A stretch of 64,000 nt of DNA from Hyphomonadaceae bacterium. Its GTDB lineage: Bacteria > Pseudomonadota > Alphaproteobacteria > Caulobacterales > Hyphomonadaceae. Below, in pieces: positions 1 through 64,000 of this stretch. Made by a program: the position numbers and the translations under genes. The notes under the pieces were generated by a model. That model was not told the origin of the DNA, made no database searches, and saw nothing but the letters and a program-made list of their open reading frames with translations. Numbering within the stretch: position 1 is the stretch's first letter; every line of letters starts with the position of its first letter. The DNA lies in the NCBI GenBank assembly GCA_022844345.1, contig JALHLU010000002.1:351028-415027 (forward strand), written 5' to 3'.

Positions 1-20
1 CCCGGCAGGTCTAGCCAGGA

Positions 21-58
21 TACATCGCATACGCAATAACTATATCGCACGCGATGTA
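21..58. promoter_or_regulatory. Dyad TACATCGC-N22-GCGATGTA, possible operator
   Basis: Two 8-nt arms (21-28 and 51-58) are perfect inverted complements around a 22-nt, AT-richer spacer, in the 84 bases beyond the 3' end of the lipoprotein gene. The right half also holds ATCGCACGCGAT, itself close to palindromic. Such dyads are typical of dimeric repressor sites, and the site could serve a gene to the left of the window. No regulator can be named from the sequence. Confidence 0.2.
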
Positions 59-84
59 ACTTCGCCGCGAACCCTTGCTCAGTG

Positions 85-567
85 TCAGGCCGGGACCTTC
101 ACGCGGACAAAGCGCAGCATGTTGCCGCGACCGACATAGAACATGTCGAAGTCATCGTCGGCGATTACGCCCAGTTCGTAATAGAAAGTGCCCGCCTCGC
201 CTATCACCTCGATATAGCGCGAGGCGGGAGTGAACGTTTCCTTGGCGTCCTTCGGCGGCTCATCCCCGGCAAACACGCGCCACGTGGCCGTGGGCGACTG
301 CGACCCCTCATAGGTCTCCATCCACTCGCCGTTCGACTTGATTGTGAGGATGGATTTTTCATCGTCGGCATAGTGGAATGTGCCCACCAGCTTGGCGCTG
401 ATCTCTGCCGGGGTCATTCCATTGGCGTCGTAGATGCTTGGAGGGTCGGCTGGAGGCGCCATCAGCGCGGGCGTTTCGGCGGCAGGGGCAGCGTCCTTGC
501 CCGTGCTGGCGGGGCCGCATGCGACAAGCAACGCAAGCGACAGCACCAAGGATCCAGCAAGACGCAT
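85..567 (-). CDS. Hypothetical lipoprotein, about 160 aa
   Basis: I do not recognise the family. The start at 567 is chosen because AGGAG lies 6 nt upstream and because it gives a short lipoprotein signal: hydrophobic residues 6-16 ending LLVA-C, with the lipidated Cys at 17. An Ala/Pro-rich linker (about 20-45) leads to a compact beta-rich domain containing GTFHYADDEKSILTI and a WRVF stretch. This resembles small lipocalin-like or 'extracellular substrate reporter' folds, but that is only a shape impression. The product should be a membrane-anchored periplasmic protein. It lies 41 nt downstream of the GNAT gene on the same strand, so it may be the last gene of an ndk-GNAT-lipoprotein unit. 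Confidence 0.75.
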   Translation of the reverse strand: MRLAGSLVLSLALLVACGPASTGKDAAPAAETPALMAPPADPPSIYDANGMTPAEISAKLVGTFHYADDEKSILTIKSNGEWMETYEGSQSPTATWRVFAGDEPPKDAKETFTPASRYIEVIGEAGTFYYELGVIADDDFDMFYVGRGNMLRFVRVKVPA

Positions 568-608
568 CTGACTCTCCTGACGGTTGGCCCGGCGTTCAAG
601 CCAGACGG

Positions 609-1007
609 TCAAACAAGCGCACGAGACATGACAGAGATCGGCCCGTGCGGCGATTCAAGCCGGCCCGCTGGTTTGAAACCGCACTTGGCATAGAATGGTT
701 CCGAGCGCGAATTTGCGGACGCGAACAGCTCGCGCGCTTCCAGCGCTTGAGCAAACAGCGCCGCCTCTTCCACCAGCTTGCGTCCGATTCCGCCGCGCCA
801 CAGTTCGGGCTCGACGAACGGCCCGTCGAGGTCGGCGGCGCCATCGTCACGAGGAACGACCACGGCAAACCCCGCTGGCGCGCCCCAATGTTCGAACACG
901 ATCACCAGTCCCGCCGCTATGTGATCGGCAGGCAGCTCAAGCGCCGCTGGATGCTGCAGCGATTCCGGACGCGCAGTGTCCCACTGTACCGAGGCACGGC
1001 GCTGCAA
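609..1007 (-). CDS. GNAT family N-acetyltransferase
   Basis: The acetyl-CoA binding signature is visible as LWRGGIGRKLVEEA (RxxGxG/A type), followed by the C-terminal FYAKCGFKPAGRLES segment typical of GNAT proteins. The substrate is unknown. The first canonical start is TTG at 1007, but a GGAGG lies only 2 nt before it, and the same frame continues upstream to a TAG, encoding ITRQFRPARPSERQALEDL. That stretch is the expected first beta-strand and helix of a GNAT fold. No ATG, GTG or TTG occurs there; the codon at the natural start is ATC (1061-1059), four bases after the ndk stop. The true start is therefore uncertain. Confidence 0.8.
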   Translation of the reverse strand: MQRRASVQWDTARPESLQHPAALELPADHIAAGLVIVFEHWGAPAGFAVVVPRDDGAADLDGPFVEPELWRGGIGRKLVEEAALFAQALEARELFASANSRSEPFYAKCGFKPAGRLESPHGPISVMSRALV

Positions 1008-1065
1008 GTCCTCCAGCGCTTGACGCTCTGAAGGACGCGCGGGGCGGAACTGGCGGGTGATGGGA

Positions 1066-1488
1066 TCAGCCTACGATTTCATCGAGACGGAAGAAGAAGT
1101 TGATCTCGCGCTCGGCCGAGGCTTCCGAGTCGGAGCCGTGCACCGAGTTCTCGCCGATCGATTTGGCGAACAGCTTGCGGACGGTGCCGTCGGCGGCCTT
1201 GGCCGGGTCGGTCGCGCCCATGACTTCGCGGTGGTGGGCGACCGCGTTCTCGCCTTCCAGCACCTGCAGCACCACCGGGCCGGACGTCATGAAGTCGACC
1301 AGCTCGCCGAAGAAGCCGCGGGCCTTGTGCTCGCCGTAGAAGCCTTCGGCCTGGGCGCGCGTCAGGCGCACGCGCTTCTGGGCGACGATGCGCAGGCCGG
1401 ACTTCTCGAACACAGCGTTGATGGCGCCGGTCATGTTGCGCGCCGTGGCGTCCGGCTTGATGATGGAGAAGGTGCGTTGGACAGCCAT
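1066..1488 (-). CDS. ndk: Nucleoside diphosphate kinase
   Basis: Ndk transfers the gamma-phosphate of ATP to NDPs through a phosphohistidine and so balances the NTP pools. The 140-aa protein has the family N-terminus [13 protein letters not shown] and the active-site segment [16 protein letters not shown] with catalytic His117. Length is normal for the family. The start at 1488 follows AGGAA on the minus strand; an upstream in-frame extension of 12 codons has no support. It is head-to-head with the methyltransferase gene at 1649 and is followed closely by the GNAT frame, which may be translationally coupled to it. Confidence 0.97.
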
Positions 1489-1648
1489 GTCGTGTTCCTG
1501 AAAGTCTTGTCTTTTGGGGCGCAAAATCGCGCCTGAATCGGGTTTGGACGGCCCCTATAGCGCCCGCCGATGACGCCGCCAACTGGCCGTGATGGTTTAT
1601 TGGCAGGTCGCGGCGCCCCATATACAGCCTGCATCCGAGGAGTTGACC

Positions 1649-2491
1649 ATGAACGCACCCAACGCTGCCCAGATCGCCGACTGGAATGGCGCCGTTGGCG
1701 AACGATGGGCCGCCGAGCAGGCATCCCTCGACGTCCTGATCCAGCCCTTCGGTGAGGCTGCGCTTGCTGCAGCCCGTCCCGCTCCGGGCGAGAAGGTGCT
1801 CGATATCGGCTGCGGCTGCGGGGAGACCTCTATTGCCCTGGCCCGCATGGTCGGCGCGTCAGGTGAGGTAGTCGGCGTCGACGTCTCTGGCCCCATGCTG
1901 CGGGTCGCGCGCAATCGCGCCGCAGGCGTCACAAACCTGGGCTTCATCGAGGCTGACGCCTCGCACACGCCCCTCCCGGCCGGATTTTCGCTGCTGTTCT
2001 CGCGTTTCGGCGTGATGTTCTTCGACCAGCCTGCCGAAGCGTTCATGCGGATGGGCCAGGCGCTGGCGCCACAGGCCCGGCTTGCCTTCGTCTGCTGGCA
2101 GGCTGCGTCACTCAACCCATGGGCGACTGTCGCCGCCAGGGCTGCGCTCGCCGCCGCAGGCCTTCCCTCGCCGCAAGCCGATCCGCGTGCGCCGGGCCCC
2201 TTCGCCTTCGCTGATCCCGAATACACGACCGGCATTCTCGAGCGGGCTGGCTTCACCAATATCGCGATGAAACCGGTCGATGCGCCCATGCGGTTGGGCG
2301 CCACCGTGGCGGACGCCGCCCTTTCGGCGCTCAAAGTGGGGCCGGCCTCACGCATCGCCCGGGAGGCGGGACCCGACGCCTTCCCCTCCCTGCTTCAAGC
2401 GGTCGAGACAGCTCTCGCGACGCACGCCTCGCCGTCTGGAGAGGTCTCGCTCCCTGGCCGCACATGGGTTGTCACCGCAGACTGGCATTGA
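1649..2491 (+). CDS. Class I SAM-dependent methyltransferase
   Basis: The 280-aa protein opens with AQIADWNGAVGERW, a pattern of the UbiE/Methyltransf_25-like group, and has SAM-binding motif I VLDIGCGCGETS at about 50-61 and an acidic motif II region EVVGVDVSGPML. The substrate cannot be deduced. The start at 1649 is chosen because GAGGAG precedes it and because the longer frame from 1589 adds a low-complexity, unconserved-looking leader. It is transcribed divergently from ndk. The following 200 bases are AT-richer and gene-poor. Confidence 0.85.
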   Translation: MNAPNAAQIADWNGAVGERWAAEQASLDVLIQPFGEAALAAARPAPGEKVLDIGCGCGETSIALARMVGASGEVVGVDVSGPMLRVARNRAAGVTNLGFIEADASHTPLPAGFSLLFSRFGVMFFDQPAEAFMRMGQALAPQARLAFVCWQAASLNPWATVAARAALAAAGLPSPQADPRAPGPFAFADPEYTTGILERAGFTNIAMKPVDAPMRLGATVADAALSALKVGPASRIAREAGPDAFPSLLQAVETALATHASPSGEVSLPGRTWVVTADWH

Positions 2492-2698
2492 TTGCGACAA
2501 GCCCGCCGCATTGCCGCAAGCGCGAAACCAGAAAAATCACGGGTGATTTGGTTAACCGCTTACTATTTCTAAACTTTCTGGCGTTAAAAAAGTCCTGCAA
2601 GACGCCTTCCTTACGTCGCGTTTCATCCCTATTTGCAGGCGATCAGAAGACCGGGACACGAATCCCGGCCAAGGAACAGAAAAGAGAACGGGCCTCCC

Positions 2699-2830
2699 AT
2701 GCTCGCCAAACGCCTGATCGTCGCCACCTTCGCCGTCTTCGCCATCGCGCTCACGCCATTCGTGTTTGCGGGTGAACGGGACCTATTTGTCGACCTGGAG
2801 CCGCTGCCGGCGCAGGTCGCCTCCAACTAG
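2699..2830 (+). CDS. Small exported peptide, 43 aa, hypothetical
   Basis: This short frame encodes a basic start (MLAKR), a hydrophobic stretch (LIVATFAVFAIALTPFVFA) and the acidic tail GERDLFVDLEPLPAQVASN. That is a plausible signal peptide with an A-G cleavage site releasing about 20 residues. The Shine-Dalgarno is weak (AAGAGAACGG, with a spacer of about 6). No homologue comes to mind. It sits alone between the methyltransferase and the GH43-like gene. It could be real or chance. Confidence 0.35.
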   Translation: MLAKRLIVATFAVFAIALTPFVFAGERDLFVDLEPLPAQVASN

Positions 2831-2879
2831 GTCTGCCAATCGGTATCACAAAGCCGTAGGGCTCCGCTGACAGGGCGGA

Positions 2880-4004
2880 ATGGCCAAGGCACATTCGCGG
2901 CCCAGCGCTGGGGTGATCGCGATGCTGAAAGCCATGCTTGCCGTTATGAGCCTTTGGGCGCTGGCGGCCTGCCAGCTGCCCGAGGCGCCCTTGCAACTTC
3001 AACCGGCAGCCGCGCCGCAGGCCTCTGCGTTCCGCGTCGAGCGCATCGGCGATGGGCCCATCATCTCGCCTGCGACCGACCCCAGCATCGGCCACAACAT
3101 TCAGGGCCCATCCCTGGTGCGCGTGCCCGACTGGGTCCCCAACCGGCTGGGCCGCTACTATCTTTACTTCGCGGACCACAAGGGCGCGTACATCCGCCTC
3201 GCATACGCCGATCGCCTCGAAGGTCCGTGGAAGATCCACGCGCCGGGCGCGCTCAACATCACCGACACGCCCTTCCCCCACACGCCGCCGTCTTTCACCG
3301 AGCAGCAGATGGCCGACTACCGCGCCCGTGCGAAGGCCGCCGGCCTCGACCTCGACCAGTTTCCCGATCTCGCGAAGGAGATGACGACGCCGCACGTCGC
3401 CTCGCCCGATGTCCACATCGACGAGAAGAACCGGCGTTTCGTGATGTACTATCACGGCCTCGAATCCTTCGCGCAGCAGGTCACGCGCGTCGCCACATCC
3501 GCCGACGGCATCCACTTCACCTCCGGCGCGGAAGTGCTCGGCCGCACCTACTGGCGCGCCTTCCCGCAGGACGGGATGACCTACGCCATCGCCATGCCGG
3601 GCATCTTCTATCGCTCCAGCAACCCGCTTGGCGGCTTCGAGACGGGGCCGACGCTGTTCAACCCGGACATGCGCCACAGCGCGGTCTTCCAGCGCGGCAA
3701 GACGCTGTACGTCGTGTGGACGCAAGTGGCGACCGATCCGCCCGAACGCCTCCTGCTGTCGACAATCGACATCTCCGGCCCATGGGAAACGTGGAAGGAA
3801 AGCGCGCCGGTCGAAATCCTGCGACCAGAGATGGATTGGGAAGGCGCCAACCTCCCCCTTGCGAAGTCCGCGCGCAGCTTCGCGCCCGGCCCGGTCAACC
3901 AGCTGCGCGATCCAGCGATTTATGAAGAGGGGGGCCGAATCTTCCTGCTCTATGCGGTGCAAGGCGAAAGCGGCATCGCCATCGCGGAACTGAAGACGCC
4001 ATAG
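2880..4004 (+). CDS. GH43-like beta-propeller lipoprotein
   Basis: The protein starts with a lipoprotein signal (MLKAMLAVMSLWALAAC, lipidated Cys about residue 31 from the first ATG, or 17 if the ATG at 2922 is used). The mature part has repeated strands of five-bladed propeller type: ISPATDPSIGHNIQGPSLVRVP, RYYLYFADHKGAYIRLAYADRLEGPW, ASPDVHIDEKNRRFVMYYHG and RDPAIYEEGGRIFLLYAV. These resemble the blades of family 43/62-type glycosidases and related glycan-binding propellers. Enzymatic activity is not proven; an acidic residue appears in most blades, but I cannot assign the catalytic triad. The start is ambiguous between 2880 (GGGCGGA just upstream) and 2922. Confidence 0.75.
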   Translation: MAKAHSRPSAGVIAMLKAMLAVMSLWALAACQLPEAPLQLQPAAAPQASAFRVERIGDGPIISPATDPSIGHNIQGPSLVRVPDWVPNRLGRYYLYFADHKGAYIRLAYADRLEGPWKIHAPGALNITDTPFPHTPPSFTEQQMADYRARAKAAGLDLDQFPDLAKEMTTPHVASPDVHIDEKNRRFVMYYHGLESFAQQVTRVATSADGIHFTSGAEVLGRTYWRAFPQDGMTYAIAMPGIFYRSSNPLGGFETGPTLFNPDMRHSAVFQRGKTLYVVWTQVATDPPERLLLSTIDISGPWETWKESAPVEILRPEMDWEGANLPLAKSARSFAPGPVNQLRDPAIYEEGGRIFLLYAVQGESGIAIAELKTP

Positions 4005-4160
4005 ACCATCCGCGTGTTCCGGGTTGCCAAGCCCTCCGGGTCGTGAACCTTTGCGCCATTGCTTTCGGGCCCCGTGAATCACGCGGGCCATCCCGCGTTG
4101 CCCTCGTGTGCTGTCGGGCTAGTTTGACGTCTGGTCGCCGTCAGGAGAACGCATCCGCGC

Positions 4161-5969
4161 ATGCCGTCCCCGCACGCCGCAGCAACGATTGCCCTGACCA
4201 TCGCGATGTTTGCCCTGTTTGCGCAGGGACGCATCCGGATCGAGATCGTCTGCCTGGTGCTGATCAGTCTTCTCGCGCTGGGCTTCTACTTCTTCCCCAT
4301 CGACAACGAGTCCGGCCAGACAGGAATCGAGATCGCCTTTGGCGGCTTCGGACACGAAGTGCTGATCACGATCTGCTGCCTGATGATTCTCGGTCGCGGC
4401 CTCGTCACCACGGGGGCGCTGGATCCTGCAACCGTCGTGCTCGCACGGCTGTGGAGATACAACAGCGGGCTTGGCCTGCTCTGCACCATTGTCGTCTGCG
4501 GCGGCATGAGCATGTTCATCAACGACACGCCCGTCCTTGTCCTGATCATGCCGATCCTGCTGAACCTCGCCGCCCGCACAGGTTCGCCAGCCTCGCAGAC
4601 GCTGATGCCCGTCAACTACGCGATCCTCATCGGCGGTATGGCCACCACGATCGGCACGTCGACAAACCTGCTGGTCGTCAGCATCGCCGCCGATCTGGGC
4701 GCGCCGGAGATCGGCATCTTCGATTTTACTGACATTGCGCTTGTCGCGGCGCTGGTCGCTCTTCCCTATCTGTGGCTGGTCATGCCGCGCCTGCTACCCT
4801 CGCACCGGCAACCGGTCGAGGAATCCCCGCGCAAGTTCTTTGCTTCGCTGCATGTTGACACGGCCTCAGCCATCGTCGGCATGTCGCTCACCGAGCTTCG
4901 CGCCAAGGCCGGCGAGAACATCGAGATTCATGGCGTCACCCGCGGCCGCGAGCATTTCCGCCGCCGCGACATGGCCATCCGCCTCAACCCCGGCGACATC
5001 GTCCAGATCGAAGGCGCGCTGTACGACCTCCGGCAAGCCAGCGAGCGAACCAAGGCGCCCCTGGCCCACCCTTCGGTCGAACGCGCCATCCGGTTCTCGC
5101 CCACCGAGGATCATGTGATCGCTGAAGTCGTGATCGGCTCGGAGTCGACGCTGGTGGGGGCCACGCCCCGCTCGGCGCAGATTGGCGACCGCTACGGCGC
5201 AGCCGTTATCGGGGTTTACCGGCCCGAACGTGCGCTGTTCCAGAGCGCGCTTGATACGGCATCCGAACGGCTGGAGGTGGGCGATGTCCTGCTGATGCGG
5301 GGCGCGCCTGAGCGCCTCAAGAAGCTGCAGACCAGCGAGGGCGCAATGATCCTCGAAGGCGCCGCTGAAGTGCCGCGCAGCCTGCTCGCGCCTGCGGCCC
5401 TGATCATCGTCGCCGCCGTCGTCCTGTCCGCCGCGCTGCGCATCGTGCCGATCTCGATCGCAGCGCTCGCTGGCACCATAGCCATGATCGCAACAGGCTG
5501 CGTGAAGTTCGACCGTCTCGGCCGCGCGCTGAGCGCAGAGGTGATTGTGCTTGTCGCCGCCAGCATTGCGTTGGGCCAGGCGCTGCTGGCGACAGGGGCT
5601 GCGGCCTGGCTCGGCGGCGGCCTGTCTGTCGCCCTAAGTCCGCTCCCGCCAGCATTCGCGCTGGCGGCCATCATGGCGTTCGCGGCCCTGATCACGAATT
5701 TTTCTTCAAACACGGCGGCTGCAGCCGTTGCAACGCCCATCGCCGTCACCATCGCGACCAATCTCGGCATCCCGCCAACGCCCATGGTTCTGGCCGTTCT
5801 GTTCGGCGTGAACCTCTGCTACGCAACCCCAGTCGCCTACCAGACCAACATCCTGATCATGTCGGCCGGCGGCTACCGCTTTCGCGACTATGTACGCGCA
5901 GGCACGCCGCTCGTCTTCCTGATGATCATCGTACTGTCGCTGCTGCTGGTGTTCAAATACCAGCTCTAA
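4161..5969 (+). CDS. SLC13-family permease with two TrkA-C domains
   Basis: This 602-aa inner-membrane protein has a first block of transmembrane helices (about 1-220) with the motif MSMFINDTPVLVLIMPI and SLC13-type GGMATTIGTSTNLL. Two cytosolic RCK_C/TrkA-C domains follow (about 228-300 with EIHGVTRGREHFRR, and about 310-395), and then a second membrane block containing LITNFSSNTAAAAVATPIA. The layout is that of sodium-coupled anion (sulfate/dicarboxylate) permeases of the SLC13/DASS group. The substrate is unknown. AGGAGA lies about 11 nt before the ATG. It is a single gene facing the convergent hydrolase at 5976, only 6 nt away. Confidence 0.9.
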   Translation: MPSPHAAATIALTIAMFALFAQGRIRIEIVCLVLISLLALGFYFFPIDNESGQTGIEIAFGGFGHEVLITICCLMILGRGLVTTGALDPATVVLARLWRYNSGLGLLCTIVVCGGMSMFINDTPVLVLIMPILLNLAARTGSPASQTLMPVNYAILIGGMATTIGTSTNLLVVSIAADLGAPEIGIFDFTDIALVAALVALPYLWLVMPRLLPSHRQPVEESPRKFFASLHVDTASAIVGMSLTELRAKAGENIEIHGVTRGREHFRRRDMAIRLNPGDIVQIEGALYDLRQASERTKAPLAHPSVERAIRFSPTEDHVIAEVVIGSESTLVGATPRSAQIGDRYGAAVIGVYRPERALFQSALDTASERLEVGDVLLMRGAPERLKKLQTSEGAMILEGAAEVPRSLLAPAALIIVAAVVLSAALRIVPISIAALAGTIAMIATGCVKFDRLGRALSAEVIVLVAASIALGQALLATGAAAWLGGGLSVALSPLPPAFALAAIMAFAALITNFSSNTAAAAVATPIAVTIATNLGIPPTPMVLAVLFGVNLCYATPVAYQTNILIMSAGGYRFRDYVRAGTPLVFLMIIVLSLLLVFKYQL

Positions 5970-5975
5970 GCTCGT

Positions 5976-6914
5976 CTACTTCAGCTGCAGCTCGAACCAA
6001 GCGACCATTGCGTTCATGGCTTCGAGGGCAATAGAGTCGGTCTTGACCGGATTGCCCTTGACGTAGAAGTCGTGGTCCGCGTCAGGGAACACTTTGAGTT
6101 CGTTCGTCACGCCTGCCTTGTCGAGCGCCGCCTTCATCATCTCGGATTGCGCGATCGGAACACCCTTGTCCGCCCCGCCCGAAATGATCAGCACCGGCGG
6201 ATCGCGCGCATCGGCGAAATGCACCGGAGAGACAGAGGCGCGCAGGCCCTCGTCGAAATCGATGGCGCCCTGCCGCGGCCGGCCAGCCAGCAGTACATCA
6301 AGGTCAGTCGGCGGGAAGTAGGCCACGACCGCGCGCACGCGATTGCCGGATCGCTCCAGCGGGTTCTCCGCCGCCGGATCGCCATCGTCGGCCATCAGCC
6401 CCGCAACCAGCGACAGATGCCCGCCCGCGCTCGCACCCCACACGCCAATGCGCGCAGGATCAGCGCCATATTCCGCCGCGTGCAGCTTGATGTGCCGCAT
6501 CCCCAGCCGGATATCCTTCACCGCATCCGTCAACGGAAAGCGCGGTGCCGATGCGTGATGCAGCGCCACGACCGTGAACCCCTTGTCGAGCAACCACTGA
6601 TACCGCGCCTGCCGCTCCTCCGGCGGCCCCCATGACGAGCGCCAACCAGCCGACACCATGTTCACCACCAGCGCGCCGTTCGGCTTCAGCGGCTTGAACA
6701 CATCGTAGGTGAGCGCCATGCCATCGCGATGGCCGTAGATCACGTCGCGCACGTAGGTCGCGGTGGTGAGTTCGGCCGCCGTGGGCAGGCCGAGCGCCTT
6801 GCGCGGATAGCCGCTGAGCGGCGGACCGGGGTCGGTGGCGGGCTGAGGTGTCTGGGCGTAGGCTGGCACAGCGATCATCGCAAAGGCGGTGAGAACGAGC
6901 GCTCTCATACGCAT
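5976..6914 (-). CDS. Secreted alpha/beta hydrolase (esterase-like)
   Basis: The 312-aa protein carries a Sec signal peptide (MRMRALVLTAFAMIAVPAYA, cleavage about 20) and an alpha/beta-hydrolase fold of the BD-FAE/hormone-sensitive lipase type. Ser162 in GASAGG is the nucleophile. Asp249 (GGADKG) and His281 (DADHDF) complete the likely triad. The usual oxyanion HGGGW is replaced by VSAGW at 87-91, which is noteworthy. The start at 6914 is supported by AGGAG 6 nt upstream; the longer frame from 6938 has none. Substrate is unknown, but a periplasmic or secreted esterase is the best inference. Confidence 0.87.
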   Translation of the reverse strand: MRMRALVLTAFAMIAVPAYAQTPQPATDPGPPLSGYPRKALGLPTAAELTTATYVRDVIYGHRDGMALTYDVFKPLKPNGALVVNMVSAGWRSSWGPPEERQARYQWLLDKGFTVVALHHASAPRFPLTDAVKDIRLGMRHIKLHAAEYGADPARIGVWGASAGGHLSLVAGLMADDGDPAAENPLERSGNRVRAVVAYFPPTDLDVLLAGRPRQGAIDFDEGLRASVSPVHFADARDPPVLIISGGADKGVPIAQSEMMKAALDKAGVTNELKVFPDADHDFYVKGNPVKTDSIALEAMNAMVAWFELQLK

Positions 6915-6990
6915 GCCTGGCTCCTGAGTTTGGACCAACCTGACAAGCTGGCTCCGAGTGAGAAGTACACGGTGTTCCTGATAGTCTGGG

Positions 6991-7272
6991 TCAAGTTATG
7001 TTCGGCGGATAGATGGCCAACAAGCCATACACAGTCGCAGCCGCACCAGCCGCGAAAAGGGCGGCCTCCAGCGCGAAACCAAGGCCGCTAGCCAATAGCG
7101 CAATCTTCTTCCGACGCATCTTGCGGACCAGGAATAGTATGATCTGCAGGACGCAAAAAGAGGCGATCCATACCAGATACGGATTGGGGATGCTGACGTA
7201 GTAACGTAGCGCTGCGATTGCTATTGCCGCACTCGTCAGCACACCTGCCAATCCTGCAGCAACATAGTTCAT
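6991..7272 (-). CDS. Small membrane protein, hypothetical
   Basis: The 93-aa product has three hydrophobic segments: AAGLAGVLTSAAIAIAALRYY, YLVWIASFCVLQIILFL and a C-terminal FALEAALFAAGAAATVYGLLA. The basic loop RKMRRKKIA predicts a cytosolic turn. No family is recognised. It lies between the hydrolase and the acyl-CoA dehydrogenase on the same strand, 30 nt from the latter's stop. The DNA is less GC-rich than its neighbours, which may mean more recent acquisition or weak expression. Confidence 0.55.
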   Translation of the reverse strand: MNYVAAGLAGVLTSAAIAIAALRYYVSIPNPYLVWIASFCVLQIILFLVRKMRRKKIALLASGLGFALEAALFAAGAAATVYGLLAIYPPNIT

Positions 7273-7302
7273 ATCTAGATCATCTCACGGCGGACGATCT
7301 GC

Positions 7303-8475
7303 TCAAGCCGACTCCGCAAACAGCTCCCGCCCGATCAGCCAGCGCCGGATCTCGCTCGTCCCGGCGCCGATCTCGTAAAGCTTGGCGTCGCGGAGCAAGC
7401 GCCCCGTTGGATAGTCGTTGATATAGCCATTGCCGCCGAGGATCTGGATGGCGTCCAGCGCCAGTTGCGTCGCGGTCTCGGCCGCGAACAGGATCGCGCC
7501 GGCGGCGTCCTTGCGCGCGGTCTGGCCGCGATCACACGCCTTGGCGACGGCATAGGTGTAGGCCTTGGCCGCATTCATTTTCACATACATATCGGCGACC
7601 TTGCCCTGGATGAGCTGGAACTCGCCGATGGATTTGCCGAACTGTTTGCGGTCATGGATATAGGGCAGCACCACGTCCATGCACGCCTGCATGATGCCGG
7701 TTGAGCCAGCGGAAAGAACCGCGCGCTCATAGTCCAGCCCCGACATCAGGATCTCGACCCCCGCATTCAGCGGGCCCATCACATTCTCTTCGGGAACCTC
7801 GCAATCCTCGAACACCAGCTCGCCGGTCTCCGAGCCGCGCATGCCCAGCTTGTCGAGTTTCTGCGCGACGCTGAAACCCTTGAAGCCCTTCTCGATGATG
7901 AAGGCGGAAATCCCGCGCGAGCCCTTGTCCGGCGCCGTCTTGGCGTAGACGATCAGCGTGTCCGCGCTCGGCCCGTTGGTGATCCACATCTTCGAGCCGT
8001 TGAGGATGTAGCGATCGCCCTTTTTGGTCGCCGTCAGCTTCATCGAGACGACGTCGGACCCAGCGCCCGGCTCCGACATGGCGAGCGAGCCAAGATGCTG
8101 GCCCGTGATCAGTTTGGTGAGATACTTCTTCTTCTGCGCGTCCGTGCCCCAGCGCCGCATCTGGTTGACGCAGAGATTGGAGTGCGCGCCATAGCTGAGC
8201 GCCACCGACGCAGACGCGCGGCTGATCTCCTCCATCGCCACCACGTGTTCGAGATAGCCGAGGCCCGATCCGCCCCACTCCTCCTCCACCGTGATGCCGA
8301 GCAGGCCAAGCTCGCCCATGCGGGGCCAGAGATCGCGCGGGAACTCGTCCGTGCGGTCTATCTCTGCGGCGCGCGGGGCAATCTCTGCCTGGGCGAAGCC
8401 GGCGACAGTGTCGCGAATCATGTCGGCAGTTTCGCCGAGATCGAAGTCGAGGGAGCGGGGTGCGTTGGGGATCAT
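7303..8475 (-). CDS. ivd: Isovaleryl-CoA dehydrogenase
   Basis: This FAD enzyme oxidises isovaleryl-CoA to 3-methylcrotonyl-CoA in leucine breakdown. The 390-aa sequence carries acyl-CoA dehydrogenase signatures ([16 protein letters not shown] at about 131-146; [42 protein letters not shown] at the end, cited in part). The catalytic base is Glu250 in [12 protein letters not shown]; this internal Glu position, rather than the C-terminal one of other acyl-CoA dehydrogenases, marks the isovaleryl-CoA type. The rest of a liu cluster (MCC subunits, HMG-CoA lyase) is not adjacent. PccA and PccB lie elsewhere in the window and handle a related C3 flux. Confidence 0.93.
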
Positions 8476-8552
8476 CAGAGCGTTCTAGCAGCGCCCCCCG
8501 GAAATTCCAGTTGGGGTTTTCCAGCTGCCGCGCCGTCAAGCCAGGCGATCGA

Positions 8553-9995
8553 TCAGGTCCGGTCGCGCGTTTCGCGGTTCCAGAACAGGAAATAGAGGCT
8601 CATCACCATCATGACGCCGAACACGGCGAGAACCATGCTGGCCAACTTCGGCTCGCCTGCCTCGGGGCCCGGCCCGCTGAACGCCTCGACCGCGCCAACG
8701 GCAAATCCAACCACAGACAGCACAAGGACGATGATCCAGGGCGCGTGCATGATCAGGCGGCCAGATACCAGGCCGACCCGGCGCGCCTGGCCGTTGACGA
8801 TCCGGGCCTTGCGCTCAGCCTCGGCGAAGATGTCTTCCGGGCGGCGTCCGGGCTCGAACGTTTCGGTGTCGTCGATGAGGCGGCGCCTGCGCTCTGTCTC
8901 GGCCGCCGACAGCGTCTCGGTCGGCGAATCAAAATCCGGCAGGCCTTCGCGGACGGTCTCGCGAACGTTCTCATTGTCGGCGTGGTTTGCTGGGCTGGCA
9001 GGTTCTGCCTCGTCAGCCACACGTTGCGCCGGCTCGGCGCGCGCATCCAGCGTCGCTTCGGCGCGCTTCAGGATCGACCGCACACGCTCGGCGAGAACGC
9101 GGCCGGCTTGCTCAAGCTCGTCCGGCGTCTTGATGCGAACGGGCTCTTCGGCTGGCGGAGCAGGTTCGGCGGCGACGTTCGGCGCCGGCTCTTCGACCTG
9201 CACCGCGGCCTCGGGCTGCGGATCGGCTTCCCATTGCGCGTGTTGCGCTTGCGGTTCGGCGCGGGGAGGTTCGGGCGGGGTCACCAGCGTGCCGGGCGGC
9301 AGCGCGATCTCCGGCGCAGGCGTGATCGCCTCGCGCGTCCGCTCGGCAAGGCGGCGTACCGCCTCGGCAATATCGACAGACGGACCCTGCCCTGGCGGGC
9401 GCGAGACAACCGGCGCCCGGTCATCATCCTCGTCATTGGCATGGGCGCGCGGATGGTCGGGCGCTGCATCCAGCACGTCCATCTCGGGCCGCACGATGGA
9501 CGAAGGCGCAGCCGCCGGCCCACTCGGGTGGTCAAGGAACATCGATTTCTCGGCCGCGCGGCGGCGCACCAGCGCATCCACCACGATAACCCGGCCATGC
9601 AGGCGCGCGCGGCGCCACAGGTCAAAGCCGTTGGCGGCGGCAAGATAGTCGCCCGAATTCAGGTTGCGCAGGATATCGCTGTCGCGGAACTGCGCCGGCG
9701 TGATATTGAACACCAGCGACACCAGCGCATCGAACTGGTTCTGCAGAAGCGGGGCGAACACGCTGTTCGCAATGGCGTCCTCGGCCGGCTTCAGATCATA
9801 GACCAGCAGGTCCTCGGCGTCCTTCTCGCTGATGGTCAGGCCCTCGCGGGCGGTGCGCACATGGCCATAGCCGATCGTCCACCGGCCGCCGGGCAGCTGG
9901 GTCGCGGATTCACGAAAGCCCTCGAAGCTCTTGATGAGCTGGAGCCCCGTTGGCGATGTACGCAATCGTCCTGCCATCGTCCTGACCTGATACAT
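8553..9995 (-). CDS. spmX: SpmX-type polar muramidase-like protein
   Basis: Three parts are visible. Residues about 13-155 are a GH24 (T4-lysozyme-like) domain with FEGFRE, RWTIGYGH (38-45), LLVYDLKPAE and VVDALVRRRAAEKSMFL. Residues about 157-410 are an acidic, Pro/Ala/Glu-rich linker. Two transmembrane helices lie near 418-437 and 451-471. This order is that of Caulobacter SpmX, which localises the kinase DivJ to the stalked pole and in relatives directs stalk placement. Glu25 is kept, but the Asp of the lysozyme triad is replaced (TQLPGGRWT), as in known SpmX domains with altered clefts. The start may be ATG 9995 or ATG 9977. It follows mgtE on the same strand by 65 nt. Confidence 0.88.
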   Translation of the reverse strand: MYQVRTMAGRLRTSPTGLQLIKSFEGFRESATQLPGGRWTIGYGHVRTAREGLTISEKDAEDLLVYDLKPAEDAIANSVFAPLLQNQFDALVSLVFNITPAQFRDSDILRNLNSGDYLAAANGFDLWRRARLHGRVIVVDALVRRRAAEKSMFLDHPSGPAAAPSSIVRPEMDVLDAAPDHPRAHANDEDDDRAPVVSRPPGQGPSVDIAEAVRRLAERTREAITPAPEIALPPGTLVTPPEPPRAEPQAQHAQWEADPQPEAAVQVEEPAPNVAAEPAPPAEEPVRIKTPDELEQAGRVLAERVRSILKRAEATLDARAEPAQRVADEAEPASPANHADNENVRETVREGLPDFDSPTETLSAAETERRRRLIDDTETFEPGRRPEDIFAEAERKARIVNGQARRVGLVSGRLIMHAPWIIVLVLSVVGFAVGAVEAFSGPGPEAGEPKLASMVLAVFGVMMVMSLYFLFWNRETRDRT

Positions 9996-10060
9996 CCCCC
10001 ACGAAACTCGCCTCCACGTTGCAACGGAGACGCCAATCTCGTGGAAAAGGGCACCAGCCG

Positions 10061-11473
10061 TTACACGAGCGTCAGGCTCGCCATGCCGAGAAAGACGAAA
10101 AAGCCCATCATATCAATGCTGGTCAGCACAAAGACCGAGGAGGCGACAGCGGGGTCCTGCCCCAGCCGGACAATCGTCAGCGGCGCAAGAATCCCGATCA
10201 GGCCCGCCCACATGAAGGTCGCGCCCATGGCGACCAGCATGACGAGGCTCAGCTTCACATCCTGGAACCACAGCAGAACGATCAGCGCGGCAAGGCACGC
10301 GATCAGCGCCCCGTTAATCATGGCGGTCAGCGCCTCGCGCCGGATGGCGCGCCGCGCCAGCTGCCCTTCCAGCTCACGCTCGGCGATGGCGCGCACGGCG
10401 ACCGCCAGCGACTGCGATCCGGCGCTCCCGCCCAGCGCAACGACCACCGGCATGAGGAACGCCAGGGCAACGACCTTGTCGATCACCACGGCAAACAGCG
10501 ACACCACGATGGAGGCGAGGAAAGCCGTCACAAGGTTCAGCAACAGCCACGGGCTGCGCGCACGCACGGCCGAGAACACCGACTGGTTGACGCCCGCCTC
10601 GCTCACGCCCGACAGCGCGAGGATGTCCTCCTCAGCCTCTTCCTTGATGACGTCCACAACGTCATCGATGGTGATCATGCCGGTCAGCCGCCCGGCCTCG
10701 TCCACGACAGGCGCGGAGGCGAGGTTGTACTGCCGGAACAGGTAGGCGACTTCCTCCTGGTCCATCTCCGGATGCACCTGGACAGGCGCCTCCTTCATGA
10801 TGGCCTGCAGCGGCGTATCCCGCGGATGGCGCACCAGCCCCGATACCGGCACAGTGCCCTGAAGCCGGAACGCCGGATCCACCAGGTAGATCTCGAAGAA
10901 GACTTCCGGCAGGTCGTCCTCTGGCACCGTCCGCATGTGGTCGATGGCCTGCCCCACGCTCCAGAACACCGGGGCCGCCACGAAGGCGCGCTGCATCAGG
11001 CGGCCGGCGGTTTCCTCGTCGAAGGCCAGCGCGCTCTCGATCGCGGCGCGGTCGCTCGCCGACACCTTGTTGAGGATGCGCGCGCGGCGATCCTCTTCCA
11101 TGTCGTTGAGCAGGAAGGATGCGTCGTCTGAATCGAGGTGCCCGATCATCGCCGTCACGGCGGCGTCGGTCAGCTCGTGCAGGGCATCGAGGCGCGCCGA
11201 GTCGGAGAGTTCGGCAACCGCTTCGGCCGGCAGGTGTTTGCCCAGCAGGTGGATCGCCTTCCGGAACGCCTCCGGAGGCAGATGCTCCAGCAGGTCGGCG
11301 GTGTCGGCTGGGTGCAGCTCCTTCACGGTCCGCCACAGGGCCGGCTTGTCGCCATCGCCAACCGCGCCGACGAACTGCGCGATGAAAGCGGGAGAAATAC
11401 CGCCTAAGTTTTCCGTGGTTTCGGGGTTTTCCAGTTCAGGCGGAGACGCGCCGGGGTCGCGGGTGTCATTCAT
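10061..11473 (-). CDS. mgtE: MgtE magnesium transporter
   Basis: MgtE is a dimeric Mg2+ channel gated by cytosolic Mg2+ sensing. The 470-aa protein shows the N-domain (about 30-145, HPADTADLLEHLPPEAF and a repeat of helical hairpins), two CBS motifs (about 150-275, ending GRLTGMITIDDVVDVIKEEAEED) and a C-terminal membrane domain of five helices with PVVVALGGSAGSQSLAVAVR. Length and order match the family. No Mg2+-responsive riboswitch is evident upstream; the start is only 46 nt from the tRNA-Leu 3' end. Confidence 0.96.
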   Translation of the reverse strand: MNDTRDPGASPPELENPETTENLGGISPAFIAQFVGAVGDGDKPALWRTVKELHPADTADLLEHLPPEAFRKAIHLLGKHLPAEAVAELSDSARLDALHELTDAAVTAMIGHLDSDDASFLLNDMEEDRRARILNKVSASDRAAIESALAFDEETAGRLMQRAFVAAPVFWSVGQAIDHMRTVPEDDLPEVFFEIYLVDPAFRLQGTVPVSGLVRHPRDTPLQAIMKEAPVQVHPEMDQEEVAYLFRQYNLASAPVVDEAGRLTGMITIDDVVDVIKEEAEEDILALSGVSEAGVNQSVFSAVRARSPWLLLNLVTAFLASIVVSLFAVVIDKVVALAFLMPVVVALGGSAGSQSLAVAVRAIAERELEGQLARRAIRREALTAMINGALIACLAALIVLLWFQDVKLSLVMLVAMGATFMWAGLIGILAPLTIVRLGQDPAVASSVFVLTSIDMMGFFVFLGMASLTLV

Positions 11474-11518
11474 GGCGACCTCCGTCTATCCGGCGTGTAT
11501 CTCGCTTCTGAAGTAACC

Positions 11519-11603
11519 TGGTGCGGTCGAGAAGACTCGAACTTCCACGCCTTGCGGCGCTACCACCTCAAGGTAGTGCGTCTACCAATTCCGCCACGAC
11601 CGC
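11519..11603 (-). tRNA. tRNA-Leu (anticodon GAG)
   Basis: Read on the minus strand, the acceptor stem GCGGTCG pairs with CGACCGC, followed by discriminator A and an encoded CCA. The D-arm has GTGGCGGAATTGGTAGACGC, the anticodon stem CTACC/GGTAG encloses the loop TTGAGGT, so the anticodon is GAG, and a long variable arm of type II precedes the T-arm GTTCGAGTC. The 85-nt length is normal for tRNA-Leu. It reads CUC/CUU codons, which are heavily used in this GC-rich genome. Confidence 0.97.
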
Positions 11604-11698
11604 ACGTCAGGCAAGCGCGCCGTATATGCCGGGTTTCGTGGAATGTGAAGAGCGAATGTGGAGCCGGAAAATCCGGGCAAAAACCGGCGACTGCCCGG

Positions 11699-11953
11699 CT
11701 ATTGTTCCGTGGCGAAGTAGTCCTGCACGATGGCGGCGCCGGTGATCGAGACCGATATCTTGTCGTTTTCGATGACCAGCTCCCCCCGGGCGATGGGGTG
11801 GTTATTGGCAAGAATCCAGACCTCGTCGTTCTCCTGCGTATCCAGCTGGATCACGGCGCCCCGGCCCATCCGCAGCAATTGCTGCATGGGGATCAGCGCC
11901 CTGCCGAGCAGAACGGTGATTTCAACGCCAACCTGATCCAGTTGCGAGTGCAC
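11699..11953 (-). CDS. fliN: FliN-like flagellar switch / SpoA-domain protein
   Basis: The 84-aa product is almost entirely a SpoA (FliN/SpaO C-terminal) domain: [31 protein letters not shown], then [25 protein letters not shown]. FliN forms the lower C-ring of the flagellar motor switch and binds CheY-type regulators. The start is GTG at 11953 with GGAG 7 nt upstream. It is short (a typical FliN has an extra N-terminal region) and stands alone with no other flagellar genes in the window. It is head-to-head with lipB. Confidence 0.85.
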
Positions 11954-12008
11954 GCGGATGCTCCGATATAGCGGCTACACTTTCCCCGTTCGGATTGCGG
12001 ACAGGTTA

Positions 12009-12683
12009 ATGACCACCCAATGGGCCATTTCTGAAGGACTTGTGGATTATCCACAGGCCGTCCGCGCGATGGAATCGCGCGCCGCAGCCATTGCGGCCGG
12101 CGACGCCCCCGAACTGGTCTGGCTGCTGGAGCACCCGCCGCTCTACACAAGGGGCGCCAGCGCCCAGGAAGGCGACCTCAAGGACCCCACCCGATTCCCC
12201 GTCTTCGATAGCCAGCGCGGCGGCCAGTTCACCTATCACGGCCCCGGCCAGCGCGTGGCCTATGTGATGCTCGACCTCACCAGGCGCGGGCGCGATGTGA
12301 AGCAGTTCGTCTGCTCGCTCGAGAACTGGATCATCGGCACGCTGGCCGGCTTCAACATCAAGGGCGAACGCCGCGCCGGCCGGGTCGGCGTCTGGGTCGA
12401 CCGCACCCGCCCGGGAGGCCAGCTCCGCGAAGACAAGATCGCCGCCATCGGCGTCCGCCTCAAGCGCTGGGTCAGCTATCACGGCATAAGCCTGAACGTG
12501 GAACCCGACCTCTCCCACTTCGGCGGCATCACGCCGTGTGGAGTGAGTGACCCGGGACTAGGCGTCACGTCGCTGGCCGACCTCGGCTACCTCGTCTCGA
12601 TGCACGAGGTCGATATCGCGCTGAAGGCGGCGTTCGAGGAGGTGTTCGGGGCGGTGGAGCGGGTTGCGCCGCCGCTTCGGTAA
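12009..12683 (+). CDS. lipB: Octanoyl-[ACP]:protein N-octanoyltransferase
   Basis: LipB moves the octanoyl group from acyl-carrier protein to lipoyl domains, the first step of lipoate assembly. The 224-aa protein has [15 protein letters not shown], the YHGPGQ motif (His78) and the catalytic pair Lys143 ([11 protein letters not shown]) and Cys177 ([17 protein letters not shown]). Start 12009 is preferred because it begins at the usual point before the DYPQAVRAM helix; the ATG at 11958 would add 17 unusual residues and almost abut the divergent fliN start. No LipA is adjacent. Confidence 0.95.
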
Positions 12684-12944
12684 TGGACGGAGCTGGAATC
12701 CTGAGGGTCTGGAACTGGCCCATTACTGCCTCTAGTCAGAAGCGGAGAATGCTACGGCATCGTCGTCAGCAAGAACTGGCGAAGCAACCTCGAATGACGA
12801 CGTCAGCGAAGTCCGGCAGTTGATGTGAGTATATCAGGTTGGTCTCACGACATCCTCGATAACGCCTGCCGGACAAAGCCCGTCAAAACGTCTCTTTCAA
12901 GCTGGCCTTGGGCGTGAAATTGTATCGCAAATTCAACCAGAGGT

Positions 12945-14249
12945 ATGACGAAGATGGCCAAGAAAAGCCGCCACCCGGAAACCATCGTTCTGCACGCAGG
13001 CTGGCGCGCAGATCCAACGACCGGAGCCGTGGCGCCGCCCATCTATCAAACCACCTCGTTTCAGTTCCAGAGCGCCGAACACGCCTCGAACCTTTTCGCC
13101 CTGAAGGAACTAGGCAACATTTACACCCGCCTCGGAAATCCTACGACGGCGATCCTGGAGGATCGGATCGCCGCGCTTGAGGGCGGAGCGGCGGCGGTCG
13201 CTCTGGCGTCGGGTCAGGCCGCCTCGGCCTTTTCGATCCAGAACCTGGCACGGGCGGGCGACAATGTGGTCAGTTCAACTGACCTCTACGGCGGCACGTG
13301 GAATCTGTTTGCCAATACGCTCAAGGATCTCGGCATCGAGGTTCGCTTCGCCGACCCGGCCGATCCAGAGTCCTTCCGGCGCGCAACCGACGACCGCACG
13401 CGCGCATATTATGCGGAGACCTTGCCCAATCCGAAGCTGGCGGTCTTCCCGATCGCAGAGGTGGCGGCCATCGGAAGACCGCTAGGCATCCCCCTGATCA
13501 TGGACAATACCGCCGCCCCGCTCCTCTGCCGACCGCTGGACCACGGTGCGGCTGTCGTCGTCTATTCGACCACCAAATACATCGGCGGGCATGGTACCTC
13601 GATCGGTGGCGTCCTGATCGACGGCGGCAATTTCGACTGGGAAGCCAATCCCGAACGCCAGCCGCTCTTCAACACCCCGGACCCGAGTTATCACGGCGCG
13701 GTCTGGAGCAACGCGGTGAAGGGGCTCGGTCCGATCGCATACGCTATTCGAGCGCGCGTGGTCCTGTTGCGCGATCTCGGCGCGGCGATGTCGCCCTTCA
13801 ACGCCTTCCAGTTCCTGCAGGGCATGGAGACGCTTCCGCTTCGGATGCCGCGGCACTGCGCCAATGCTCTGGCGGTGGTCGAGTTTCTGAAAGGCCGAAA
13901 GGACGTCGCGCAGGTCATCCACCCTTCGATTCAGACGGGGGTGAAGCGAGAGCGAGCCGACAAGTATCTGTCAGGTGGCTATGGCGGCCTTGTCGGGTTC
14001 GAACTCGTGGGCGGGCGCGAGGCTGGCCGCAAGTTCATCGACGCGCTTGAGCTGTTCTATCATGTGGCCAATATCGGCGACGCACGCAGCCTCGCCATCC
14101 ATCCCGCGAGCACAACTCACTCCCAGCTAACGCCAGAGGAGCAGCTGGCGACCGGTGTGACCGACGGTTATGTGCGGCTGTCGGTTGGCCTGGAACACAT
14201 CGAAGACATCATCGCTGATCTAGAGAGCGCGCTGGCCACCGCCGGATAG
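12945..14249 (+). CDS. metY: O-acetylhomoserine sulfhydrylase (Cys/Met metabolism PLP enzyme)
   Basis: This is a cystathionine-gamma-synthase-type PLP enzyme that makes homocysteine from O-acetylhomoserine and sulfide. Features: HAGWRADPTTGAVAPPIYQTTSF at the N-terminus, YTRLGNPTTAILEDRIAALEGG, and schiff-base Lys211 in YSTTKYIGGHG. The 434-aa length and the loop FDWEANPERQPLFNTPDPSYHG are typical of the O-acetylhomoserine sulfhydrylase branch rather than MetB/MetC. The start is ATG 12945 or 12954 (AGAGG upstream fits the second better). The 261-nt leader was inspected for a SAM riboswitch, and none was recognised. Confidence 0.92.
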   Translation: MTKMAKKSRHPETIVLHAGWRADPTTGAVAPPIYQTTSFQFQSAEHASNLFALKELGNIYTRLGNPTTAILEDRIAALEGGAAAVALASGQAASAFSIQNLARAGDNVVSSTDLYGGTWNLFANTLKDLGIEVRFADPADPESFRRATDDRTRAYYAETLPNPKLAVFPIAEVAAIGRPLGIPLIMDNTAAPLLCRPLDHGAAVVVYSTTKYIGGHGTSIGGVLIDGGNFDWEANPERQPLFNTPDPSYHGAVWSNAVKGLGPIAYAIRARVVLLRDLGAAMSPFNAFQFLQGMETLPLRMPRHCANALAVVEFLKGRKDVAQVIHPSIQTGVKRERADKYLSGGYGGLVGFELVGGREAGRKFIDALELFYHVANIGDARSLAIHPASTTHSQLTPEEQLATGVTDGYVRLSVGLEHIEDIIADLESALATAG

Positions 14250-14581
14250 CCTTCCAGAGGGGTCATCAAGAGCCCGATCCGTGTCAGACATCGGGGGGGC
14301 GACGCAGTCCTGCTAGCTCCCGCAGCGTTCGTTTTGGCGGGATGATTGGCAGCAATGAAGCGATAAGCCGTCATTCGGCGACGGAAGCTTGATCAAGCAC
14401 TCCGCCGACATCCTACTGTCAACGAGGCGAGCAACCCCGCCCTGCAGAGTAGGCCAAGACGCAATGAAGATACCGCGAAGGAGACGGCCGAACGTCGACG
14501 CACCTAAATCGCCAGAGTTGACGCTGTGGCGGCGATGATCGCCCTCTTCGCAAGGGAATTCATGCAGCCGCCAATCCGGTT
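14250..14581. other. Gene-free stretch after metY
   Basis: The 332 bases between the metY stop and the rpsU stop (convergent genes) hold no coding-like frame, no clear hairpin with a T-run, and no recognised RNA. The composition is slightly less GC-rich than the genes. Confidence 0.6.
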
Positions 14582-14815
14582 CTAGGGCCGGGTCGAGACC
14601 GGCTTCGGGAGAATGCCTTCGCGCTGGGCGCGTTTGCGGGCCAGCTTCCGGGCCCGGCGCACGGCTTCGGCTTTCCGGCGGGCCTTGGCCTCGGAAGGCT
14701 TCTCATAAGCGGTGCGGGCCTTCATTTCCCGGAAGACACCCTCGCGTTGCATCTTTTTCTTGAGCGCTTTCAACGCCTGGTCGACGTTGTTGTCTCGGAC
14801 CACGATCAGTACGAT
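14582..14815 (-). CDS. rpsU: 30S ribosomal protein S21, probable AUC start
   Basis: S21 joins the small subunit near the anti-Shine-Dalgarno region and helps initiation. The core [62 protein letters not shown] (positions about 6-68, quoted here only as landmarks) is the alphaproteobacterial form. No ATG, GTG or TTG sits at the conserved start. A strong GGAG lies 8 nt before an ATC codon at 14815; reading from it gives [10 protein letters not shown], the same length as the usual M-V-Q-x-x-V-R-D-N-N. Canonical alternatives are ATG 14881, which adds 22 odd residues, or a GTG inside the conserved strand. A sequencing error is possible. Confidence 0.85.
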
Positions 14816-15096
14816 TTGAAACTCTCCATCGCTGCCCCGCCGTGCTTTAGCCACGCCGGATGGTTCGGGCCCCGATATCATGGAAAATCCGTCCCGCCTA
14901 TCCTTCGCGCGCGAGGGCGCCGACGGCCAAAAACAAGGGGGCACGGACCCGCCGACAGTCAAATCGTCGCATCGAGGGCTTGGACACAAATCGCCCCGCT
15001 TGGGCCCCGGGGGCTGCTTCCCCCTTAGTCCCTGATCAGCCGAACGACTGTTTTCAATGAAAAACGGCCGCGCAGGGCGCCTCTGGACAGTTGGCG

Positions 15097-15351
15097 TTAT
15101 CCCCCACTCAAAGGCGGCAACAGAGCAATCTCATCCGCCGTCGAAATCCGCGTCCCCGCCTCATCCGCCACCATCTCCTGGTTTACGGCAATCCGCACGG
15201 TCTTCGCCTTCAGCATGTCCGCCAGATCAGGATTGAGATGCGCCAGCATCGCGCGCAACTCGGCCGCCGTGCCCACGCCCTCGGGCAGCTCGATCGAAGC
15301 CACGCCAAACGCATCCTTCAACCGCCCGAACAGGAGGATCACACCAGCCAT
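15097..15351 (-). CDS. moaD: Molybdopterin synthase small subunit MoaD
   Basis: MoaD is the ubiquitin-like sulfur carrier that, as a C-terminal thiocarboxylate, donates sulfur to precursor Z with MoaE. The 84-aa protein has [12 protein letters not shown] at the start, [10 protein letters not shown] and the terminal ALLPPLSGG with the essential Gly-Gly. It overlaps the moaA stop by one base (TGATG), so translation is coupled. MoaE is encoded about 5.3 kb away, in a second cluster. Confidence 0.95.
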
Positions 15352-16421
15352 CAGCCGCCCGTATGAGACATGGTGCGGGGCGAGGCCGGCGTCGCCAGCC
15401 GCGCCGCATCGAAGTCATGCCCCTTCGGCTTACGCTCGATCCCGCCCAGGATCGCCTCGCGCAGCGCCTTGCCAGAAGGATCAGCCCGCAGCGCCTCGCG
15501 CAGGTCCGCGCCGTCCTCGCGCCCGAGACACGTATAAAGCCGCCCCGTACACGTCACGCGCACGCGGTTGCAGCTCTCGCAGAAATTGTGCGTCAGCGGC
15601 GTGATGAAACCGAGCCGCCCGCCCGTCTCCGCCACCTTCACATAGCGCGCAGGCCCGCTCGTCCTGAAGTCGATGTCCGTCATCGTTAACTGCTGCGCCA
15701 GATCAGCCCGCACCTTGTCGAGCGGCAGGAAATCCTCGACGCGGTCGGTCTCCGCCTCGCCCATCGGCATCGTCTCGATCAGCGTGATGTCGGCCCCGCG
15801 CTCATGCGCAAAACGGATCAGGTCCGGGATCTCGTCCTCGTTCGTGCCGGCCAGCGCCACGGTGTTGATCTTCACCTTCAGCCCGGCCGCAATCGCCGCG
15901 TCGATCCCCTTCAGCACATCATCCAGCATGTCCCGCCGCGAGATGCGCTCGAACACATCGCGCTTCAGCGTATCGAGCGACACATTGATCCGCCGCATGC
16001 CGATGGCCGACAACTCGCCCGCATACTTCGCCAGCAGCGTGCCATTTGTCGTCATGGTGAGATCGTTGAGGCCATTCCCCAGATGCCGCGAGAACCGCGC
16101 CATCAGCTCCGTGATATCCTTCCGCACCAGCGGCTCACCGCCCGTGATCCGCAGCTTGTCGACGCCGAACGCGGCAAACGCCGTCACCAGCTCGTCGAGC
16201 TCTTCGAACGACAGCACATCCTTGCGCGGCAGGAACGTCATCCGCTCCGGCATGCAGTAGGTGCAGCGCAGGTCACACCGGTCCGTGATCGACAGCCGCA
16301 GATAGCTAACCCGCCGCCCATGCGAATCGACAAGCTTGCCCTGCCCCGCCGCGAGCGCCGCAGGCGAGGCCTCCGATGCGGGCCGCGCCGCAGGTTTCGC
16401 ATTGATCAGGGTGTAAGCCAT
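15351..16421 (-). CDS. moaA: GTP 3',8-cyclase MoaA
   Basis: MoaA is the radical-SAM enzyme that converts GTP to 3',8-cyclo-GTP, the first step of molybdenum cofactor synthesis. The N-terminal [4Fe-4S] motif is CDLRCTYC (Cys49, 53, 56), followed by [11 protein letters not shown]. The second cluster is built by [15 protein letters not shown] with CLG further on, and the chain ends in HTGG, the Gly-Gly tail needed for activity in MoaA proteins. At 356 aa it is a little longer than usual owing to an Ala-rich N-terminal extension of about 28 residues. It is the first gene of moaA-moaD. Confidence 0.97.
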
Positions 16422-16509
16422 CTGCCCCGCAGCATAGCGTTATAGTTTTCCAAGTCGAGCGGTCGGAGGTCTGATCTCGGGATTTGTCATGTCGTGCGCC
16501 TGCCGGCCC

Positions 16510-17721
16510 TCATCGCGTCGCTTCGGCGTCCAAAGCGCGCTGAACCGCGCGGTAAAAGCCGTTCCGCGCCTCCCACTCGCCATCCACATCCCCGTCAGCG
16601 CTGGTCCAGTTGCTGTTGGACGCGATGACAAGTTGGCGAGCAGGATCGATGAAGATGCCTTGGCCGAAGATGCCATCCGCCTGAAACGAGCCATCCTCCC
16701 AGGTCCACCACTGATAGCCATAGCCAAGACCCGGCGTTCCCGTAGGCGCCTGTTGGCGTGTCGCCTGCTCCAACCATCCGTCGGGAAGGACAGCCGCCCC
16801 GCCCGCAACGCCCCCTTCCATGATGAACTGACCAAACCGCGCGAAATCGCGGGTTGAGGCCTGTATGCAGCAACCCGTCATCTCGAGCCCGGTCGAACCG
16901 AGCAGCCACGTCGCGTCCTGCTCCATTCCATATGGCCCCCAGATTTTTTCCGAGAGGTATTGGGCAGGCGACTTGTCTGTCGCGCGGGCAACCAGCACGC
17001 CAACCAGATTGGTCTCACCCGTCGAATAGTTCCAGACAGTCCCCGGCGGATGGGCGCGCTTCAGCGTCCGCATGTAGCTGACGGTCGTGTCCATGCCAGC
17101 CTCGGGCACGTGCAGATCGTACAGCGCCACGTCCGACTTCGGGTCGCTGTAATCCTCTTTCCAGCCCACGCCAGACGTCATCGTCATGAGCTGCTTCACA
17201 CTCACGCCGTCGTACGCGGATCCCTTCAGCTCAGGCAGGTATTCCGTGACCTGATCCTCCAGCCCGCCGATGTGCCCGTCCCGAACCGCAGCGCCGAGCA
17301 GCGTCGACGTCATAGACTTCGCGACCGAGAAACTCGTCCACCGCCCACCCGGCTTGAAGTCGAGGCCGTAGCGCTCCAACCGCACCTTGCCCTTGTGCAG
17401 AATGACAAGCCCCGCCGTCTGCTGGCTCGCCATGTAGGCATCAAGCGCGATGCCGGGATCAAGCTGCGCACCGGCCTCAAGCGCATGCACAGACGTCCCC
17501 GCCTTGATCGGGTTCGAGGAAACGATGAAGGGAATCTGGTCCATCATCCGGAACGTGGCGCTTCGCTGCCCCTGGCTCCAGAACAGGACATCGCGCCCGG
17601 CGGGCGGATTGGCCAAGAGCGCGCGCCAGTCCGGCCCGATCAGAAACCAGCCCACGCCGATCGCGGCGGCCAACACGCCGAGCGACAGCAGAACGACCTT
17701 CAACCAGGCTGATTTAAACAT
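16510..17721 (-). CDS. Serine hydrolase, class C beta-lactamase family
   Basis: The 403-aa protein has one N-terminal membrane or signal segment (about 7-29) and a beta-lactamase/D-ala-D-ala peptidase fold. The SxxK motif is SVAK (Ser132, Lys135), the YxN-type motif is YST at 232-234 in VWNYSTGETN, and the helical segment LMTMTSGVGW is typical. The architecture resembles 6-aminohexanoate-dimer hydrolases and other esterases of family VIII more than true AmpC enzymes. It probably acts in the periplasm. The neighbour downstream (moaA) is on the same strand, but the 88-nt gap argues for separate units. Confidence 0.87.
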   Translation of the reverse strand: MFKSAWLKVVLLSLGVLAAAIGVGWFLIGPDWRALLANPPAGRDVLFWSQGQRSATFRMMDQIPFIVSSNPIKAGTSVHALEAGAQLDPGIALDAYMASQQTAGLVILHKGKVRLERYGLDFKPGGRWTSFSVAKSMTSTLLGAAVRDGHIGGLEDQVTEYLPELKGSAYDGVSVKQLMTMTSGVGWKEDYSDPKSDVALYDLHVPEAGMDTTVSYMRTLKRAHPPGTVWNYSTGETNLVGVLVARATDKSPAQYLSEKIWGPYGMEQDATWLLGSTGLEMTGCCIQASTRDFARFGQFIMEGGVAGGAAVLPDGWLEQATRQQAPTGTPGLGYGYQWWTWEDGSFQADGIFGQGIFIDPARQLVIASNSNWTSADGDVDGEWEARNGFYRAVQRALDAEATR

Positions 17722-17769
17722 TCGCTGGCTCTCACTCCCCGGGTTCGAAGGTCGCCTAACCGCAGCGCC

Positions 17770-18786
17770 TCAACCCATCGGATACCTGATTTCCTTCGAG
17801 ATCGCGTCCACCTTTTTCATGACCTCGGGGCTCAGCGTCACATCGGCCGCTGCGAAGATGTCCGGCAGGTGGTCCTCGTGCGTCACGCCCACAATGGTGG
17901 ACGCCACGAAATCATGCTGCTTGCTCCACGCCGTGGCAAACGTCGCCACCGACATGCCCAGCTCCTGCGCGATGCCCATCCAGCGCTCGGTCGAGGCCAG
18001 CGTCCTGTCATTCACGAACCGCCGCGCCATTGGCGCCTGCCTGTCCGGCATGTCCTTGTACTTGGTGAAGCGCGCCCCCGCCGGCCACGCCCCGCCCTGA
18101 TACTTGCCCGTCAGCACACCCCCGCCCAGTGGCGAATACGGGATCAGGCTCACGCCCTCCTGCCGCGCGACCTGCGCCAGCTCGTCCTCGAAGCGGCGAT
18201 TGTTCAGGCTGAAATTGTTCTGGATCGAATTGTGCCGCGCAATGCCCAGCCGCTCCGACGTCGCCAGCGACTTCATCAGCCCCCAGCTCGTTTCGTTCGA
18301 ACACCCGATCACGCGCACCTTGCCGGCCTTCACCAGCTCGTCCAGCGCCAGCATGTGCTCGTCATACGCCACGCCATGATCCGGCCAGTGCGTCTGGTAG
18401 AGATCGACATAGTCCGTCTGCAGGCGCTTCAGGCTCGCCTCGATCGCACGCACGATGTTATGGCGATCCGTCGCAGTCATCGCATGGCGCTGGGCCGACT
18501 TGATCCAGCCATGGCTCGGCCCCGAGACCTTGGTGGCCATCAGAACCGCGTCACGCGGCTTGGTCTTCATCCACTTACCGACAATCTCCTCGGTGCGGCC
18601 CGCATACTTGGCATCAGGCGGCACGGGATAGTTCTCGGCCGTGTCGTAGAAGGTGATCCCCGCATCAAAGCACTTGTCGAGAATACGGATCGCATCCACC
18701 TCCTCCACCTGGTTGCCGAACGTCATCGTCCCCATGCAGATTTCGGAAACATAGAGCGCTGAGCGACCAAGGCGGCGGGTTTTCAT
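17770..18786 (-). CDS. Aldo/keto reductase
   Basis: The NADPH-dependent oxidoreductase family is clear from the (beta/alpha)8 landmarks: the catalytic tetrad Asp48, Tyr53 (FYDTAENYPVP), Lys86 (MATKVSG) and His133 (YQTHWPDHG), and the cofactor-binding end ATAWSKQHDFVASTIVGVTHEDHL. The insertion after Tyr53 and the overall 338 aa match the Tas/YgdS-like subgroup. The substrate is unknown. It lies 48 nt upstream of the serine hydrolase on the same strand and could be co-transcribed with it. Confidence 0.92.
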   Translation of the reverse strand: MKTRRLGRSALYVSEICMGTMTFGNQVEEVDAIRILDKCFDAGITFYDTAENYPVPPDAKYAGRTEEIVGKWMKTKPRDAVLMATKVSGPSHGWIKSAQRHAMTATDRHNIVRAIEASLKRLQTDYVDLYQTHWPDHGVAYDEHMLALDELVKAGKVRVIGCSNETSWGLMKSLATSERLGIARHNSIQNNFSLNNRRFEDELAQVARQEGVSLIPYSPLGGGVLTGKYQGGAWPAGARFTKYKDMPDRQAPMARRFVNDRTLASTERWMGIAQELGMSVATFATAWSKQHDFVASTIVGVTHEDHLPDIFAAADVTLSPEVMKKVDAISKEIRYPMG

Positions 18787-18980
18787 GGAATCTTCCCCTG
18801 TTGTCGCGGCTACAGATAGCGATGTGAGTAGACGCTCACAAGGCCCGACCGCAACAGCATTGCAACACTGCCCAAATCGCCTAGTCTGCCATCATTCAGC
18901 GAGGATTCCGGCGTGGCGCAGACGGCGATGCGACCCAACACATGATCGCCCACCCCGCTCTCGGCGCAGCGGGCTAGCCG

Positions 18981-19769
18981 ATGTCCGCCTCAACCAAGCA
19001 ACGCGCAATGGCGCTGGCGAGACGGCTTGGCGTGCTCCCCCTCTTCGAACGCGCACGCTTCCTCTCCGTCGCCGCACGAACATCCAAGGCCAATCGCGCC
19101 TGGCTGCGCGGGCATCCCGATTTCACGCCGCCGCCCCTGTGGTGGATGCACGACATGTACTCCCACGCGTCCTACGAGCTCTACACGAAGACAGGCCGCG
19201 ACACGGCGGCGGGCATCGCCAACCGCATCGACGCCCACCTCAGCATGGAGCAACCACGCGTCATCGACTGGGGCTGCGACCTCGGGCGCGTGATCCGCCA
19301 TCTGCCCACGCGCTATCACCGCCACGGCTTCGACTACAACAAGGCCGCAATCGCTTGGTGCCAGAAGAACCTCAAGGACATGTCCTTTGCGGTCAACGGC
19401 CCGCGCCCGCCTCTGCCCGCCGAACCGGCGTCGTTCGATGCGCTCTACGCGCTCTCAGTGTTCACACACCTGTCTGCGGAGCGGCACACCACCTGGTTCG
19501 CAGAGATCGCACGCGTGCTCGCGCCCGGCGGCATCTTCCTCGGCGCATTCCACACAACCGTGCGCGCCGACCAGCTTCTCCCCGCCGAACAGGAGCAGTT
19601 CGACGCCGGTAACCTCGTCGTCCGCAGCGGCGTCGCCGAGGGAGGGCGCACCTTCACGGCCTACCACCCCGAAGCCTATCTGCGCGCCACCCTCGCGCCA
19701 CACTTCGACATTCTCGAAGGTCCGATGCCCTTCTTCGGCCAGGGCCTCATCGTCGCTCGCCGCCGCTAG
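18981..19769 (+). CDS. Class I SAM-dependent methyltransferase
   Basis: Methyltransferase with a degenerate motif I VIDWGCDLGRVIRHLP (about 91-106), a motif IV-like region FDALYALSVFTHLS and the post-motif RVLAPGGIFLGAFHT. A conserved leader (RGHPDFTPPPLWWMHDMYSHASY) precedes the domain. The Gly-poor motif I (WGCDLGR rather than GCGTG) is like sugar or lipid methyltransferases of surface-polysaccharide loci, but no such locus surrounds it. The substrate is unknown. It is convergent with moaB, 7 nt apart. Confidence 0.83.
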   Translation: MSASTKQRAMALARRLGVLPLFERARFLSVAARTSKANRAWLRGHPDFTPPPLWWMHDMYSHASYELYTKTGRDTAAGIANRIDAHLSMEQPRVIDWGCDLGRVIRHLPTRYHRHGFDYNKAAIAWCQKNLKDMSFAVNGPRPPLPAEPASFDALYALSVFTHLSAERHTTWFAEIARVLAPGGIFLGAFHTTVRADQLLPAEQEQFDAGNLVVRSGVAEGGRTFTAYHPEAYLRATLAPHFDILEGPMPFFGQGLIVARRR

Positions 19770-19776
19770 ACCAGCC

Positions 19777-20343
19777 TCAGCTCTCCAGCAACCGCGGCAT
19801 CAGCTCGACCATGTTGCACGGCATGTGGCGGCTATCGAGTTGCCAGCGGATCAGCTTGTCCCAGCCATCCTTCACCGCGCCGTTCGATCCCGGCAGGCAG
19901 AAGATGAAGGTGGCGTTCGCCACGCCCGCGCACGCCCGGCTCTGCAGCGTCGACGTGCCGACGCTCTGGAAGCTCACCAGATGCCAGACCACGTTGAAGC
20001 CTTCGATCTCCTTGTCGAACAGCGGTCGCACAGCCTCCGGCGTGACATCGCGCCCGGTGAGACCCGTGCCGCCCGTCGAGACAACCGCATCAATGCTCGG
20101 ATCAGCGATCCACTTGCGCATCACGGCGCGGATGGCGTTCACCTCGTCCGGCACGATGGCCTTGTCCGCCAGCTCATGCCCCGCCTCCTTCACGCGATCC
20201 GCCAGCAGATGGCCCGACGTATCCGTCTCATCCGTCCGCGTGTCCGAGATCGTCATCACGCACACGCGCAACTGCTTGAACGGCATTGTGTCGACCATCT
20301 TCCCGCCCGGAGCGGTCAGCGGCGGATAGGCAGGTCCGGTCAT
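19777..20343 (-). CDS. moaB: Molybdenum cofactor biosynthesis protein B (MoaB)
   Basis: MoaB/MogA-type protein that binds molybdopterin and adenylates it before molybdate insertion. The 188-aa sequence carries VCVMTISDTRTDETDTSG and the molybdopterin-binding loop AVVSTGGTGLTGRDVTPEAV, then FCLPGSNGAVKDGWDKLI. Its start overlaps the stop of the 112-aa ORF upstream by 4 nt (ATGA), and that ORF in turn overlaps moaE, so the three form a tightly coupled minus-strand operon. Confidence 0.95.
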   Translation of the reverse strand: MTGPAYPPLTAPGGKMVDTMPFKQLRVCVMTISDTRTDETDTSGHLLADRVKEAGHELADKAIVPDEVNAIRAVMRKWIADPSIDAVVSTGGTGLTGRDVTPEAVRPLFDKEIEGFNVVWHLVSFQSVGTSTLQSRACAGVANATFIFCLPGSNGAVKDGWDKLIRWQLDSRHMPCNMVELMPRLLES

Positions 20344-20678
20344 GATGCTTCTTTCGGCTTAAGGTCAGGAACTTTGAAGATGGCAGCCTCAAACATATTG
20401 AGCATATGCCCAGCTGCAATGGTGTCGCCGCGTTGATAGGTCATCAGCGTTCTGTCTAACATGCTGTTGAGCACGGCGCGCCGCTCAGAGTCTTCGGATT
20501 CGGGATATGCAACTTCAACGCCCTGGCGGAGAAGATCAAAAGCGCGGGCGAGGTTCATTTGCTGATCCGTCGGGAGAAACTCTCGCATGGGAAATTGGTC
20601 TGGGGCATACGCCAAAGTGTAGGCGATGTGATTCCATAGATCGTCTACCGATCCAATTTCCCATGGATTTCTGCTCAT
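20340..20678 (-). CDS. Hypothetical protein inside the moaE-moaB operon
   Basis: The 112-aa soluble protein is not recognised. It is acidic and mostly helical (NPWEIGSVDDLWNHIAYTLAYAPDQFPMREFLP, then QQMNLARAFDLLRQGVEVAYPE, quoted as landmarks) with no membrane segment or cysteine cluster. Both ends overlap neighbours by 4 nt: moaE upstream and moaB downstream. Such coupling suggests co-regulation with molybdopterin synthesis, but no function follows from the sequence alone. Its GC content is a little lower than that of moaE and moaB, which fits a later insertion into an older pair. Confidence 0.7.
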   Translation of the reverse strand: MSRNPWEIGSVDDLWNHIAYTLAYAPDQFPMREFLPTDQQMNLARAFDLLRQGVEVAYPESEDSERRAVLNSMLDRTLMTYQRGDTIAAGHMLNMFEAAIFKVPDLKPKEAS

Positions 20679-21127
20679 TCGCGAGTCCAGCGCGCATGCG
20701 CTTCACGATCATCACTACGCGGCTCGACCCACTCAGCGCCATCGGGGCGCACTTCGCGCTTCCAGAACGGCGCTTCGGTCTTGAGGCGATCCATCAGATA
20801 GTCAACCGCCTGCAGCGCCTCGCGACGATGCTTCGACAGCGCCGCCACCAGCACAATGGCCTCGCCCGGTAGCATGCGCCCGTGGCGATGGATCACCAGC
20901 GTGTCGATCAGGTCGAACCGCGCGCGCGCATCGGCCTCGATCTTCCCAATCTGCTTCTCCGTGAAGCCGGGATAAGTCTCCAGCTCAAGCGCACTGACCA
21001 CATCGCCATGCGCCGAATCCCGCACCGACCCCACAAAACTCGCCAACGCACCCGCCTCCGCCCGCCCCTTCGCAAAGGCGGCGGTCTCGGTATGCGGGTC
21101 GAAGGGCTCGGTCTGGACGCGGATCAT
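20675..21127 (-). CDS. moaE: Molybdopterin synthase catalytic subunit MoaE
   Basis: MoaE combines with thiocarboxylated MoaD to make the dithiolene of molybdopterin. The 150-aa chain shows ASFVGSVRDSAHGDVVSALELETYPGFTEKQ, IHRHGRMLPGEAIVLVAALSKHRREALQAVDYLMDRLKTEAPFWKRE with the catalytic Lys near KTEAPFWKRE. Length is standard. It is the first gene of moaE-ORF-moaB, and its partner moaD is in the separate moaA-moaD operon. Confidence 0.96.
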   Translation of the reverse strand: MIRVQTEPFDPHTETAAFAKGRAEAGALASFVGSVRDSAHGDVVSALELETYPGFTEKQIGKIEADARARFDLIDTLVIHRHGRMLPGEAIVLVAALSKHRREALQAVDYLMDRLKTEAPFWKREVRPDGAEWVEPRSDDREAHARWTRE

Positions 21128-21213
21128 GAACCGACACTAGCGATCCGCCGCAGAAAAGTGAACGTATGCTTTCACAGGCCTTTTTCTGCGCTGACACGGG
21201 ATCGAGGAGCCTC

Positions 21214-21543
21214 ATGCCCTACGTCTATCTCGCGATCTCCATTGTCGCCGAAGTGATCGCAACCTCGGCGCTGAAGGCGTCCGACGGATTCTCGAAGCTG
21301 TGGCCATCGGTGATCGTCGTGGTCGGCTACGGCATCGCCTTCCACTTCCTGGCTTTGACGCTGAAGACCATTCCAGTGGGGGTGGCTTACGCGATCTGGG
21401 CTGGCGCGGGCGTAACGATCGTCGCCATCGTTGGCTGGCTGCTGTTCGGCCAGAAGCTGGATGCGCCTGCGATCATTGGCATGGCCATGATCGTCGCCGG
21501 CGTCGTCATCATGCAGGCGTTCTCGAAGACAACCGGCCACTAG
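21214..21543 (+). CDS. Small multidrug resistance (SMR) family transporter
   Basis: The 109-aa, four-helix protein has the SMR hallmark Glu13 in YLAISIVAEVIATSALKAS, which binds substrate and protons, plus GIAFHFLALTLKTIPVGVAYAIWAGAG, which is typical of EmrE/QacE-type exporters rather than the Gdx guanidinium type. It should act as an antiparallel dimer in the inner membrane, exporting lipophilic cations. Start 21214 has GAGGAG 4 nt upstream; the longer frame from 21166 is not favoured. It overlaps the 3' end of the GH13 gene by 4 nt. Confidence 0.92.
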   Translation: MPYVYLAISIVAEVIATSALKASDGFSKLWPSVIVVVGYGIAFHFLALTLKTIPVGVAYAIWAGAGVTIVAIVGWLLFGQKLDAPAIIGMAMIVAGVVIMQAFSKTTGH

Positions 21544-23129
21544 ACCAGCTTCAGGATCGCCGCCGAGAACGGCTCCAGCACCAGCTTGCCGCCCGCAATC
21601 ACCGCGTCGGCCGACCACAGCACGTCCGGCTTGCCCTCCAGCGGCAGCATCGCCTGATCATTCGCAAAGTTGAACGCACAGCGCACCCGCTCGCCGTCCA
21701 CCTCGCGATCGAACACCAGAACGCCGCCCTGCGCCTCAACGACGCTGAACGACCCACGCGACAACGCAACGCTTCCCTTGCGCAGGGCAATCAGCGCCCG
21801 CGTCGTGTGCAGCATCGACTCCGCCAGCTTCTCCTGCTTCTCAACAGCAAGCCCACGCTGGCGTGCATCGACCGGCAGCCACGCTTCCTTCGCCTTGGTG
21901 AAGCCGGCCATGATCTCGTCTTTCCATGGCATCGGCGTGCGGCATCCATCGCGCCCCTTGGTCGCCGGCCAGCCGGCAATCCCCCACGGGTCCTGCAGCT
22001 TGTCGAACGGCACGTCGCCCTCGGGCAGACCCAGCTCCTCGCCCTGGTACAGGAAGATCGTCCCGCGCAAGGACAACAGCAAAGCCATGAACAACGGCGC
22101 CGCCCGTGGCGCCGCCGCGCCGACCGCCTCGCCCCACCGCGTCGCCACGCGCGTCACATCGTGGTTGGAGAACGCCCAGCTCGGCCAGCCATCCTCCGCC
22201 CCCTCGCGCCATTGCGACAGTATCGCCGCCATCTTTTCAACGCCCGGCCACGCGCCGAGAAAATCGAACGCATAGGCGGTGTGCAGCCGCCCACCCGTCC
22301 GCGTATAGTCGTGCATCAGCGCGTAGGACCCCGGCGCCAGCTCCGCCACCGCCATGTTGGCGCCATGCCCATCCATCAGCTCGCGCAGCCGTGCGATGAA
22401 GGCCAGCGTCTCCGGCTGGTCCGAGTTCCACTGGTGCACCTGCATGTTGCGCGGCAGAGCCGGCGCCGGATCGCCCGACGGCGGATTGTCCCGCAGCTGC
22501 GCGTCATGGAAATAATAGTTCGCCACGTCGAGCCGGAAGCCATCCACCCCCATCGCCAACCAGAACCGCGCGATATCAATGATCGCCGCGCGCACATCGT
22601 CATTGTGGAAGTTCAGCTGCGGCTGCGTCGGCAGGAAATTGTGCAGGTAGTATTGCCGCCGCCGCGGCTCCCACGTCCACGCCGGCCCGCCGAACCATGC
22701 CTGCCAGTTGCTCGGCGGCGATCCATCCGGCTTGGGATCAGCCCAGACATACCAGTCGGCCTTTGCGTTCGTGCGATCCTGCCGGCTCTCCTGAAACCAC
22801 GCATGATCGGACGATGTATGCGACCACACCTGGTCAATGATCACCCTCAGGTCCCTGCCATGCGCCGCCTTCAACAGCGCCTTGAAATCGTCCAGCGTCC
22901 CGAACATCGGATCGACATCGCGATAGTCGGAGACGTCATAGCCGAAGTCCCGCATCGGGCTCTTGAAGAAGGGCGACAGCCACACGCCATCCGCCCCCAA
23001 CGACTTCACATGATCGAGCTTCGCGGCGATCCCCTTGAGGTCGCCAACGCCATCGCCATTCGTGTCGAGAAACGAACGCGGATAGATCTGATAGAGCACC
23101 GCACCACGCCACCAGGCATCACGCTGCAT
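21540..23129 (-). CDS. Alpha-glucosidase, glycoside hydrolase family 13
   Basis: The 529-aa protein is a GH13 enzyme of the oligo-1,6-/alpha-glucosidase branch: WWRGAVLYQIYPRSFLDTNGDGVGDLKGI at the start, region II DGFRLDVAN with nucleophile Asp201, acid Glu263 (VAELAPGS), and Asp324 (FSNHDVTR). There is no signal peptide, so it is probably cytoplasmic and splits imported maltose-like sugars. Start 23129 has GGAGG 6 nt upstream; the frame from 23159 is longer but less supported. No maltose transporter or regulator is adjacent, which is unusual for mal loci of relatives. Confidence 0.93.
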   Translation of the reverse strand: MQRDAWWRGAVLYQIYPRSFLDTNGDGVGDLKGIAAKLDHVKSLGADGVWLSPFFKSPMRDFGYDVSDYRDVDPMFGTLDDFKALLKAAHGRDLRVIIDQVWSHTSSDHAWFQESRQDRTNAKADWYVWADPKPDGSPPSNWQAWFGGPAWTWEPRRRQYYLHNFLPTQPQLNFHNDDVRAAIIDIARFWLAMGVDGFRLDVANYYFHDAQLRDNPPSGDPAPALPRNMQVHQWNSDQPETLAFIARLRELMDGHGANMAVAELAPGSYALMHDYTRTGGRLHTAYAFDFLGAWPGVEKMAAILSQWREGAEDGWPSWAFSNHDVTRVATRWGEAVGAAAPRAAPLFMALLLSLRGTIFLYQGEELGLPEGDVPFDKLQDPWGIAGWPATKGRDGCRTPMPWKDEIMAGFTKAKEAWLPVDARQRGLAVEKQEKLAESMLHTTRALIALRKGSVALSRGSFSVVEAQGGVLVFDREVDGERVRCAFNFANDQAMLPLEGKPDVLWSADAVIAGGKLVLEPFSAAILKLV

Positions 23130-23212
23130 GTCCGCCTCCGAGACTCGCAATCCGGTCACTCAACGCCAGCGAAGTTCACAGACCCTTCACGCGGCCGCAA
23201 GACTTGCGCGGA

Positions 23213-23851
23213 TCAGCCCGCCGCCGACACCCGCGTGATGGGGTGGAAGTCTTCCATCGGCTTGCCATCCATGGAAATGCCGACCATGCGCCGCCAGGCG
23301 TCCAGCTGGATGCGCAGGTTGCGCCCCGCGTCAAACAGATAGACCGACCAGTCGTCCCGCCCCTCTTCCTTGAACACGGACATCGGCTCGCCATCGCCGC
23401 CATACTCGGTCCAGAGCCCGTCCTCCGCGCTGGCAAACCGCGCCTTGCCCTCGGCGAACGCCGCCTCGGTCAGCATGTACCCATTCACCAGCGGCCCGGC
23501 CGACGCCGTGGTCACCGCCGCCAGGTCCCGCGCCTCCTGTCCCGAAGGCGCCACCAACACCATGCCGCGCTCAAGGTTGATCTGCAGCGCCGCCATCCCG
23601 TCCTCGCGCAGCAGATAGACGACATCGTCGTCCCGCTTCGTCTCCGTGAACGACATGACCGCGTTGTGGGACTCGTCGAACGCCGTCCATTTGTGCGCCT
23701 CCGTCCGCGTCAGGCGCAGGCCGTTGGCTTCCATCTCGATCTCGTTGACCGAACGCGCCGTCACAGGCGCCTCGCCCTGCGCCCAGCAGGCCGGAGCAAC
23801 CCAAGCGGCCGCGAGCGTCAGCAGCGCTGCAGCTGAAGAAGCAAACTTCAT
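23213..23851 (-). CDS. Hypothetical exported protein, 212 aa
   Basis: The start at 23851 gives a clear Sec signal peptide (MKFASSAAALLTLAAAWVAPACWAQ, about 25 residues). The longer frame to 24040 would overlap the divergent acyltransferase gene. The mature part contains repeated beta-like units (LTRTEAHKWTAFDESHNAVMSF; ASAEDGLWTEYGGDGEPMSVFKEEGRDDWSVYLFD; LQINLERGMVLV), which look like a lipocalin or beta-barrel-type periplasmic domain. No family is recognised. It is divergent from the acyltransferase gene at 23989. Confidence 0.72.
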   Translation of the reverse strand: MKFASSAAALLTLAAAWVAPACWAQGEAPVTARSVNEIEMEANGLRLTRTEAHKWTAFDESHNAVMSFTETKRDDDVVYLLREDGMAALQINLERGMVLVAPSGQEARDLAAVTTASAGPLVNGYMLTEAAFAEGKARFASAEDGLWTEYGGDGEPMSVFKEEGRDDWSVYLFDAGRNLRIQLDAWRRMVGISMDGKPMEDFHPITRVSAAG

Positions 23852-23988
23852 GATGTGTCCCCGAATGCCCGCCGCCCACTCCCTTCGCGGGACGGCACGT
23901 CCATTGCTTTTCTCTCGACAAGCGAACCCGCGGCAAGGGCGTTTACCGTCATTTCCGCGCAAAACTGAGAAAAGACCGGACCAGAACG

Positions 23989-25047
23989 ATGCAGACGGCA
24001 TCCCCGACATACACGCCCCCCGGTTCAGACCGCGTCGCATGGGTCGATTACGCCAAGGGCATCTGCATCCTTCTCGTCGTGATGTTCCACACGGTTAACC
24101 ACTATGAGGCCGCCGTCGGCGCTGAAGGGTGGATGCGCTGGATCGTCGATTTCTCGAAGCCCTTCCGCATGCCCGACTTCTTCCTGATCTCGGGCCTCTT
24201 CCTGTCGCGCACCATCACCTCGAACCTCACGACCTATCTCGACAAGAAGGTCATCCACTTCGCCTATTTCTACCTGCTCTGGCTGGGCCTCACCCTGCTG
24301 CTCACCGACAACGACGTGCTGCGCGCAAACCCGGTGGAATTCGCGAAGCTCTATGTCTGGAACATCATCCAGCCCACGGGCGTGCTCTGGTTCGTCCACA
24401 TGCTGGCCGTGTTCTATGTGATCACGCGCCTCGTCGCCCGCGTCCCCAAGTGGATCGTGCTGGCCGTCGCCGCCGCGCTGCAGATCGCCCATCACGGCCT
24501 CTGGATCGACACGCCCAGCTTCGTCATCAATCGCACAATGGAATACTACACATACTTCTTCATGGGGTACGCCCTGCACCAGGTCGTGTTCGATGTCGCC
24601 GACCGCGCCAAGGCCCGTCCGCGGGTCACGCTGGGCATCGTCGCCGGCTGGGCGATCTGCAACTTGTGGCTGGTCGGTCAGGGATTCCACAATGTGCCGG
24701 TCTATGGCCTCATGATGGGTGTCGCTGGCGCACTCGCCGTCGTCGAGATCGCGGCGCTGCTGTCGAAATGGAAGTCCGCGCGCTTCCTGCGTTATTGCGG
24801 CCAGAACTCCATCGTCATCTACCTCACCTTCATCTTCCCGCTGACTATCCTCGAGCGCACGCTGGCCTCCAAGGGCTGGATCGCAGACGTCGGCACAGCT
24901 ACCCTCGTGATCCTTGTCGTCTCCACCGTGACACCGCTGCTGTTCCACCTCGCCATCAAGCGCACGCCGCTGATCGCGCTCTATGTTCGCCCGGCCTGGG
25001 CGAAGCTCAAGCCGCGCAAGCCGCGCCTCGCACCCGCCGCCGCGTGA
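23989..25047 (+). CDS. Acyltransferase-3 family membrane protein
   Basis: The 352-aa protein has about ten membrane helices and acyltransferase-3 landmarks: RVAWVDYAKGICILLVVMFHTVNHYE near the N-terminus (the His after VVMF is the usual catalytic His), PDFFLISGLFLSRT and the later helical stretch FLRYCGQNSIVIYLTFIFPLT. Such enzymes O-acetylate sugars or lipids at the inner membrane (OafA/NodX/OpgC type). The substrate is unknown, and no glycan locus lies adjacent. Confidence 0.88.
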   Translation: MQTASPTYTPPGSDRVAWVDYAKGICILLVVMFHTVNHYEAAVGAEGWMRWIVDFSKPFRMPDFFLISGLFLSRTITSNLTTYLDKKVIHFAYFYLLWLGLTLLLTDNDVLRANPVEFAKLYVWNIIQPTGVLWFVHMLAVFYVITRLVARVPKWIVLAVAAALQIAHHGLWIDTPSFVINRTMEYYTYFFMGYALHQVVFDVADRAKARPRVTLGIVAGWAICNLWLVGQGFHNVPVYGLMMGVAGALAVVEIAALLSKWKSARFLRYCGQNSIVIYLTFIFPLTILERTLASKGWIADVGTATLVILVVSTVTPLLFHLAIKRTPLIALYVRPAWAKLKPRKPRLAPAAA

Positions 25048-25122
25048 TCTCACGGCACGGAAAGACGAGCGACCGGCAGAGGGCTTCCTGTACGACACAG
25101 TTGATGTATCCAACCATCGTGG

Positions 25123-26154
25123 ATGAGTTGGGACGATCACATGACGCTGCAACGGAATGTCGAACGGCTCGCACACTCACGGCGCCATCCCGGAGTTGTC
25201 ATGGCCAGCGGCGGGCTTACCGGCCCAGTGGAGGTGACTTCTGCCGGAAACCTGACGGGCGAGACGCCATTCTACGCAGCGTCAGCAACCAAGCTGCTAA
25301 TCACCGCGCTCATGCTGATGCCGGACGCGCCGCCGCTCGACACGCCTTTCCGGCAGATCCTCACCGGACCAGACACGGAAGGGCTGCATCGCAAGGGCGG
25401 TCGCGACCGGACCGGCGAGATAACGTTACGCCATCTTCTGCAGCACACATCGGGCCTGCCCGACTACTTTGAGGCCACGTCGAAGGGAAAGGGCCTGCTG
25501 GCGGAACTCCTCGCCGGCGCCGACCGGGCCTGGACTTTCGCGGAGGCGATGGAGATTGCGCGGCGGCTTGGGCCAATCGGGGCGCCGGGCGATCTGCGGC
25601 GCGCCCATTACTCGGATACGAACTTCCAGTTGCTCGGCAAGGTGATCGAACACGTCCACGGCAAGCCTCTCGCCGATGTCCTGGACGCCAGGCTCTTTGC
25701 TCCGCTTGGCCTCGGACAGACCTGGCTTGCCTCCGACCCCGCCGACACGCGCCCCGTCGCGCTGCGCTACAAGGACCATGCGCTGCCGATCCCCCGCGCT
25801 ATGGCGAGCTTTCAGGCCGACGGCGGTCTGGTCACGACCGCGCTTGAAGGACTGCAAATCGTTCGCGCCATCTTCGGAGGCGTTCTTTTCGACGCCTCCC
25901 GGCTATCTCCAATGTACGACTGGCGACCGTGGCAGTTTCCGCTGTCCTACGGAATCGGGCTCATGCGCTTCACCCTGCCTGGCTTCATGACCGGCTTCCG
26001 CCGGATGCCCGAACTGATCGGGCATTCCGGGCTCTCGGGCGCAGTGTTGTTCCATTCCCCCCGAACCGGGCTTTGCATCGCCGGAACCGTCAACCAGATC
26101 GACCGCCCGGGAACCGTATTTCGCCTGCTGGCGAGCGCGGCGCTATCGGCCTAG
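25123..26154 (+). CDS. Serine hydrolase, beta-lactamase/esterase family
   Basis: A beta-lactamase-related fold without a signal peptide. Motifs are SATK (SxxK), HYSDTNFQLLGKVIEHV (YxN type) and IGHSGLSG near the C-terminus (HxG type). The protein is about 343 aa, within the range of EstB-like esterases and D-aminopeptidases. It is probably cytoplasmic and of unknown substrate. The start is ATG 25123 or 25141. It faces lon and shares the terminator region at 26232-26264 with it. Confidence 0.82.
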   Translation: MSWDDHMTLQRNVERLAHSRRHPGVVMASGGLTGPVEVTSAGNLTGETPFYAASATKLLITALMLMPDAPPLDTPFRQILTGPDTEGLHRKGGRDRTGEITLRHLLQHTSGLPDYFEATSKGKGLLAELLAGADRAWTFAEAMEIARRLGPIGAPGDLRRAHYSDTNFQLLGKVIEHVHGKPLADVLDARLFAPLGLGQTWLASDPADTRPVALRYKDHALPIPRAMASFQADGGLVTTALEGLQIVRAIFGGVLFDASRLSPMYDWRPWQFPLSYGIGLMRFTLPGFMTGFRRMPELIGHSGLSGAVLFHSPRTGLCIAGTVNQIDRPGTVFRLLASAALSA

Positions 26155-26231
26155 ATCCGCGCTCGCAGTGAGGGGCCGAAAGTAGCCGCACACCGGCCTC
26201 TTTCCGGGCTTCCTCGGAGGATACCCGGCCA

Positions 26232-26264
26232 GAAACAAAGAGGCCCGGCTTTCACCGGGCCTCA
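26232..26264 (-). terminator. Rho-independent terminator of lon
   Basis: On the minus strand the arms GAGGCCCGG and CCGGGCCTC (26240-26263) close on a short loop and are followed by TTTGTTT. It lies 25 nt beyond the lon stop. The stem is also within range of the convergent serine hydrolase gene, though its T-run is on the lon side. Confidence 0.8.
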
Positions 26265-26288
26265 CTCTGTTCAAAGGCCATCCGCCGC

Positions 26289-28697
<2,409 letters not shown>

Positions 28698-29021
28698 GAC
28701 TCTTTTTCTCCTTACTTCGCCGCCGGCGCCTTGTCTGAAGCACGCTGGCGGGAGGAAGGCCGGGGCCATGCCAATAGATCGGCCCGGACATTCTCTTGAA
28801 GTTCAAAGTGGCCCGTCGCGGCCGCGCATTCAACCCACGCGCATGCGGCATGTTTTAACTGGATAATTTCGTCCACAGCGCGTGCATCCGCCGGCTTCTG
28901 CCGTCCGGGGCCGGCATTCACTGTAGGAACGGCCTGAGTCGGAGGCGCCGCCGGGAGGGCAAACGGCCGCCCGGTGAGGGGCGGCCGCTGCGAATGTTGG
29001 TCAGTCTGAAGCGCCGGAGAG
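28698..29021 (-). other. clpX-lon intergenic stretch
   Basis: 324 bases without a gene. The part next to clpX carries the hairpin described separately. The rest has an inverted repeat TTGAAGTTCAA (about 28799-28809) and no confident promoter; a heat-shock promoter would be expected here, but I could not match one well. Confidence 0.5.
28964..28987 (-). terminator. Probable terminator of clpX
   Basis: A perfect 9-bp stem CGGCCGCCC/GGGCGGCCG (28964-28972 and 28979-28987) with a 6-nt loop, 34 nt beyond the clpX stop, is followed on the minus strand by TTTGCCC. The short T-run makes termination likely but perhaps incomplete. Confidence 0.55.
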
Positions 29022-30287
29022 CTACGCGCTCGCGGTCTTCTCTTCCTTCGCGGAGTGGACGTAGAGCGGCCGCGAGCGGCCTTCCACGACCTCGGCGTTG
29101 ATCGCCACTTCTTCCACGCCGCGCAGGTTGGGCAGCTCGAACATGGTGTCCAGCAGGATGCCCTCCATGATCGACCGCAGGCCACGCGCGCCGGTCTTGC
29201 GCTGGATCGCCCGGCGGGCGACTGCGGCCAGCGCGTCATCGGTGAAGGTGAGCTTGACGCTCTCCATGTCGAACAGGCGCTGGTATTGCTTCAGAAGCGC
29301 ATTCTTCGGCTCGGTCAGGATCTGGATGAGGGCCGTCTCGTCGAGGTCTTCCAGTGTCGCGATAACCGGCAGGCGGCCGATAAATTCCGGGATCAGGCCG
29401 AACTTCACAAGGTCTTCCGGCTCGCACTCCTGCAGCACCTTGCCGGTGCGGCGGTCTTCCGGGTCAACCACATTGGCGCCGAAACCGATCGACGTGCCGC
29501 GGCCGCGATCCGAGATAACTTTCTCGAGGCCCGCAAACGCGCCGCCACAGATGAACAGCATGTTCGTCGTGTCGACCTGCAGGAACTCCTGCTGCGGATG
29601 CTTGCGGCCACCCTGCGGCGGAACGGAAGCAACCGTGCCTTCCATGATCTTCAGCAGTGCTTGCTGCACGCCCTCGCCCGACACGTCGCGGGTTATCGAG
29701 GGATTGTCGGACTTGCGCGAAATCTTGTCGATCTCGTCGATGTAGACAATGCCGCGCTGCGCACGTTCGACGTTGTAGTCGGACGCCTGCAGCAGCTTCA
29801 GGATGATGTTCTCGACGTCCTCGCCGACATAACCGGCTTCGGTCAGCGTCGTTGCGTCCGCCATCGTGAAGGGAACGTCGATGATGCGCGCCAGCGTCTG
29901 GGCCAGCAGCGTCTTGCCGGTGCCCGTCGGGCCGATCAGCAGAATGTTCGATTTCGCGAGCTCGACGTCCGAATTCTTGGCGGCGTGATTGAGACGCTTG
30001 TAGTGGTTGTGGACCGCCACCGACAGCACGCGCTTGGCCTTGAACTGACCAATCACATAGTCGTCCAGCACATCGCAGATCTCCCGCGGCGTCGGCACGC
30101 CATCGCGCGACTTGACCAGAGCCGTCTTCGACTCCTCGCGGATGATATCCATGCAGAGTTCGACGCATTCATCGCAGATGAATACGGTCGGCCCAGCGAT
30201 CAGCTTCTTCACCTCGTGCTGCGACTTGCCGCAGAACGAGCAATAAAGCGTGTTCTTGCTGTCGCTGCCTGTCGTGGTCTTGCTCAT
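29022..30287 (-). CDS. clpX: ATP-dependent unfoldase ClpX
   Basis: ClpX unfolds tagged substrates (ssrA, CtrA in Caulobacter) and feeds them to ClpP. The N-terminal zinc finger is CSFCGKS and CDECVELC, the Walker A GPTGTGKT, and the pore loop GYVGEDVE. The C-terminal small domain ends near [25 protein letters not shown] (landmark only). The start ATG 30287 has GAGG 5 nt upstream; a GTG two codons earlier is possible. The gene lies between clpP and lon, the usual alphaproteobacterial order. Confidence 0.98.
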
Positions 30288-30354
30288 CGACACCTCAAAG
30301 CACCCGGGGATGCGTTAACCCCAAGGCGCGTTCCACCACGCCCAAACCATGATT

Positions 30355-30385
30355 CTTATATTTCAATCGTTTCCGATAGGTTCAA
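30355..30385 (-). promoter_or_regulatory. Candidate clpX promoter TTGAAC-N19-TATAAG
   Basis: In the 187-nt gap before clpX the minus strand shows TTGAAC (30380-30385) and TATAAG (30355-30360) separated by 19 bases, in a locally AT-rich stretch. The shifted hexamer CTTGAA also fits the heat-shock -35 form. The spacer is longer than ideal. Confidence 0.35.
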
Positions 30386-30474
30386 GGCCACCTATCCGAG
30401 CATAGCAAGGCGGGCGCCGCAAGGTTCGCGGCTGCACATCCCTCAAACAGCCCAAAGACAAAAAACGTGCAAAA

Positions 30475-31101
30475 TCAGCGCTGATCGGCCGGATCAATGC
30501 GTTTTTCGTACACCTTGTCGACGATCCCGAAGGCCTGGGCCTCCGACGCCGTCATGAACGAATCGCGATCCAGCGTCTTTTCGACCACCTCGTAAGGCTG
30601 GCCGGTATGCTTCACATATATCTCGTTCAGGCGCTTCTTTACCGAGATAATGTCCAGCGCGTGCCGCTCGATATCCGTCGCGACGCCACGGAAACCGCCC
30701 GAAGGCTGGTGAACCATGATCCGGCTGTTCGGGGTCGAAAACCGCATCCCCTTCTCACCCGCGCACAGCAGCAGCGCCCCCATCGAGGCGGCCATACCGA
30801 TACAGGCGGTCGAAACGGGACTGCGGATGTATTGCATCGTGTCGTAGATCGCGAGACCCGAATGGACGTGTCCGCCCGGGCTGTTGATGTACATGGCGAT
30901 CTCTTTCTTGGGGTTTTCGGACTCCAGGAAGAGCAGCTGGGCCGTAACGGCCGTCGCCAGATTGTCCTCGATCGGACCGGTCACGAAGATGATCCGGTCT
31001 TTCAGCAGCCGGGAGTAAATGTCGTACGGCCGGTCCCCGCGCGAGCTCTGCTCGATAACGGTGGGATAGAAGTTGATCCCTTGGATATAGGAGTCGGACA
31101 T
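30475..31101 (-). CDS. clpP: ATP-dependent Clp protease proteolytic subunit
   Basis: ClpP forms the double heptamer degradation chamber served by ClpX (and ClpA). The catalytic triad is Ser106 ([12 protein letters not shown]), His131 ([10 protein letters not shown]) and Asp180 (TLDRDSF). The 208-aa length is typical, with [22 protein letters not shown] near the N-terminus. It lies between tig and clpX. The gap to clpX holds a candidate promoter, so clpX may be transcribed both from it and with clpP. Confidence 0.98.
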
Positions 31102-31242
31102 CTTGAGACTTTCGGAGCTGGCCCGCCGCCAGGACGGGCGACAGACTCAAAGCATGGCTTGAGTTAGCAATATCCGAACGCCAGCCCTGAAGTGCAAGGG
31201 GCAGCGGTAAGGTACCCTGTTGGGCAATCCCGTCGAAGCGAG

Positions 31243-31363
31243 AGACCCCCACCTGTCCGCCCCCTAAACGGGGCGGGACCCTGTTGCGTCACCGGCCTTC
31301 ACTGTTGGGTAAGTTGGTGAAGCATGGTTCCGCCCCGTTTAGGGGGCGGACAGGTGGGGGTCT
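31243..31363. repeat. Long inverted repeat, 38-nt arms
   Basis: Arms 31243-31280 and 31326-31363 are inverted complements with a single mismatch; the first 34 nt are perfect. A 45-nt spacer separates them. Each arm also contains its own small dyad, CCGCCCC...GGGGCGG. The element lies between tig and clpP and could fold as a long hairpin or as two short ones. This is the form of a REP/BIME-type genomic repeat or an RNA-stabilising hairpin; the downstream position relative to tig also allows a transcript-end role. Confidence 0.85.
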
Positions 31364-31391
31364 GTCTCGACAAGAACCGCCTTCGAGGGGC

Positions 31392-32729
31392 CTATTCGTC
31401 GTCGCCGATAACCTTCATCAGCTCTTCGCGGGTTACCGGCTTGTCCGTCACCGTGGCCTTGGTGAGGATGTAGTCGACCACCTTTTCCTCGTAGATCGGC
31501 GCGCGCAGCTGGGCCATGGCGCCCTGGTTCTTGGTGTAGAACTCGATCACCTGCTTCTCCTGGCCCGGATAGCGCGACGCTTCCTGGCGCAGCGCCCGGA
31601 CCAGCTCCTCGTTGGTGATCTGCACGTCGGCGCGGCGGCCGATCTCGGCCAGCACCAGGCCAAGCCGCACACGGCGCGCGGCGATCTTGCGATACTCGGC
31701 GCGCAGCTCCTCCTCGGACTTGTCCTTGTCCTCGTCAGACAGGCGGCCCGCCTTCTTCTCGGCTTCGAACTGGCCCCAGATCTGGTTGAACTCGGCTTCC
31801 ACCATCAGCGGAGGCAGCTCGAACGAGTGACGCTCGTCCAGCGCATCCAGCAGCACGCGCTTCACCTGCTGGCGCGTTGCGAACTCAAGCTCGCCCGACA
31901 ATTCCTTCTTCACGGCCTCGCGCAGCGCCTCAAGGCCCTCAAGCCCAAGCGTCTTGGCGAATTCGTCGTTGACCTCGGTCTCCTTGGGCGCCTTCACCTC
32001 ATGGACCTTCACCTCGAACAGCGCGGCCTTCCCGGCCAGCGTCGGCACCTGGTAGGTCTCCGGGAACGAGACATTGACGTTCACATCATCGCCAGCGGAT
32101 GCGCCGGCCAGCTGCTCTTCAAAGCCCGGAATGAAACGGCCCGAACCGATCACCAGCGTCTGGCCTTCGGCTGCGCCGCCATCGAACTTCTCGCCGTCGA
32201 TTGAGCCGACGAAGTCGATCACGACCGCATCGCCCGTCTCCGCCTTGCCCTCTTTCTTCTCGTAGGACTTGTTGTTGTCAGCGATGCGCTTCAGCGCGTC
32301 CTGCATCTCTTCTTCGGTGGGCTCGGCGACCATGCGCTCGAGCGAAATCTCGCTCACATCGGCCGGCTCGAACTCCGGCATGATTTCGAGCTGCATCGAA
32401 TAGGCGAGGTCCGCTTCGCCCGCGATCAGCTGTTCCTGGTCGCCATCAAGCTTGATCGAGGGGCGCGAAGCCGGGCGCAGGGCCTTCTCAGCCAGCGCCT
32501 TGTCGGAGGTCTCCTGGACCAGGTCGTTGACGATGTCGGCCATGATCGACTTGCCGTACATCTTCTTGATGTGTGCTGTCGGAACCTTGCCGGGGCGGAA
32601 GCCCTTCAGGTTCACCTTCGGCTGCAGTTCATTGATCTTTTCCGCGAATTTCGCGGCCAGGTCGCCCTTGGGAACGGAGACGCGGAACTCCCGCGTAAGA
32701 CCTTCCGATTTCGTCTCGGTGACGTTCAT
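31392..32729 (-). CDS. tig: Trigger factor
   Basis: Ribosome-bound chaperone and peptidyl-prolyl isomerase. The 445-aa protein opens with the ribosome-binding domain (MNVTETKSEGLTREFRV, then GFRPGKVPTAHIKKMYGKS containing the FRxGKxP signature), has the FKBP-like PPIase domain (DAVVIDFVGSIDGEKFDGGAAEGQ at about 165-190), and a long helical arm-and-body at the C-terminus. It is followed by clpP, clpX and lon in the conserved order. Confidence 0.97.
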   Translation of the reverse strand: MNVTETKSEGLTREFRVSVPKGDLAAKFAEKINELQPKVNLKGFRPGKVPTAHIKKMYGKSIMADIVNDLVQETSDKALAEKALRPASRPSIKLDGDQEQLIAGEADLAYSMQLEIMPEFEPADVSEISLERMVAEPTEEEMQDALKRIADNNKSYEKKEGKAETGDAVVIDFVGSIDGEKFDGGAAEGQTLVIGSGRFIPGFEEQLAGASAGDDVNVNVSFPETYQVPTLAGKAALFEVKVHEVKAPKETEVNDEFAKTLGLEGLEALREAVKKELSGELEFATRQQVKRVLLDALDERHSFELPPLMVEAEFNQIWGQFEAEKKAGRLSDEDKDKSEEELRAEYRKIAARRVRLGLVLAEIGRRADVQITNEELVRALRQEASRYPGQEKQVIEFYTKNQGAMAQLRAPIYEEKVVDYILTKATVTDKPVTREELMKVIGDDE

Positions 32730-33265
32730 CGTGCGAACCCTGATCAGGCAAAATGGTTGGACCCCGCCAGCGGCTATCGCCGGGCAGGAAAGGCGGGTGT
32801 CTTACACAGGCCGGGACCGCCTGTCCATGCAGCCTCTCCATTGCGGAAACTGAAGGATTTTCCGGGCCTTTGCGCCCGCTCCCGGCCCAACATGGTAAAC
32901 CCCATCCCAGCCGGGCGATCTTCGGACCACCGGGCCCCTGCCCGGCCTGCCTCGCCGATAGACCCCCTCCTTCACGCCGCTACGCGACGCGCCACCTCCC
33001 CCACTTGCCTTGCAAGTGAGGGAGGCAAAACACCGGCGCCTCCTGCCTCCACCAGTCGCCACGCGACTGGGGGAGGTGGACAGCCGCGTCTTCGCGGCTG
33101 GACGGAGCGGGTCTCTCGCAAGGCCCGACTTGTATGAAACAGCCTGTCTGAAACTGTCGGAGACAGAAATAACTTCCCCCGCATTTCCAACGCCCTGCGC
33201 TCACACCTTGTGGGATGTAGCTCCGCAGAACCAGCCGGGCCTCGGATGAGCGCAATATACTCCCC
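32730..33265. other. 536-nt gene-poor interval with intergenic repeats
   Basis: This stretch upstream of tig carries three consecutive hairpins (32995-33100, listed separately), preceded by TTCACGCCGCTACGCGACGCGC-type sequence common to such elements. No coding frame with a convincing start, codon bias or homology was found; the frames here read through the repeat. The tig promoter should lie within the first 200 bases. Confidence 0.6.
32995..33100. repeat. Triple hairpin intergenic repeat
   Basis: Three dyads follow one another. CCTCCCCCACTTGC (32995-33008) pairs with 33012-33025, 13 of 14 bases. CCTCCACCAGTCGC (33046-33059) pairs with 33063-33076, 13 of 14. CAGCCGCG (33081-33088) pairs perfectly with 33093-33100. 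The first two share the CCTCC/GGAGG ends and look like variants of one unit. Similar CCTCCCCCA palindromes are, from memory, dispersed in many alphaproteobacterial genomes. Confidence 0.8.
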
Positions 33266-33880
33266 ATGTCCTGGCTCTGGATCATCCTGCGTGCGCTCTT
33301 CCCCGGCGATCCCCTTCGCCAGGTCGCCGAAGGCCTACGTCATCGCGCGCTGCAACTCGTGCACGTCTCACGGGACGAAGCCACGCTCGCCGAACTCCTG
33401 ATCAACCCAGCCCTGCGCCTCCACCTCGAACTTCTCATCCTCGACGCCGAAGACTCCCTCCGTCTCTGGATCGCGATGCGCGGCTGCCAGATCGCCCGCA
33501 TCCGCCCCGGCCTGCCGCACGAGCGCTGCACGCCACATCTCACACACGCCAAGAGCTTGCCCGAACTCCTCGCTCGCATCGCCGCCCTCGTCATCGCCTG
33601 CACCGAAATGGAAGCACGCGCGCAAGCCCACGCTGACAGGCTGAAGCAGCTCCGCAACGCCGATCCCCTCGGAGCCCATGGTTCGACGGACGCATGGCTC
33701 CGCCATGCTGCTCACCATGAGGCGGTGGGTGTGTCGAGCTTTCAGTCAGGCCTCATGGTGAGCAGCAAGGCCATGCATCGCATGGCGTTGCGCCCGTCGA
33801 ACCACGAGGCCGCGCTCACAGCTCTCGCCGCCGCCCTGACACGCGGTCCCCCACACTCGATTGCAGGAGCGAACCCGTAA
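33266..33880 (+). CDS. Hypothetical protein with a palindromic element in its 3' part
   Basis: The 204-aa frame is not recognised. Its first about 137 residues (MSWLWIILRALFPGDPLRQVAEGL, then helical, Leu/Ala/Arg-rich) look like a real small soluble or membrane-associated protein with a charged, amphipathic helix repeat. The rest (about residues 139-180) is encoded by the inverted repeat at 33680-33803, so the C-terminus is repeat-derived and may not match homologues. There is no clear Shine-Dalgarno (GCGCAATATACTCCCC before the ATG). Confidence 0.5.
   Translation: MSWLWIILRALFPGDPLRQVAEGLRHRALQLVHVSRDEATLAELLINPALRLHLELLILDAEDSLRLWIAMRGCQIARIRPGLPHERCTPHLTHAKSLPELLARIAALVIACTEMEARAQAHADRLKQLRNADPLGAHGSTDAWLRHAAHHEAVGVSSFQSGLMVSSKAMHRMALRPSNHEAALTALAAALTRGPPHSIAGANP
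33680..33803. repeat. Imperfect palindromic element inside an ORF
   Basis: Left arm 33680-33723 (starting GGTTCGACGG, ending CACCATGAGGC) and right arm 33750-33803 (starting GCCTCATGGTGAGC, ending CGTCGAACC) are inverted complements. The inner 22 nt differ at one base and the outer 10 are identical. The right arm holds about 10 extra bases, and the loop is 26 nt. It looks like a dispersed repeat that landed in a coding frame. Confidence 0.82.
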
Positions 33881-33886
33881 CGCGCC

Positions 33887-33906
33887 TCGCAGGTGTTCAC
33901 CTGCGA
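33887..33906. repeat. Perfect 20-nt palindrome after the ORF stop
   Basis: TCGCAGGTG, two bases, then CACCTGCGA, 6 nt beyond the stop codon at 33880. A stem of 9 bp with a 2-nt loop is poor as RNA but good as a dimeric protein site. No T-run follows. Confidence 0.4.
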
Positions 33907-34129
33907 GAACGCGGACCCGTGCGCAAAACGAAAAGCCGCCCGGACTTGACCCCAACCATCGCCGCCGGAGCCGCCAAGCCGGCCCAACCCGGCCTCGATG
34001 GAAACCTGATTCAGAGTCACAACCTCACAGGGCAAACCTGCGAGACTGAGCGCCCATACCCCTGACGCCGCTTCCGCCTTGCCTCCGGGCCGCGTCCATC
34101 GCAGAACCCGCTCGAAGCTTGAGGGACCC

Positions 34130-34516
34130 ATGGCCCAGACCATCTACAAGGTGCTCACCGCCAACCAGCTGGCCGATGTGGAGGCCGGCGGCCCCATGCA
34201 GGCTCCCATCGACATCGATGACGGCTACGTTCACTTCTCGACGTCCCGACAGGTGCAGGAGACGCTCTCGAAATGGTTCCGCGGCCAGAAGGGCTGCGTC
34301 CTCGTTGCGGTGAACGCAGAGACCTTTGGGCTCGACCTCAAATGGGAAGTCTCGCGCGGCGGCGACTACTTTCCGCACGTCTATACGGACGTACGCGAGC
34401 ACCACATCCGGGCCATGTGGCTGCTCGACGAGTTCGATGCCGATGGCGCGCCGCTCGCCCCGGATGAAGTCACGCGCAGCCCCGAACCCTCGACCAAGCC
34501 GGGCCGCAAATCGTGA
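34130..34516 (+). CDS. DUF952 domain protein
   Basis: The 128-aa protein matches the DUF952 pattern: IYKVLTANQLADVEAGG, DGYVHFSTSRQVQETLSKWF, GCVLVAVNAETFGLDLKWEVSRGGDYFPHVY. The family is widespread and of unknown function, and its GDYFPHVY segment is the most conserved. Start 34130 follows GAGGG 4 nt upstream; the frame from 34079 lacks support. The last four bases overlap the pyrD start (GTGA), so pyrD is probably translated by coupling to it. Confidence 0.85.
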   Translation: MAQTIYKVLTANQLADVEAGGPMQAPIDIDDGYVHFSTSRQVQETLSKWFRGQKGCVLVAVNAETFGLDLKWEVSRGGDYFPHVYTDVREHHIRAMWLLDEFDADGAPLAPDEVTRSPEPSTKPGRKS

Positions 34517-35574
34517 GCCTGTTCGATATCGCCACCCGCGCCGTCCGCATCCTCCCGGCCGAAAGCGCCCACCGCTTCACCATCGATGCACTCCGGACCG
34601 GCCTCGCGCGTCCAAAGGCGGAAATCGATGATCCGCGCCTTGCGGTCACCCTGCGCCGCTCCGGCCTCAGACTCCCAAACCCCATCGGCCTCGCCGCCGG
34701 CTTCGACAAGAACGCCGAAGTCTGCGGCCCCATGCTCGCCTTCGGTTTCGGCTTCGTCGAATGCGGCACCGTCACACCGCGCCCGCAACCGGGCAACCCA
34801 CGCCCGCGCCTCTTCCGGCTCACCGAAGACCAGGCGGTCATCAATCGCATGGGCTTCAACAATCTCGGCCTCGGCCTCTTCGTCCGCCGCCTCTCCGCCA
34901 TGCCGCGCGCCGCCGGCATCGTCGGGGCAAACATCGGCGCCAACAAGGACAGCGCCGATCGCATCGCCGACTATGTCGCCGGCGTCAAAGCCGTGTGGCC
35001 CTACTGCGCCTACATCACCATCAACATCTCCTCGCCCAACACGCCGGGCCTGCGCGGCCTGCAGGATCGCGGCGCACTCGAGGAACTGCTCGGCCGCATC
35101 GGCGCCGCCGCCCGCGAGATGAACACCGCCGTGAAGAACCGCCCGCTCTTCCTCAAGGTCGCGCCAGACCTCGACGACAACGCGATCGCCGACATCGCGG
35201 ACGTCGTCCTTGCGCAGGACTGGCTCTCCGGCCTCATCGTGTCGAACACCACGATCGACCGCCCCGATACGCTGGCCTCAAAGCACAGGGGCGAGACCGG
35301 CGGCCTCTCCGGCGCACCGCTGCTGGAAAAATCCACCCGCGTTCTCGCCGCATTCCACGCCATCGTGGGAGACCGTCTCGACCTCATCGGCGCCGGCGGC
35401 ATCGCCACGGCCGATGATGTGATCGCCAAGCTCCGCGCCGGGGCCCAGGCGGTCCAGCTCTATTCCGCCCTGGTCTTTCACGGCCCGCTGCTCGTCCAGC
35501 GCATCAAGGCGGACCTTGTCGCGCGCATGGATGCAGCCGGCGCCACAAGCATCGCGGAACTCGCCCGCTCCTGA
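34513..35574 (+). CDS. pyrD: Dihydroorotate dehydrogenase (quinone), class 2
   Basis: PyrD oxidises dihydroorotate to orotate, with FMN and the membrane quinone pool, in pyrimidine synthesis. The 353-aa protein has an N-terminal amphipathic helix for the membrane (about 1-35), [15 protein letters not shown] and the class 2 catalytic Ser in [15 protein letters not shown], then the FMN-binding end [13 protein letters not shown] and [13 protein letters not shown]. The start is GTG at 34513. It is the downstream gene of a DUF952-pyrD pair. Confidence 0.96.
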
Positions 35575-35602
35575 AGTTCGCGAAACTTTCTGCAACTCCC
35601 AT

Positions 35603-35627
35603 GTAACCAATTCCCGCCCCCTGCGGA
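35603..35627 (+). promoter_or_regulatory. SigF-like ECF promoter GTAACC-N15-CGGA
   Basis: GTAACC (35603-35608) and CGGA (35624-35627) lie 15 nt apart, about 75 nt before the start of the DUF2282 gene. In Caulobacter the SigF promoters are described as GTAACC-N16-CGAA, so the -35 is exact while the -10 differs by one base and one spacer base. A sigma factor of that type is encoded in the same operon, so the site predicts autoregulation. Confidence 0.55.
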
Positions 35628-35701
35628 TTGAGAGGTACGCGGCCCATGCGCCGCCCTCGCGCCCCATTCCGGCGCCGCGAGGTCCATCGAGGAGTCCCCC
35701 A

Positions 35702-36016
35702 ATGACCATCGCAAGATCAGCCGTCTCCGCCGCCCTCATCGGCGCCTTTGCCGTCGCCGGCGCCTTCTCCGCCAGCGCCCAGCAGACCACGATGCCGAAG
35801 AAGCCGCCGACCGCCGCCGAGGCATCCGGCATGGAAAAATGCTATGGCGTCGCCAAGGCCCACCAGAATGACTGCAAGGCTGGCGCTGGCACCTCGTGCG
35901 CCGGCTCGTCCACGGTCGACTATCAGGGCAACGCCTGGTCGCTCGTGAAAGCGGGCACCTGCGTCACCATCAAGACGCCGAACGGCATGGGCTCGCTGAC
36001 CCCGAAGGCCATGTAG
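35702..36016 (+). CDS. bufA: Bufferin-type RiPP precursor (DUF2282)
   Basis: The 104-aa protein has a Sec signal peptide (about 1-26, ending SASA-QQ) and a mature peptide with four cysteines (Cys47, 58, 66, 87) in the DUF2282 pattern [17 protein letters not shown]...CAGSS...[12 protein letters not shown]2282 proteins are the precursors of bufferins, secreted copper-binding peptides modified by a DUF692 enzyme; cysteines are the modified residues. GAGGAG lies 6 nt before the ATG. A tail of 17 residues follows the last Cys. Its DUF692 and DUF2063 partners follow immediately. Confidence 0.9.
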
Positions 36017-36018
36017 TC

Positions 36019-36876
36019 ATGTCGATCCAGCCAGCCGCCGGTCTTGGTCTGAAGCCTCAGCATTACGCCGACGCGCTCAGCGACCCGGCGGCTGGCCTGT
36101 GGTTCGAGATACACCCTGAGAACTATTTCTGCGCGGGCGGCCCACGCCACACGCATCTCACGGCAATTCGCGAACGCCGCCCCTTGTCCCTCCACGGCGT
36201 TGGCCTCTCGCTTGCCGGTGATGAACGGCCAGACCGCCCGCATCTTCTTGCCCTTCGCAACCTCATCGACCGCTATCAGCCGTTCGTCATATCGGAACAT
36301 CTCGCCTGGTCGCGGCGGGCCGGAACCTGGCGGCCAGACCTGTTGCCATTCCCCCGCACGAAGGCCGCCCTCGTTCGCATCGCGAGCCATATCGATGAGA
36401 CGCAGGCCGCCCTCGGCCGCCGCATCCTCATCGAGAACCCCTCGCTCTATCTCGCCCTGAACGGCCACGACTATCCCGAGAAGGATTTCCTCATCGAACT
36501 CTGCGCCCGCACCGGCTGCGGCCTCCTGCTGGACGTGAACAACGTCGTGGTCGGCGCCAACAATCTCGGCTTCAGCGCAGAAGACTATCTCGACAACATC
36601 CCGTCCAACCTGATCGGCGAGATCCATCTCGCCGGCCATGCCCCCGATCCCCATCTCGGCGCCACCCTGCTGGTTGATACGCACGGCGCGCCGGTGTCGG
36701 ACGAAGTGTGGACGCTCTACCAGCGACTGATCGCCAGAATCGGCGCCCGCCCAACCCTGATCGAACGCGACGACAACATCCCCGCCTATGGCGAGCTGCA
36801 GCAGGAACGCGCCCGCGCAGCCAGCATCCTGTCCGCCAGCATCCGTCAGCAGGAGCCCGCCCATGCCGCCGCATGA
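36019..36876 (+). CDS. bufB: DUF692 multinuclear non-heme iron oxidase (BufB-type)
   Basis: MNIO enzymes of the DUF692 family modify cysteines of RiPP precursors with two or three iron ions in a TIM barrel. The 285-aa sequence shows the conserved ligands as His59 (LSLHGVGLSL), His94 (VISEHLAWS), Glu139 (RILIENPS), Asp172 and Asn174 (LLLDVNNV), His203 and His207 (EIHLAGHA), Asp220 and His222 (LVDTHG) and Glu249 (LIERDDNIP). It starts 2 nt after the precursor stop. The substrate is inferred to be the DUF2282 peptide. Confidence 0.92.
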   Translation: MSIQPAAGLGLKPQHYADALSDPAAGLWFEIHPENYFCAGGPRHTHLTAIRERRPLSLHGVGLSLAGDERPDRPHLLALRNLIDRYQPFVISEHLAWSRRAGTWRPDLLPFPRTKAALVRIASHIDETQAALGRRILIENPSLYLALNGHDYPEKDFLIELCARTGCGLLLDVNNVVVGANNLGFSAEDYLDNIPSNLIGEIHLAGHAPDPHLGATLLVDTHGAPVSDEVWTLYQRLIARIGARPTLIERDDNIPAYGELQQERARAASILSASIRQQEPAHAAA

Positions 36877-37651
36877 GGAGCGCGCCTTCTTCGACGCCTT
36901 CGATGCAGCGCTGTCGGGCGATGCCGCCGGGCTGTCTCCATGGCTGGCTGACGACTCCACGGCAGGACTTGCCGTCTACCGAAACACCATCGCCAGCGGC
37001 GCTGTCGACGCCCTCACCGCGACCTACGCCACGGTCGTCATGATGACGGGCGAGGACTGGTTCCGCGCCGCCGCGCGGGAATACGTCCTGGTTCATCCCC
37101 CGCGCGAACCTGCGCTACTCTCCTATGGCGAAAGCTTCGAACACTGGCTCTCGCAGTTTCCACCGGCCGCCGACACGCCCTACCTCGCCGGTATCGCGCG
37201 GCTCGACTGGCTGTGGTGGCAGTCATGGTGCGCCGCCGACGACCAGCTGCTCGACGGCGCAGACCTCGCCGAAATTTCCCCCGCGCAGCTTTCGGAGCTG
37301 ACACTCGGACTTCACCCAAGCCTGCGCATCGCAGCGTTCGCAAACGGAACGCCAGCGCTCTGGCTGGCGCATCAGGCGCCTGCGCGCGGCGGCGAGCACG
37401 TATTGGGACGCGACCCCGAACGCATGGTGTTCGTGCGTCTTGGCGCCCAGGTCGAGGCCCGCCTGATCACAGCGGGCCCGTACGCCTTTCTCGACGCGCT
37501 TTCGCGCGGCGCATCCCTGCTTGAGGCGGGGCAGGCCGCACTCGCGGCCGAACCCGCCTGCGCGCTCCACCAGATCATCGTGACGGGCCTTGCCCTCGGC
37601 CTCTTCACCTGCCTCACGCCTGTCAAACGGAACACGCGCCATGACAACTGA
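36863..37651 (+). CDS. bufC: DUF2063 partner protein of the RiPP enzyme (BufC-type)
   Basis: The 262-aa protein belongs to the DUF2063 family, with an N-terminal DNA-binding-like helical region (MPPHEERAFFDAFDAALSG, LAVYRNTIASGAVDALTATYATVVMMTG, landmark only) and a C-terminal winged-helix-like peptide-binding part (ERMVFVRLGAQVEARLITAGPYAFLDALSRG). In bufferin and related systems it pairs with the DUF692 enzyme and presents the precursor. The start at 36863 overlaps bufB by 14 nt and has AGGAG 6 nt upstream. It contains no signal peptide. Confidence 0.9.
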   Translation: MPPHEERAFFDAFDAALSGDAAGLSPWLADDSTAGLAVYRNTIASGAVDALTATYATVVMMTGEDWFRAAAREYVLVHPPREPALLSYGESFEHWLSQFPPAADTPYLAGIARLDWLWWQSWCAADDQLLDGADLAEISPAQLSELTLGLHPSLRIAAFANGTPALWLAHQAPARGGEHVLGRDPERMVFVRLGAQVEARLITAGPYAFLDALSRGASLLEAGQAALAAEPACALHQIIVTGLALGLFTCLTPVKRNTRHDN

Positions 37652-38087
37652 AACCAGGATCAATCCACTGTACGCGATCCTTCGGGCGCCTGATCGGCTG
37701 GTCCCTGAATGGTTGATCGCCCTGCTCTGCCGCCTCGGTATCGCTGGCGTTTTCTTCCTGTCGGCGCGCACCAAGGTCGATGACGTGATCACGCTGAGGG
37801 AAGAGACGTTCACGCTGTTCACGTACGAGTACAACGTCCCCCTGCTGCCGCCAGACATTGCCGCCTACCTCGCCACTTACGCCGAGCATGGCCTGTCCAT
37901 CGCGCTCGCACTCGGATTGTTCACCCGCATCTCGGCGCTTGGGCTGTTGTTCATGACGGCGGTGATCCAGATCTTCGTCTACCCGGATGCATGGCCGACA
38001 CACCTCGTCTGGGCGGGGCCGCTGCTCTACCTCATCGGCCGCGGCGGCGGCGCTCTGGCGATCGATCGATTGCTCAAGATGCCATGA
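37641..38087 (+). CDS. DoxX family membrane protein
   Basis: The 148-aa protein has four membrane helices (LIALLCRLGIAGVFFLSA, LATYAEHGLSIALALGLF, ISALGLLFMTAVIQIFVYP, LVWAGPLLYLIGRGGGALAID) of the DoxX/SURF4-like type. DoxX proteins often accompany DUF692/DUF2063 pairs, perhaps as a redox or quinone-linked membrane component. The ATG at 37641 overlaps the bufC stop by 11 nt, so it belongs to the same transcript. Confidence 0.88.
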   Translation: MTTETRINPLYAILRAPDRLVPEWLIALLCRLGIAGVFFLSARTKVDDVITLREETFTLFTYEYNVPLLPPDIAAYLATYAEHGLSIALALGLFTRISALGLLFMTAVIQIFVYPDAWPTHLVWAGPLLYLIGRGGGALAIDRLLKMP

Positions 38088-38227
38088 CGTTGGCAGGGAT
38101 ATACACATCCAACTTGCGCCTGACATTGAACGGCGGGATTCCGGAGCGCCTTGGCGATTTCGGCGGGGTGCAGTTATGGTCATCCCTTCTGGGTGCCACG
38201 GTGGGTGGGCATCCGGGTATCGGGGGA

Positions 38228-38773
38228 ATGGCTGTGGAGGCGTTTGACGCGCCCCTCAAGGCTCTCATGCTGAAGGGCCTTGGCGGTGACGCTGCGGCCC
38301 ATGCCGAACTCTTGACCCGCATGGCTGTCCTCCTTCGCCGCTTCTTCGCACGCAAGCTCGGCGCGTCCGACCAGGACGTCGAAGACCTTGTGCAGGAAAC
38401 GCTTCTGGCCATTCACCTGAAGCGGGAGACTTGGGATTCGGCCCAGCCCTTCACGGCGTGGGCCTACGCCATCGCACGGTATCGCCTGATCGACCTCTAC
38501 CGGCGGCGCCGGGTTCGCCGCAGCGAGCCAATCGAGTCAGCCGAAGCGCTCTTTGCGGAAGAGGTTGGCGACAGCTCGGCCGGCGCCGATGTGGAGCGCC
38601 TGCTATCTGAATTGCCAGAGCGCCAGCGCGTCGTCCTGAAGGCGGTCAAGCTCGACGAACTCTCGACAGCGGAAGCTGCTGCCCGTACCGGCATGTCGGA
38701 AAGCGCCGTTAAGGTGAGTGTGCACAGATCGCTGAAAGCCCTGATGAGGAGGGTGCGCGATGAAGACAGATGA
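38228..38773 (+). CDS. sigF: ECF sigma factor (SigF-type)
   Basis: The 181-aa sigma has region 2 (about 45-110: DQDVEDLVQETLLAIHLKRETWDSAQPFTAWAYAIARYRLIDLYRRRRVRR in part) and region 4 (about 125-175, LPERQRVVLKAVKLDELSTAEAAARTGMSESAVKVSVHRSLKAL). Start 38228 with GGGGGA 2 nt upstream is preferred; the ATG at 38084 overlapping doxX would give an unusual 48-residue leader. Caulobacter SigF drives its own operon and responds to chromate, cadmium and copper-type stress. NrsF follows with a 14-nt overlap. Confidence 0.92.
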   Translation: MAVEAFDAPLKALMLKGLGGDAAAHAELLTRMAVLLRRFFARKLGASDQDVEDLVQETLLAIHLKRETWDSAQPFTAWAYAIARYRLIDLYRRRRVRRSEPIESAEALFAEEVGDSSAGADVERLLSELPERQRVVLKAVKLDELSTAEAAARTGMSESAVKVSVHRSLKALMRRVRDEDR

Positions 38774-39398
38774 CCTGATCGCGGTCATGGCGAACGACGC
38801 CAAACCCGCCGCTCGCTTTGCCATACCGCGCCGCCTCCTGCTCGTCGCCGCCGCCACAGCGCTTGCCGCTCTGGCAGTTCTCGTCCCATGGCTGGGCCTT
38901 CGCGATATGGGCCAGGCCGTGGCCGACAGCTCATACTGGATGAAGACGGTCTATACTGCGGCCCTCGGGCTTGGCGGATTCCTGCTCACCGAAAGGCTGG
39001 CGCGGCCGGGCTCTCGATCGGGCCGGGGGGCATTCGTCGCTCTGGCCGGCATCCTGGTGCTTGCGGCAATCGCGGTTGCACAGCTTGCCTCACTCTCCTC
39101 CGCAGAAATTTCCGCCGCCCTGCTCGGCTCGACCTGGGACACATGCCCATGGCGCATCGGCCTGCTTGCGCTGCCAGGCCTGCTCGCTGTTCTTCTTGTG
39201 ATGCGAAGGTTCGCGCCGACGCGGGCCGCGCTTGCGGGCGCCGCTGCAGGCCTGTTCGTCGGAGGGGTCGCAGCGACTGTCTATGGCCTGCACTGCGCAG
39301 AAACGTCGGCCGCATTCACGCTGTTCTGGTACACGGCCGGCATTGCACTCAGCACGATTGCTGGCGCTCTCGCCGGATGGCGAATCCTGCGGTGGTGA
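38760..39398 (+). CDS. nrsF: Anti-sigma factor NrsF (DUF1109)
   Basis: NrsF holds SigF at the inner membrane until metal or thiol stress. The 212-aa protein has about six hydrophobic segments starting near residue 24, and a short cytosolic N-terminus (MKTDDLIAVMANDAKPAARF). Two periplasmic-side cysteines, Cys129 (STWDTCPWRI) and Cys179 (YGLHCAETS), match the spacing of the conserved pair needed for signal response in Caulobacter NrsF (about 131 and 181). The start overlaps sigF by 14 nt. Confidence 0.9.
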   Translation: MKTDDLIAVMANDAKPAARFAIPRRLLLVAAATALAALAVLVPWLGLRDMGQAVADSSYWMKTVYTAALGLGGFLLTERLARPGSRSGRGAFVALAGILVLAAIAVAQLASLSSAEISAALLGSTWDTCPWRIGLLALPGLLAVLLVMRRFAPTRAALAGAAAGLFVGGVAATVYGLHCAETSAAFTLFWYTAGIALSTIAGALAGWRILRW

Positions 39399-39423
39399 CT
39401 GATTGCGTTGGTCGAAAAGTATC

Positions 39424-39453
39424 GAGGCCGGACCCGTCGGCTGGTCCGGCCTC
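39424..39453. terminator. Terminator-like hairpin between nrsF and the UrcA gene
   Basis: An 11-bp stem, GAGGCCGGACC (39424-39434) with GGTCCGGCCTC (39443-39453), closes an 8-nt loop between two convergent genes. On the minus strand it is followed by GATACTTTT. The plus-strand side has no T-run. Probably shared. Confidence 0.65.
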
Positions 39454-39479
39454 GCCTGCGCTGCAGAGAATCGGGGGGA

Positions 39480-39824
39480 TCAGCCGGCAGCGCGGGATTG
39501 GTAGGCTTGGACGACGGTCTGGGAGTCGAACTTGGCGATCGAGTCCTTCATCGTCGTTTCAATGCAGGAGTTCACCAGGCGGCGTTCGCTGACCGACATC
39601 TTGCGGTTTCCGTTACAGTAGCGGCGGACATCCTGCTCGAGCCTGACGAGAAGCGTCCCGGCCTGGTCAACCGTGGTCAGCTCGGTCGGGGAGTAGGTGA
39701 ACTGGAACGCGAAGGGGGCGTCGGGGCCGGGCTCAGCCAAGGCGGGACCGGACACGAAGCCCACGGTGAAGGCGCCGGCGATGACGGCGCAGGCGATCAG
39801 GTTTGTGGAGGCAGTTGTTTTCAT
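39480..39824 (-). CDS. UrcA family protein
   Basis: UrcA proteins are small secreted proteins of unknown role, common in Caulobacterales and Sphingomonads, with two conserved cysteines. The 114-aa protein has a signal peptide (TNLIACAVIAGAFTVGFVSGPALA) and the pattern TLLVRLEQDVRRYC...NSCIETTMKDSIAKF. Start 39824 has GGAGA 7 nt upstream; the longer frame to 40202 lacks support. A candidate promoter lies at 39909-39937. Confidence 0.85.
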   Translation of the reverse strand: MKTTASTNLIACAVIAGAFTVGFVSGPALAEPGPDAPFAFQFTYSPTELTTVDQAGTLLVRLEQDVRRYCNGNRKMSVSERRLVNSCIETTMKDSIAKFDSQTVVQAYQSRAAG

Positions 39825-39908
39825 TGTTATTCTCCAGATGGACACGGCTGTTGCTCTCTCGTCCCTCTCGCCCTGGCACCTGACCACCAGCATCGAAAGT
39901 CGATGATG

Positions 39909-39937
39909 TTTTATTGAATAACAATATGTCTCGTCAA
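39909..39937 (-). promoter_or_regulatory. Candidate promoter TTGACG-N17-ATAAAA
   Basis: The minus strand shows TTGACG (39937-39932) and ATAAAA (39914-39909), spaced by 17 bases in an AT-rich stretch rare for this region. It would drive the UrcA gene that starts at 39824, with a leader of about 75 nt. Confidence 0.5.
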
Positions 39938-39981
39938 GGGTACAAATGGGGCCAGTTGGAGGCGTGGCCCGATGAAGACCC

Positions 39982-40022
39982 CGAAAACAAAGCAAAACGC
40001 CCGGAGCTGACGCCCCGGGCGT
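39982..40022 (-). terminator. Rho-independent terminator
   Basis: The minus-strand stem AACGCCCGG with CCGGGCGTT (39995-40003 and 40014-40022) is followed by a T-rich tail TTGCTTTGTTTT. It lies 26 nt beyond the stop of the second UrcA-like gene. Confidence 0.8.
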
Positions 40023-40048
40023 TCGAAATGAGCCTCGTGGTTCGGCGC

Positions 40049-40351
40049 TTACTTCGCCGCGACGACCAGAGCGGTTTGTGATTCGCGGCCGGCGTAGAGC
40101 CCGGTCGGATCCTGCTTCGCCACTTGGGCGCGCGTATCCTTCAGGCAGGCCAGATGCGTGTAATAGGCGATGCCCACCACCGGGCCGGTCTCTTTGCGGC
40201 AAACCTGCTTCACCGCCTTTTCGAGGCTGGCGACGTAAATTGCCGCTTCCTCGACGGAAACCGGCAACTTGGGCGTCGACACCGTGACAGGGTCAGCGTG
40301 CGCCACCGAGGCCGCAAAGAGGCTGGCGGCGAAAATCATCATACGTTTCAT
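40049..40351 (-). CDS. UrcA-like small exported protein
   Basis: The 100-aa protein has a signal peptide (MKRMMIFAASLFAASVAHA) and a mature core with VSVEEAAIYVASLEKAVKQVC...THLACLKDTRAQVAK. This keeps the UrcA layout of two cysteines separated by about 20 residues and a helical end. Start 40351 is chosen for the signal peptide; the longer frame to 40477 is unlikely. With the preceding gene it forms a tandem pair of similar design, each with its own promoter. Confidence 0.75.
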   Translation of the reverse strand: MKRMMIFAASLFAASVAHADPVTVSTPKLPVSVEEAAIYVASLEKAVKQVCRKETGPVVGIAYYTHLACLKDTRAQVAKQDPTGLYAGRESQTALVVAAK

Positions 40352-40449
40352 TGGTCTATTTCTCCGGGTTGTCGTTTGAACGTGCCTACTCAACCGACCC
40401 TGGAGCGTTTCCCTCTGCACGATTCGTTCGCTATTGTGCAGTTGCGAAC

Positions 40450-40477
40450 AGAATATGCTGCAGCGCACTCCAGTCAA
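40450..40477 (-). promoter_or_regulatory. Candidate promoter TTGACT-N16-TATTCT
   Basis: On the minus strand TTGACT (40477-40472) and TATTCT (40455-40450) are spaced by 16 bases, about 100 nt before the UrcA-like start at 40351. Confidence 0.4.
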
Positions 40478-40541
40478 TTGCCCTTACGAAAACTCTGCGT
40501 AACCGGATGACCTTCGCCGCCGCGCGGGGCAGCATTGCCTG

Positions 40542-41543
40542 ATGAATGACCGAACCATGCACGCCATCGTCTGCGAGGCCCTGGCGGCCGACTTTTCGGG
40601 AGTCGCCCTGCGCCGGCTTCCCGTGCCCGAACCCGGCCCCGGCGAAGTCCGGGTCCGCGTCGAGGCCGCGAGCCTCAACTTCCCCGACCTTCTGATGCTC
40701 AAGGGCGAATACCAGTTCAAGCCGGATCCCCCGTTCACCGTTGGGATGGACCTGGCCGGGGTGATCGATGCACTCGGCGAAGGTGTTTCCGGTCTGACCC
40801 TGGGCCAGCGCGTAGCCGGAGGCGCGAAAACCGGCGCATTCGCGGAGTTTGCAGTCTGCCCTGCAAGCAGCCTTCATCCTGTTCCCGATGCCATGGCCTC
40901 GCGAATGGCCGCCGCCTACCCGGCCGCCTACACGACGGCATGCGTCTCGCTGATTGAAAGGGGACAGCTGAAAGCGGGCGAGACCCTTCTGGTGCACGGC
41001 GCATCCGGTGGCGTCGGCATGGCAGCGATGGATGTCGGGCGGCTGCTCGGCGCGCGGGTGATCGCAACGACGGCGTCTGCGGACAAGGCGAACGCCTTCC
41101 GCCTCGCAGGCGCGGACAAGGTGATCGTGCTCGGGTCAAAACCCGGCGACGCATTCCGCGAGGAGGTGAAGCGCCTCACCCAGGATCGTGGCGCCGACGT
41201 GATCTTCGATCCGGTAGGCGGCGACGTATTCGATGAATCGACCCGCTGCATCGCCTTCAACGGCCGCCTGCTTGTCATCGGGTTTGCAGGGGGACGCATC
41301 GCCAGCGTCAACACCAACATCCCGCTGATCAAGGGCTTCTCGGTCATCGGCGTGCGCGCTGGCGAATATGGCCGCCGCCTCCCCGAGCGCGGCCGCATCG
41401 TCCGCGACCTGATCTGGCAATGGGCGGCAGAGGGCAAGACGCGCCCCACCGTTTTTGCGGAGTTGCCACTGACGCGCTGGCGCGAAGCATTCGATCTGAT
41501 GCGCGATCGCCGCCTCGTTGGTAAAGTAATCCTGCACCCCTAG
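40542..41543 (+). CDS. NADPH:quinone oxidoreductase, zinc-independent MDR family
   Basis: The 333-aa medium-chain reductase has the GroES-like N-domain (PGPGEVRVRVEAASLNFPDLLMLKGEYQFKPDPPFTVGMDLAGVI, landmark) and the nucleotide motif LLVHGASGGVGMAAMDVGRLLGARVIATTASADKA. The Zn ligands of alcohol dehydrogenases are absent, as in QorA/zeta-crystallin types, which reduce quinones or enoyl substrates with NADPH. It is a monocistronic gene. Confidence 0.92.
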   Translation: MNDRTMHAIVCEALAADFSGVALRRLPVPEPGPGEVRVRVEAASLNFPDLLMLKGEYQFKPDPPFTVGMDLAGVIDALGEGVSGLTLGQRVAGGAKTGAFAEFAVCPASSLHPVPDAMASRMAAAYPAAYTTACVSLIERGQLKAGETLLVHGASGGVGMAAMDVGRLLGARVIATTASADKANAFRLAGADKVIVLGSKPGDAFREEVKRLTQDRGADVIFDPVGGDVFDESTRCIAFNGRLLVIGFAGGRIASVNTNIPLIKGFSVIGVRAGEYGRRLPERGRIVRDLIWQWAAEGKTRPTVFAELPLTRWREAFDLMRDRRLVGKVILHP

Positions 41544-41576
41544 CGCCTACGCCCTTGGCCAGATGGACCCCGCGCG

Positions 41577-41912
41577 ATGATCCGTAAACGCAAAAACCAA
41601 TTCTTGTTGGAGCTGCTCGGCGTAGCCGCTCGTTCCTACATTCTTTGGTCGGCGCGCGTTTTGATCATCTCTTGGTATGTGTATTTCATGGTCCATACGG
41701 ACATCAGAGGCGGCGGATACTTCGCTATTGCGATAGCGCTTCTGTCGATTTTTGGATTGATCCAGCTGATCGAACTGATCGCCGGATTTGCGGGGCTGAA
41801 GGATCAGGCGCCGCGACCTGAGCCGCAGGACTGGCCGCCTACCTCTTCCAACCCGCCAGCACGCTATCCGCCGCCGCGTCGAGTTCGGCGTCGGTCCATT
41901 TGCGGCCCTTGA
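41577..41912 (+). CDS. Putative small membrane protein
   Basis: Residues 20-75 form two hydrophobic segments (LWSARVLIISWYVYFMV; YFAIAIALLSIFGLIQLIELIAGF). The C-terminal part, rich in Pro and Arg, overlaps the 3' end of the tetR-family gene by 74 nt on the opposite strand. It begins 33 nt after the oxidoreductase on the same strand. Not recognised; the N-terminal part is plausible, and the overlapping tail may be spurious. Confidence 0.4.
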   Translation: MIRKRKNQFLLELLGVAARSYILWSARVLIISWYVYFMVHTDIRGGGYFAIAIALLSIFGLIQLIELIAGFAGLKDQAPRPEPQDWPPTSSNPPARYPPPRRVRRRSICGP

Positions 41913-42417
41913 TCTCGGCTTTCAGCAGGTAGGCAATCGGCGCCATGAACAGGCTGCCGAGGAGGTCCGGGGGAAGGTTCTTGAAATCGCCCGAGGCGAT
42001 GCCGGCCTTGCGCAGGTCGTTCACCATGCGGCCAACGGCGCGGCCGGCCTCGCCGCCTTCGCGCTCGGCCAGCGCGGATTCGGCAAAGCGCTGACCAAAG
42101 GCGAACGCATCCTTGTTGGCGCGATAGGCGAGGTAGATGACCTTCCACGTCTGCTTGAGCCGCTCCGGCGGCGCCATCGACGTATCCAGACTCTCGCCCG
42201 CATCGAGGAAGACTTCCTGCTTCATCTGGCGATACGCCGCGATAAGGAGGTCGTCCTTGCTCTCGAAATGCCGGTAGAGCGTGCCCTCGGCAACACCTGC
42301 CTCGGCGGCGATGGCGGCCGTTGTGGCCGCAGCCATGCCATCGCGCGAGACGATGCGGGCGGCGGCCTGCATCAGTTTCGCGCGCGTGGCCGCGCCGAGA
42401 GCTGTAACCGTGTTCAT
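41839..42417 (-). CDS. TetR-family transcriptional regulator
   Basis: The 192-aa repressor-type protein has an N-terminal helix-turn-helix (AARIVSRDGMAAATTAAIAAEAGVAEGTLYRHFESKDDLL in part, about 22-60) followed by a ligand-binding domain with an Ala/Leu-rich dimer core. The ligand and targets are unknown. It is divergent to the DUF429 gene, 91 nt away, which is a natural candidate target. Start 42417 (ATG, GCAGG close upstream) is preferred to TTG 42435. Confidence 0.9.
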   Translation of the reverse strand: MNTVTALGAATRAKLMQAAARIVSRDGMAAATTAAIAAEAGVAEGTLYRHFESKDDLLIAAYRQMKQEVFLDAGESLDTSMAPPERLKQTWKVIYLAYRANKDAFAFGQRFAESALAEREGGEAGRAVGRMVNDLRKAGIASGDFKNLPPDLLGSLFMAPIAYLLKAEIKGRKWTDAELDAAADSVLAGWKR

Positions 42418-42508
42418 CCTGCAAAGCGCCTGCAATGAGCGGGCCTGTCAAGATTTCATGGCGGCCTGCGGCATTGGCGGCAGGGCCATTCGCGTTCACC
42501 CTGATGCC

Positions 42509-43315
42509 ATGAGCGAGGCGCGATTCCTTGGGATCGACTTTTCCGGCGCAGCCGCCCCGTGGCGGCCCACCTGCGCCCGGCCGACCGTCTGGATCGCCTC
42601 CATCGATGGACCTCGCCTGGTCGAGCTTCTGCCTGTGCAACGGCTTCCCGGCCTCGGCGACCCGTTCGAGCGGCTGGTGGACCTGCTTGCAGAGGGCCGC
42701 TATCGCGCCGCCGGGATCGATGCGCCTTTTGCCCTGCCCGAACGCCACATGCCGCAGGAGGGACATACGCGGCTATTGGAGGATCTGGCTGCCATGCTGC
42801 CTGCAGCTGACCGTCCCTTTCCGCGGGGCGCAGCCCTCCTCGATTATGCGCGGCGGCGCGCGCCGCTGGCCTCGCCCAAGCCGGCGCGAGAGACCGAGCG
42901 CCTGCATGGCGCGACCCGCTCGACACTTTGGAATGGCGCGAGGCCCGGGGCCCCGTTCGCGGCTGCCTGCCTGACTCTGCTTGCACGCGCGAGACGCCCG
43001 GTCTGGCCGTGGAAAGATGCGCAGGGGATGCTGGTGGAAGCGTTTCCCGCTGCACAGTTGCGCGCGTGGGGTCTGCCCGCCGCGAACTACGCTTCGCCCG
43101 AGGACAGAAAGACGCGTGCGTCCATCGTCGCCCACCTTGAAGAAACCAGGCGCCTGATCGTGGATCCTGCGGATCGCAGGCAGATGCTCGCGTCGGCTGA
43201 TGCACTCGATGCTGTTCTCGCGGCTTTCGGCGCCCGGGCTGCCGCCAACCGTACGCTGCTTCACGAGAAGCCGCCGAACTGGCGGATCGAAGGCGCGATA
43301 GCGGTGCATGCCTGA
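42509..43315 (+). CDS. DUF429 family protein (RNase H-like fold)
   Basis: The 268-aa protein begins FLGIDFSGA and has PTVWIASIDG, RLPGLGDPFERLVDLL, AAGIDAPFALPE, and an ending LIVDPADRRQMLASADALDAVLAAFGARAA. The Gly-Ile-Asp start and conserved D-A-L-D-A motif are like the DUF429 group, whose members are predicted RNase H-like nucleases. Function unknown. A longer start (42281) would run into the tetR gene and is rejected. Confidence 0.78.
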   Translation: MSEARFLGIDFSGAAAPWRPTCARPTVWIASIDGPRLVELLPVQRLPGLGDPFERLVDLLAEGRYRAAGIDAPFALPERHMPQEGHTRLLEDLAAMLPAADRPFPRGAALLDYARRRAPLASPKPARETERLHGATRSTLWNGARPGAPFAAACLTLLARARRPVWPWKDAQGMLVEAFPAAQLRAWGLPAANYASPEDRKTRASIVAHLEETRRLIVDPADRRQMLASADALDAVLAAFGARAAANRTLLHEKPPNWRIEGAIAVHA

Positions 43316-43345
43316 CCACCTGAACCGGAGCGGAAAGTTCACGTC

Positions 43346-43786
43346 ATGACGATAACCATCCGGCCACTGACGGCTGCCGATCGCGAGCAATGGCTGGCGC
43401 TGTGGCATGGCTATCTCACTTTCTACGAAAGCGCGGTGCCTGGCGATGTCACCGATCTCACCTGGTCGCGCATTCTCGATCCGGAAGCTCCGATCCACGG
43501 TGTTTGCGCAGATGACGGCAACGGGAAGCTGCTTGGCATCGTGCATTACCTCTTCCATCCCGTAACATGGGCGGCCGGACCACGCTGCTATCTTGAGGAC
43601 CTGTTCACGGCGCCTGAAGCGCGCGGGCGTGGCGTTGGCCGCGCGCTGATCGAGGCGGTCTACGCAGCAGCGGACACGCGCGGCGCGGATCAGGTCTACT
43701 GGCTGACGCAGGAGTTCAACGCGACTGCGCGCCGGCTCTACGACCAGGTGGCGCAAGCCACGCCCTTCATGAAGTATCGCCGCTAA
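43346..43786 (+). CDS. GNAT family N-acetyltransferase
   Basis: The 146-aa protein has the GNAT fold with CYLEDLFTAPEARGRGVGRALIEAVYAAA: the RxxGxG/A motif reads ARGRGVGRAL. The first part RPLTAADREQWLALWHGYLTFY is typical of the family. Substrate unknown. It lies 30 nt downstream of DUF429 and 141 nt upstream of the LuxI-type gene. Confidence 0.88.
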   Translation: MTITIRPLTAADREQWLALWHGYLTFYESAVPGDVTDLTWSRILDPEAPIHGVCADDGNGKLLGIVHYLFHPVTWAAGPRCYLEDLFTAPEARGRGVGRALIEAVYAAADTRGADQVYWLTQEFNATARRLYDQVAQATPFMKYRR

Positions 43787-43830
43787 CGCACCGGCGCGAT
43801 TGCCGCCGTTTCCGAAATTACAACTTGCGG

Positions 43831-43859
43831 TTGCGTTTGCAGATTTTCGGTACGATACT
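43831..43859 (+). promoter_or_regulatory. Candidate promoter TTGCGT-N17-GATACT
   Basis: TTGCGT (43831-43836) and GATACT (43854-43859) have optimal 17-nt spacing, about 70 nt before the LuxI-type start. No 20-nt lux-box dyad was seen nearby. Confidence 0.4.
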
Positions 43860-43927
43860 GCTGGCATCTGATTGATCGTGACGGCGGAGCGGCGCGACGG
43901 GCCCACCGCCGGGTTGGGGATACCGCG

Positions 43928-44833
43928 ATGATTCACGCCGTTACGTTGGCGAACCAGCACCTGTATGCCCGGCAGCTGGACCAGATGTTTCGCATGCGAC
44001 ACGCCTTCTACATCGAAGGCCAAGGATGGGCGGGGCTCACATCCCAGGACGGCAAGGAGACGGACGAGTTCGACGACGAGCACGCCGTCTATCTCATGAG
44101 CCTTGATCCCTTCGGCGATGTGGCTGCATCCGTGCGGTTGAACCCGACGCAGGGGCCAACGCTCCTCAAGAAGTTCGCCGACTGGTCCGACGAAGCCCTG
44201 CCTGAGCTGGACAGTGTTTGGGATATTTCGCGCTGGATCGCCGCGCCGCAACACCGCCGCGCCAGCAATCCGCGCTGGCCGTCAAATCACCAGCGCGAAC
44301 TCATGATCGGTATTCTCGAGTTCTGCCTGTCGCGCGGGCTCACCCATCTCACCATGCTGGCGGAGAAGCGCCTGGCCGAACGCATCGCCGCCTATGGCTG
44401 GCCGCTGCGCTATCTCGGCGCCCCGCGCGAGTACGAGGGCGGCAAGGGCATCGCCGTCGCCGCAGAGATCGAGCTTGGCCAGCACGTCCTCGCGCTGACG
44501 CAGGCAAAGACTGGCGTGGCTCGCGGGATGCTATTCGAGATTGATCAAGCGAGAACAGATGGAAACGGGCCAACGGCACGACCGGTGCTCGCATCGGCCC
44601 AGCTTCGAGATCTTGTTGCCGAGATCGGGTTCGAGCCGTTGCGCCGCTTCGTCAGGGCGCTGGCAAGCGATCTTGGTGGAACCGAGGATCGGCCACGCGC
44701 CATTGAGCTTGTGAGCGCCATCAACCGGCTCATCGAGGCAGCAGGCGCATCGCTGGAAGGCGAAGCTGGCGGACAGAAGGTGGCCGCGCCTCAAGAACTA
44801 CAGCAGCGTACGCGCCCCGCCGCGGCCAGCTGA
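43928..44833 (+). CDS. LuxI-type acyl-homoserine-lactone synthase, orphan, with C-terminal extension
   Basis: The catalytic core (about 1-205) has the conserved set: Arg24 and Phe27 (RMRHAFY), Trp34 (GQGWAG), Asp46 and Asp49 (ETDEFDDEHA), Arg70 (AASVRLNPT), Asp99 in the place of the usual Glu and Arg102 (VWDISRWIA). It should make an acyl-homoserine lactone from SAM and acyl-ACP. The protein is 301 aa, about 85-95 residues longer than typical LuxI. The extra part (about 210-301) is helical, then disordered and Gln/Pro/Ala-rich at the end. No luxR gene lies in the window. An upstream promoter is listed. Confidence 0.87.
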   Translation: MIHAVTLANQHLYARQLDQMFRMRHAFYIEGQGWAGLTSQDGKETDEFDDEHAVYLMSLDPFGDVAASVRLNPTQGPTLLKKFADWSDEALPELDSVWDISRWIAAPQHRRASNPRWPSNHQRELMIGILEFCLSRGLTHLTMLAEKRLAERIAAYGWPLRYLGAPREYEGGKGIAVAAEIELGQHVLALTQAKTGVARGMLFEIDQARTDGNGPTARPVLASAQLRDLVAEIGFEPLRRFVRALASDLGGTEDRPRAIELVSAINRLIEAAGASLEGEAGGQKVAAPQELQQRTRPAAAS

Positions 44834-44861
44834 GATTCTCGCATACCACGAACACTCGAGC

Positions 44862-44896
44862 CCAAAAGGAAACAGCCCGGTCTTTCGACCGGGCTG
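44862..44896 (-). terminator. Rho-independent terminator of the OmpA gene
   Basis: A perfect 10-bp stem CAGCCCGGTC (44873-44882) with GACCGGGCTG (44887-44896), loop TTTC on the plus strand. On the minus strand it runs into TTTCCTTTT. It lies 29 nt beyond the stop of the OmpA-type gene. Confidence 0.88.
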
Positions 44897-44924
44897 CATC
44901 TTCACTCAGAGCGACTGACCGATA

Positions 44925-46103
44925 CTAGCGGCCGATCGTGATCTGCACTTCCGCGCGGCGGTTCAGCGGCTCGCGGGTGCCGTCCGGACGCGGCTCAGCC
45001 GGTTCCGATTCGCCCTTGGCGACGGTCGTGATCGACGATTCCGGCACGCCGGCGGCAACCATGGCAGCCTTCACGCCATCAGCACGACGCACGGACAGAC
45101 GATCATTGTAGGCCGAACCACCCGACGAGTCGGTGTGACCTTCGATCGTCGAAACCGTGACCCGGCATCCACCGGTGCGCGCGCGCGCCACGGCGGCATT
45201 GATCGTGTCAACGTTAACTGCGGTGAGATCGGAGCGATCCCACTCGAAGTAGACCACGAACGGCGCCGGCTGCTGAGCGCAAGTCTGGGCCTGCTGCTGC
45301 TCCTGGGTGGGAGGCGGCGGCGGGGCCGGAGGCGGCGGCGGAGGAGGCGGCGGAGGCGGCGGCGGAGGCGGAGGCGGAGGCGGAGGCGGAGGCGGCGGAG
45401 CCGGCGGCGGCGGGGCCGCGAACTGCCAACGCAGGCCAGCCGTGATCGAATGGTCCTGATAGGACGAATCGTAGGTCGCGGCGGCGAGGCCTTCGTAAGA
45501 AAGTTCCGGAGCGTCGAGGAAGGCGTAGCCGAGGTCGAGCGTCAGCTGATCGCCCATCTTGATGCCGAAGCCGGCGAGAATGTTGTAGGCCCAGCTCGTA
45601 TCGCTGTCGTCAAAACCGTTGGCAGCGACGCCCGTGCCGGTGGCATAGAGCGTAGCCACGCGGCTGTCGACGCGCGCTCCGCCAATACCAACACCGAGGT
45701 ACGGCTGGATCGTGCCTTCACGGTTGAAGTCCTGAATAACGTTGAACATCAGGTTCGTGACGCGCGTGGATCCCGCACCGTTGGGGCCAACCGTGCCGGC
45801 GGGCTGGAGGCCGAGGAAGGTGTCCGGAACGTCAAGTTTGATGTTGCGGTAGCCAGCCACGCCTTCGAGGCGGATTCCATTCTCGAGGCCGTAGCCGAGG
45901 CCGAGGCCGAACACCGGATCAACTTCCGGAGCAGCGCGCAGGTCGATGCGGCCGTTGCCGCCCGGTGACGCGTCAACGTCCTGGATACCGTCGACAACAA
46001 AGCCGGCTTTGCCGGACCCGTACCAACCATCCTGTGCATAGGCAGTTGCGCCTGCAGACACCATTGTGGCGGCCGCGGTGGCGCACATAAGTGCTTTTTT
46101 CAT
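44925..46103 (-). CDS. OmpA-type outer-membrane protein with polyproline linker
   Basis: The 392-aa protein has a signal peptide (about 1-23, ending ATAYA-QD), an N-terminal eight-strand beta-barrel (about 24-230), a Pro-rich linker of about 37 residues with a run of about 25 prolines, and a C-terminal OmpA domain (about 280-392). The last holds FVVYFEWDRSDLT, STIEGHTDSSGGSAYNDRLSVRRADGVKAAM and RRAEVQI, the peptidoglycan-binding site. The linker DNA (45308-45418) is a GGC/GGA repeat. It should link the outer membrane to peptidoglycan. Confidence 0.95.
   Translation of the reverse strand: MKKALMCATAAATMVSAGATAYAQDGWYGSGKAGFVVDGIQDVDASPGGNGRIDLRAAPEVDPVFGLGLGYGLENGIRLEGVAGYRNIKLDVPDTFLGLQPAGTVGPNGAGSTRVTNLMFNVIQDFNREGTIQPYLGVGIGGARVDSRVATLYATGTGVAANGFDDSDTSWAYNILAGFGIKMGDQLTLDLGYAFLDAPELSYEGLAAATYDSSYQDHSITAGLRWQFAAPPPPAPPPPPPPPPPPPPPPPPPPPPPPPAPPPPPTQEQQQAQTCAQQPAPFVVYFEWDRSDLTAVNVDTINAAVARARTGGCRVTVSTIEGHTDSSGGSAYNDRLSVRRADGVKAAMVAAGVPESSITTVAKGESEPAEPRPDGTREPLNRRAEVQITIGR
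45308..45418. repeat. GGC/GGA purine-rich repeat coding polyproline
   Basis: About 110 bases of near-tandem GGC and GGA triplets on the plus strand, the reverse complement of Pro codons (mixed CCG/CCT/CCC) in the OmpA linker. The G-rich strand could form G-quadruplexes, and the repeat is prone to slippage and so to length variation. Confidence 0.85.
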
Positions 46104-46500
46104 TACCGTTCCCCTTGACTAAGGTATTCCCCGGCGGCCGTGGGCCGGCACCGGAGTGTCAACGCGGTCGCCCCGCATTCTGATCCCGGGTTACACGCTT
46201 TTTTTTGGATTGGCGATACGATCGGTGACCGCGAGGGCGGCCTTCCCTGCATTTTCGGCTCGAAAGGGGCGGCAGGGCAACAACGTTTCCTGTTTGCAAT
46301 CCGGCAGTCGACCACCGGGGACCAAAATCCGGGCCTGGCGCTCGCTTTTCGCCCGCAACGCGAATCGCGGGCGCCCCAAAATTGCAGTTCCCGTCCGACC
46401 GGTGACCTTTGAGCGACCGAAGTCCTTCCGTAGGCGGAATCAGCCCGCTCGACCGGCAAGTCCGGCCCCAATGGGAACGGGTCGTGCGACCAAGGCTACC
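46104..46500. other. 397-nt gene-free interval upstream of the OmpA gene
   Basis: No coding frame with a convincing start is seen; the frames present read through in shadow. The stretch must hold the OmpA promoter. It has TTGACA near 46157 on the minus strand, but I found no matching -10 box at 16-18 nt. A T8 run occurs near 46201. Confidence 0.5.
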
Positions 46501-46953
46501 TTAAGCCAACTTTCGCCGAGCCCGGCCGACCGCCGCGTCAAGGGCCGAAAGGAATGCCGAACGATCCTTCGGAGAGAAGGGTTTCGGCCCCGAGGTTATT
46601 TCGCCGAAGGAGCGCAGGTGCTCCATCAATCCGCGTGTGGCGAGGGCCGAACCGATCATGTCCGTGGTGAAGACCTTTGCGGTAGGCGACAGGGCCTCTG
46701 CCCCCTTCTCAAGGGCGCGGGCCGCCAACGGAATGTCGTTCGTGACAACGACGTCTCCGGGCGCCGCCCGCTCTGCGATCCAGTCGTCGGCAGCGTCCGC
46801 GCCGGCGTCCACCAGCACAAACCGGATCCGGGATTCCGCAGGTGTGCGGATGAAGGAATTGGCGATGACGAAAACTTCCCAGCCGATACGCCGGGCGACC
46901 TTGTAGACTTCTTCCTTCACGGGACAGGCGTCCGCGTCGACATAGATGGGCAT
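46501..46953 (-). CDS. UPF0178 / DUF188 family protein (YaiI-like)
   Basis: The 150-aa protein starts PIYVDADACPVKEEVYKVA, and continues with VFVIANSFIRTP and GDVVVTNDIPLAARALEKGAEALSP. This matches the UPF0178 (DUF188, YaiI/YqxD) family, thought to be PIN-like nucleases. Conserved Asp residues (YVDAD, DAADDW, VTND) are the PIN-type acidic cluster. The start at 46953 is favoured as the usual N-terminus. Single gene. Confidence 0.88.
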   Translation of the reverse strand: MPIYVDADACPVKEEVYKVARRIGWEVFVIANSFIRTPAESRIRFVLVDAGADAADDWIAERAAPGDVVVTNDIPLAARALEKGAEALSPTAKVFTTDMIGSALATRGLMEHLRSFGEITSGPKPFSPKDRSAFLSALDAAVGRARRKLA

Positions 46954-46992
46954 GGCCGCATTAGGAGCCACGCCCGGCGCTTGTCCAGACGT

Positions 46993-48093
46993 TCACGGCT
47001 TGGGCAGCAACTCGCCCTGCTTCACCTCGTCCGAACCGGCGGGCAGGTCAATGCGCAGGCCGTCCCAACCGATCACCCATTTGTCGGCGGGCCGGACAGC
47101 AGCGACGCCGGCGAAATACGGCGGCAGATTCACCTGCGCGGATGGAATGTGGTGCGTGTAAACAAGGAGCTTCACGCCAGCCTCATTCGCTGTCTGCGCC
47201 GCTTCGAGCGGGCTGATATGATAATCCGGGATGTCGCCCATGACCTGAGCGCCGCGCTCGTTTCCGGCCGCCTTCATCTGCTGCTGCGCCATGCTGATGA
47301 GATTGCCGGCAAGCGATTCCGACACCAGCACGTCGGCGCCCGTCGCATTCTCCGTGAAGTTCGTGGACAAGGCGGTGTCCCCCGAGATGACAACCGATCT
47401 GCCCTTCCAGTCAAAGCGATAGCCAACCGCCGGGCGGATCGGATCGTGATCGACCTCGAACGCCGTGACCGTGAGATCGCCATCGCGCAGGATGACTTCT
47501 TCCGCATCGAGATTGCCGGTGAAGGCGCTCCCGAATTCCTTCGCCACTAGCGGCGACGCCGCGAGGTTGATCAGGGATGAGCCGTGATGCGCCAGGCGCA
47601 GACGGGCATCTTCCTCGTAGGCCAGGTTGAACCCCGCCACCAGGTTCTTGACGCCTCGCGCCCCGTAAACGGGGAGCATCTGCGAGCGGCCAGCCACCAT
47701 CGTCTGCATCCGGAATTCGCCGAGATCGCCGATATGGTCGGAGTGATAGTGGGTGATGAAAATCCCGGCGATGCGGATGCCTGGAAACTGCATTCGCTGG
47801 AGCTGCTCCCAGCTCTCCGGGCCCGTGTCGATCACATAGGCCTTGTCGCCGGCGACCACGATCGTGCAGGCCTTGGCCCGGCCCGGATCGGGCAGCGGCG
47901 AGGATGTGCCGCACAGGATGACACGCATCGCCTTGCCATCGAACACCTCGGTCATCGCCGCATTCATCGGCATCGGGGCGAGCGGGGCGGCGTTGGGATC
48001 CCGGACAACAGGCGGCGCGGCGGTTGGCGCGGAGGCGCAGGCGGCCAGGGCAACCAGGACCCCTGCGGTCGCCAGATATGATGCCAATTTCAT
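46993..48093 (-). CDS. Lipoprotein metallo-beta-lactamase-fold hydrolase
   Basis: The 366-aa protein has a lipoprotein signal (MKLASYLATAGVLVALAAC, Cys at 19) and an MBL domain with HYHSDHIGD (His115, His117, Asp119, His120), the later SGDTALSTN and a C-terminal metal ligand in YTHHIPS. The pattern is similar to RNase Z/arylsulfatase-type MBL proteins. It should be attached to a membrane and act on a small ester or phosphate substrate. GGAGGG precedes the start. Substrate unknown. Confidence 0.88.
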   Translation of the reverse strand: MKLASYLATAGVLVALAACASAPTAAPPVVRDPNAAPLAPMPMNAAMTEVFDGKAMRVILCGTSSPLPDPGRAKACTIVVAGDKAYVIDTGPESWEQLQRMQFPGIRIAGIFITHYHSDHIGDLGEFRMQTMVAGRSQMLPVYGARGVKNLVAGFNLAYEEDARLRLAHHGSSLINLAASPLVAKEFGSAFTGNLDAEEVILRDGDLTVTAFEVDHDPIRPAVGYRFDWKGRSVVISGDTALSTNFTENATGADVLVSESLAGNLISMAQQQMKAAGNERGAQVMGDIPDYHISPLEAAQTANEAGVKLLVYTHHIPSAQVNLPPYFAGVAAVRPADKWVIGWDGLRIDLPAGSDEVKQGELLPKP

Positions 48094-48252
48094 TAGTCGT
48101 ACCCTCCCGAACCTATTGCGTCCGCTTGGTATCAACTAGATCGTGCCACGGATAGCCGGGCGTAACGCAAACGATAGGGCTGCGACTTGTCTGCGCCGAA
48201 CGGTGGGCCAAGTGCGGCAAGGCAAGCGCAATCCGCCTTTTTTGGAAACAAC

Positions 48253-48561
48253 ATGAATCATCAGGTTCTCGCAGCATCGGTCCTGGCGCTCATGGGCAGC
48301 ATGTCTCCGGTATAGGCCGACGATGACCTCTCGCCTGCCCGCCTGCAGAGACTCGATGATCGCGCCGCCGCACGCGGATTCACAATCACCCACGCCAAGG
48401 CCATCGAGATCGCCAGGGCCAATGGCGTCGTCACGCTCCGCGAGGTCGACCTCGAGGACAATGACGAATGGAAGGTCGAAGGCCGCGATGCGGATGGCCG
48501 TGAAATCGAGGTCGAGCTTTCAGCCAGCGATGGCAAGGTGCGCAAGGTTGAGCGCGAGTAG
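48253..48561 (+). pseudogene. PepSY-domain exported protein with in-frame amber codon
   Basis: The frame from ATG 48253 reads a signal peptide MNHQVLAASVLALMGSMSPV, then a TAG at 48313-48315, then continues in the same frame with ADDDLSPARLQRLDDRAAARGFTITHAKAIEIARANGVVTLREVDLEDNDEWKVEGRDADGREIEVELSASDGKVRKVERE to TAG 48559 (positions about 22-102). The two halves join exactly at a signal cleavage site and both are well formed. The mature part is a PepSY fold like that of small periplasmic inhibitors. A single substitution (CAG or TAT to TAG, for example) explains it. Recent inactivation, amber read-through or a sequencing error are all possible. Confidence 0.75.
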
Positions 48562-48576
48562 CACTCAACTTTCTCC

Positions 48577-50577
48577 CTAGGCGAACTCGATCAGCACTTC
48601 GTCGGCGGCGACGCTGGCGCCGGCTGCGGCGCTGACGGTCTTCACGACGCCATCAGCTTCGGCGCGGATGATGTTCTGCATCTTCATTGCTTCGACGATG
48701 CAGACCGCCTCGCCCGCTTTCACGTCCTGCCCCACCGTCACAGCAACAGAAACCACCAGACCCGGCATCGGGCTCATGATCAGCTTCGACGTGTCGGGCT
48801 TTTCCTTTTCGGGCAGGTTGGCGTGCAGTCCGGCCTGGAACGGCGTGCAGATCTTCACGTGGGCCTCGACGCCGAGACGTCGGACGACGAACCCTTCTGC
48901 AGCCTGCGTCAGCGCGAGCGCATACGTCTTGTCGTCGAACACCATCTCCATCAAGCCGAAGCCCGGACGCCACATGGTCGTGAGTGAGTGCGTCTGCCCG
49001 CCTTCGATGAAGGTCACCTCAGCTTCGCCGGGCTGGAACTTCACGCGGATCGGCGTCTGCTTGCGTCCGATGACGGCGACCCAGTCCGAACGCGCGGGCT
49101 TTACCGGCTCGGAGCGGCCGCTGGTCGCCTGCGCGCGCTGGTTGAGGAGTGCGTTGGCATAAGCGGCAGCGGCGATGAACGCGCTCTCGACTTCCTCGGA
49201 GATGTCAGCGCCATGGAACCCGTCGGGAAACTCTTCCTTGATATAGCCGGTCGTGATCTTGCCGGACTGGAACCGCTTCTGATCGAGCACGGCCGCGAGG
49301 AAGGGGGAGTTATCCTGGATGCCCTGGATCTCCAGTCGCTCAAGCGCCTTCACATGTGTGGCGATCGCGGCGTCGCGATCCTTGCCGTGCGTGATCAGCT
49401 TGGCGATCATCGGATCGTAGAACATCGAGATTTCATCGCCCTCGCGTACGCCCGTGTCGATCCGGATCGTGCCTTCGGCGAGCTTGCCTTCAGCGGGGAA
49501 GCGCATGCGCTTCAGGCGGCCGATGCTGGGAAGAAACCCACGGTAGGGGTCTTCGGCGTAGATGCGCGATTCAAGCGCCCAGCCGTTAATCTTCACGTCC
49601 TTCTGCTTGATCGCGAGCTTCTCGCCATAAGCGACGCGGATCATCTGCTCGACGAGGTCATAGCCCGTGATGAGTTCGGTGACGGGGTGCTCGACCTGCA
49701 GGCGCGTGTTCATCTCGAGGAAATAGAAGTTGCGTTGACCATCGACGATGAACTCGACTGTGCCGGCGCTGTCGTACTGGACAGCCTTCGCCAGCGCGAC
49801 GGCCTGCTCGCCCATCGCCTTGCGGGTCTCGGCCGTCAGGAAGGGGGAAGGCGCCTCTTCGAAGACTTTCTGGTTGCGGCGCTGGATCGAGCATTCGCGC
49901 TCGTTGAGGTAGACAATGTTGCCGTGCTTGTCGCCGAGCACCTGGATCTCGATGTGGCGCGGTTGATCTACGAACTTCTCGATGAAGATGCGATCATCCC
50001 CGAACGAGGAGATCGCTTCGGCGCGCGCGCCCTCGAAGCCTTCCTTTGCCTCGGCCGAGTTGAACGCAATGCGCAGGCCCTTGCCGCCGCCGCCCGCCGA
50101 GGCCTTGATCATCACCGGATAGCCGATGGAGTCAGCGATCTTCACCGCCTCCTTTGCATCGGCGATCAGGCCCATATGGCCGGGCACGGTGCTGACGCCT
50201 GCTTCGGCCGCAAACTTCTTCGATGTGATCTTGTCGCCCATCGCCTCGATGGCGTGCGGGTTGGGACCGATGAAGACGATCTTCTCATCCTGCAGCCGCT
50301 TGGCGAAACCAGCGTTCTCCGACAGGAACCCGAAGCCGGGGTGGACCGCTTCCGCGCCCGACTGACGCACGGCGGCGACGATCTTGTCCTGCACGAGATA
50401 GCTCTGGGCTGCTGGCGAGCCGCCGATGTGGATGGCTTCATCTGCCATCTCGACCGCCATCGAGCCTGCATCGGCGTCCGAATAGACGACCACGGTCTTG
50501 ATGCCCATGCGCCGCGCCGTCTTGATCACCCGGCAGGCGATCTCGCCACGGTTGGCGATAAGGATTTTCGAGAACAT
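48577..50577 (-). CDS. pccA: Propionyl-CoA/acetyl-CoA carboxylase biotin subunit
   Basis: The 666-aa chain is the biotin carboxylase plus biotin carrier of acyl-CoA carboxylases. The N-terminus reads MFSKILIANRGEIACRVIKTARRMG; the ATP grasp includes GGGGKGLRI and ERECSIQRRNQKVFEEAPSPFL. The C-terminal biotin site is EAMKMQN with Lys632. Start 50577 is the usual one; the longer frame lacks support. Length and layout match PccA/AccA3. It carboxylates biotin for the PccB subunit encoded at 55693, about 5 kb away. Confidence 0.95.
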   Translation of the reverse strand: MFSKILIANRGEIACRVIKTARRMGIKTVVVYSDADAGSMAVEMADEAIHIGGSPAAQSYLVQDKIVAAVRQSGAEAVHPGFGFLSENAGFAKRLQDEKIVFIGPNPHAIEAMGDKITSKKFAAEAGVSTVPGHMGLIADAKEAVKIADSIGYPVMIKASAGGGGKGLRIAFNSAEAKEGFEGARAEAISSFGDDRIFIEKFVDQPRHIEIQVLGDKHGNIVYLNERECSIQRRNQKVFEEAPSPFLTAETRKAMGEQAVALAKAVQYDSAGTVEFIVDGQRNFYFLEMNTRLQVEHPVTELITGYDLVEQMIRVAYGEKLAIKQKDVKINGWALESRIYAEDPYRGFLPSIGRLKRMRFPAEGKLAEGTIRIDTGVREGDEISMFYDPMIAKLITHGKDRDAAIATHVKALERLEIQGIQDNSPFLAAVLDQKRFQSGKITTGYIKEEFPDGFHGADISEEVESAFIAAAAYANALLNQRAQATSGRSEPVKPARSDWVAVIGRKQTPIRVKFQPGEAEVTFIEGGQTHSLTTMWRPGFGLMEMVFDDKTYALALTQAAEGFVVRRLGVEAHVKICTPFQAGLHANLPEKEKPDTSKLIMSPMPGLVVSVAVTVGQDVKAGEAVCIVEAMKMQNIIRAEADGVVKTVSAAAGASVAADEVLIEFA

Positions 50578-50635
50578 CCACTTCCCCGGCAGGCCCAGAT
50601 TCAGTGACGGCAAAGTGACGATAAGGGCCGTACGG

Positions 50636-51112
50636 TCAAGGCGAATCTGGCGTGGAGGAGGGTGGCGGCTCGTCGCTGTGCCTGAGGCGGGCTTCAAGAA
50701 GCCCCATCCGGTTGGTGACCGACACCAGGAAGGCCGTGGACCACCCGATCAGGAGGAAACCATTTATCCCTTCGATCGCCCCCAGAAGACGGTGCGCGTG
50801 GCCGAGGGTCAGGTCGCCATAACCCAAAGTGGAAAAGCTGGTGGTCGAGAAGTACAGGGCAGACTCCAGGTCGGCGAACTCGCGTAGGCTGATGTACAGG
50901 CCGGCATAGGCCCAGATCTCTACCGTGTGCATGGCGACAAGGCCGAACACGGTAAACAGGATCGTCAAGGCCCTCTGCAGCCCCGTTCCGGCCCGCAGGC
51001 GGCGCGGAAGCCGCGTGTTCAGGACAGCAATGAGCCCGGCAAGGCCGATAAAGTGGAAAACGACCGTGGCGCCCACCATGCCGGTCGCCAGCGCCAGGTT
51101 TTCCGCCAGCAT
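50636..51112 (-). CDS. Two-helix ion-channel protein
   Basis: The 158-aa protein has an N-terminal hydrophobic segment, LNTRLPRRLRAGT loop, two further helices with the filter TTSFSTLGYGDLTLG between them, close to the K+ signature TVGYGD. This is the Ion_trans_2 type of small potassium channel. It is on the same strand as pccA, 58 nt upstream, so coexpression is possible but probably accidental. GGGAGAGG lies just before the ATG. Confidence 0.85.
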   Translation of the reverse strand: MLAENLALATGMVGATVVFHFIGLAGLIAVLNTRLPRRLRAGTGLQRALTILFTVFGLVAMHTVEIWAYAGLYISLREFADLESALYFSTTSFSTLGYGDLTLGHAHRLLGAIEGINGFLLIGWSTAFLVSVTNRMGLLEARLRHSDEPPPSSTPDSP

Positions 51113-51266
51113 GACCTCTCCCTCACGTTGAAAGCGCAGGATACAGCCTCGCGCCAAGCCTTGCACGGCGCGAGATCAAATGCCCCCCGCCGAAAGGTTC
51201 CCACTTTCAGACCTCGTTAACCGGCGACGGGAACACTCCCGCAGCTATCAAACGGGGACGGCGCGG

Positions 51267-51728
51267 ATGATCTTCTTCGGCAGGCACGGATGGACGGGCG
51301 AATCCGGCCGGACCTACACGTTCAAGTGCGCCCTGACCAAGCAGGGCATCCCCGACGATTCCGGCGGAATCTATGTATTCGTCAGGCGCCGCTTCGGCTT
51401 CTTCCTGGAAGCGCTTTATGTGGGCAAGGCTGCGAACCTGCGCGGGCGGCTCGTCGGCCACGAGAAGTGGGGCAAGGCCTGGTGGATCCTCGGCGCGACA
51501 GAGCGACACGTGATGCGTGTTTCCACCGAGAACGAACGCCGCCTGATCGAGGAAGACCTGATCCGCGGCCTCAAGCCGCAAATGAACGACGTGCAGATGC
51601 CGCGCCACGAGAACGACGCGCCCAACACGCCGCAGCTGCGCCAGTCCTGGGAATTCCGCCGTGCCATCGTCAGATGGTTCAAGACGCTGATCGGCCAGGG
51701 CGACAAGAACGGCGCCGTGAAGAACTAG
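51267..51728 (+). CDS. GIY-YIG nuclease-superfamily protein
   Basis: The 153-aa protein has GGIYVFVRRRFGFFLEALYVGKAANLRGRLVGHEKWG (landmark) with GIY, YVG and the conserved Arg in LRGRL, then ENERRLIEEDLIRGLKPQMN with the conserved acidic and Asn residues. This single-domain form is like UPF0213 or small GIY-YIG proteins. The start at 51267 has no strong Shine-Dalgarno; a longer frame from 51180 exists. It meets the dehydrogenase gene by a 4-nt overlap at the 3' ends. Confidence 0.82.
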   Translation: MIFFGRHGWTGESGRTYTFKCALTKQGIPDDSGGIYVFVRRRFGFFLEALYVGKAANLRGRLVGHEKWGKAWWILGATERHVMRVSTENERRLIEEDLIRGLKPQMNDVQMPRHENDAPNTPQLRQSWEFRRAIVRWFKTLIGQGDKNGAVKN

Positions 51729-52690
51729 GCCTGCACAACATTGTCCGGTGTCCTGCCGGAGAGAACCGCCACAATCCCGTCGATCGCAAGTTCGGCCATG
51801 GCTGTACGCGTTTCAATCGTCGCGCTGCCGACGTGGGGAAGCAGGAAAGTGTTCTCGAGGTCGTTGAGACGTGTGTCGAAGTTCGGCTCCTTCTGGAACA
51901 CGTCGAGACCGGCAGAGCCGAGATGACCTGACTTCAAGGCCTCCACCAGCGCTTCCTCGTCCACCAGAGACCCGCGCGCGGAGTTCACGAAGATCGCGCC
52001 TTTCGGCAGCTGCGCGAAACGCTCGCGTGTCATCAGCACGCCCTGCCCGCCGGGAAGGTTCAGGCTGAGCACCTGGCAGTGCGGCAGCATCTCGTCCAGC
52101 GAGGGGAAGTAGCGGGCGCCGGCCTCCAGGTCAGGCGAAAGCCGGTTCCTGTTGTGGTAGAGGATCGGCATGCGGAAGCCGCGCGCGCGATCAGCCACGG
52201 CGCGGCCAATGCGGCCCATCCCGACAATGCCCATGGTTTTCCCGGTGACATCGACGCCGAGGCCCTGGAAGAAACCGTTCCGGATTTTCCAGCCGCCATC
52301 CATGTTGCGCACGTGCGCCTTGGCGCAGCGGGCCGCGCCAAGCAGCAGCAGCATGTGGGTGTCTGCCGTCGCATCGGTTAGTACGTCCGGCGTGTTGCAC
52401 ACGACGATGCCGCGCGCGTTTGCGGCGGCGATGTCGATATGATCATAGCCAACGCTGGTCGTGGCGAGCACGCGCACTGAAGCAGGCAGTTGCGCGATGT
52501 GCTCGGCCCGCATGGGCATGCCCAGCGACATCAGGATGCCATCCGGCTGGTGCTGGTTCGCCAACGCGAGCAGTTCGTCAGTCTTCAGGTGACGCTCGGG
52601 CGCAACGACGACGAACGCCGCCTCGACCCCATCCCGCAGGTGTCGCGGGATTGGGAGCGAGGCGACCAGTCGGCCGAGCTTCGCGATCAT
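51725..52690 (-). CDS. D-isomer-specific 2-hydroxyacid dehydrogenase
   Basis: The 321-aa protein is a GhrB/glycerate dehydrogenase-type enzyme that reduces glyoxylate or hydroxypyruvate. The NAD motif is GKTMGIVGMGRIGRAVADRA, with the catalytic Arg in NSARGSLVDE, Glu in the following helix and His in LLPHVGSAT. It overlaps the MFS gene upstream by 4 nt (ATGA), suggesting uptake and reduction of the same hydroxy- or keto-acid. Confidence 0.92.
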   Translation of the reverse strand: MIAKLGRLVASLPIPRHLRDGVEAAFVVVAPERHLKTDELLALANQHQPDGILMSLGMPMRAEHIAQLPASVRVLATTSVGYDHIDIAAANARGIVVCNTPDVLTDATADTHMLLLLGAARCAKAHVRNMDGGWKIRNGFFQGLGVDVTGKTMGIVGMGRIGRAVADRARGFRMPILYHNRNRLSPDLEAGARYFPSLDEMLPHCQVLSLNLPGGQGVLMTRERFAQLPKGAIFVNSARGSLVDEEALVEALKSGHLGSAGLDVFQKEPNFDTRLNDLENTFLLPHVGSATIETRTAMAELAIDGIVAVLSGRTPDNVVQA

Positions 52691-54381
52691 GGTCCCTCGC
52701 GGTCGCCTTCCGGCTCGTCGTGCCGGATGTTGCGCCTGTACGTTTCCGGCAGGAAGAAGAAGCCGACGACCAGCGTCATCGCCGCGATGACCACCGGATA
52801 AATGATCCCAGCATAGATATCGCCCGTCGCCGCAACGATCATGAAGGCCGTGGTTGGCAGCAGGCCGCCGAACCAGCCATTACCGATGTGGTAGGGCAGC
52901 GACATCGACGTGTAGCGGATACGCGCCGGGAACAGCTCGACCAGTGTCGCGGCCATCGGCCCATAGATCATCGCGGTGAAGAGCTGCGTGAGGACGATAA
53001 CCAGGATCACCGTGAAGCGGTCGATCTGCGCCGTATCGGCCTTGGCGGGATAGCCAGCTTCCGCCAGGGCTGCCGTGACTTCGGTCTGGAAGGCGGCGAT
53101 GGCGGCGGCCCGCTCCGCGCCCGTCACCTTGGCCGGATCGGGAGCGGTGATGGTCCGCTCGCCCACCGCGATGGTGGCGATGGACCCGGCCGGCGCGGCA
53201 TCCGTCTTGTAGCTTACGCCCGCCTTCGACAGGTGAGATTTCACGATATCGCACGACTTCTCGTCGAACTTCGTCCGCCCGATCGGGTCGAACTGCAGCG
53301 AGCACTGCGAGGTGTCCGCCACCACGACGATCGGGGACGATACCTGCGCCGCATCGAGCGCCGGGTTGGCCGCCTTCGTCAGCATGTGGAAGAGCGGGAA
53401 GAAGGTGACGACCGCCAGCGCAAGGCCGCCAAGCGCGAGATAGCGCCTGCCGATCTTGTCCGACAGCCATCCCATGAAGACATAGATCGGTGTACCGATG
53501 GCCAGCGCGATCGCGACGAGCAGGTTCGCCTCAAAGCCATCGACCTTCAGCACGTTCTGCAGGAAGAACAGGCTGTAGAAGGTGCCCGTGTACCAGATCA
53601 CCGCCTGCCCGGCGACGAGGCCGAACAAGGCGATCAGTACGAACTTCGCGTTCTTCCACTTGCCGAAGGACTCGGCCCACGGCTTTTTCGAGGTTTTCTG
53701 CTCGTCCTTCATTTTCTGGAAGACGGGGCTTTCACCGAGTTGGACCCGGATCCAAACCGAAACTCCGAGCAGCAGGATCGAAACCAGAAAGGGAATGCGC
53801 CAACCCCAGGCGGCAAACTCGTCGGGGCTCATCGTCTGGCGAATGATCATGATGATCAGCAGCGAGAGGAACAGGCCGATCGTGGCCGTGATCTGGATCC
53901 AGCTGGTGTAGAACCCGCGCCTGTTCGCCGGAGCATGCTCGGCGACATAGATCGCCGCGCCGCCATACTCCCCGCCGATGGCGAGCCCCTGCAGCACGCG
54001 GAGCACGACCAGAAGGATCGGCGCCGCGATGCCGATCTGCTCGTACCCCGGCAGCAGGCCGACTGCGAATGTGGCCGCGCCCATGATGATCATGGTTACC
54101 AGGAAGGTGTTCTTGCGTCCGACAATATCGCCGACCCGGCCAAACACGAGGGCGCCAAAGGGACGAACGATGAATCCGGCCGCGAATGTGGCGAGCGCCA
54201 GGATGAACCCGGTTGTCTCGTTCACGCCGCTGAAGAAGTGCATGTTGATGTAGGTGACCAGCGACCCATACAGGAAGAAGTCATACCATTCGAACATGGT
54301 GCCCACGCTCGACGCGCTGATCACGAGCAGTTCGTTCTGCTTCTTCTCAGGCGCGGCTGCGCCCGTCGCTGGCGATTCCAT
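52687..54381 (-). CDS. MFS transporter, metabolite:H+ symporter type, with long loop
   Basis: The 564-aa protein has twelve helices with the MHS-type motifs FEWYDFFLYG, RPFGALVFGRVGDIVGRKNTFLVTM and QGLAIGGEYGGAAIYVAEHAPANRRGFYTS. A typical MHS member is about 430 aa; this one has about 110 extra residues with two cysteines (VADTSQC, EKSC) between helices near the third quarter. Its close relatives transport dicarboxylates or hydroxy-acids. Start 54381 has GGGGAG about 10 nt upstream. It forms a 4-nt-overlap pair with the dehydrogenase. Confidence 0.92.
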   Translation of the reverse strand: MESPATGAAAPEKKQNELLVISASSVGTMFEWYDFFLYGSLVTYINMHFFSGVNETTGFILALATFAAGFIVRPFGALVFGRVGDIVGRKNTFLVTMIIMGAATFAVGLLPGYEQIGIAAPILLVVLRVLQGLAIGGEYGGAAIYVAEHAPANRRGFYTSWIQITATIGLFLSLLIIMIIRQTMSPDEFAAWGWRIPFLVSILLLGVSVWIRVQLGESPVFQKMKDEQKTSKKPWAESFGKWKNAKFVLIALFGLVAGQAVIWYTGTFYSLFFLQNVLKVDGFEANLLVAIALAIGTPIYVFMGWLSDKIGRRYLALGGLALAVVTFFPLFHMLTKAANPALDAAQVSSPIVVVADTSQCSLQFDPIGRTKFDEKSCDIVKSHLSKAGVSYKTDAAPAGSIATIAVGERTITAPDPAKVTGAERAAAIAAFQTEVTAALAEAGYPAKADTAQIDRFTVILVIVLTQLFTAMIYGPMAATLVELFPARIRYTSMSLPYHIGNGWFGGLLPTTAFMIVAATGDIYAGIIYPVVIAAMTLVVGFFFLPETYRRNIRHDEPEGDREGP

Positions 54382-54592
54382 GGCGTTTGTCTCCCCTGGC
54401 GAGCTGCCGTAGCGCCTGCCGTGTTTGTTGCGGGCAAGCTGCAACGGCCTGCCGCGGAGGGCAAGGTGAAACGCGGTCGCTCCTCCACTCAAGTTCCTGT
54501 CACTGCCGGGTTTTCACCAGAACGGCAGTCCTTGCTTGCCCGGAACGCCCGCCGGGGCCAAACTGCCCTCATTCAAGCCGGGAGGGACCCCC

Positions 54593-55195
54593 ATGCTCAA
54601 ATCCATCGCCCTTATCGTTCCAGTTCTTGGCGCACTGGCGATCAGCGCGTGCCAGCCGGAACCGACGCCCGAGCAGAAGGCCGCCGCCGCGCTACAACAG
54701 ATGATGCAAGGGATGGCCGGCGCCATGGGAGGGGACCCGAACGCCGTAGGATCGATCGATCCGCAGGCTCTCGCCGCCGCGATGGCCCAGGCCGGCGCGA
54801 TGGCTGGAGCGATGAACCCCGACATGACCCCCGAAGAACGCGCCAAGATGCAGGCCATCACCGGTGCTATCGCCTCGGGCCAAGTGCATCCGGCGGCCTC
54901 TGCCTATGTCGCGGGCCTCGACAAGGTGTTCACCATCCTCGGCTCCGTGAAGGATGATGCGACACTTGAAGCGGCCCGCCCGCAGCTTGCCGCGATCTAC
55001 GCCGAGATGTCCGCTCCAGCCGCAACACTGAAGGCCATGAACGAGGACGACCGCGAAGTGGCCTTCGGATCGGCCTGGGTGCAGATGGCCGGATTCGGCC
55101 TGAAGGCGGGGAGCCTGATGGGGCCGCTGACGTCCAAGCCGGATCTGGTGAGCAAGGTCAGCGACCTGCTCGATCAGATGCCGCAGCCTGAATAG
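54593..55195 (+). CDS. Hypothetical lipoprotein, 200 aa
   Basis: Lipoprotein signal MLKSIALIVPVLGALAISAC with Cys20, followed by a Met/Ala/Gly-rich repeat-like stretch (QMMQGMAGAMGGDPNAV, AAAMAQAGAMAGAMNP) and a helical C-terminal half. The family is not recognised. GGGAGGG precedes the ATG at 54593. It is divergent to the MFS gene and is followed 15 nt later by a second lipoprotein gene, with which it may be co-transcribed. Confidence 0.75.
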   Translation: MLKSIALIVPVLGALAISACQPEPTPEQKAAAALQQMMQGMAGAMGGDPNAVGSIDPQALAAAMAQAGAMAGAMNPDMTPEERAKMQAITGAIASGQVHPAASAYVAGLDKVFTILGSVKDDATLEAARPQLAAIYAEMSAPAATLKAMNEDDREVAFGSAWVQMAGFGLKAGSLMGPLTSKPDLVSKVSDLLDQMPQPE

Positions 55196-55210
55196 GCTGG
55201 CGTACTGCGC

Positions 55211-55678
55211 GTGCGCAACCAGACAGCGTGCCTTGCCGCAGCCTTCATGGCCGCATCACTTGCATCATGCGGTCCGCCTGACCCAAGGACGCTGCTCGCG
55301 CAGACGTGGACGTGCGAGATGACGACCGTGACCGGCGGGCTCACGAGCGATTATCGCGAAGTCGTCACCTTCCGCTCCAGCGGCGACTACCAGACCAAGG
55401 CCACGATTGTCGCTACCAATGCGACAATGGAGGCGACCATGAACATGGAATGGAGCGGCCGCTGGAATCTGACCGGCGACGCATTCGAGCGTGAGTTCAT
55501 CGGCATCAAGGCCGTCTCGGGCGACTACAGCGGTATACCGATGACGCAGGATCGCCTGGATGCTGCTGCAGACGCGTTCCGCAGCGCGCCGACGTCCGAA
55601 CGGGGCAAGGTGGCGACGCTGGACGCGAACAAGCTGGTGATCGCGACGAGCGCCGATCCGCTGACGTGCCGGCGCTGA
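55211..55678 (+). CDS. Hypothetical lipoprotein, 155 aa
   Basis: GTG start at 55211 with a lipoprotein signal (MRNQTACLAAAFMAASLASC, Cys20). The mature part (LLAQTWTCEMTTVTGGLTSDYREVVTFRSSGDYQTK, then MNMEWSGRWNLTGDAFEREFIG) has the up-and-down strands of a lipocalin-like or DUF4488-type barrel; it is rich in Thr. No homologue is recognised. No clear Shine-Dalgarno. It lies 15 nt downstream of the previous lipoprotein gene. Confidence 0.7.
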   Translation: MRNQTACLAAAFMAASLASCGPPDPRTLLAQTWTCEMTTVTGGLTSDYREVVTFRSSGDYQTKATIVATNATMEATMNMEWSGRWNLTGDAFEREFIGIKAVSGDYSGIPMTQDRLDAAADAFRSAPTSERGKVATLDANKLVIATSADPLTCRR

Positions 55679-55692
55679 GGAAACCTCACCCG

Positions 55693-57225
55693 CTACAGCG
55701 GAAGGTTGTCATGCTTCTTCGCCGGGTTCGACAGTCGTTTCGTTTTCAGCGTGCGGAGCGACCGAATAATGCGCTTGCGTGTGTTGTGAGGCATGATCAC
55801 ATCGTCGATGAAGCCACGGGAGGCGGCGACATACGGATTCGCAAAGCGTTCCTGGTATTCGCTCGTCCGGGCAGCGAGCCTCTCTGCATCGGCGGCATCA
55901 GCACGGAAGATGATCTCGACGGCACCCTTTGCGCCCATCACAGCGATCTCGGCCGTCGGCCATGCAAAGTTTACGTCGCCGCGCAGGTGTTTCGAACTCA
56001 TAACGACATAGGCCCCACCATAGGCCTTGCGTGTGATGACGGTAACTTTCGGCACGGTGGCCTCGGCATAGGCGAACAGCAGCTTGGCGCCATGCTTGAT
56101 GAGGCCGCCATACTCCTGTTTCGTGCCCGGCATGAAGCCCGGCACGTCCACGAAGGTAACGATCGGGATGTTGAAACAATCGCAGAAGCGCACAAACCGC
56201 GCGGCCTTGCGGCTTGAGTCGATGTCGAGCACGCCGGCGAGGCTCATCGGCTGGTTGGCGACGAAGCCGACGGTCGAGCCCTCCATGCGGCCAAAGCCGG
56301 TGATGATGTTCTTTCCGAAGTCCTTGCCGATCTCGAAGAAGTCGCCCTCGTCGGAGACTTTCTGGATCAGCTCCTTCATGTCGTAGGGCGTATTCGGATT
56401 GGCGGGGACCAGCGTATCGAGGCTGGGCTCCGCGCGCTCGGGGTCATCGAACGTCGGAAGCACCGGCGGCTTCTCGCGGTTCGACAGCGGCAGGAAGCTC
56501 ACGAGGCGGCGCATCTGCGTCAGCGTTTCGATGTCGTTCTCGTAGGCGCCGTCGACGACGCCGGATTTCTGCGCATGCACGCGTGCGCCGCCAAGCTCCT
56601 CGTGCGTGACGACCTCGTTGGTGACGGTCTTCACCACATCGGGACCGGTCACGTACATGTAGGACGTGTCCTTCACCATGAAGATGAAGTCGGTCATGGC
56701 GGGGCTGTAGACGTCGCCGCCCGCGCAGGGGCCCATGATCACGCTGATCTGCGGGATGACGCCGGACGCCAGCACGTTCTCGAGGAAGATATCGGCATAG
56801 CCGCCCAGCGCTTCGACGCCTTCCTGGATGCGGGCGCCGCCGGCATCAAAAAGTCCGATCACCGGCGCGCCATTCTTCATGGCGGCCTGCTGGACCTTCA
56901 CGATCTTCTCGGCATGCGCGCGCGAGAGCGAGCCGCCAAACACGGTGAAATCCTTGGAGAACACATAGACGACACGGCCATTGATCGTTCCCCAGCCGGT
57001 GACGACGCCGTCGCCGGGGATACGCTGGGTTTCCATGCCGAAGTCGTGGGAGCGGTGCTCCACGAACATGTCCCACTCCTCAAAGGAGTCTTCGTCGAGC
57101 AGGAGGGCGATACGCTCGCGCGCCGTCAGCTTGCCCTTGGCGTGCTGGCTGTCGATGCGCTTCTGGCCGCCGCCCATCCGGGCGCCCTCGCGCTTCTTCT
57201 CCAGTGCTTCAACGATATCTTTCAT
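55693..57225 (-). CDS. pccB: Propionyl-CoA carboxylase carboxyltransferase subunit
   Basis: The 510-aa protein transfers carboxyl from biotin to propionyl-CoA. Landmarks are [89 protein letters not shown] and [15 protein letters not shown]. PccB type is inferred from the N-terminus [20 protein letters not shown]. The start at 57225 removes an unconserved leader of the longer frame. It is separated from pccA by about 5 kb and unrelated genes, on the same strand. Confidence 0.95.
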
Positions 57226-57380
57226 GGGCGGCCCCGGAATGTTTCGGTGCGAGATAAGCGACGCGGGCATGATTGTGCAAGACATCGCGCGCGAATAGCG
57301 AACGACCTGCCTCGAATGCATCGCCGCAGGTCGTTAACCAGTGGTTTGTTGCGCCAACCGCCCCCTATCGGCAGCCGGGA

Positions 57381-59450
57381 CTAGTGTCGGACCCGCACCC
57401 CGACCGTGGCGTTCAGCGGCTCGCCGGGAAAGTAACGGTCCTGTCCCTGAGCGAAGTCTGCCCGGTCGGCATAGCGCTTGTCGGTCAGATTCCGGACAAT
57501 GATGAACGCTTCCATCTGGTCCGAAAAGCGCCACGCGCCGCGCATGTGCGCGATCAGGTGGCCGTCATAGCTCGCGGTGTTTGCCGCGTTGGTGAAGTAC
57601 TCGCCGACGTACTCGGCCGAGAGGCCCAGCGAGAACACGGGCGACTCCCAGAACACGCCGGCGTCGGCCAGCCATTCCGGAGCAGTGTCAATCTGGTCGC
57701 CATCGAAGATGTCTTCGGATGCGTTCACGACATTCCGGGTGAAGGCATAAGTCTGATCAGACCACGCAAGGCTCGCATTCCAGCCGACGGCGCCGCCTGC
57801 CAGTTCGCCGACTTCGCCACGGAGAGACGCCTCTAGCCCGACATGGTCTGTTTTGCCGTCGGGGACGTTCAAGCCGTCAGAGTCGCGAAAGAAGAAATTC
57901 TCCTTCTTCATGGTGTAGGCGGCAATGTCGTAGTCAAGCCAGGCGAGATTGCCTCGAGCCCCGATTTCCACGCTATCCAGCGTCTCCACTTCGAGCGATT
58001 CAATCGTCTGCAGGTTCTGCAGCCGATACTGGTCTGAAACCTGTGGCGCCCGCTGACCGCGCGCATAGTTGGCATAGAGCACTGTGCCGGCCATGCCGGT
58101 GTAGACAACGCCCAGCTTGGGCGTCAGCAGGTCGAAATCGTCGGTCCGGCTGGGCGCGACGCGAAATCGGCCGCGCGTTCCGGCGGCGATGTTCGTGGTG
58201 TAGTCCCACTGATGCGCCTCGCCACGCAGTCCGGCCAGCAGGCTCCAGCCCGGCGCAAAGTCCCAGTCGATCTCGGCATAAAGGCCAGTCGTCCATGTGC
58301 CGACGTCATAGTCGTAGTGAACGCCCTGCGGGAATGTCGGGTTGAGGGGCGATCCGCCAAAGCTGGCGCGAGTCTGCGTCTCGTTCAGGAAGCCGTCGGC
58401 AAGCTGGATGTCAGCGCCGATCGCCCAGCGCAAACTGCTCGGGCCGAACTCGTAGCGAGTCAGCACGCCGAGTGTGTCGTGCCCGTTTTCCTCGGTCGAC
58501 TGGTCGGGCAGGAAGTGCTGGATGAACTTCATCCGCTGCACCGTACCGAACGGCGTGATCACCAGCTTGTCGGCGCCAAAGCTGGTTTCGAAACGCGCGC
58601 TGCCCCGGGCCGCCCATGCGTCGCGATAGGCTTCGGGGTTCGGGTTCGTCGTCGCGATGTCTTCGTCCTTGTAGACTTCAGGCCCCTGGATGAAGCCCGC
58701 CGTCTCCTGGTTGAGGTTCACTGCGGCGAGCGTCGTCACGATGTTCCAGGTCTCTCCGCCGAATTTCGAGCGAAGCGTCAGCTTCTGCTGATCGACGCTC
58801 GACGCGTCGCGCCATCCGCCGTCGTCCATCACGGACAGGCCAGCCCAGTTCGTGACGCCGTTGGTGGTGAAGTTGGCCGTCGCATCGGCGCGATACCGCT
58901 GCAGCGAGTTGGCGCTCAGCGACAGTGTCTGCCCCTGCTGTGCGCCAGGCTCGGGGTCGATAAAGTTGGTGAGGCCGTGGACCGCGTTAGATCCGTAGCG
59001 GACCGAACCAGGTCCGCGGACGACTTCGATCGCCTCGGCCGTCTCGTGATGAACTTCGAACAGCGCGTTGACGTTGCCAAAGCCCGGCGCGCGCGTCGGC
59101 ACGCCGTTCTCGAGGATCAGGAAAGAGCCCTGCCCTGCGCCGGCCGGAAGCACGGGCGAGCGGATCGCGATGATCAGTTCCTGTCCCGAGTTCATCTGGA
59201 CGTTCACGCCCGGAACAGAGTTCAGGATCTCTGCCGGGTGGTTGGCGCCCACGCTTGTGATCGTCTCTGCGTCGATAACGGAGTACGCGCCGGGATCGGT
59301 ATCCAGCCGGTCGCCGTAGACCACAACGACATCGCCATCAGCCGGGGCGGGTGCAGCCTTGGGCCCCTCCTGCGCAAACACAGGGGCCGCAAAAGCCGAC
59401 ATCGCGACAGCAATTGCCGACCAGCTGGCCGCTGAGAAACGCTTGTTCAC
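57381..59450 (-). CDS. TonB-dependent outer-membrane receptor
   Basis: The 689-aa receptor has a signal peptide (VNKRFSAASWSAIAVAMSAFAAPVFAQ), a likely TonB box DVVVVYGDRL, a plug domain (IDAETITSVGANHPAEILNSVPGVNVQMNSGQE, EAIEVVRGPGSVRYGSNAVHGLTNF, landmarks only) and a 22-strand barrel ending in the terminal aromatic/charged residues VRVRH. The start is GTG 59450 with GGAGG 8 nt upstream. The ligand is unknown; the CNT transporter immediately upstream points to nucleosides. Confidence 0.94.
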   Translation of the reverse strand: MNKRFSAASWSAIAVAMSAFAAPVFAQEGPKAAPAPADGDVVVVYGDRLDTDPGAYSVIDAETITSVGANHPAEILNSVPGVNVQMNSGQELIIAIRSPVLPAGAGQGSFLILENGVPTRAPGFGNVNALFEVHHETAEAIEVVRGPGSVRYGSNAVHGLTNFIDPEPGAQQGQTLSLSANSLQRYRADATANFTTNGVTNWAGLSVMDDGGWRDASSVDQQKLTLRSKFGGETWNIVTTLAAVNLNQETAGFIQGPEVYKDEDIATTNPNPEAYRDAWAARGSARFETSFGADKLVITPFGTVQRMKFIQHFLPDQSTEENGHDTLGVLTRYEFGPSSLRWAIGADIQLADGFLNETQTRASFGGSPLNPTFPQGVHYDYDVGTWTTGLYAEIDWDFAPGWSLLAGLRGEAHQWDYTTNIAAGTRGRFRVAPSRTDDFDLLTPKLGVVYTGMAGTVLYANYARGQRAPQVSDQYRLQNLQTIESLEVETLDSVEIGARGNLAWLDYDIAAYTMKKENFFFRDSDGLNVPDGKTDHVGLEASLRGEVGELAGGAVGWNASLAWSDQTYAFTRNVVNASEDIFDGDQIDTAPEWLADAGVFWESPVFSLGLSAEYVGEYFTNAANTASYDGHLIAHMRGAWRFSDQMEAFIIVRNLTDKRYADRADFAQGQDRYFPGEPLNATVGVRVRH

Positions 59451-59518
59451 TAGTATCCTCCAGCAGTCCTCAGGCGACTGCATGCGCCTGTTTAACGGCC
59501 GCGGTAGAGCGATCCGCC

Positions 59519-60829
59519 TCAGCCAGCAAATAAACTTGCTGGCAGAAGACCCACAATGGCCCCGGAGAGACAGGTGGCAAAGGTTCCCGCAATCAGCGTC
59601 TTCCACGCGAGAGAAAGGAAGACTTCTCGCTTCTCAGGGGCAATGATGGTCAATCCGCCGATCAGAATGCCCACCGAACCAAAATTGGCGAAGCCGCAGA
59701 CCGCGTTGGCGACAATCCGCCGCGTCCGGTCCGACATCTCTTCGACCGGGATGGCCGACAGGTCGATGAAGGCTACGAACTCGGTAAGTACCGTCTTCAC
59801 GCCAAGGATGGAGCCCGCCTTGGCCGCCTCATCCATCGGCACGCCCATCATGTAGAGCAGCGGGGCGAACATCCAGCCTAGGATGCGCTGAAGCGAAAGC
59901 GGCTCTCCCCACACGGCCGGGAAGGCGCCCAGGATTGCGTTCACGATGTACAGCAGCGCCAGAGCCGCGATCAGCATCGTCGCGATGTTCAGCACGATCT
60001 TCATGCCGTCGCTGGCGCCCGTCGCGAAGGCGTCCATCGTCGAGTGATACTCGAAGTCCGGCTCGCTTGCGCGCTCGCGGATATCGACCGTCTCGGGCAC
60101 GATCGTCATCGCCACCGCGACCGCTGCGGGCGCGGCCATGAGCGAGGCGACGAGCAGCTGCGGCAGCGGGTTCGCCATGACCGGCGCAAGGAAGGTCACG
60201 TAGATTACCAGCACTGAACCCGCGATGGTGGCGAAGCCCGCTGTCATCACGATGAACACCTCTGAGCGGGTCATGCGCGGGATGTAAGGCTTGATCAGCA
60301 CGGGCGCCTCGGTCATGCCCATGAAGACGTTGGCGGAGACGGCAAGGCTGGTGGCGCCGCCCAGGCCCATCGTGCGCGAGAAGATGAAGGCGAACGCCTT
60401 GGTGACCCAGCGGAGGACGTGCCAGTGCCAGAGGATGGCTGACAGGGCCGCCACCACAATGATCAGCGGCAGGATCTGGAAGAAGAACAGCGGCGGCAGG
60501 AATTTGCCCTGTCCGGTTGCAGGATCAATCTGCGTGACGATGGTGGAGTTGGCTGCCTGGTTGTTGCCGATCCAGCCGAACACAAAATCGGTTCCTGCAC
60601 GCGAGGCGGCCTGGAGCTGGTCAACGATGCCGCCCGCGGAGGCAAGCCCGTCGCGCAGGATTGGCACGCCATAGAGAGCCAGCGCGAAGGTGATCTGGAT
60701 CGCCGTGGCCCCCAGAATGACGCGCCACGGCAGCTTGCGCTTCGACTCCGACATCAGCCAGCAGATGCCGTAGATGAGGATAATGCCGAGCAGCGCCCGG
60801 CCATTATCCCAGCCCCATTCCATGTCCAT
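59519..60829 (-). CDS. nupC: Concentrative nucleoside transporter (NupC type)
   Basis: The 436-aa protein is a CNT-family proton- or sodium-coupled nucleoside importer. It has the family motifs NVFMGMTEAPVLIKPYIPRMTRSEVFIVMTAGFATIAGSVLVIYV (landmark) and GVPMDEAAKAGSILGVKTVLTEFVAFIDL, then NAVCGFANFGSVGILIGGLT. The N-terminus contains an extra tract with NNQAANSTIVTQIDPATG. It lies 23 nt downstream of the S46 peptidase stop and 68 nt upstream of the TonB receptor, all on the minus strand. Confidence 0.92.
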   Translation of the reverse strand: MDMEWGWDNGRALLGIILIYGICWLMSESKRKLPWRVILGATAIQITFALALYGVPILRDGLASAGGIVDQLQAASRAGTDFVFGWIGNNQAANSTIVTQIDPATGQGKFLPPLFFFQILPLIIVVAALSAILWHWHVLRWVTKAFAFIFSRTMGLGGATSLAVSANVFMGMTEAPVLIKPYIPRMTRSEVFIVMTAGFATIAGSVLVIYVTFLAPVMANPLPQLLVASLMAAPAAVAVAMTIVPETVDIRERASEPDFEYHSTMDAFATGASDGMKIVLNIATMLIAALALLYIVNAILGAFPAVWGEPLSLQRILGWMFAPLLYMMGVPMDEAAKAGSILGVKTVLTEFVAFIDLSAIPVEEMSDRTRRIVANAVCGFANFGSVGILIGGLTIIAPEKREVFLSLAWKTLIAGTFATCLSGAIVGLLPASLFAG

Positions 60830-60852
60830 GCCCCGCCTGCCCCTCGTTACGC

Positions 60853-62925
60853 TTACTTGACCAGCTCATCGGCTAGCGCATTGGCGCCATAGACGCCCCG
60901 CAGCGCCGCGACAATCATCTGGCTCGATACCGACACCGTCCGGTTGAGTTCCGGATCGAAGCCGAACGATCCGCCAGTGGAGTGTATGTTGCCGTCAAAG
61001 ACCAGCCCAATGATACGCCCGGCCTTGTTGAGCACGGGAGAGCCCGAATTTCCCCCAATGATGTCGTTGGTGGAGACGAAGTTGAACTGGGTTCCGGCGG
61101 GTATGACCGCCTCCTTGCCGACCCAGCTTGCGGCCAGATTGAAGGGGTAGGCGCCTGTCGCCCGCGTCCAGAGGCCCGAAGCGTAGGTGAAGGGCGGTAC
61201 GTCCCCGAGGGCCGGGTCGGTCCAGCCTTTCACGACGCCATAGGACAGGCGAAGCGTGAAGGTGGCGTCCGGATAGATGCCTTGCCCCAATACGTGAAAG
61301 CGCAGCGCTGCAAGCCTTTCGGCGGCCACGGACGCGGGTCCGGACACGGTCGTCTCGTAAGTCTTCCGCGCAGCGCGAGCCGCTTCGTCCATGGTCCGGA
61401 CCAGAGCGATGGCCGGGTCGTTGGAGGTGGTAACCTGGGCGGGATCATCCCACAGCCGCCGGCGGAAAGCCGGGTCGGCGATCTGGGAAGCCGCCACAAT
61501 GTCGGCCGCGATCTGGTTTGAGGTGCGTGCGCCAAACATGGCTTTGACGGCGGGATGGTCCGGCCCCAGGTATTCGCGCGTCTTCTCGAGCCAGAACGCG
61601 ATTTCCAGCTTCTCGAGGAAAGGAAGGACCGGCGCCTCCGCCATCAGGCCACGCTCGGTCGCGGCCAGGCGTGCGGACCGGTACTCGGGCAGGCGATCTG
61701 CGTCCGGCTTGCCCCCCTCTGCAGCCGCACGCGTCAGGATACGCGCATCAGCGAGCAGGACCGAGCCCGCCCCGAAACGGACTTCCAGCATCTGATAAGG
61801 CAGGAACGCCTTCTTCTGGGCCGAAACCAATGATGCAATATCGGCGAACGGATCGCCGTAGGCCGCCCGCAACGCTGCATCAGCGGCAAGCGCATCCCTG
61901 AGGCGCTGCTCTTCTCCAACCTTCGCAGCGAAGAAGGACGGTTCGACCAAGGCGCCGCGCTGCCCCTTGAAGACCTTCAGACTATTCTCCACGCCCGGCA
62001 GCGCGTCGCTGACCTGGCGCGCTTCCTCTTCACCCTTGGTGGCTTCGTTGAGCATCGCCCCGCGCACCTGGGAGAGATACTCGATCCGCCAAGGCAGGAA
62101 ATGATCACGCTGGAATTCGAGCTGCGCCACCGTCAACAGGCGCTCGGTCGAGCCCGGGTGACCGGAGACGAAAACAAGCTCGCCCGCCTTAGGGCCAGCC
62201 GCATCAATCTGCAGGGGATCCATGAAGGTCACCGGCTGGCCATTCCGGTAGAGCCGCAGCAGCGCCATATCCAGCGCATAGCGCGGGAAGTTGAAATTGT
62301 CGGGATCGCCGCCGAAGAATCCCGCCTGCATCTCCGGAGCAAAGGCAAGGCGCACATCGTCGTACCGATCATAGACGTGTAGCTTGTACTGTCCGCCGCG
62401 ATAGAGGTTCACCACCTGGCAGCGCCTGGTGCGATCATCGCCGCACACCTCGCGCTCGATCTCCGCGATTTTGGCGGCGCGTGCGGCGTTGACCTCGGCC
62501 GAGGTAACATCCGCTGTCGCCGCCTTCACACGCGTGGTGACATCCGTGATCGATTTCAGGATCGAGGCTTCGCCGCCCGGGCAGATCCGCTCATCGCTCC
62601 GCGCCTTCGTGAAGAAGCCATCCTGCAGATAGTCGCTCGACGCGCTGGAAAGAGCCGACGCACAATCCGACACGCAGTGATGGTTGGTGAGGACCAGGCC
62701 GTCTTTCGAGACCACCGAGCCCGAGCAGCCTCCCTCAAGCCGGACGGAGCCGAGCCGCACCCGGTCGAGCCATTTCTGGTCGGGCGCGAACCCGTACAGT
62801 TCCTTCACGCGCGCGGACGGGAAGGCGTCAAACGTCCACATTCCCTCGTCAGCCACGGCTCCCACGGTCATAGCGGCCGTCGCGCAGAGAGCCGCCAGGC
62901 CCCCCAAGGCGAACCTCATTCGCAT
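60853..62925 (-). CDS. S46-family dipeptidyl peptidase
   Basis: The 690-aa protein has a signal peptide (MRMRFALGGLAALCATAAMTVGAVA) and the S46 catalytic His in LTNHHCVSDCA (His82/83), the acidic residue in the VYDRYDDVRLAF region, and Ser627 in GGNSGSPVLNKAG. S46 enzymes (DPP7/DPP11) release dipeptides from peptide N-termini in the periplasm. Residues that set the Asp/Glu versus hydrophobic specificity were not assigned. It is the first gene of a peptidase-CNT-TonB receptor series. Confidence 0.92.
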   Translation of the reverse strand: MRMRFALGGLAALCATAAMTVGAVADEGMWTFDAFPSARVKELYGFAPDQKWLDRVRLGSVRLEGGCSGSVVSKDGLVLTNHHCVSDCASALSSASSDYLQDGFFTKARSDERICPGGEASILKSITDVTTRVKAATADVTSAEVNAARAAKIAEIEREVCGDDRTRRCQVVNLYRGGQYKLHVYDRYDDVRLAFAPEMQAGFFGGDPDNFNFPRYALDMALLRLYRNGQPVTFMDPLQIDAAGPKAGELVFVSGHPGSTERLLTVAQLEFQRDHFLPWRIEYLSQVRGAMLNEATKGEEEARQVSDALPGVENSLKVFKGQRGALVEPSFFAAKVGEEQRLRDALAADAALRAAYGDPFADIASLVSAQKKAFLPYQMLEVRFGAGSVLLADARILTRAAAEGGKPDADRLPEYRSARLAATERGLMAEAPVLPFLEKLEIAFWLEKTREYLGPDHPAVKAMFGARTSNQIAADIVAASQIADPAFRRRLWDDPAQVTTSNDPAIALVRTMDEAARAARKTYETTVSGPASVAAERLAALRFHVLGQGIYPDATFTLRLSYGVVKGWTDPALGDVPPFTYASGLWTRATGAYPFNLAASWVGKEAVIPAGTQFNFVSTNDIIGGNSGSPVLNKAGRIIGLVFDGNIHSTGGSFGFDPELNRTVSVSSQMIVAALRGVYGANALADELVK

Positions 62926-63066
62926 AAAGCAGTCCTCACCGTTCGCACGACCCCGGGGACAGCAAGCCTAGCAGCCAAAAGGCCGGGCTCAAGCGCTCAG
63001 GATGCGACGGTCGGCCGCCACGTCCCGTCTGCGCCTGCCCGGCTTTAGGTGAATTGAAAACTGCGG

Positions 63067-63705
63067 CTACCAGGCGGCCTCGCCGCTCGTCTTCAGGTAC
63101 ATGGATCGCTTCGGCTTATCCATGACGCGGTGCATCATGGGGATGAAGGCATCGAGCGGCATGGACTCGTACGCCGCGTCGAACGCCGGCTGGTCATACA
63201 GGTGGCAGAACTGGGCGGTGTATTCGAACGCCTCGTGGCCCCGGAACTGGTCGCGCGCATTCCTGTCGAGGCCCAGGTGATGCCAGAAGTAATAGCCCTG
63301 GAAGATGCCGTGGTTCTCGACCATCCAGAGGTTCTTCTCCGACACGAACGGCTTCAGGATCGCCGCCGCGATATCCGGGTGGTTAAACACGCCTAGCGTG
63401 TCGCCGATGTCGTGCAGCAGCGCGCAGACGACATACTCTTCATCCATGCCGGCCTTGTGCGCCCGCGTGGCGGTCTGCAGCGAGTGCTCCAGCCGGTCGA
63501 TCGGGAAGCCACCGCAATCGCCTTTCAGCAGGTTGAGGTGAGTGACGATGCGATCAACATGACCCTTCGAGAACACTGCATTGGCGGCGACGATCTTCTG
63601 CCAGTCTTCCTCAGTGGCGTTGGTGAACGCCGAGAAGGTCGCGCGGCCCAGGGGTTCGTGCGCCGCCGCGTCCGGCACGGGCGGGGATTTGAGATCGTCG
63701 GCCAT
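63067..63705 (-). CDS. HD-domain protein
   Basis: The 212-aa protein has the HD metal-binding pattern RLEHSLQTATRAHKAGMDEEYVVCALLHDIGDTLGVFNHPDI, with H...HD and a later Asp. The N-terminal leader ATFSAFTNATEEDWQKI and the later ENHGIFQGYYFWHH are like HD proteins of the PhnZ/inositol-oxygenase-like group. A phosphohydrolase or diiron oxygenase is possible. It is on the same strand as the acyl-CoA dehydrogenase upstream and 36 nt from its stop. Confidence 0.8.
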   Translation of the reverse strand: MADDLKSPPVPDAAAHEPLGRATFSAFTNATEEDWQKIVAANAVFSKGHVDRIVTHLNLLKGDCGGFPIDRLEHSLQTATRAHKAGMDEEYVVCALLHDIGDTLGVFNHPDIAAAILKPFVSEKNLWMVENHGIFQGYYFWHHLGLDRNARDQFRGHEAFEYTAQFCHLYDQPAFDAAYESMPLDAFIPMMHRVMDKPKRSMYLKTSGEAAW

Positions 63706-63740
63706 GGGTATGTTCCTTCGACGTAGGATTATGGTCTGAG

Positions 63741-64000
63741 TTAGCCCGCCAAAATCATCTGCGCCATGATGTTGCGCTGGATCTCGTTGGAGCCCGCGTA
63801 GATCGAGGTCTTGCGGTTGTTGAAATAGCTGCCAGCCGACGTGATCAAATGCTCGGGAGCAGGAAGCGGCTCGTTCGAGCGGCCTTCGAGGTGGGCGTAG
63901 GTGTCCTGAACGAAGGGGCTGCCGTAGACGCCGGCGGCCTCGAGCACGATCTCGGTCACCTTCTGGCCGATCTCGGACCCGCGCGTCTTCATCAGCGACG
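63741..64000 (-). CDS. Acyl-CoA dehydrogenase, 3' end only (truncated by window edge)
   Basis: The C-terminal about 86 residues of an acyl-CoA dehydrogenase family protein are present, with the last helix YFNNRKTSIYAGSNEIQRNIMAQMILAG. The frame runs on past base 64000, so this is the end of a longer gene read from the right. The specificity cannot be assigned. Confidence 0.85.
   Translation of the reverse strand, partial: SLMKTRGSEIGQKVTEIVLEAAGVYGSPFVQDTYAHLEGRSNEPLPAPEHLITSAGSYFNNRKTSIYAGSNEIQRNIMAQMILAG

Follow-up and report, generated by a model that had tools for sequence, protein, structure and literature searches.

The window, i.e. the whole analysed stretch of 64,000 nucleotides, harbours six genes which very probably make up a bufferin operon of the Buf1 type that is controlled by SigF/NrsF. 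As judged from Caulobacter, on which our reading of chemistry, metal and sigma factor release is modelled, copper would trigger the release of SigF and hence the transcription of bufABC-doxX, and the thiooxazoles of matured BufA would bind copper. The locus comprises the gene set, the cysteines and the promoter of such a system, and across genomes the presence of this promoter is linked to that of NrsF. The novelty seen by the original prediction is not supported, as SigF control and the occurrence of sigma factor and NrsF genes in bufferin clusters are already published (PMC3511200, PMC8224329, PMC12452194). While the biology of the locus has thus been described, the comparisons of promoter and NrsF over 102 genomes and of the sigF-nrsF positions are added here. 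The position of this gene pair at the operon end is the only unusual trait of the locus.

Gene content of the bufferin/SigF block

All six genes are encoded on the + strand and form one tight block extending from 35702 to 39398 (Table 1). They had been predicted to overlap or to adjoin each other, and all of them are present at the predicted places. Overlaps are observed for bufB/bufC, bufC/doxX and sigF/nrsF (14 bases in the last case), and bufA and bufB are spaced by 2 bases. The exception concerns doxX and sigF, which do not overlap but are 140 bases apart if sigF starts at ATG 38228. A longer SigF, whose frame extends upstream without interruption as far as an ATG that shares bases with the doxX stop codon, was rejected, as an alignment of seven loci of the genus reveals this stretch to contain indels and to be unconserved as protein.

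Table 1. Features of the bufferin/SigF block (positions within the window)
Feature	Position	Strand	Basis or remark
Putative SigF promoter GTAACC-N15-CGGA	35603-35627	+	first base 99 bases 5' of bufA ATG
bufA, Buf1 (DUF2282) bufferin precursor, 104 aa	35702-36016	+	Pfam, Cys spacing
bufB, MNIO-family (formerly DUF692) bufferin maturase, 285 aa	36019-36876	+	Pfam, NCBIfam NF050167
bufC, DUF2063 partner protein, 262 aa	36863-37651	+	Pfam
doxX, DoxX-family membrane protein, 148 aa	37641-38087	+	Pfam
doxX-sigF gap, 140 bases, without GTAACC site	38088-38227	+	site scan
sigF, ECF sigma factor, 181 aa from ATG 38228 (alternative start GTG 38234)	38228-38773	+	Pfam
nrsF, DUF1109/NrsF anti-sigma factor, 212 aa, Cys129 and Cys179	38760-39398	+	Pfam, alignment
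12-pair inverted repeat directly 3' of nrsF	39423-39454	.	repeat scan

The predicted identities of the gene products are confirmed by Pfam scores which are all above the respective cut-offs: 84.8 bits for DUF2282 (cut-off 22.4), 310.8 for MNIO, 61.4 for DUF2063, 62.6 for DoxX, 53.2 for Sigma70_r4_2 and 194.4 for NrsF (PF06532, cut-off 26.8), the gene of the latter adjoining that of the ECF sigma factor. In addition, BufB passes the NCBIfam bufferin maturase model NF050167 (349.5 bits, cut-off 310) and, with 211.2 bits, stays under the cut-off of 360 of the oxazolin-type HvfB model. BufA, BufC and DoxX do not reach the cut-off of any NCBIfam model. Searching the solved structures with BufB yields nine sequences, the best being 3bww, while the same search retrieves nothing for BufC at E values up to 1 and a single chance-level match for BufA (E 0.48). 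Throughout the host genome (4.19 Mb on 18 contigs), one DUF2282, one MNIO and one NrsF gene score above cut-off. A second NrsF-like stretch of the genome (C11) remains, with 22.3 bits, under it.

As predicted, BufA is a four-cysteine DUF2282 precursor (Cys47, Cys58, Cys66 and Cys87), and inspection of its translation by eye suggests a Sec-like signal peptide. The resulting cysteine spacing of 11/8/21 is found in 136 of 156 precursors, the window's BufA included, followed by 11/9/21 in 12 and 11/7/21 in 4 of them. The idea that the precursor and its 17-residue tail represent a new variant was abandoned. After the fourth cysteine, 65 of 155 precursors carry 16 to 18 residues; the tail of BufA is nearly identical to the 16-residue one encoded on a contig titled Caulobacter vibrioides.

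The two cysteines of the anti-sigma factor, Cys129 and Cys179, are present in 67 and 66 of 68 aligned sequences, respectively, and correspond to C131 and C181 of Caulobacter NrsF, which represses SigF and for which both residues matter (PMC3511200). Since NrsF of the window fails the NCBIfam equivalog model "anti-sigma-F factor NrsF" (NF042994; 179.8 bits over full length, cut-off 300), it is to be addressed as a member of the family rather than as a certified equivalog. In seven loci of relatives (L161, L163, L165, L167, L170, L174 and L175) a second NrsF-family gene adjoins nrsF, resulting in tandem anti-sigma factor genes.

Upstream of bufA, a frame is present at 34513-35574 which we take to be a pyrD-like gene. 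The inverted repeat downstream of nrsF possibly marks the end of the transcription unit; its T-rich tail is located on the - strand and such sites are no commoner than in shuffled sequences. Just past the operon, two small frames are located on the - strand (39480-40202 and 40049-40477) which, as judged by eye, encode secreted-looking proteins of about 100 residues if read from inner Met codons.

The promoter ahead of bufA and the occurrence of NrsF

In Caulobacter, SigF controls CC3254-3257, encoding DUF2282, DUF692, DUF2063 and DoxX proteins, via a promoter of the type GTAACC-N16-CGAA (PMC3511200). Compared to it, the spacer of the putative promoter in the window is one base shorter and one base of the second half differs, so that this promoter is possibly weaker. 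Six loci of the genus with the same layout possess GTAACC-N16-CGGA 97 to 100 bases upstream of bufA.

A DUF2282 protein is encoded by 102 of the 398 genomes available for the order; within the genus, 7 of 14 genomes besides that of the window encode one. For comparison we used 106 loci of the order (the window plus 105), which cover all 102 genomes with some second copies left out, and 55 named loci, giving 161 loci among which three pairs represent the same record under two identifiers. The genes bufA, bufB, bufC and doxX are contiguous and in this order in 144 of the 161 loci, which excludes chance. Of the 106 order loci, 48 encode NrsF no more than 3 kb away from bufA or doxX, as do 11 of the 55 named ones.

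The strict motif GTAACC-N15/16-CGNA, with its reversed form serving as control, is present upstream of bufA in 40 of 48 order loci with NrsF alongside, in 5 of 8 loci with NrsF elsewhere in the genome and in none of 50 loci whose genomes lack NrsF. With a relaxed motif, these numbers amount to 46 of 48, 6 of 8 and 0 of 50, while the reversed control is found in 0 (strict) and 1 (relaxed) of the 106 loci. Counted by bufferin-bearing genome, the strict motif is present in 44 of the 54 NrsF-encoding genomes (and thus missing in 10) compared to 0 of the 48 that lack NrsF; the corresponding Fisher p of 3e-19 overstates independence because the genomes are related. An earlier count over 152 loci including named ones, in which NrsF was scored within the fetched stretch only, had given 42 of 52 with and 7 of 100 without NrsF (reversed control 1 of 52 and 3 of 100). 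The claim that a matching promoter precedes the bufferin operon is supported, and the comparison gives computed support to a joint regulation of SigF/NrsF and the bufferin genes across the order.

In five loci (L042, L191, L215, L216 and L217 from genomes G009, G148, G279, G298 and G316, respectively) a SigF-type promoter is located at bufA while NrsF is encoded outside the fetched stretch, elsewhere in the genome. Control of bufA by SigF in trans is possible there. L215 and L216 are located on short contigs, and in G316 the NrsF gene is about 8 kb off on the same contig.

An attempt to define a SigF regulon from the genome-wide pattern alone led nowhere, as the pattern is not enriched over the host genome (9 sites compared to 31 of the reversed control; in another scan 8 compared to 6). 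Assignment of the promoter at 35603 therefore rests on its position and on the comparison. One further candidate site, GTAACC-N16-CGTA, is located ahead of the host's sole Oxidored_molyb (YedY/MsrP-type) gene on contig C10, starting 97 bases 5' of an ATG (L220:1071-1096). This is as expected because the YedY/MsrP gene of Caulobacter is a SigF target (PMC3511200, PMC8224329). The scan of this 3474-base locus returned two sites, one of them being that ahead of the gene, with an expected mean of 0.38; 8 of 200 shuffled sequences contained two or more.

Position of sigF-nrsF and alternative readings

NrsF is encoded nearby in 59 loci, 43 of which fit the script rule for neighbouring sigF and nrsF. 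In these, the pair is divergent in 27, behind doxX in 7, colinear upstream in 4 and otherwise arranged in 5 cases. Under the relaxed pattern, a SigF-type site precedes sigF in 24 of the 27 divergent loci, 2 of the 4 upstream ones and 4 of the 5 others, compared to 0 of the 7 with the pair behind doxX (strict pattern: 18, 1, 4 and 0; reversed relaxed control: 1, 1, 0 and 0). One of the three divergent misses, L041, possesses GTAACC-N17-CGAA before sigF, so that 17-base spacers go uncounted in this tally. All seven loci with sigF-nrsF behind doxX, originating from six genomes, belong to the genus of the window, where they make up 7 of 9 loci (7 of 161 overall); of the remaining two, one is the divergent L041 and one lacks sigF-nrsF nearby. 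A search for any GTAAC start near the doxX end yielded none in six of the seven loci and, in L040, one GTAACG without a second half.

This distribution speaks for a relocation of sigF-nrsF to the operon end that is specific to the genus. From this position, feedback of SigF on its own gene would run by read-through from the bufA promoter. With somewhat less than even probability, the SigF promoter that once belonged to the sigma/anti-sigma pair was lost in this genus and the pair was moved behind its target operon, its sole SigF-driven expression resulting from such read-through; sigma factor, anti-sigma factor and copper peptide would then rise together as a self-amplifying switch, unlike in the split Caulobacter layout. 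The closed loop of metal stress, sigma factor release and peptide production put forward by the original prediction is plausible, and the layout is more literally that of a loop than in Caulobacter because sigF-nrsF follows the operon which it targets and has no SigF-type site to itself.

For the locus as a whole, we envisage that NrsF, residing in the inner membrane, holds SigF until excess copper (or Cr/Cd) disturbs it via Cys129/Cys179, as suggested by Caulobacter. Free SigF would act on the GTAACC promoter at 35603 to transcribe bufABC-doxX, whereupon BufB and BufC, acting as proposed for their Caulobacter counterparts, would convert the central cysteines Cys58 and Cys66 of BufA to thiooxazoles. 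Modified BufA would finally be exported by Sec and, provided that the metal is the same as in Caulobacter, bind copper in the periplasm.

The bufferin genes may be a SigF target while sigF-nrsF is mainly expressed from a constitutive promoter within the doxX-sigF gap, leaving little feedback, as reported for Caulobacter under Cr/Cd. We hold this to be not far short of an even chance. The 140-base gap itself is in line with it, as is the conservation, in seven loci of the genus, of a TGGCG block and of parts of a GCTA-like block, which may conceivably belong to a housekeeping promoter. Furthermore, Caulobacter sigF shows weak autoregulation under Cr and is subject to a second regulator as well (PMC3511200). 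Yet, simple scans of 35500-39600 reveal neither a sigma-70 consensus promoter nor a terminator-like site on the + strand, and copper strongly induces sigF and nrsF in Caulobacter (PMC8224329). The predicted RNA fold of the gap is not unusual (z -1.33). A more radical option is that sigF-nrsF are chance neighbours exerting no control over the bufferin genes. While the slightly deviating promoter and the lack of genome-wide enrichment would be compatible with it, the confinement of the strict promoter motif to NrsF-bearing genomes and the proximity of NrsF to bufA or doxX in 48 of 106 order loci render it hardly credible.

Alternatively, copper might not be the main target of the peptide, which could instead serve chiefly against a different metal or against oxidative or sulfur stress, with gold, Cr and Cd as candidates. 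The gig operons, which respond to gold (PMC12452194), and the induction of the Caulobacter regulon by Cr and Cd speak for it. The sigF mutant of Caulobacter, however, is reported to be impaired in copper without extra sensitivity towards Cr/Cd (PMC8224329), and the thiooxazoles of bufferins chelate copper (PMC12452194). We thus regard a non-copper role as unlikely. The bufferin operon and the SigF/NrsF pair of the original prediction are supported by the Pfam and NCBIfam matches together with the promoter comparison.

Relation to known systems

The recognition of the DUF2282-DUF692-DUF2063 set as that of copper-binding Caulobacter bufferins agrees with the published regulon and with copper chelation (PMC3511200, PMC8224329, PMC12452194). 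CC3254-3257 of Caulobacter crescentus/vibrioides together with sigF-nrsF (CC3253-3252) share with the window the six gene families, the bufA-bufB-bufC-doxX order, the GTAACC promoter type and the two NrsF cysteines; the precursor tail is nearly alike in the contig mentioned above, and a further common trait is the MsrP-type gene preceded by a SigF-type site. SigF and NrsF of Caulobacter control bufABC-doxX and msrPQ, and copper induces this regulon (PMC3511200, PMC8224329), sigF and nrsF included; in the presence of copper, growth of a mutant in sigF is poor (PMC8224329). In contrast to the window, where the pair follows doxX on the same strand without a SigF promoter of its own, Caulobacter sigF-nrsF possesses one (PMC3511200). 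Moreover, Caulobacter harbours a second SigF-controlled DUF692 operon while the genome of the window contains only one MNIO gene.

The Buf1 clusters with sigma factor and NrsF genes described in the 2025 survey of Antoine et al. (PMC12452194), which also reports copper chelation by thiooxazoles, have components equal to those of the window, and the gig operons of Cupriavidus metallidurans and Legionella are called bufferin clusters there. The captophorins oxazolin, gonophorin and fontiphorin (PMC12668002) likewise rely on an MNIO enzyme and a DUF2063-type partner and are thiooxazole metallophores, but derive from EGKCG-repeat precursors instead of DUF2282 proteins; the class proposed in that paper takes in the bufferins. 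The locus extends a published system of copper buffering to one more genus. Its moved sigF-nrsF pair lends itself as a natural test of whether and how a stress response changes with the place that a sigma factor takes within its own regulon.

Elsewhere in the order, a 281-residue bufferin precursor frame (L198:5397-6239, genome G347, contig C79) is located next to bufBC and a bufA of the usual kind. Its first and last core cysteines occur once each and enclose ten copies of the central Cys-pair module, each resembling an 11-residue sequence. The encoded protein could be a multi-copper bufferin.
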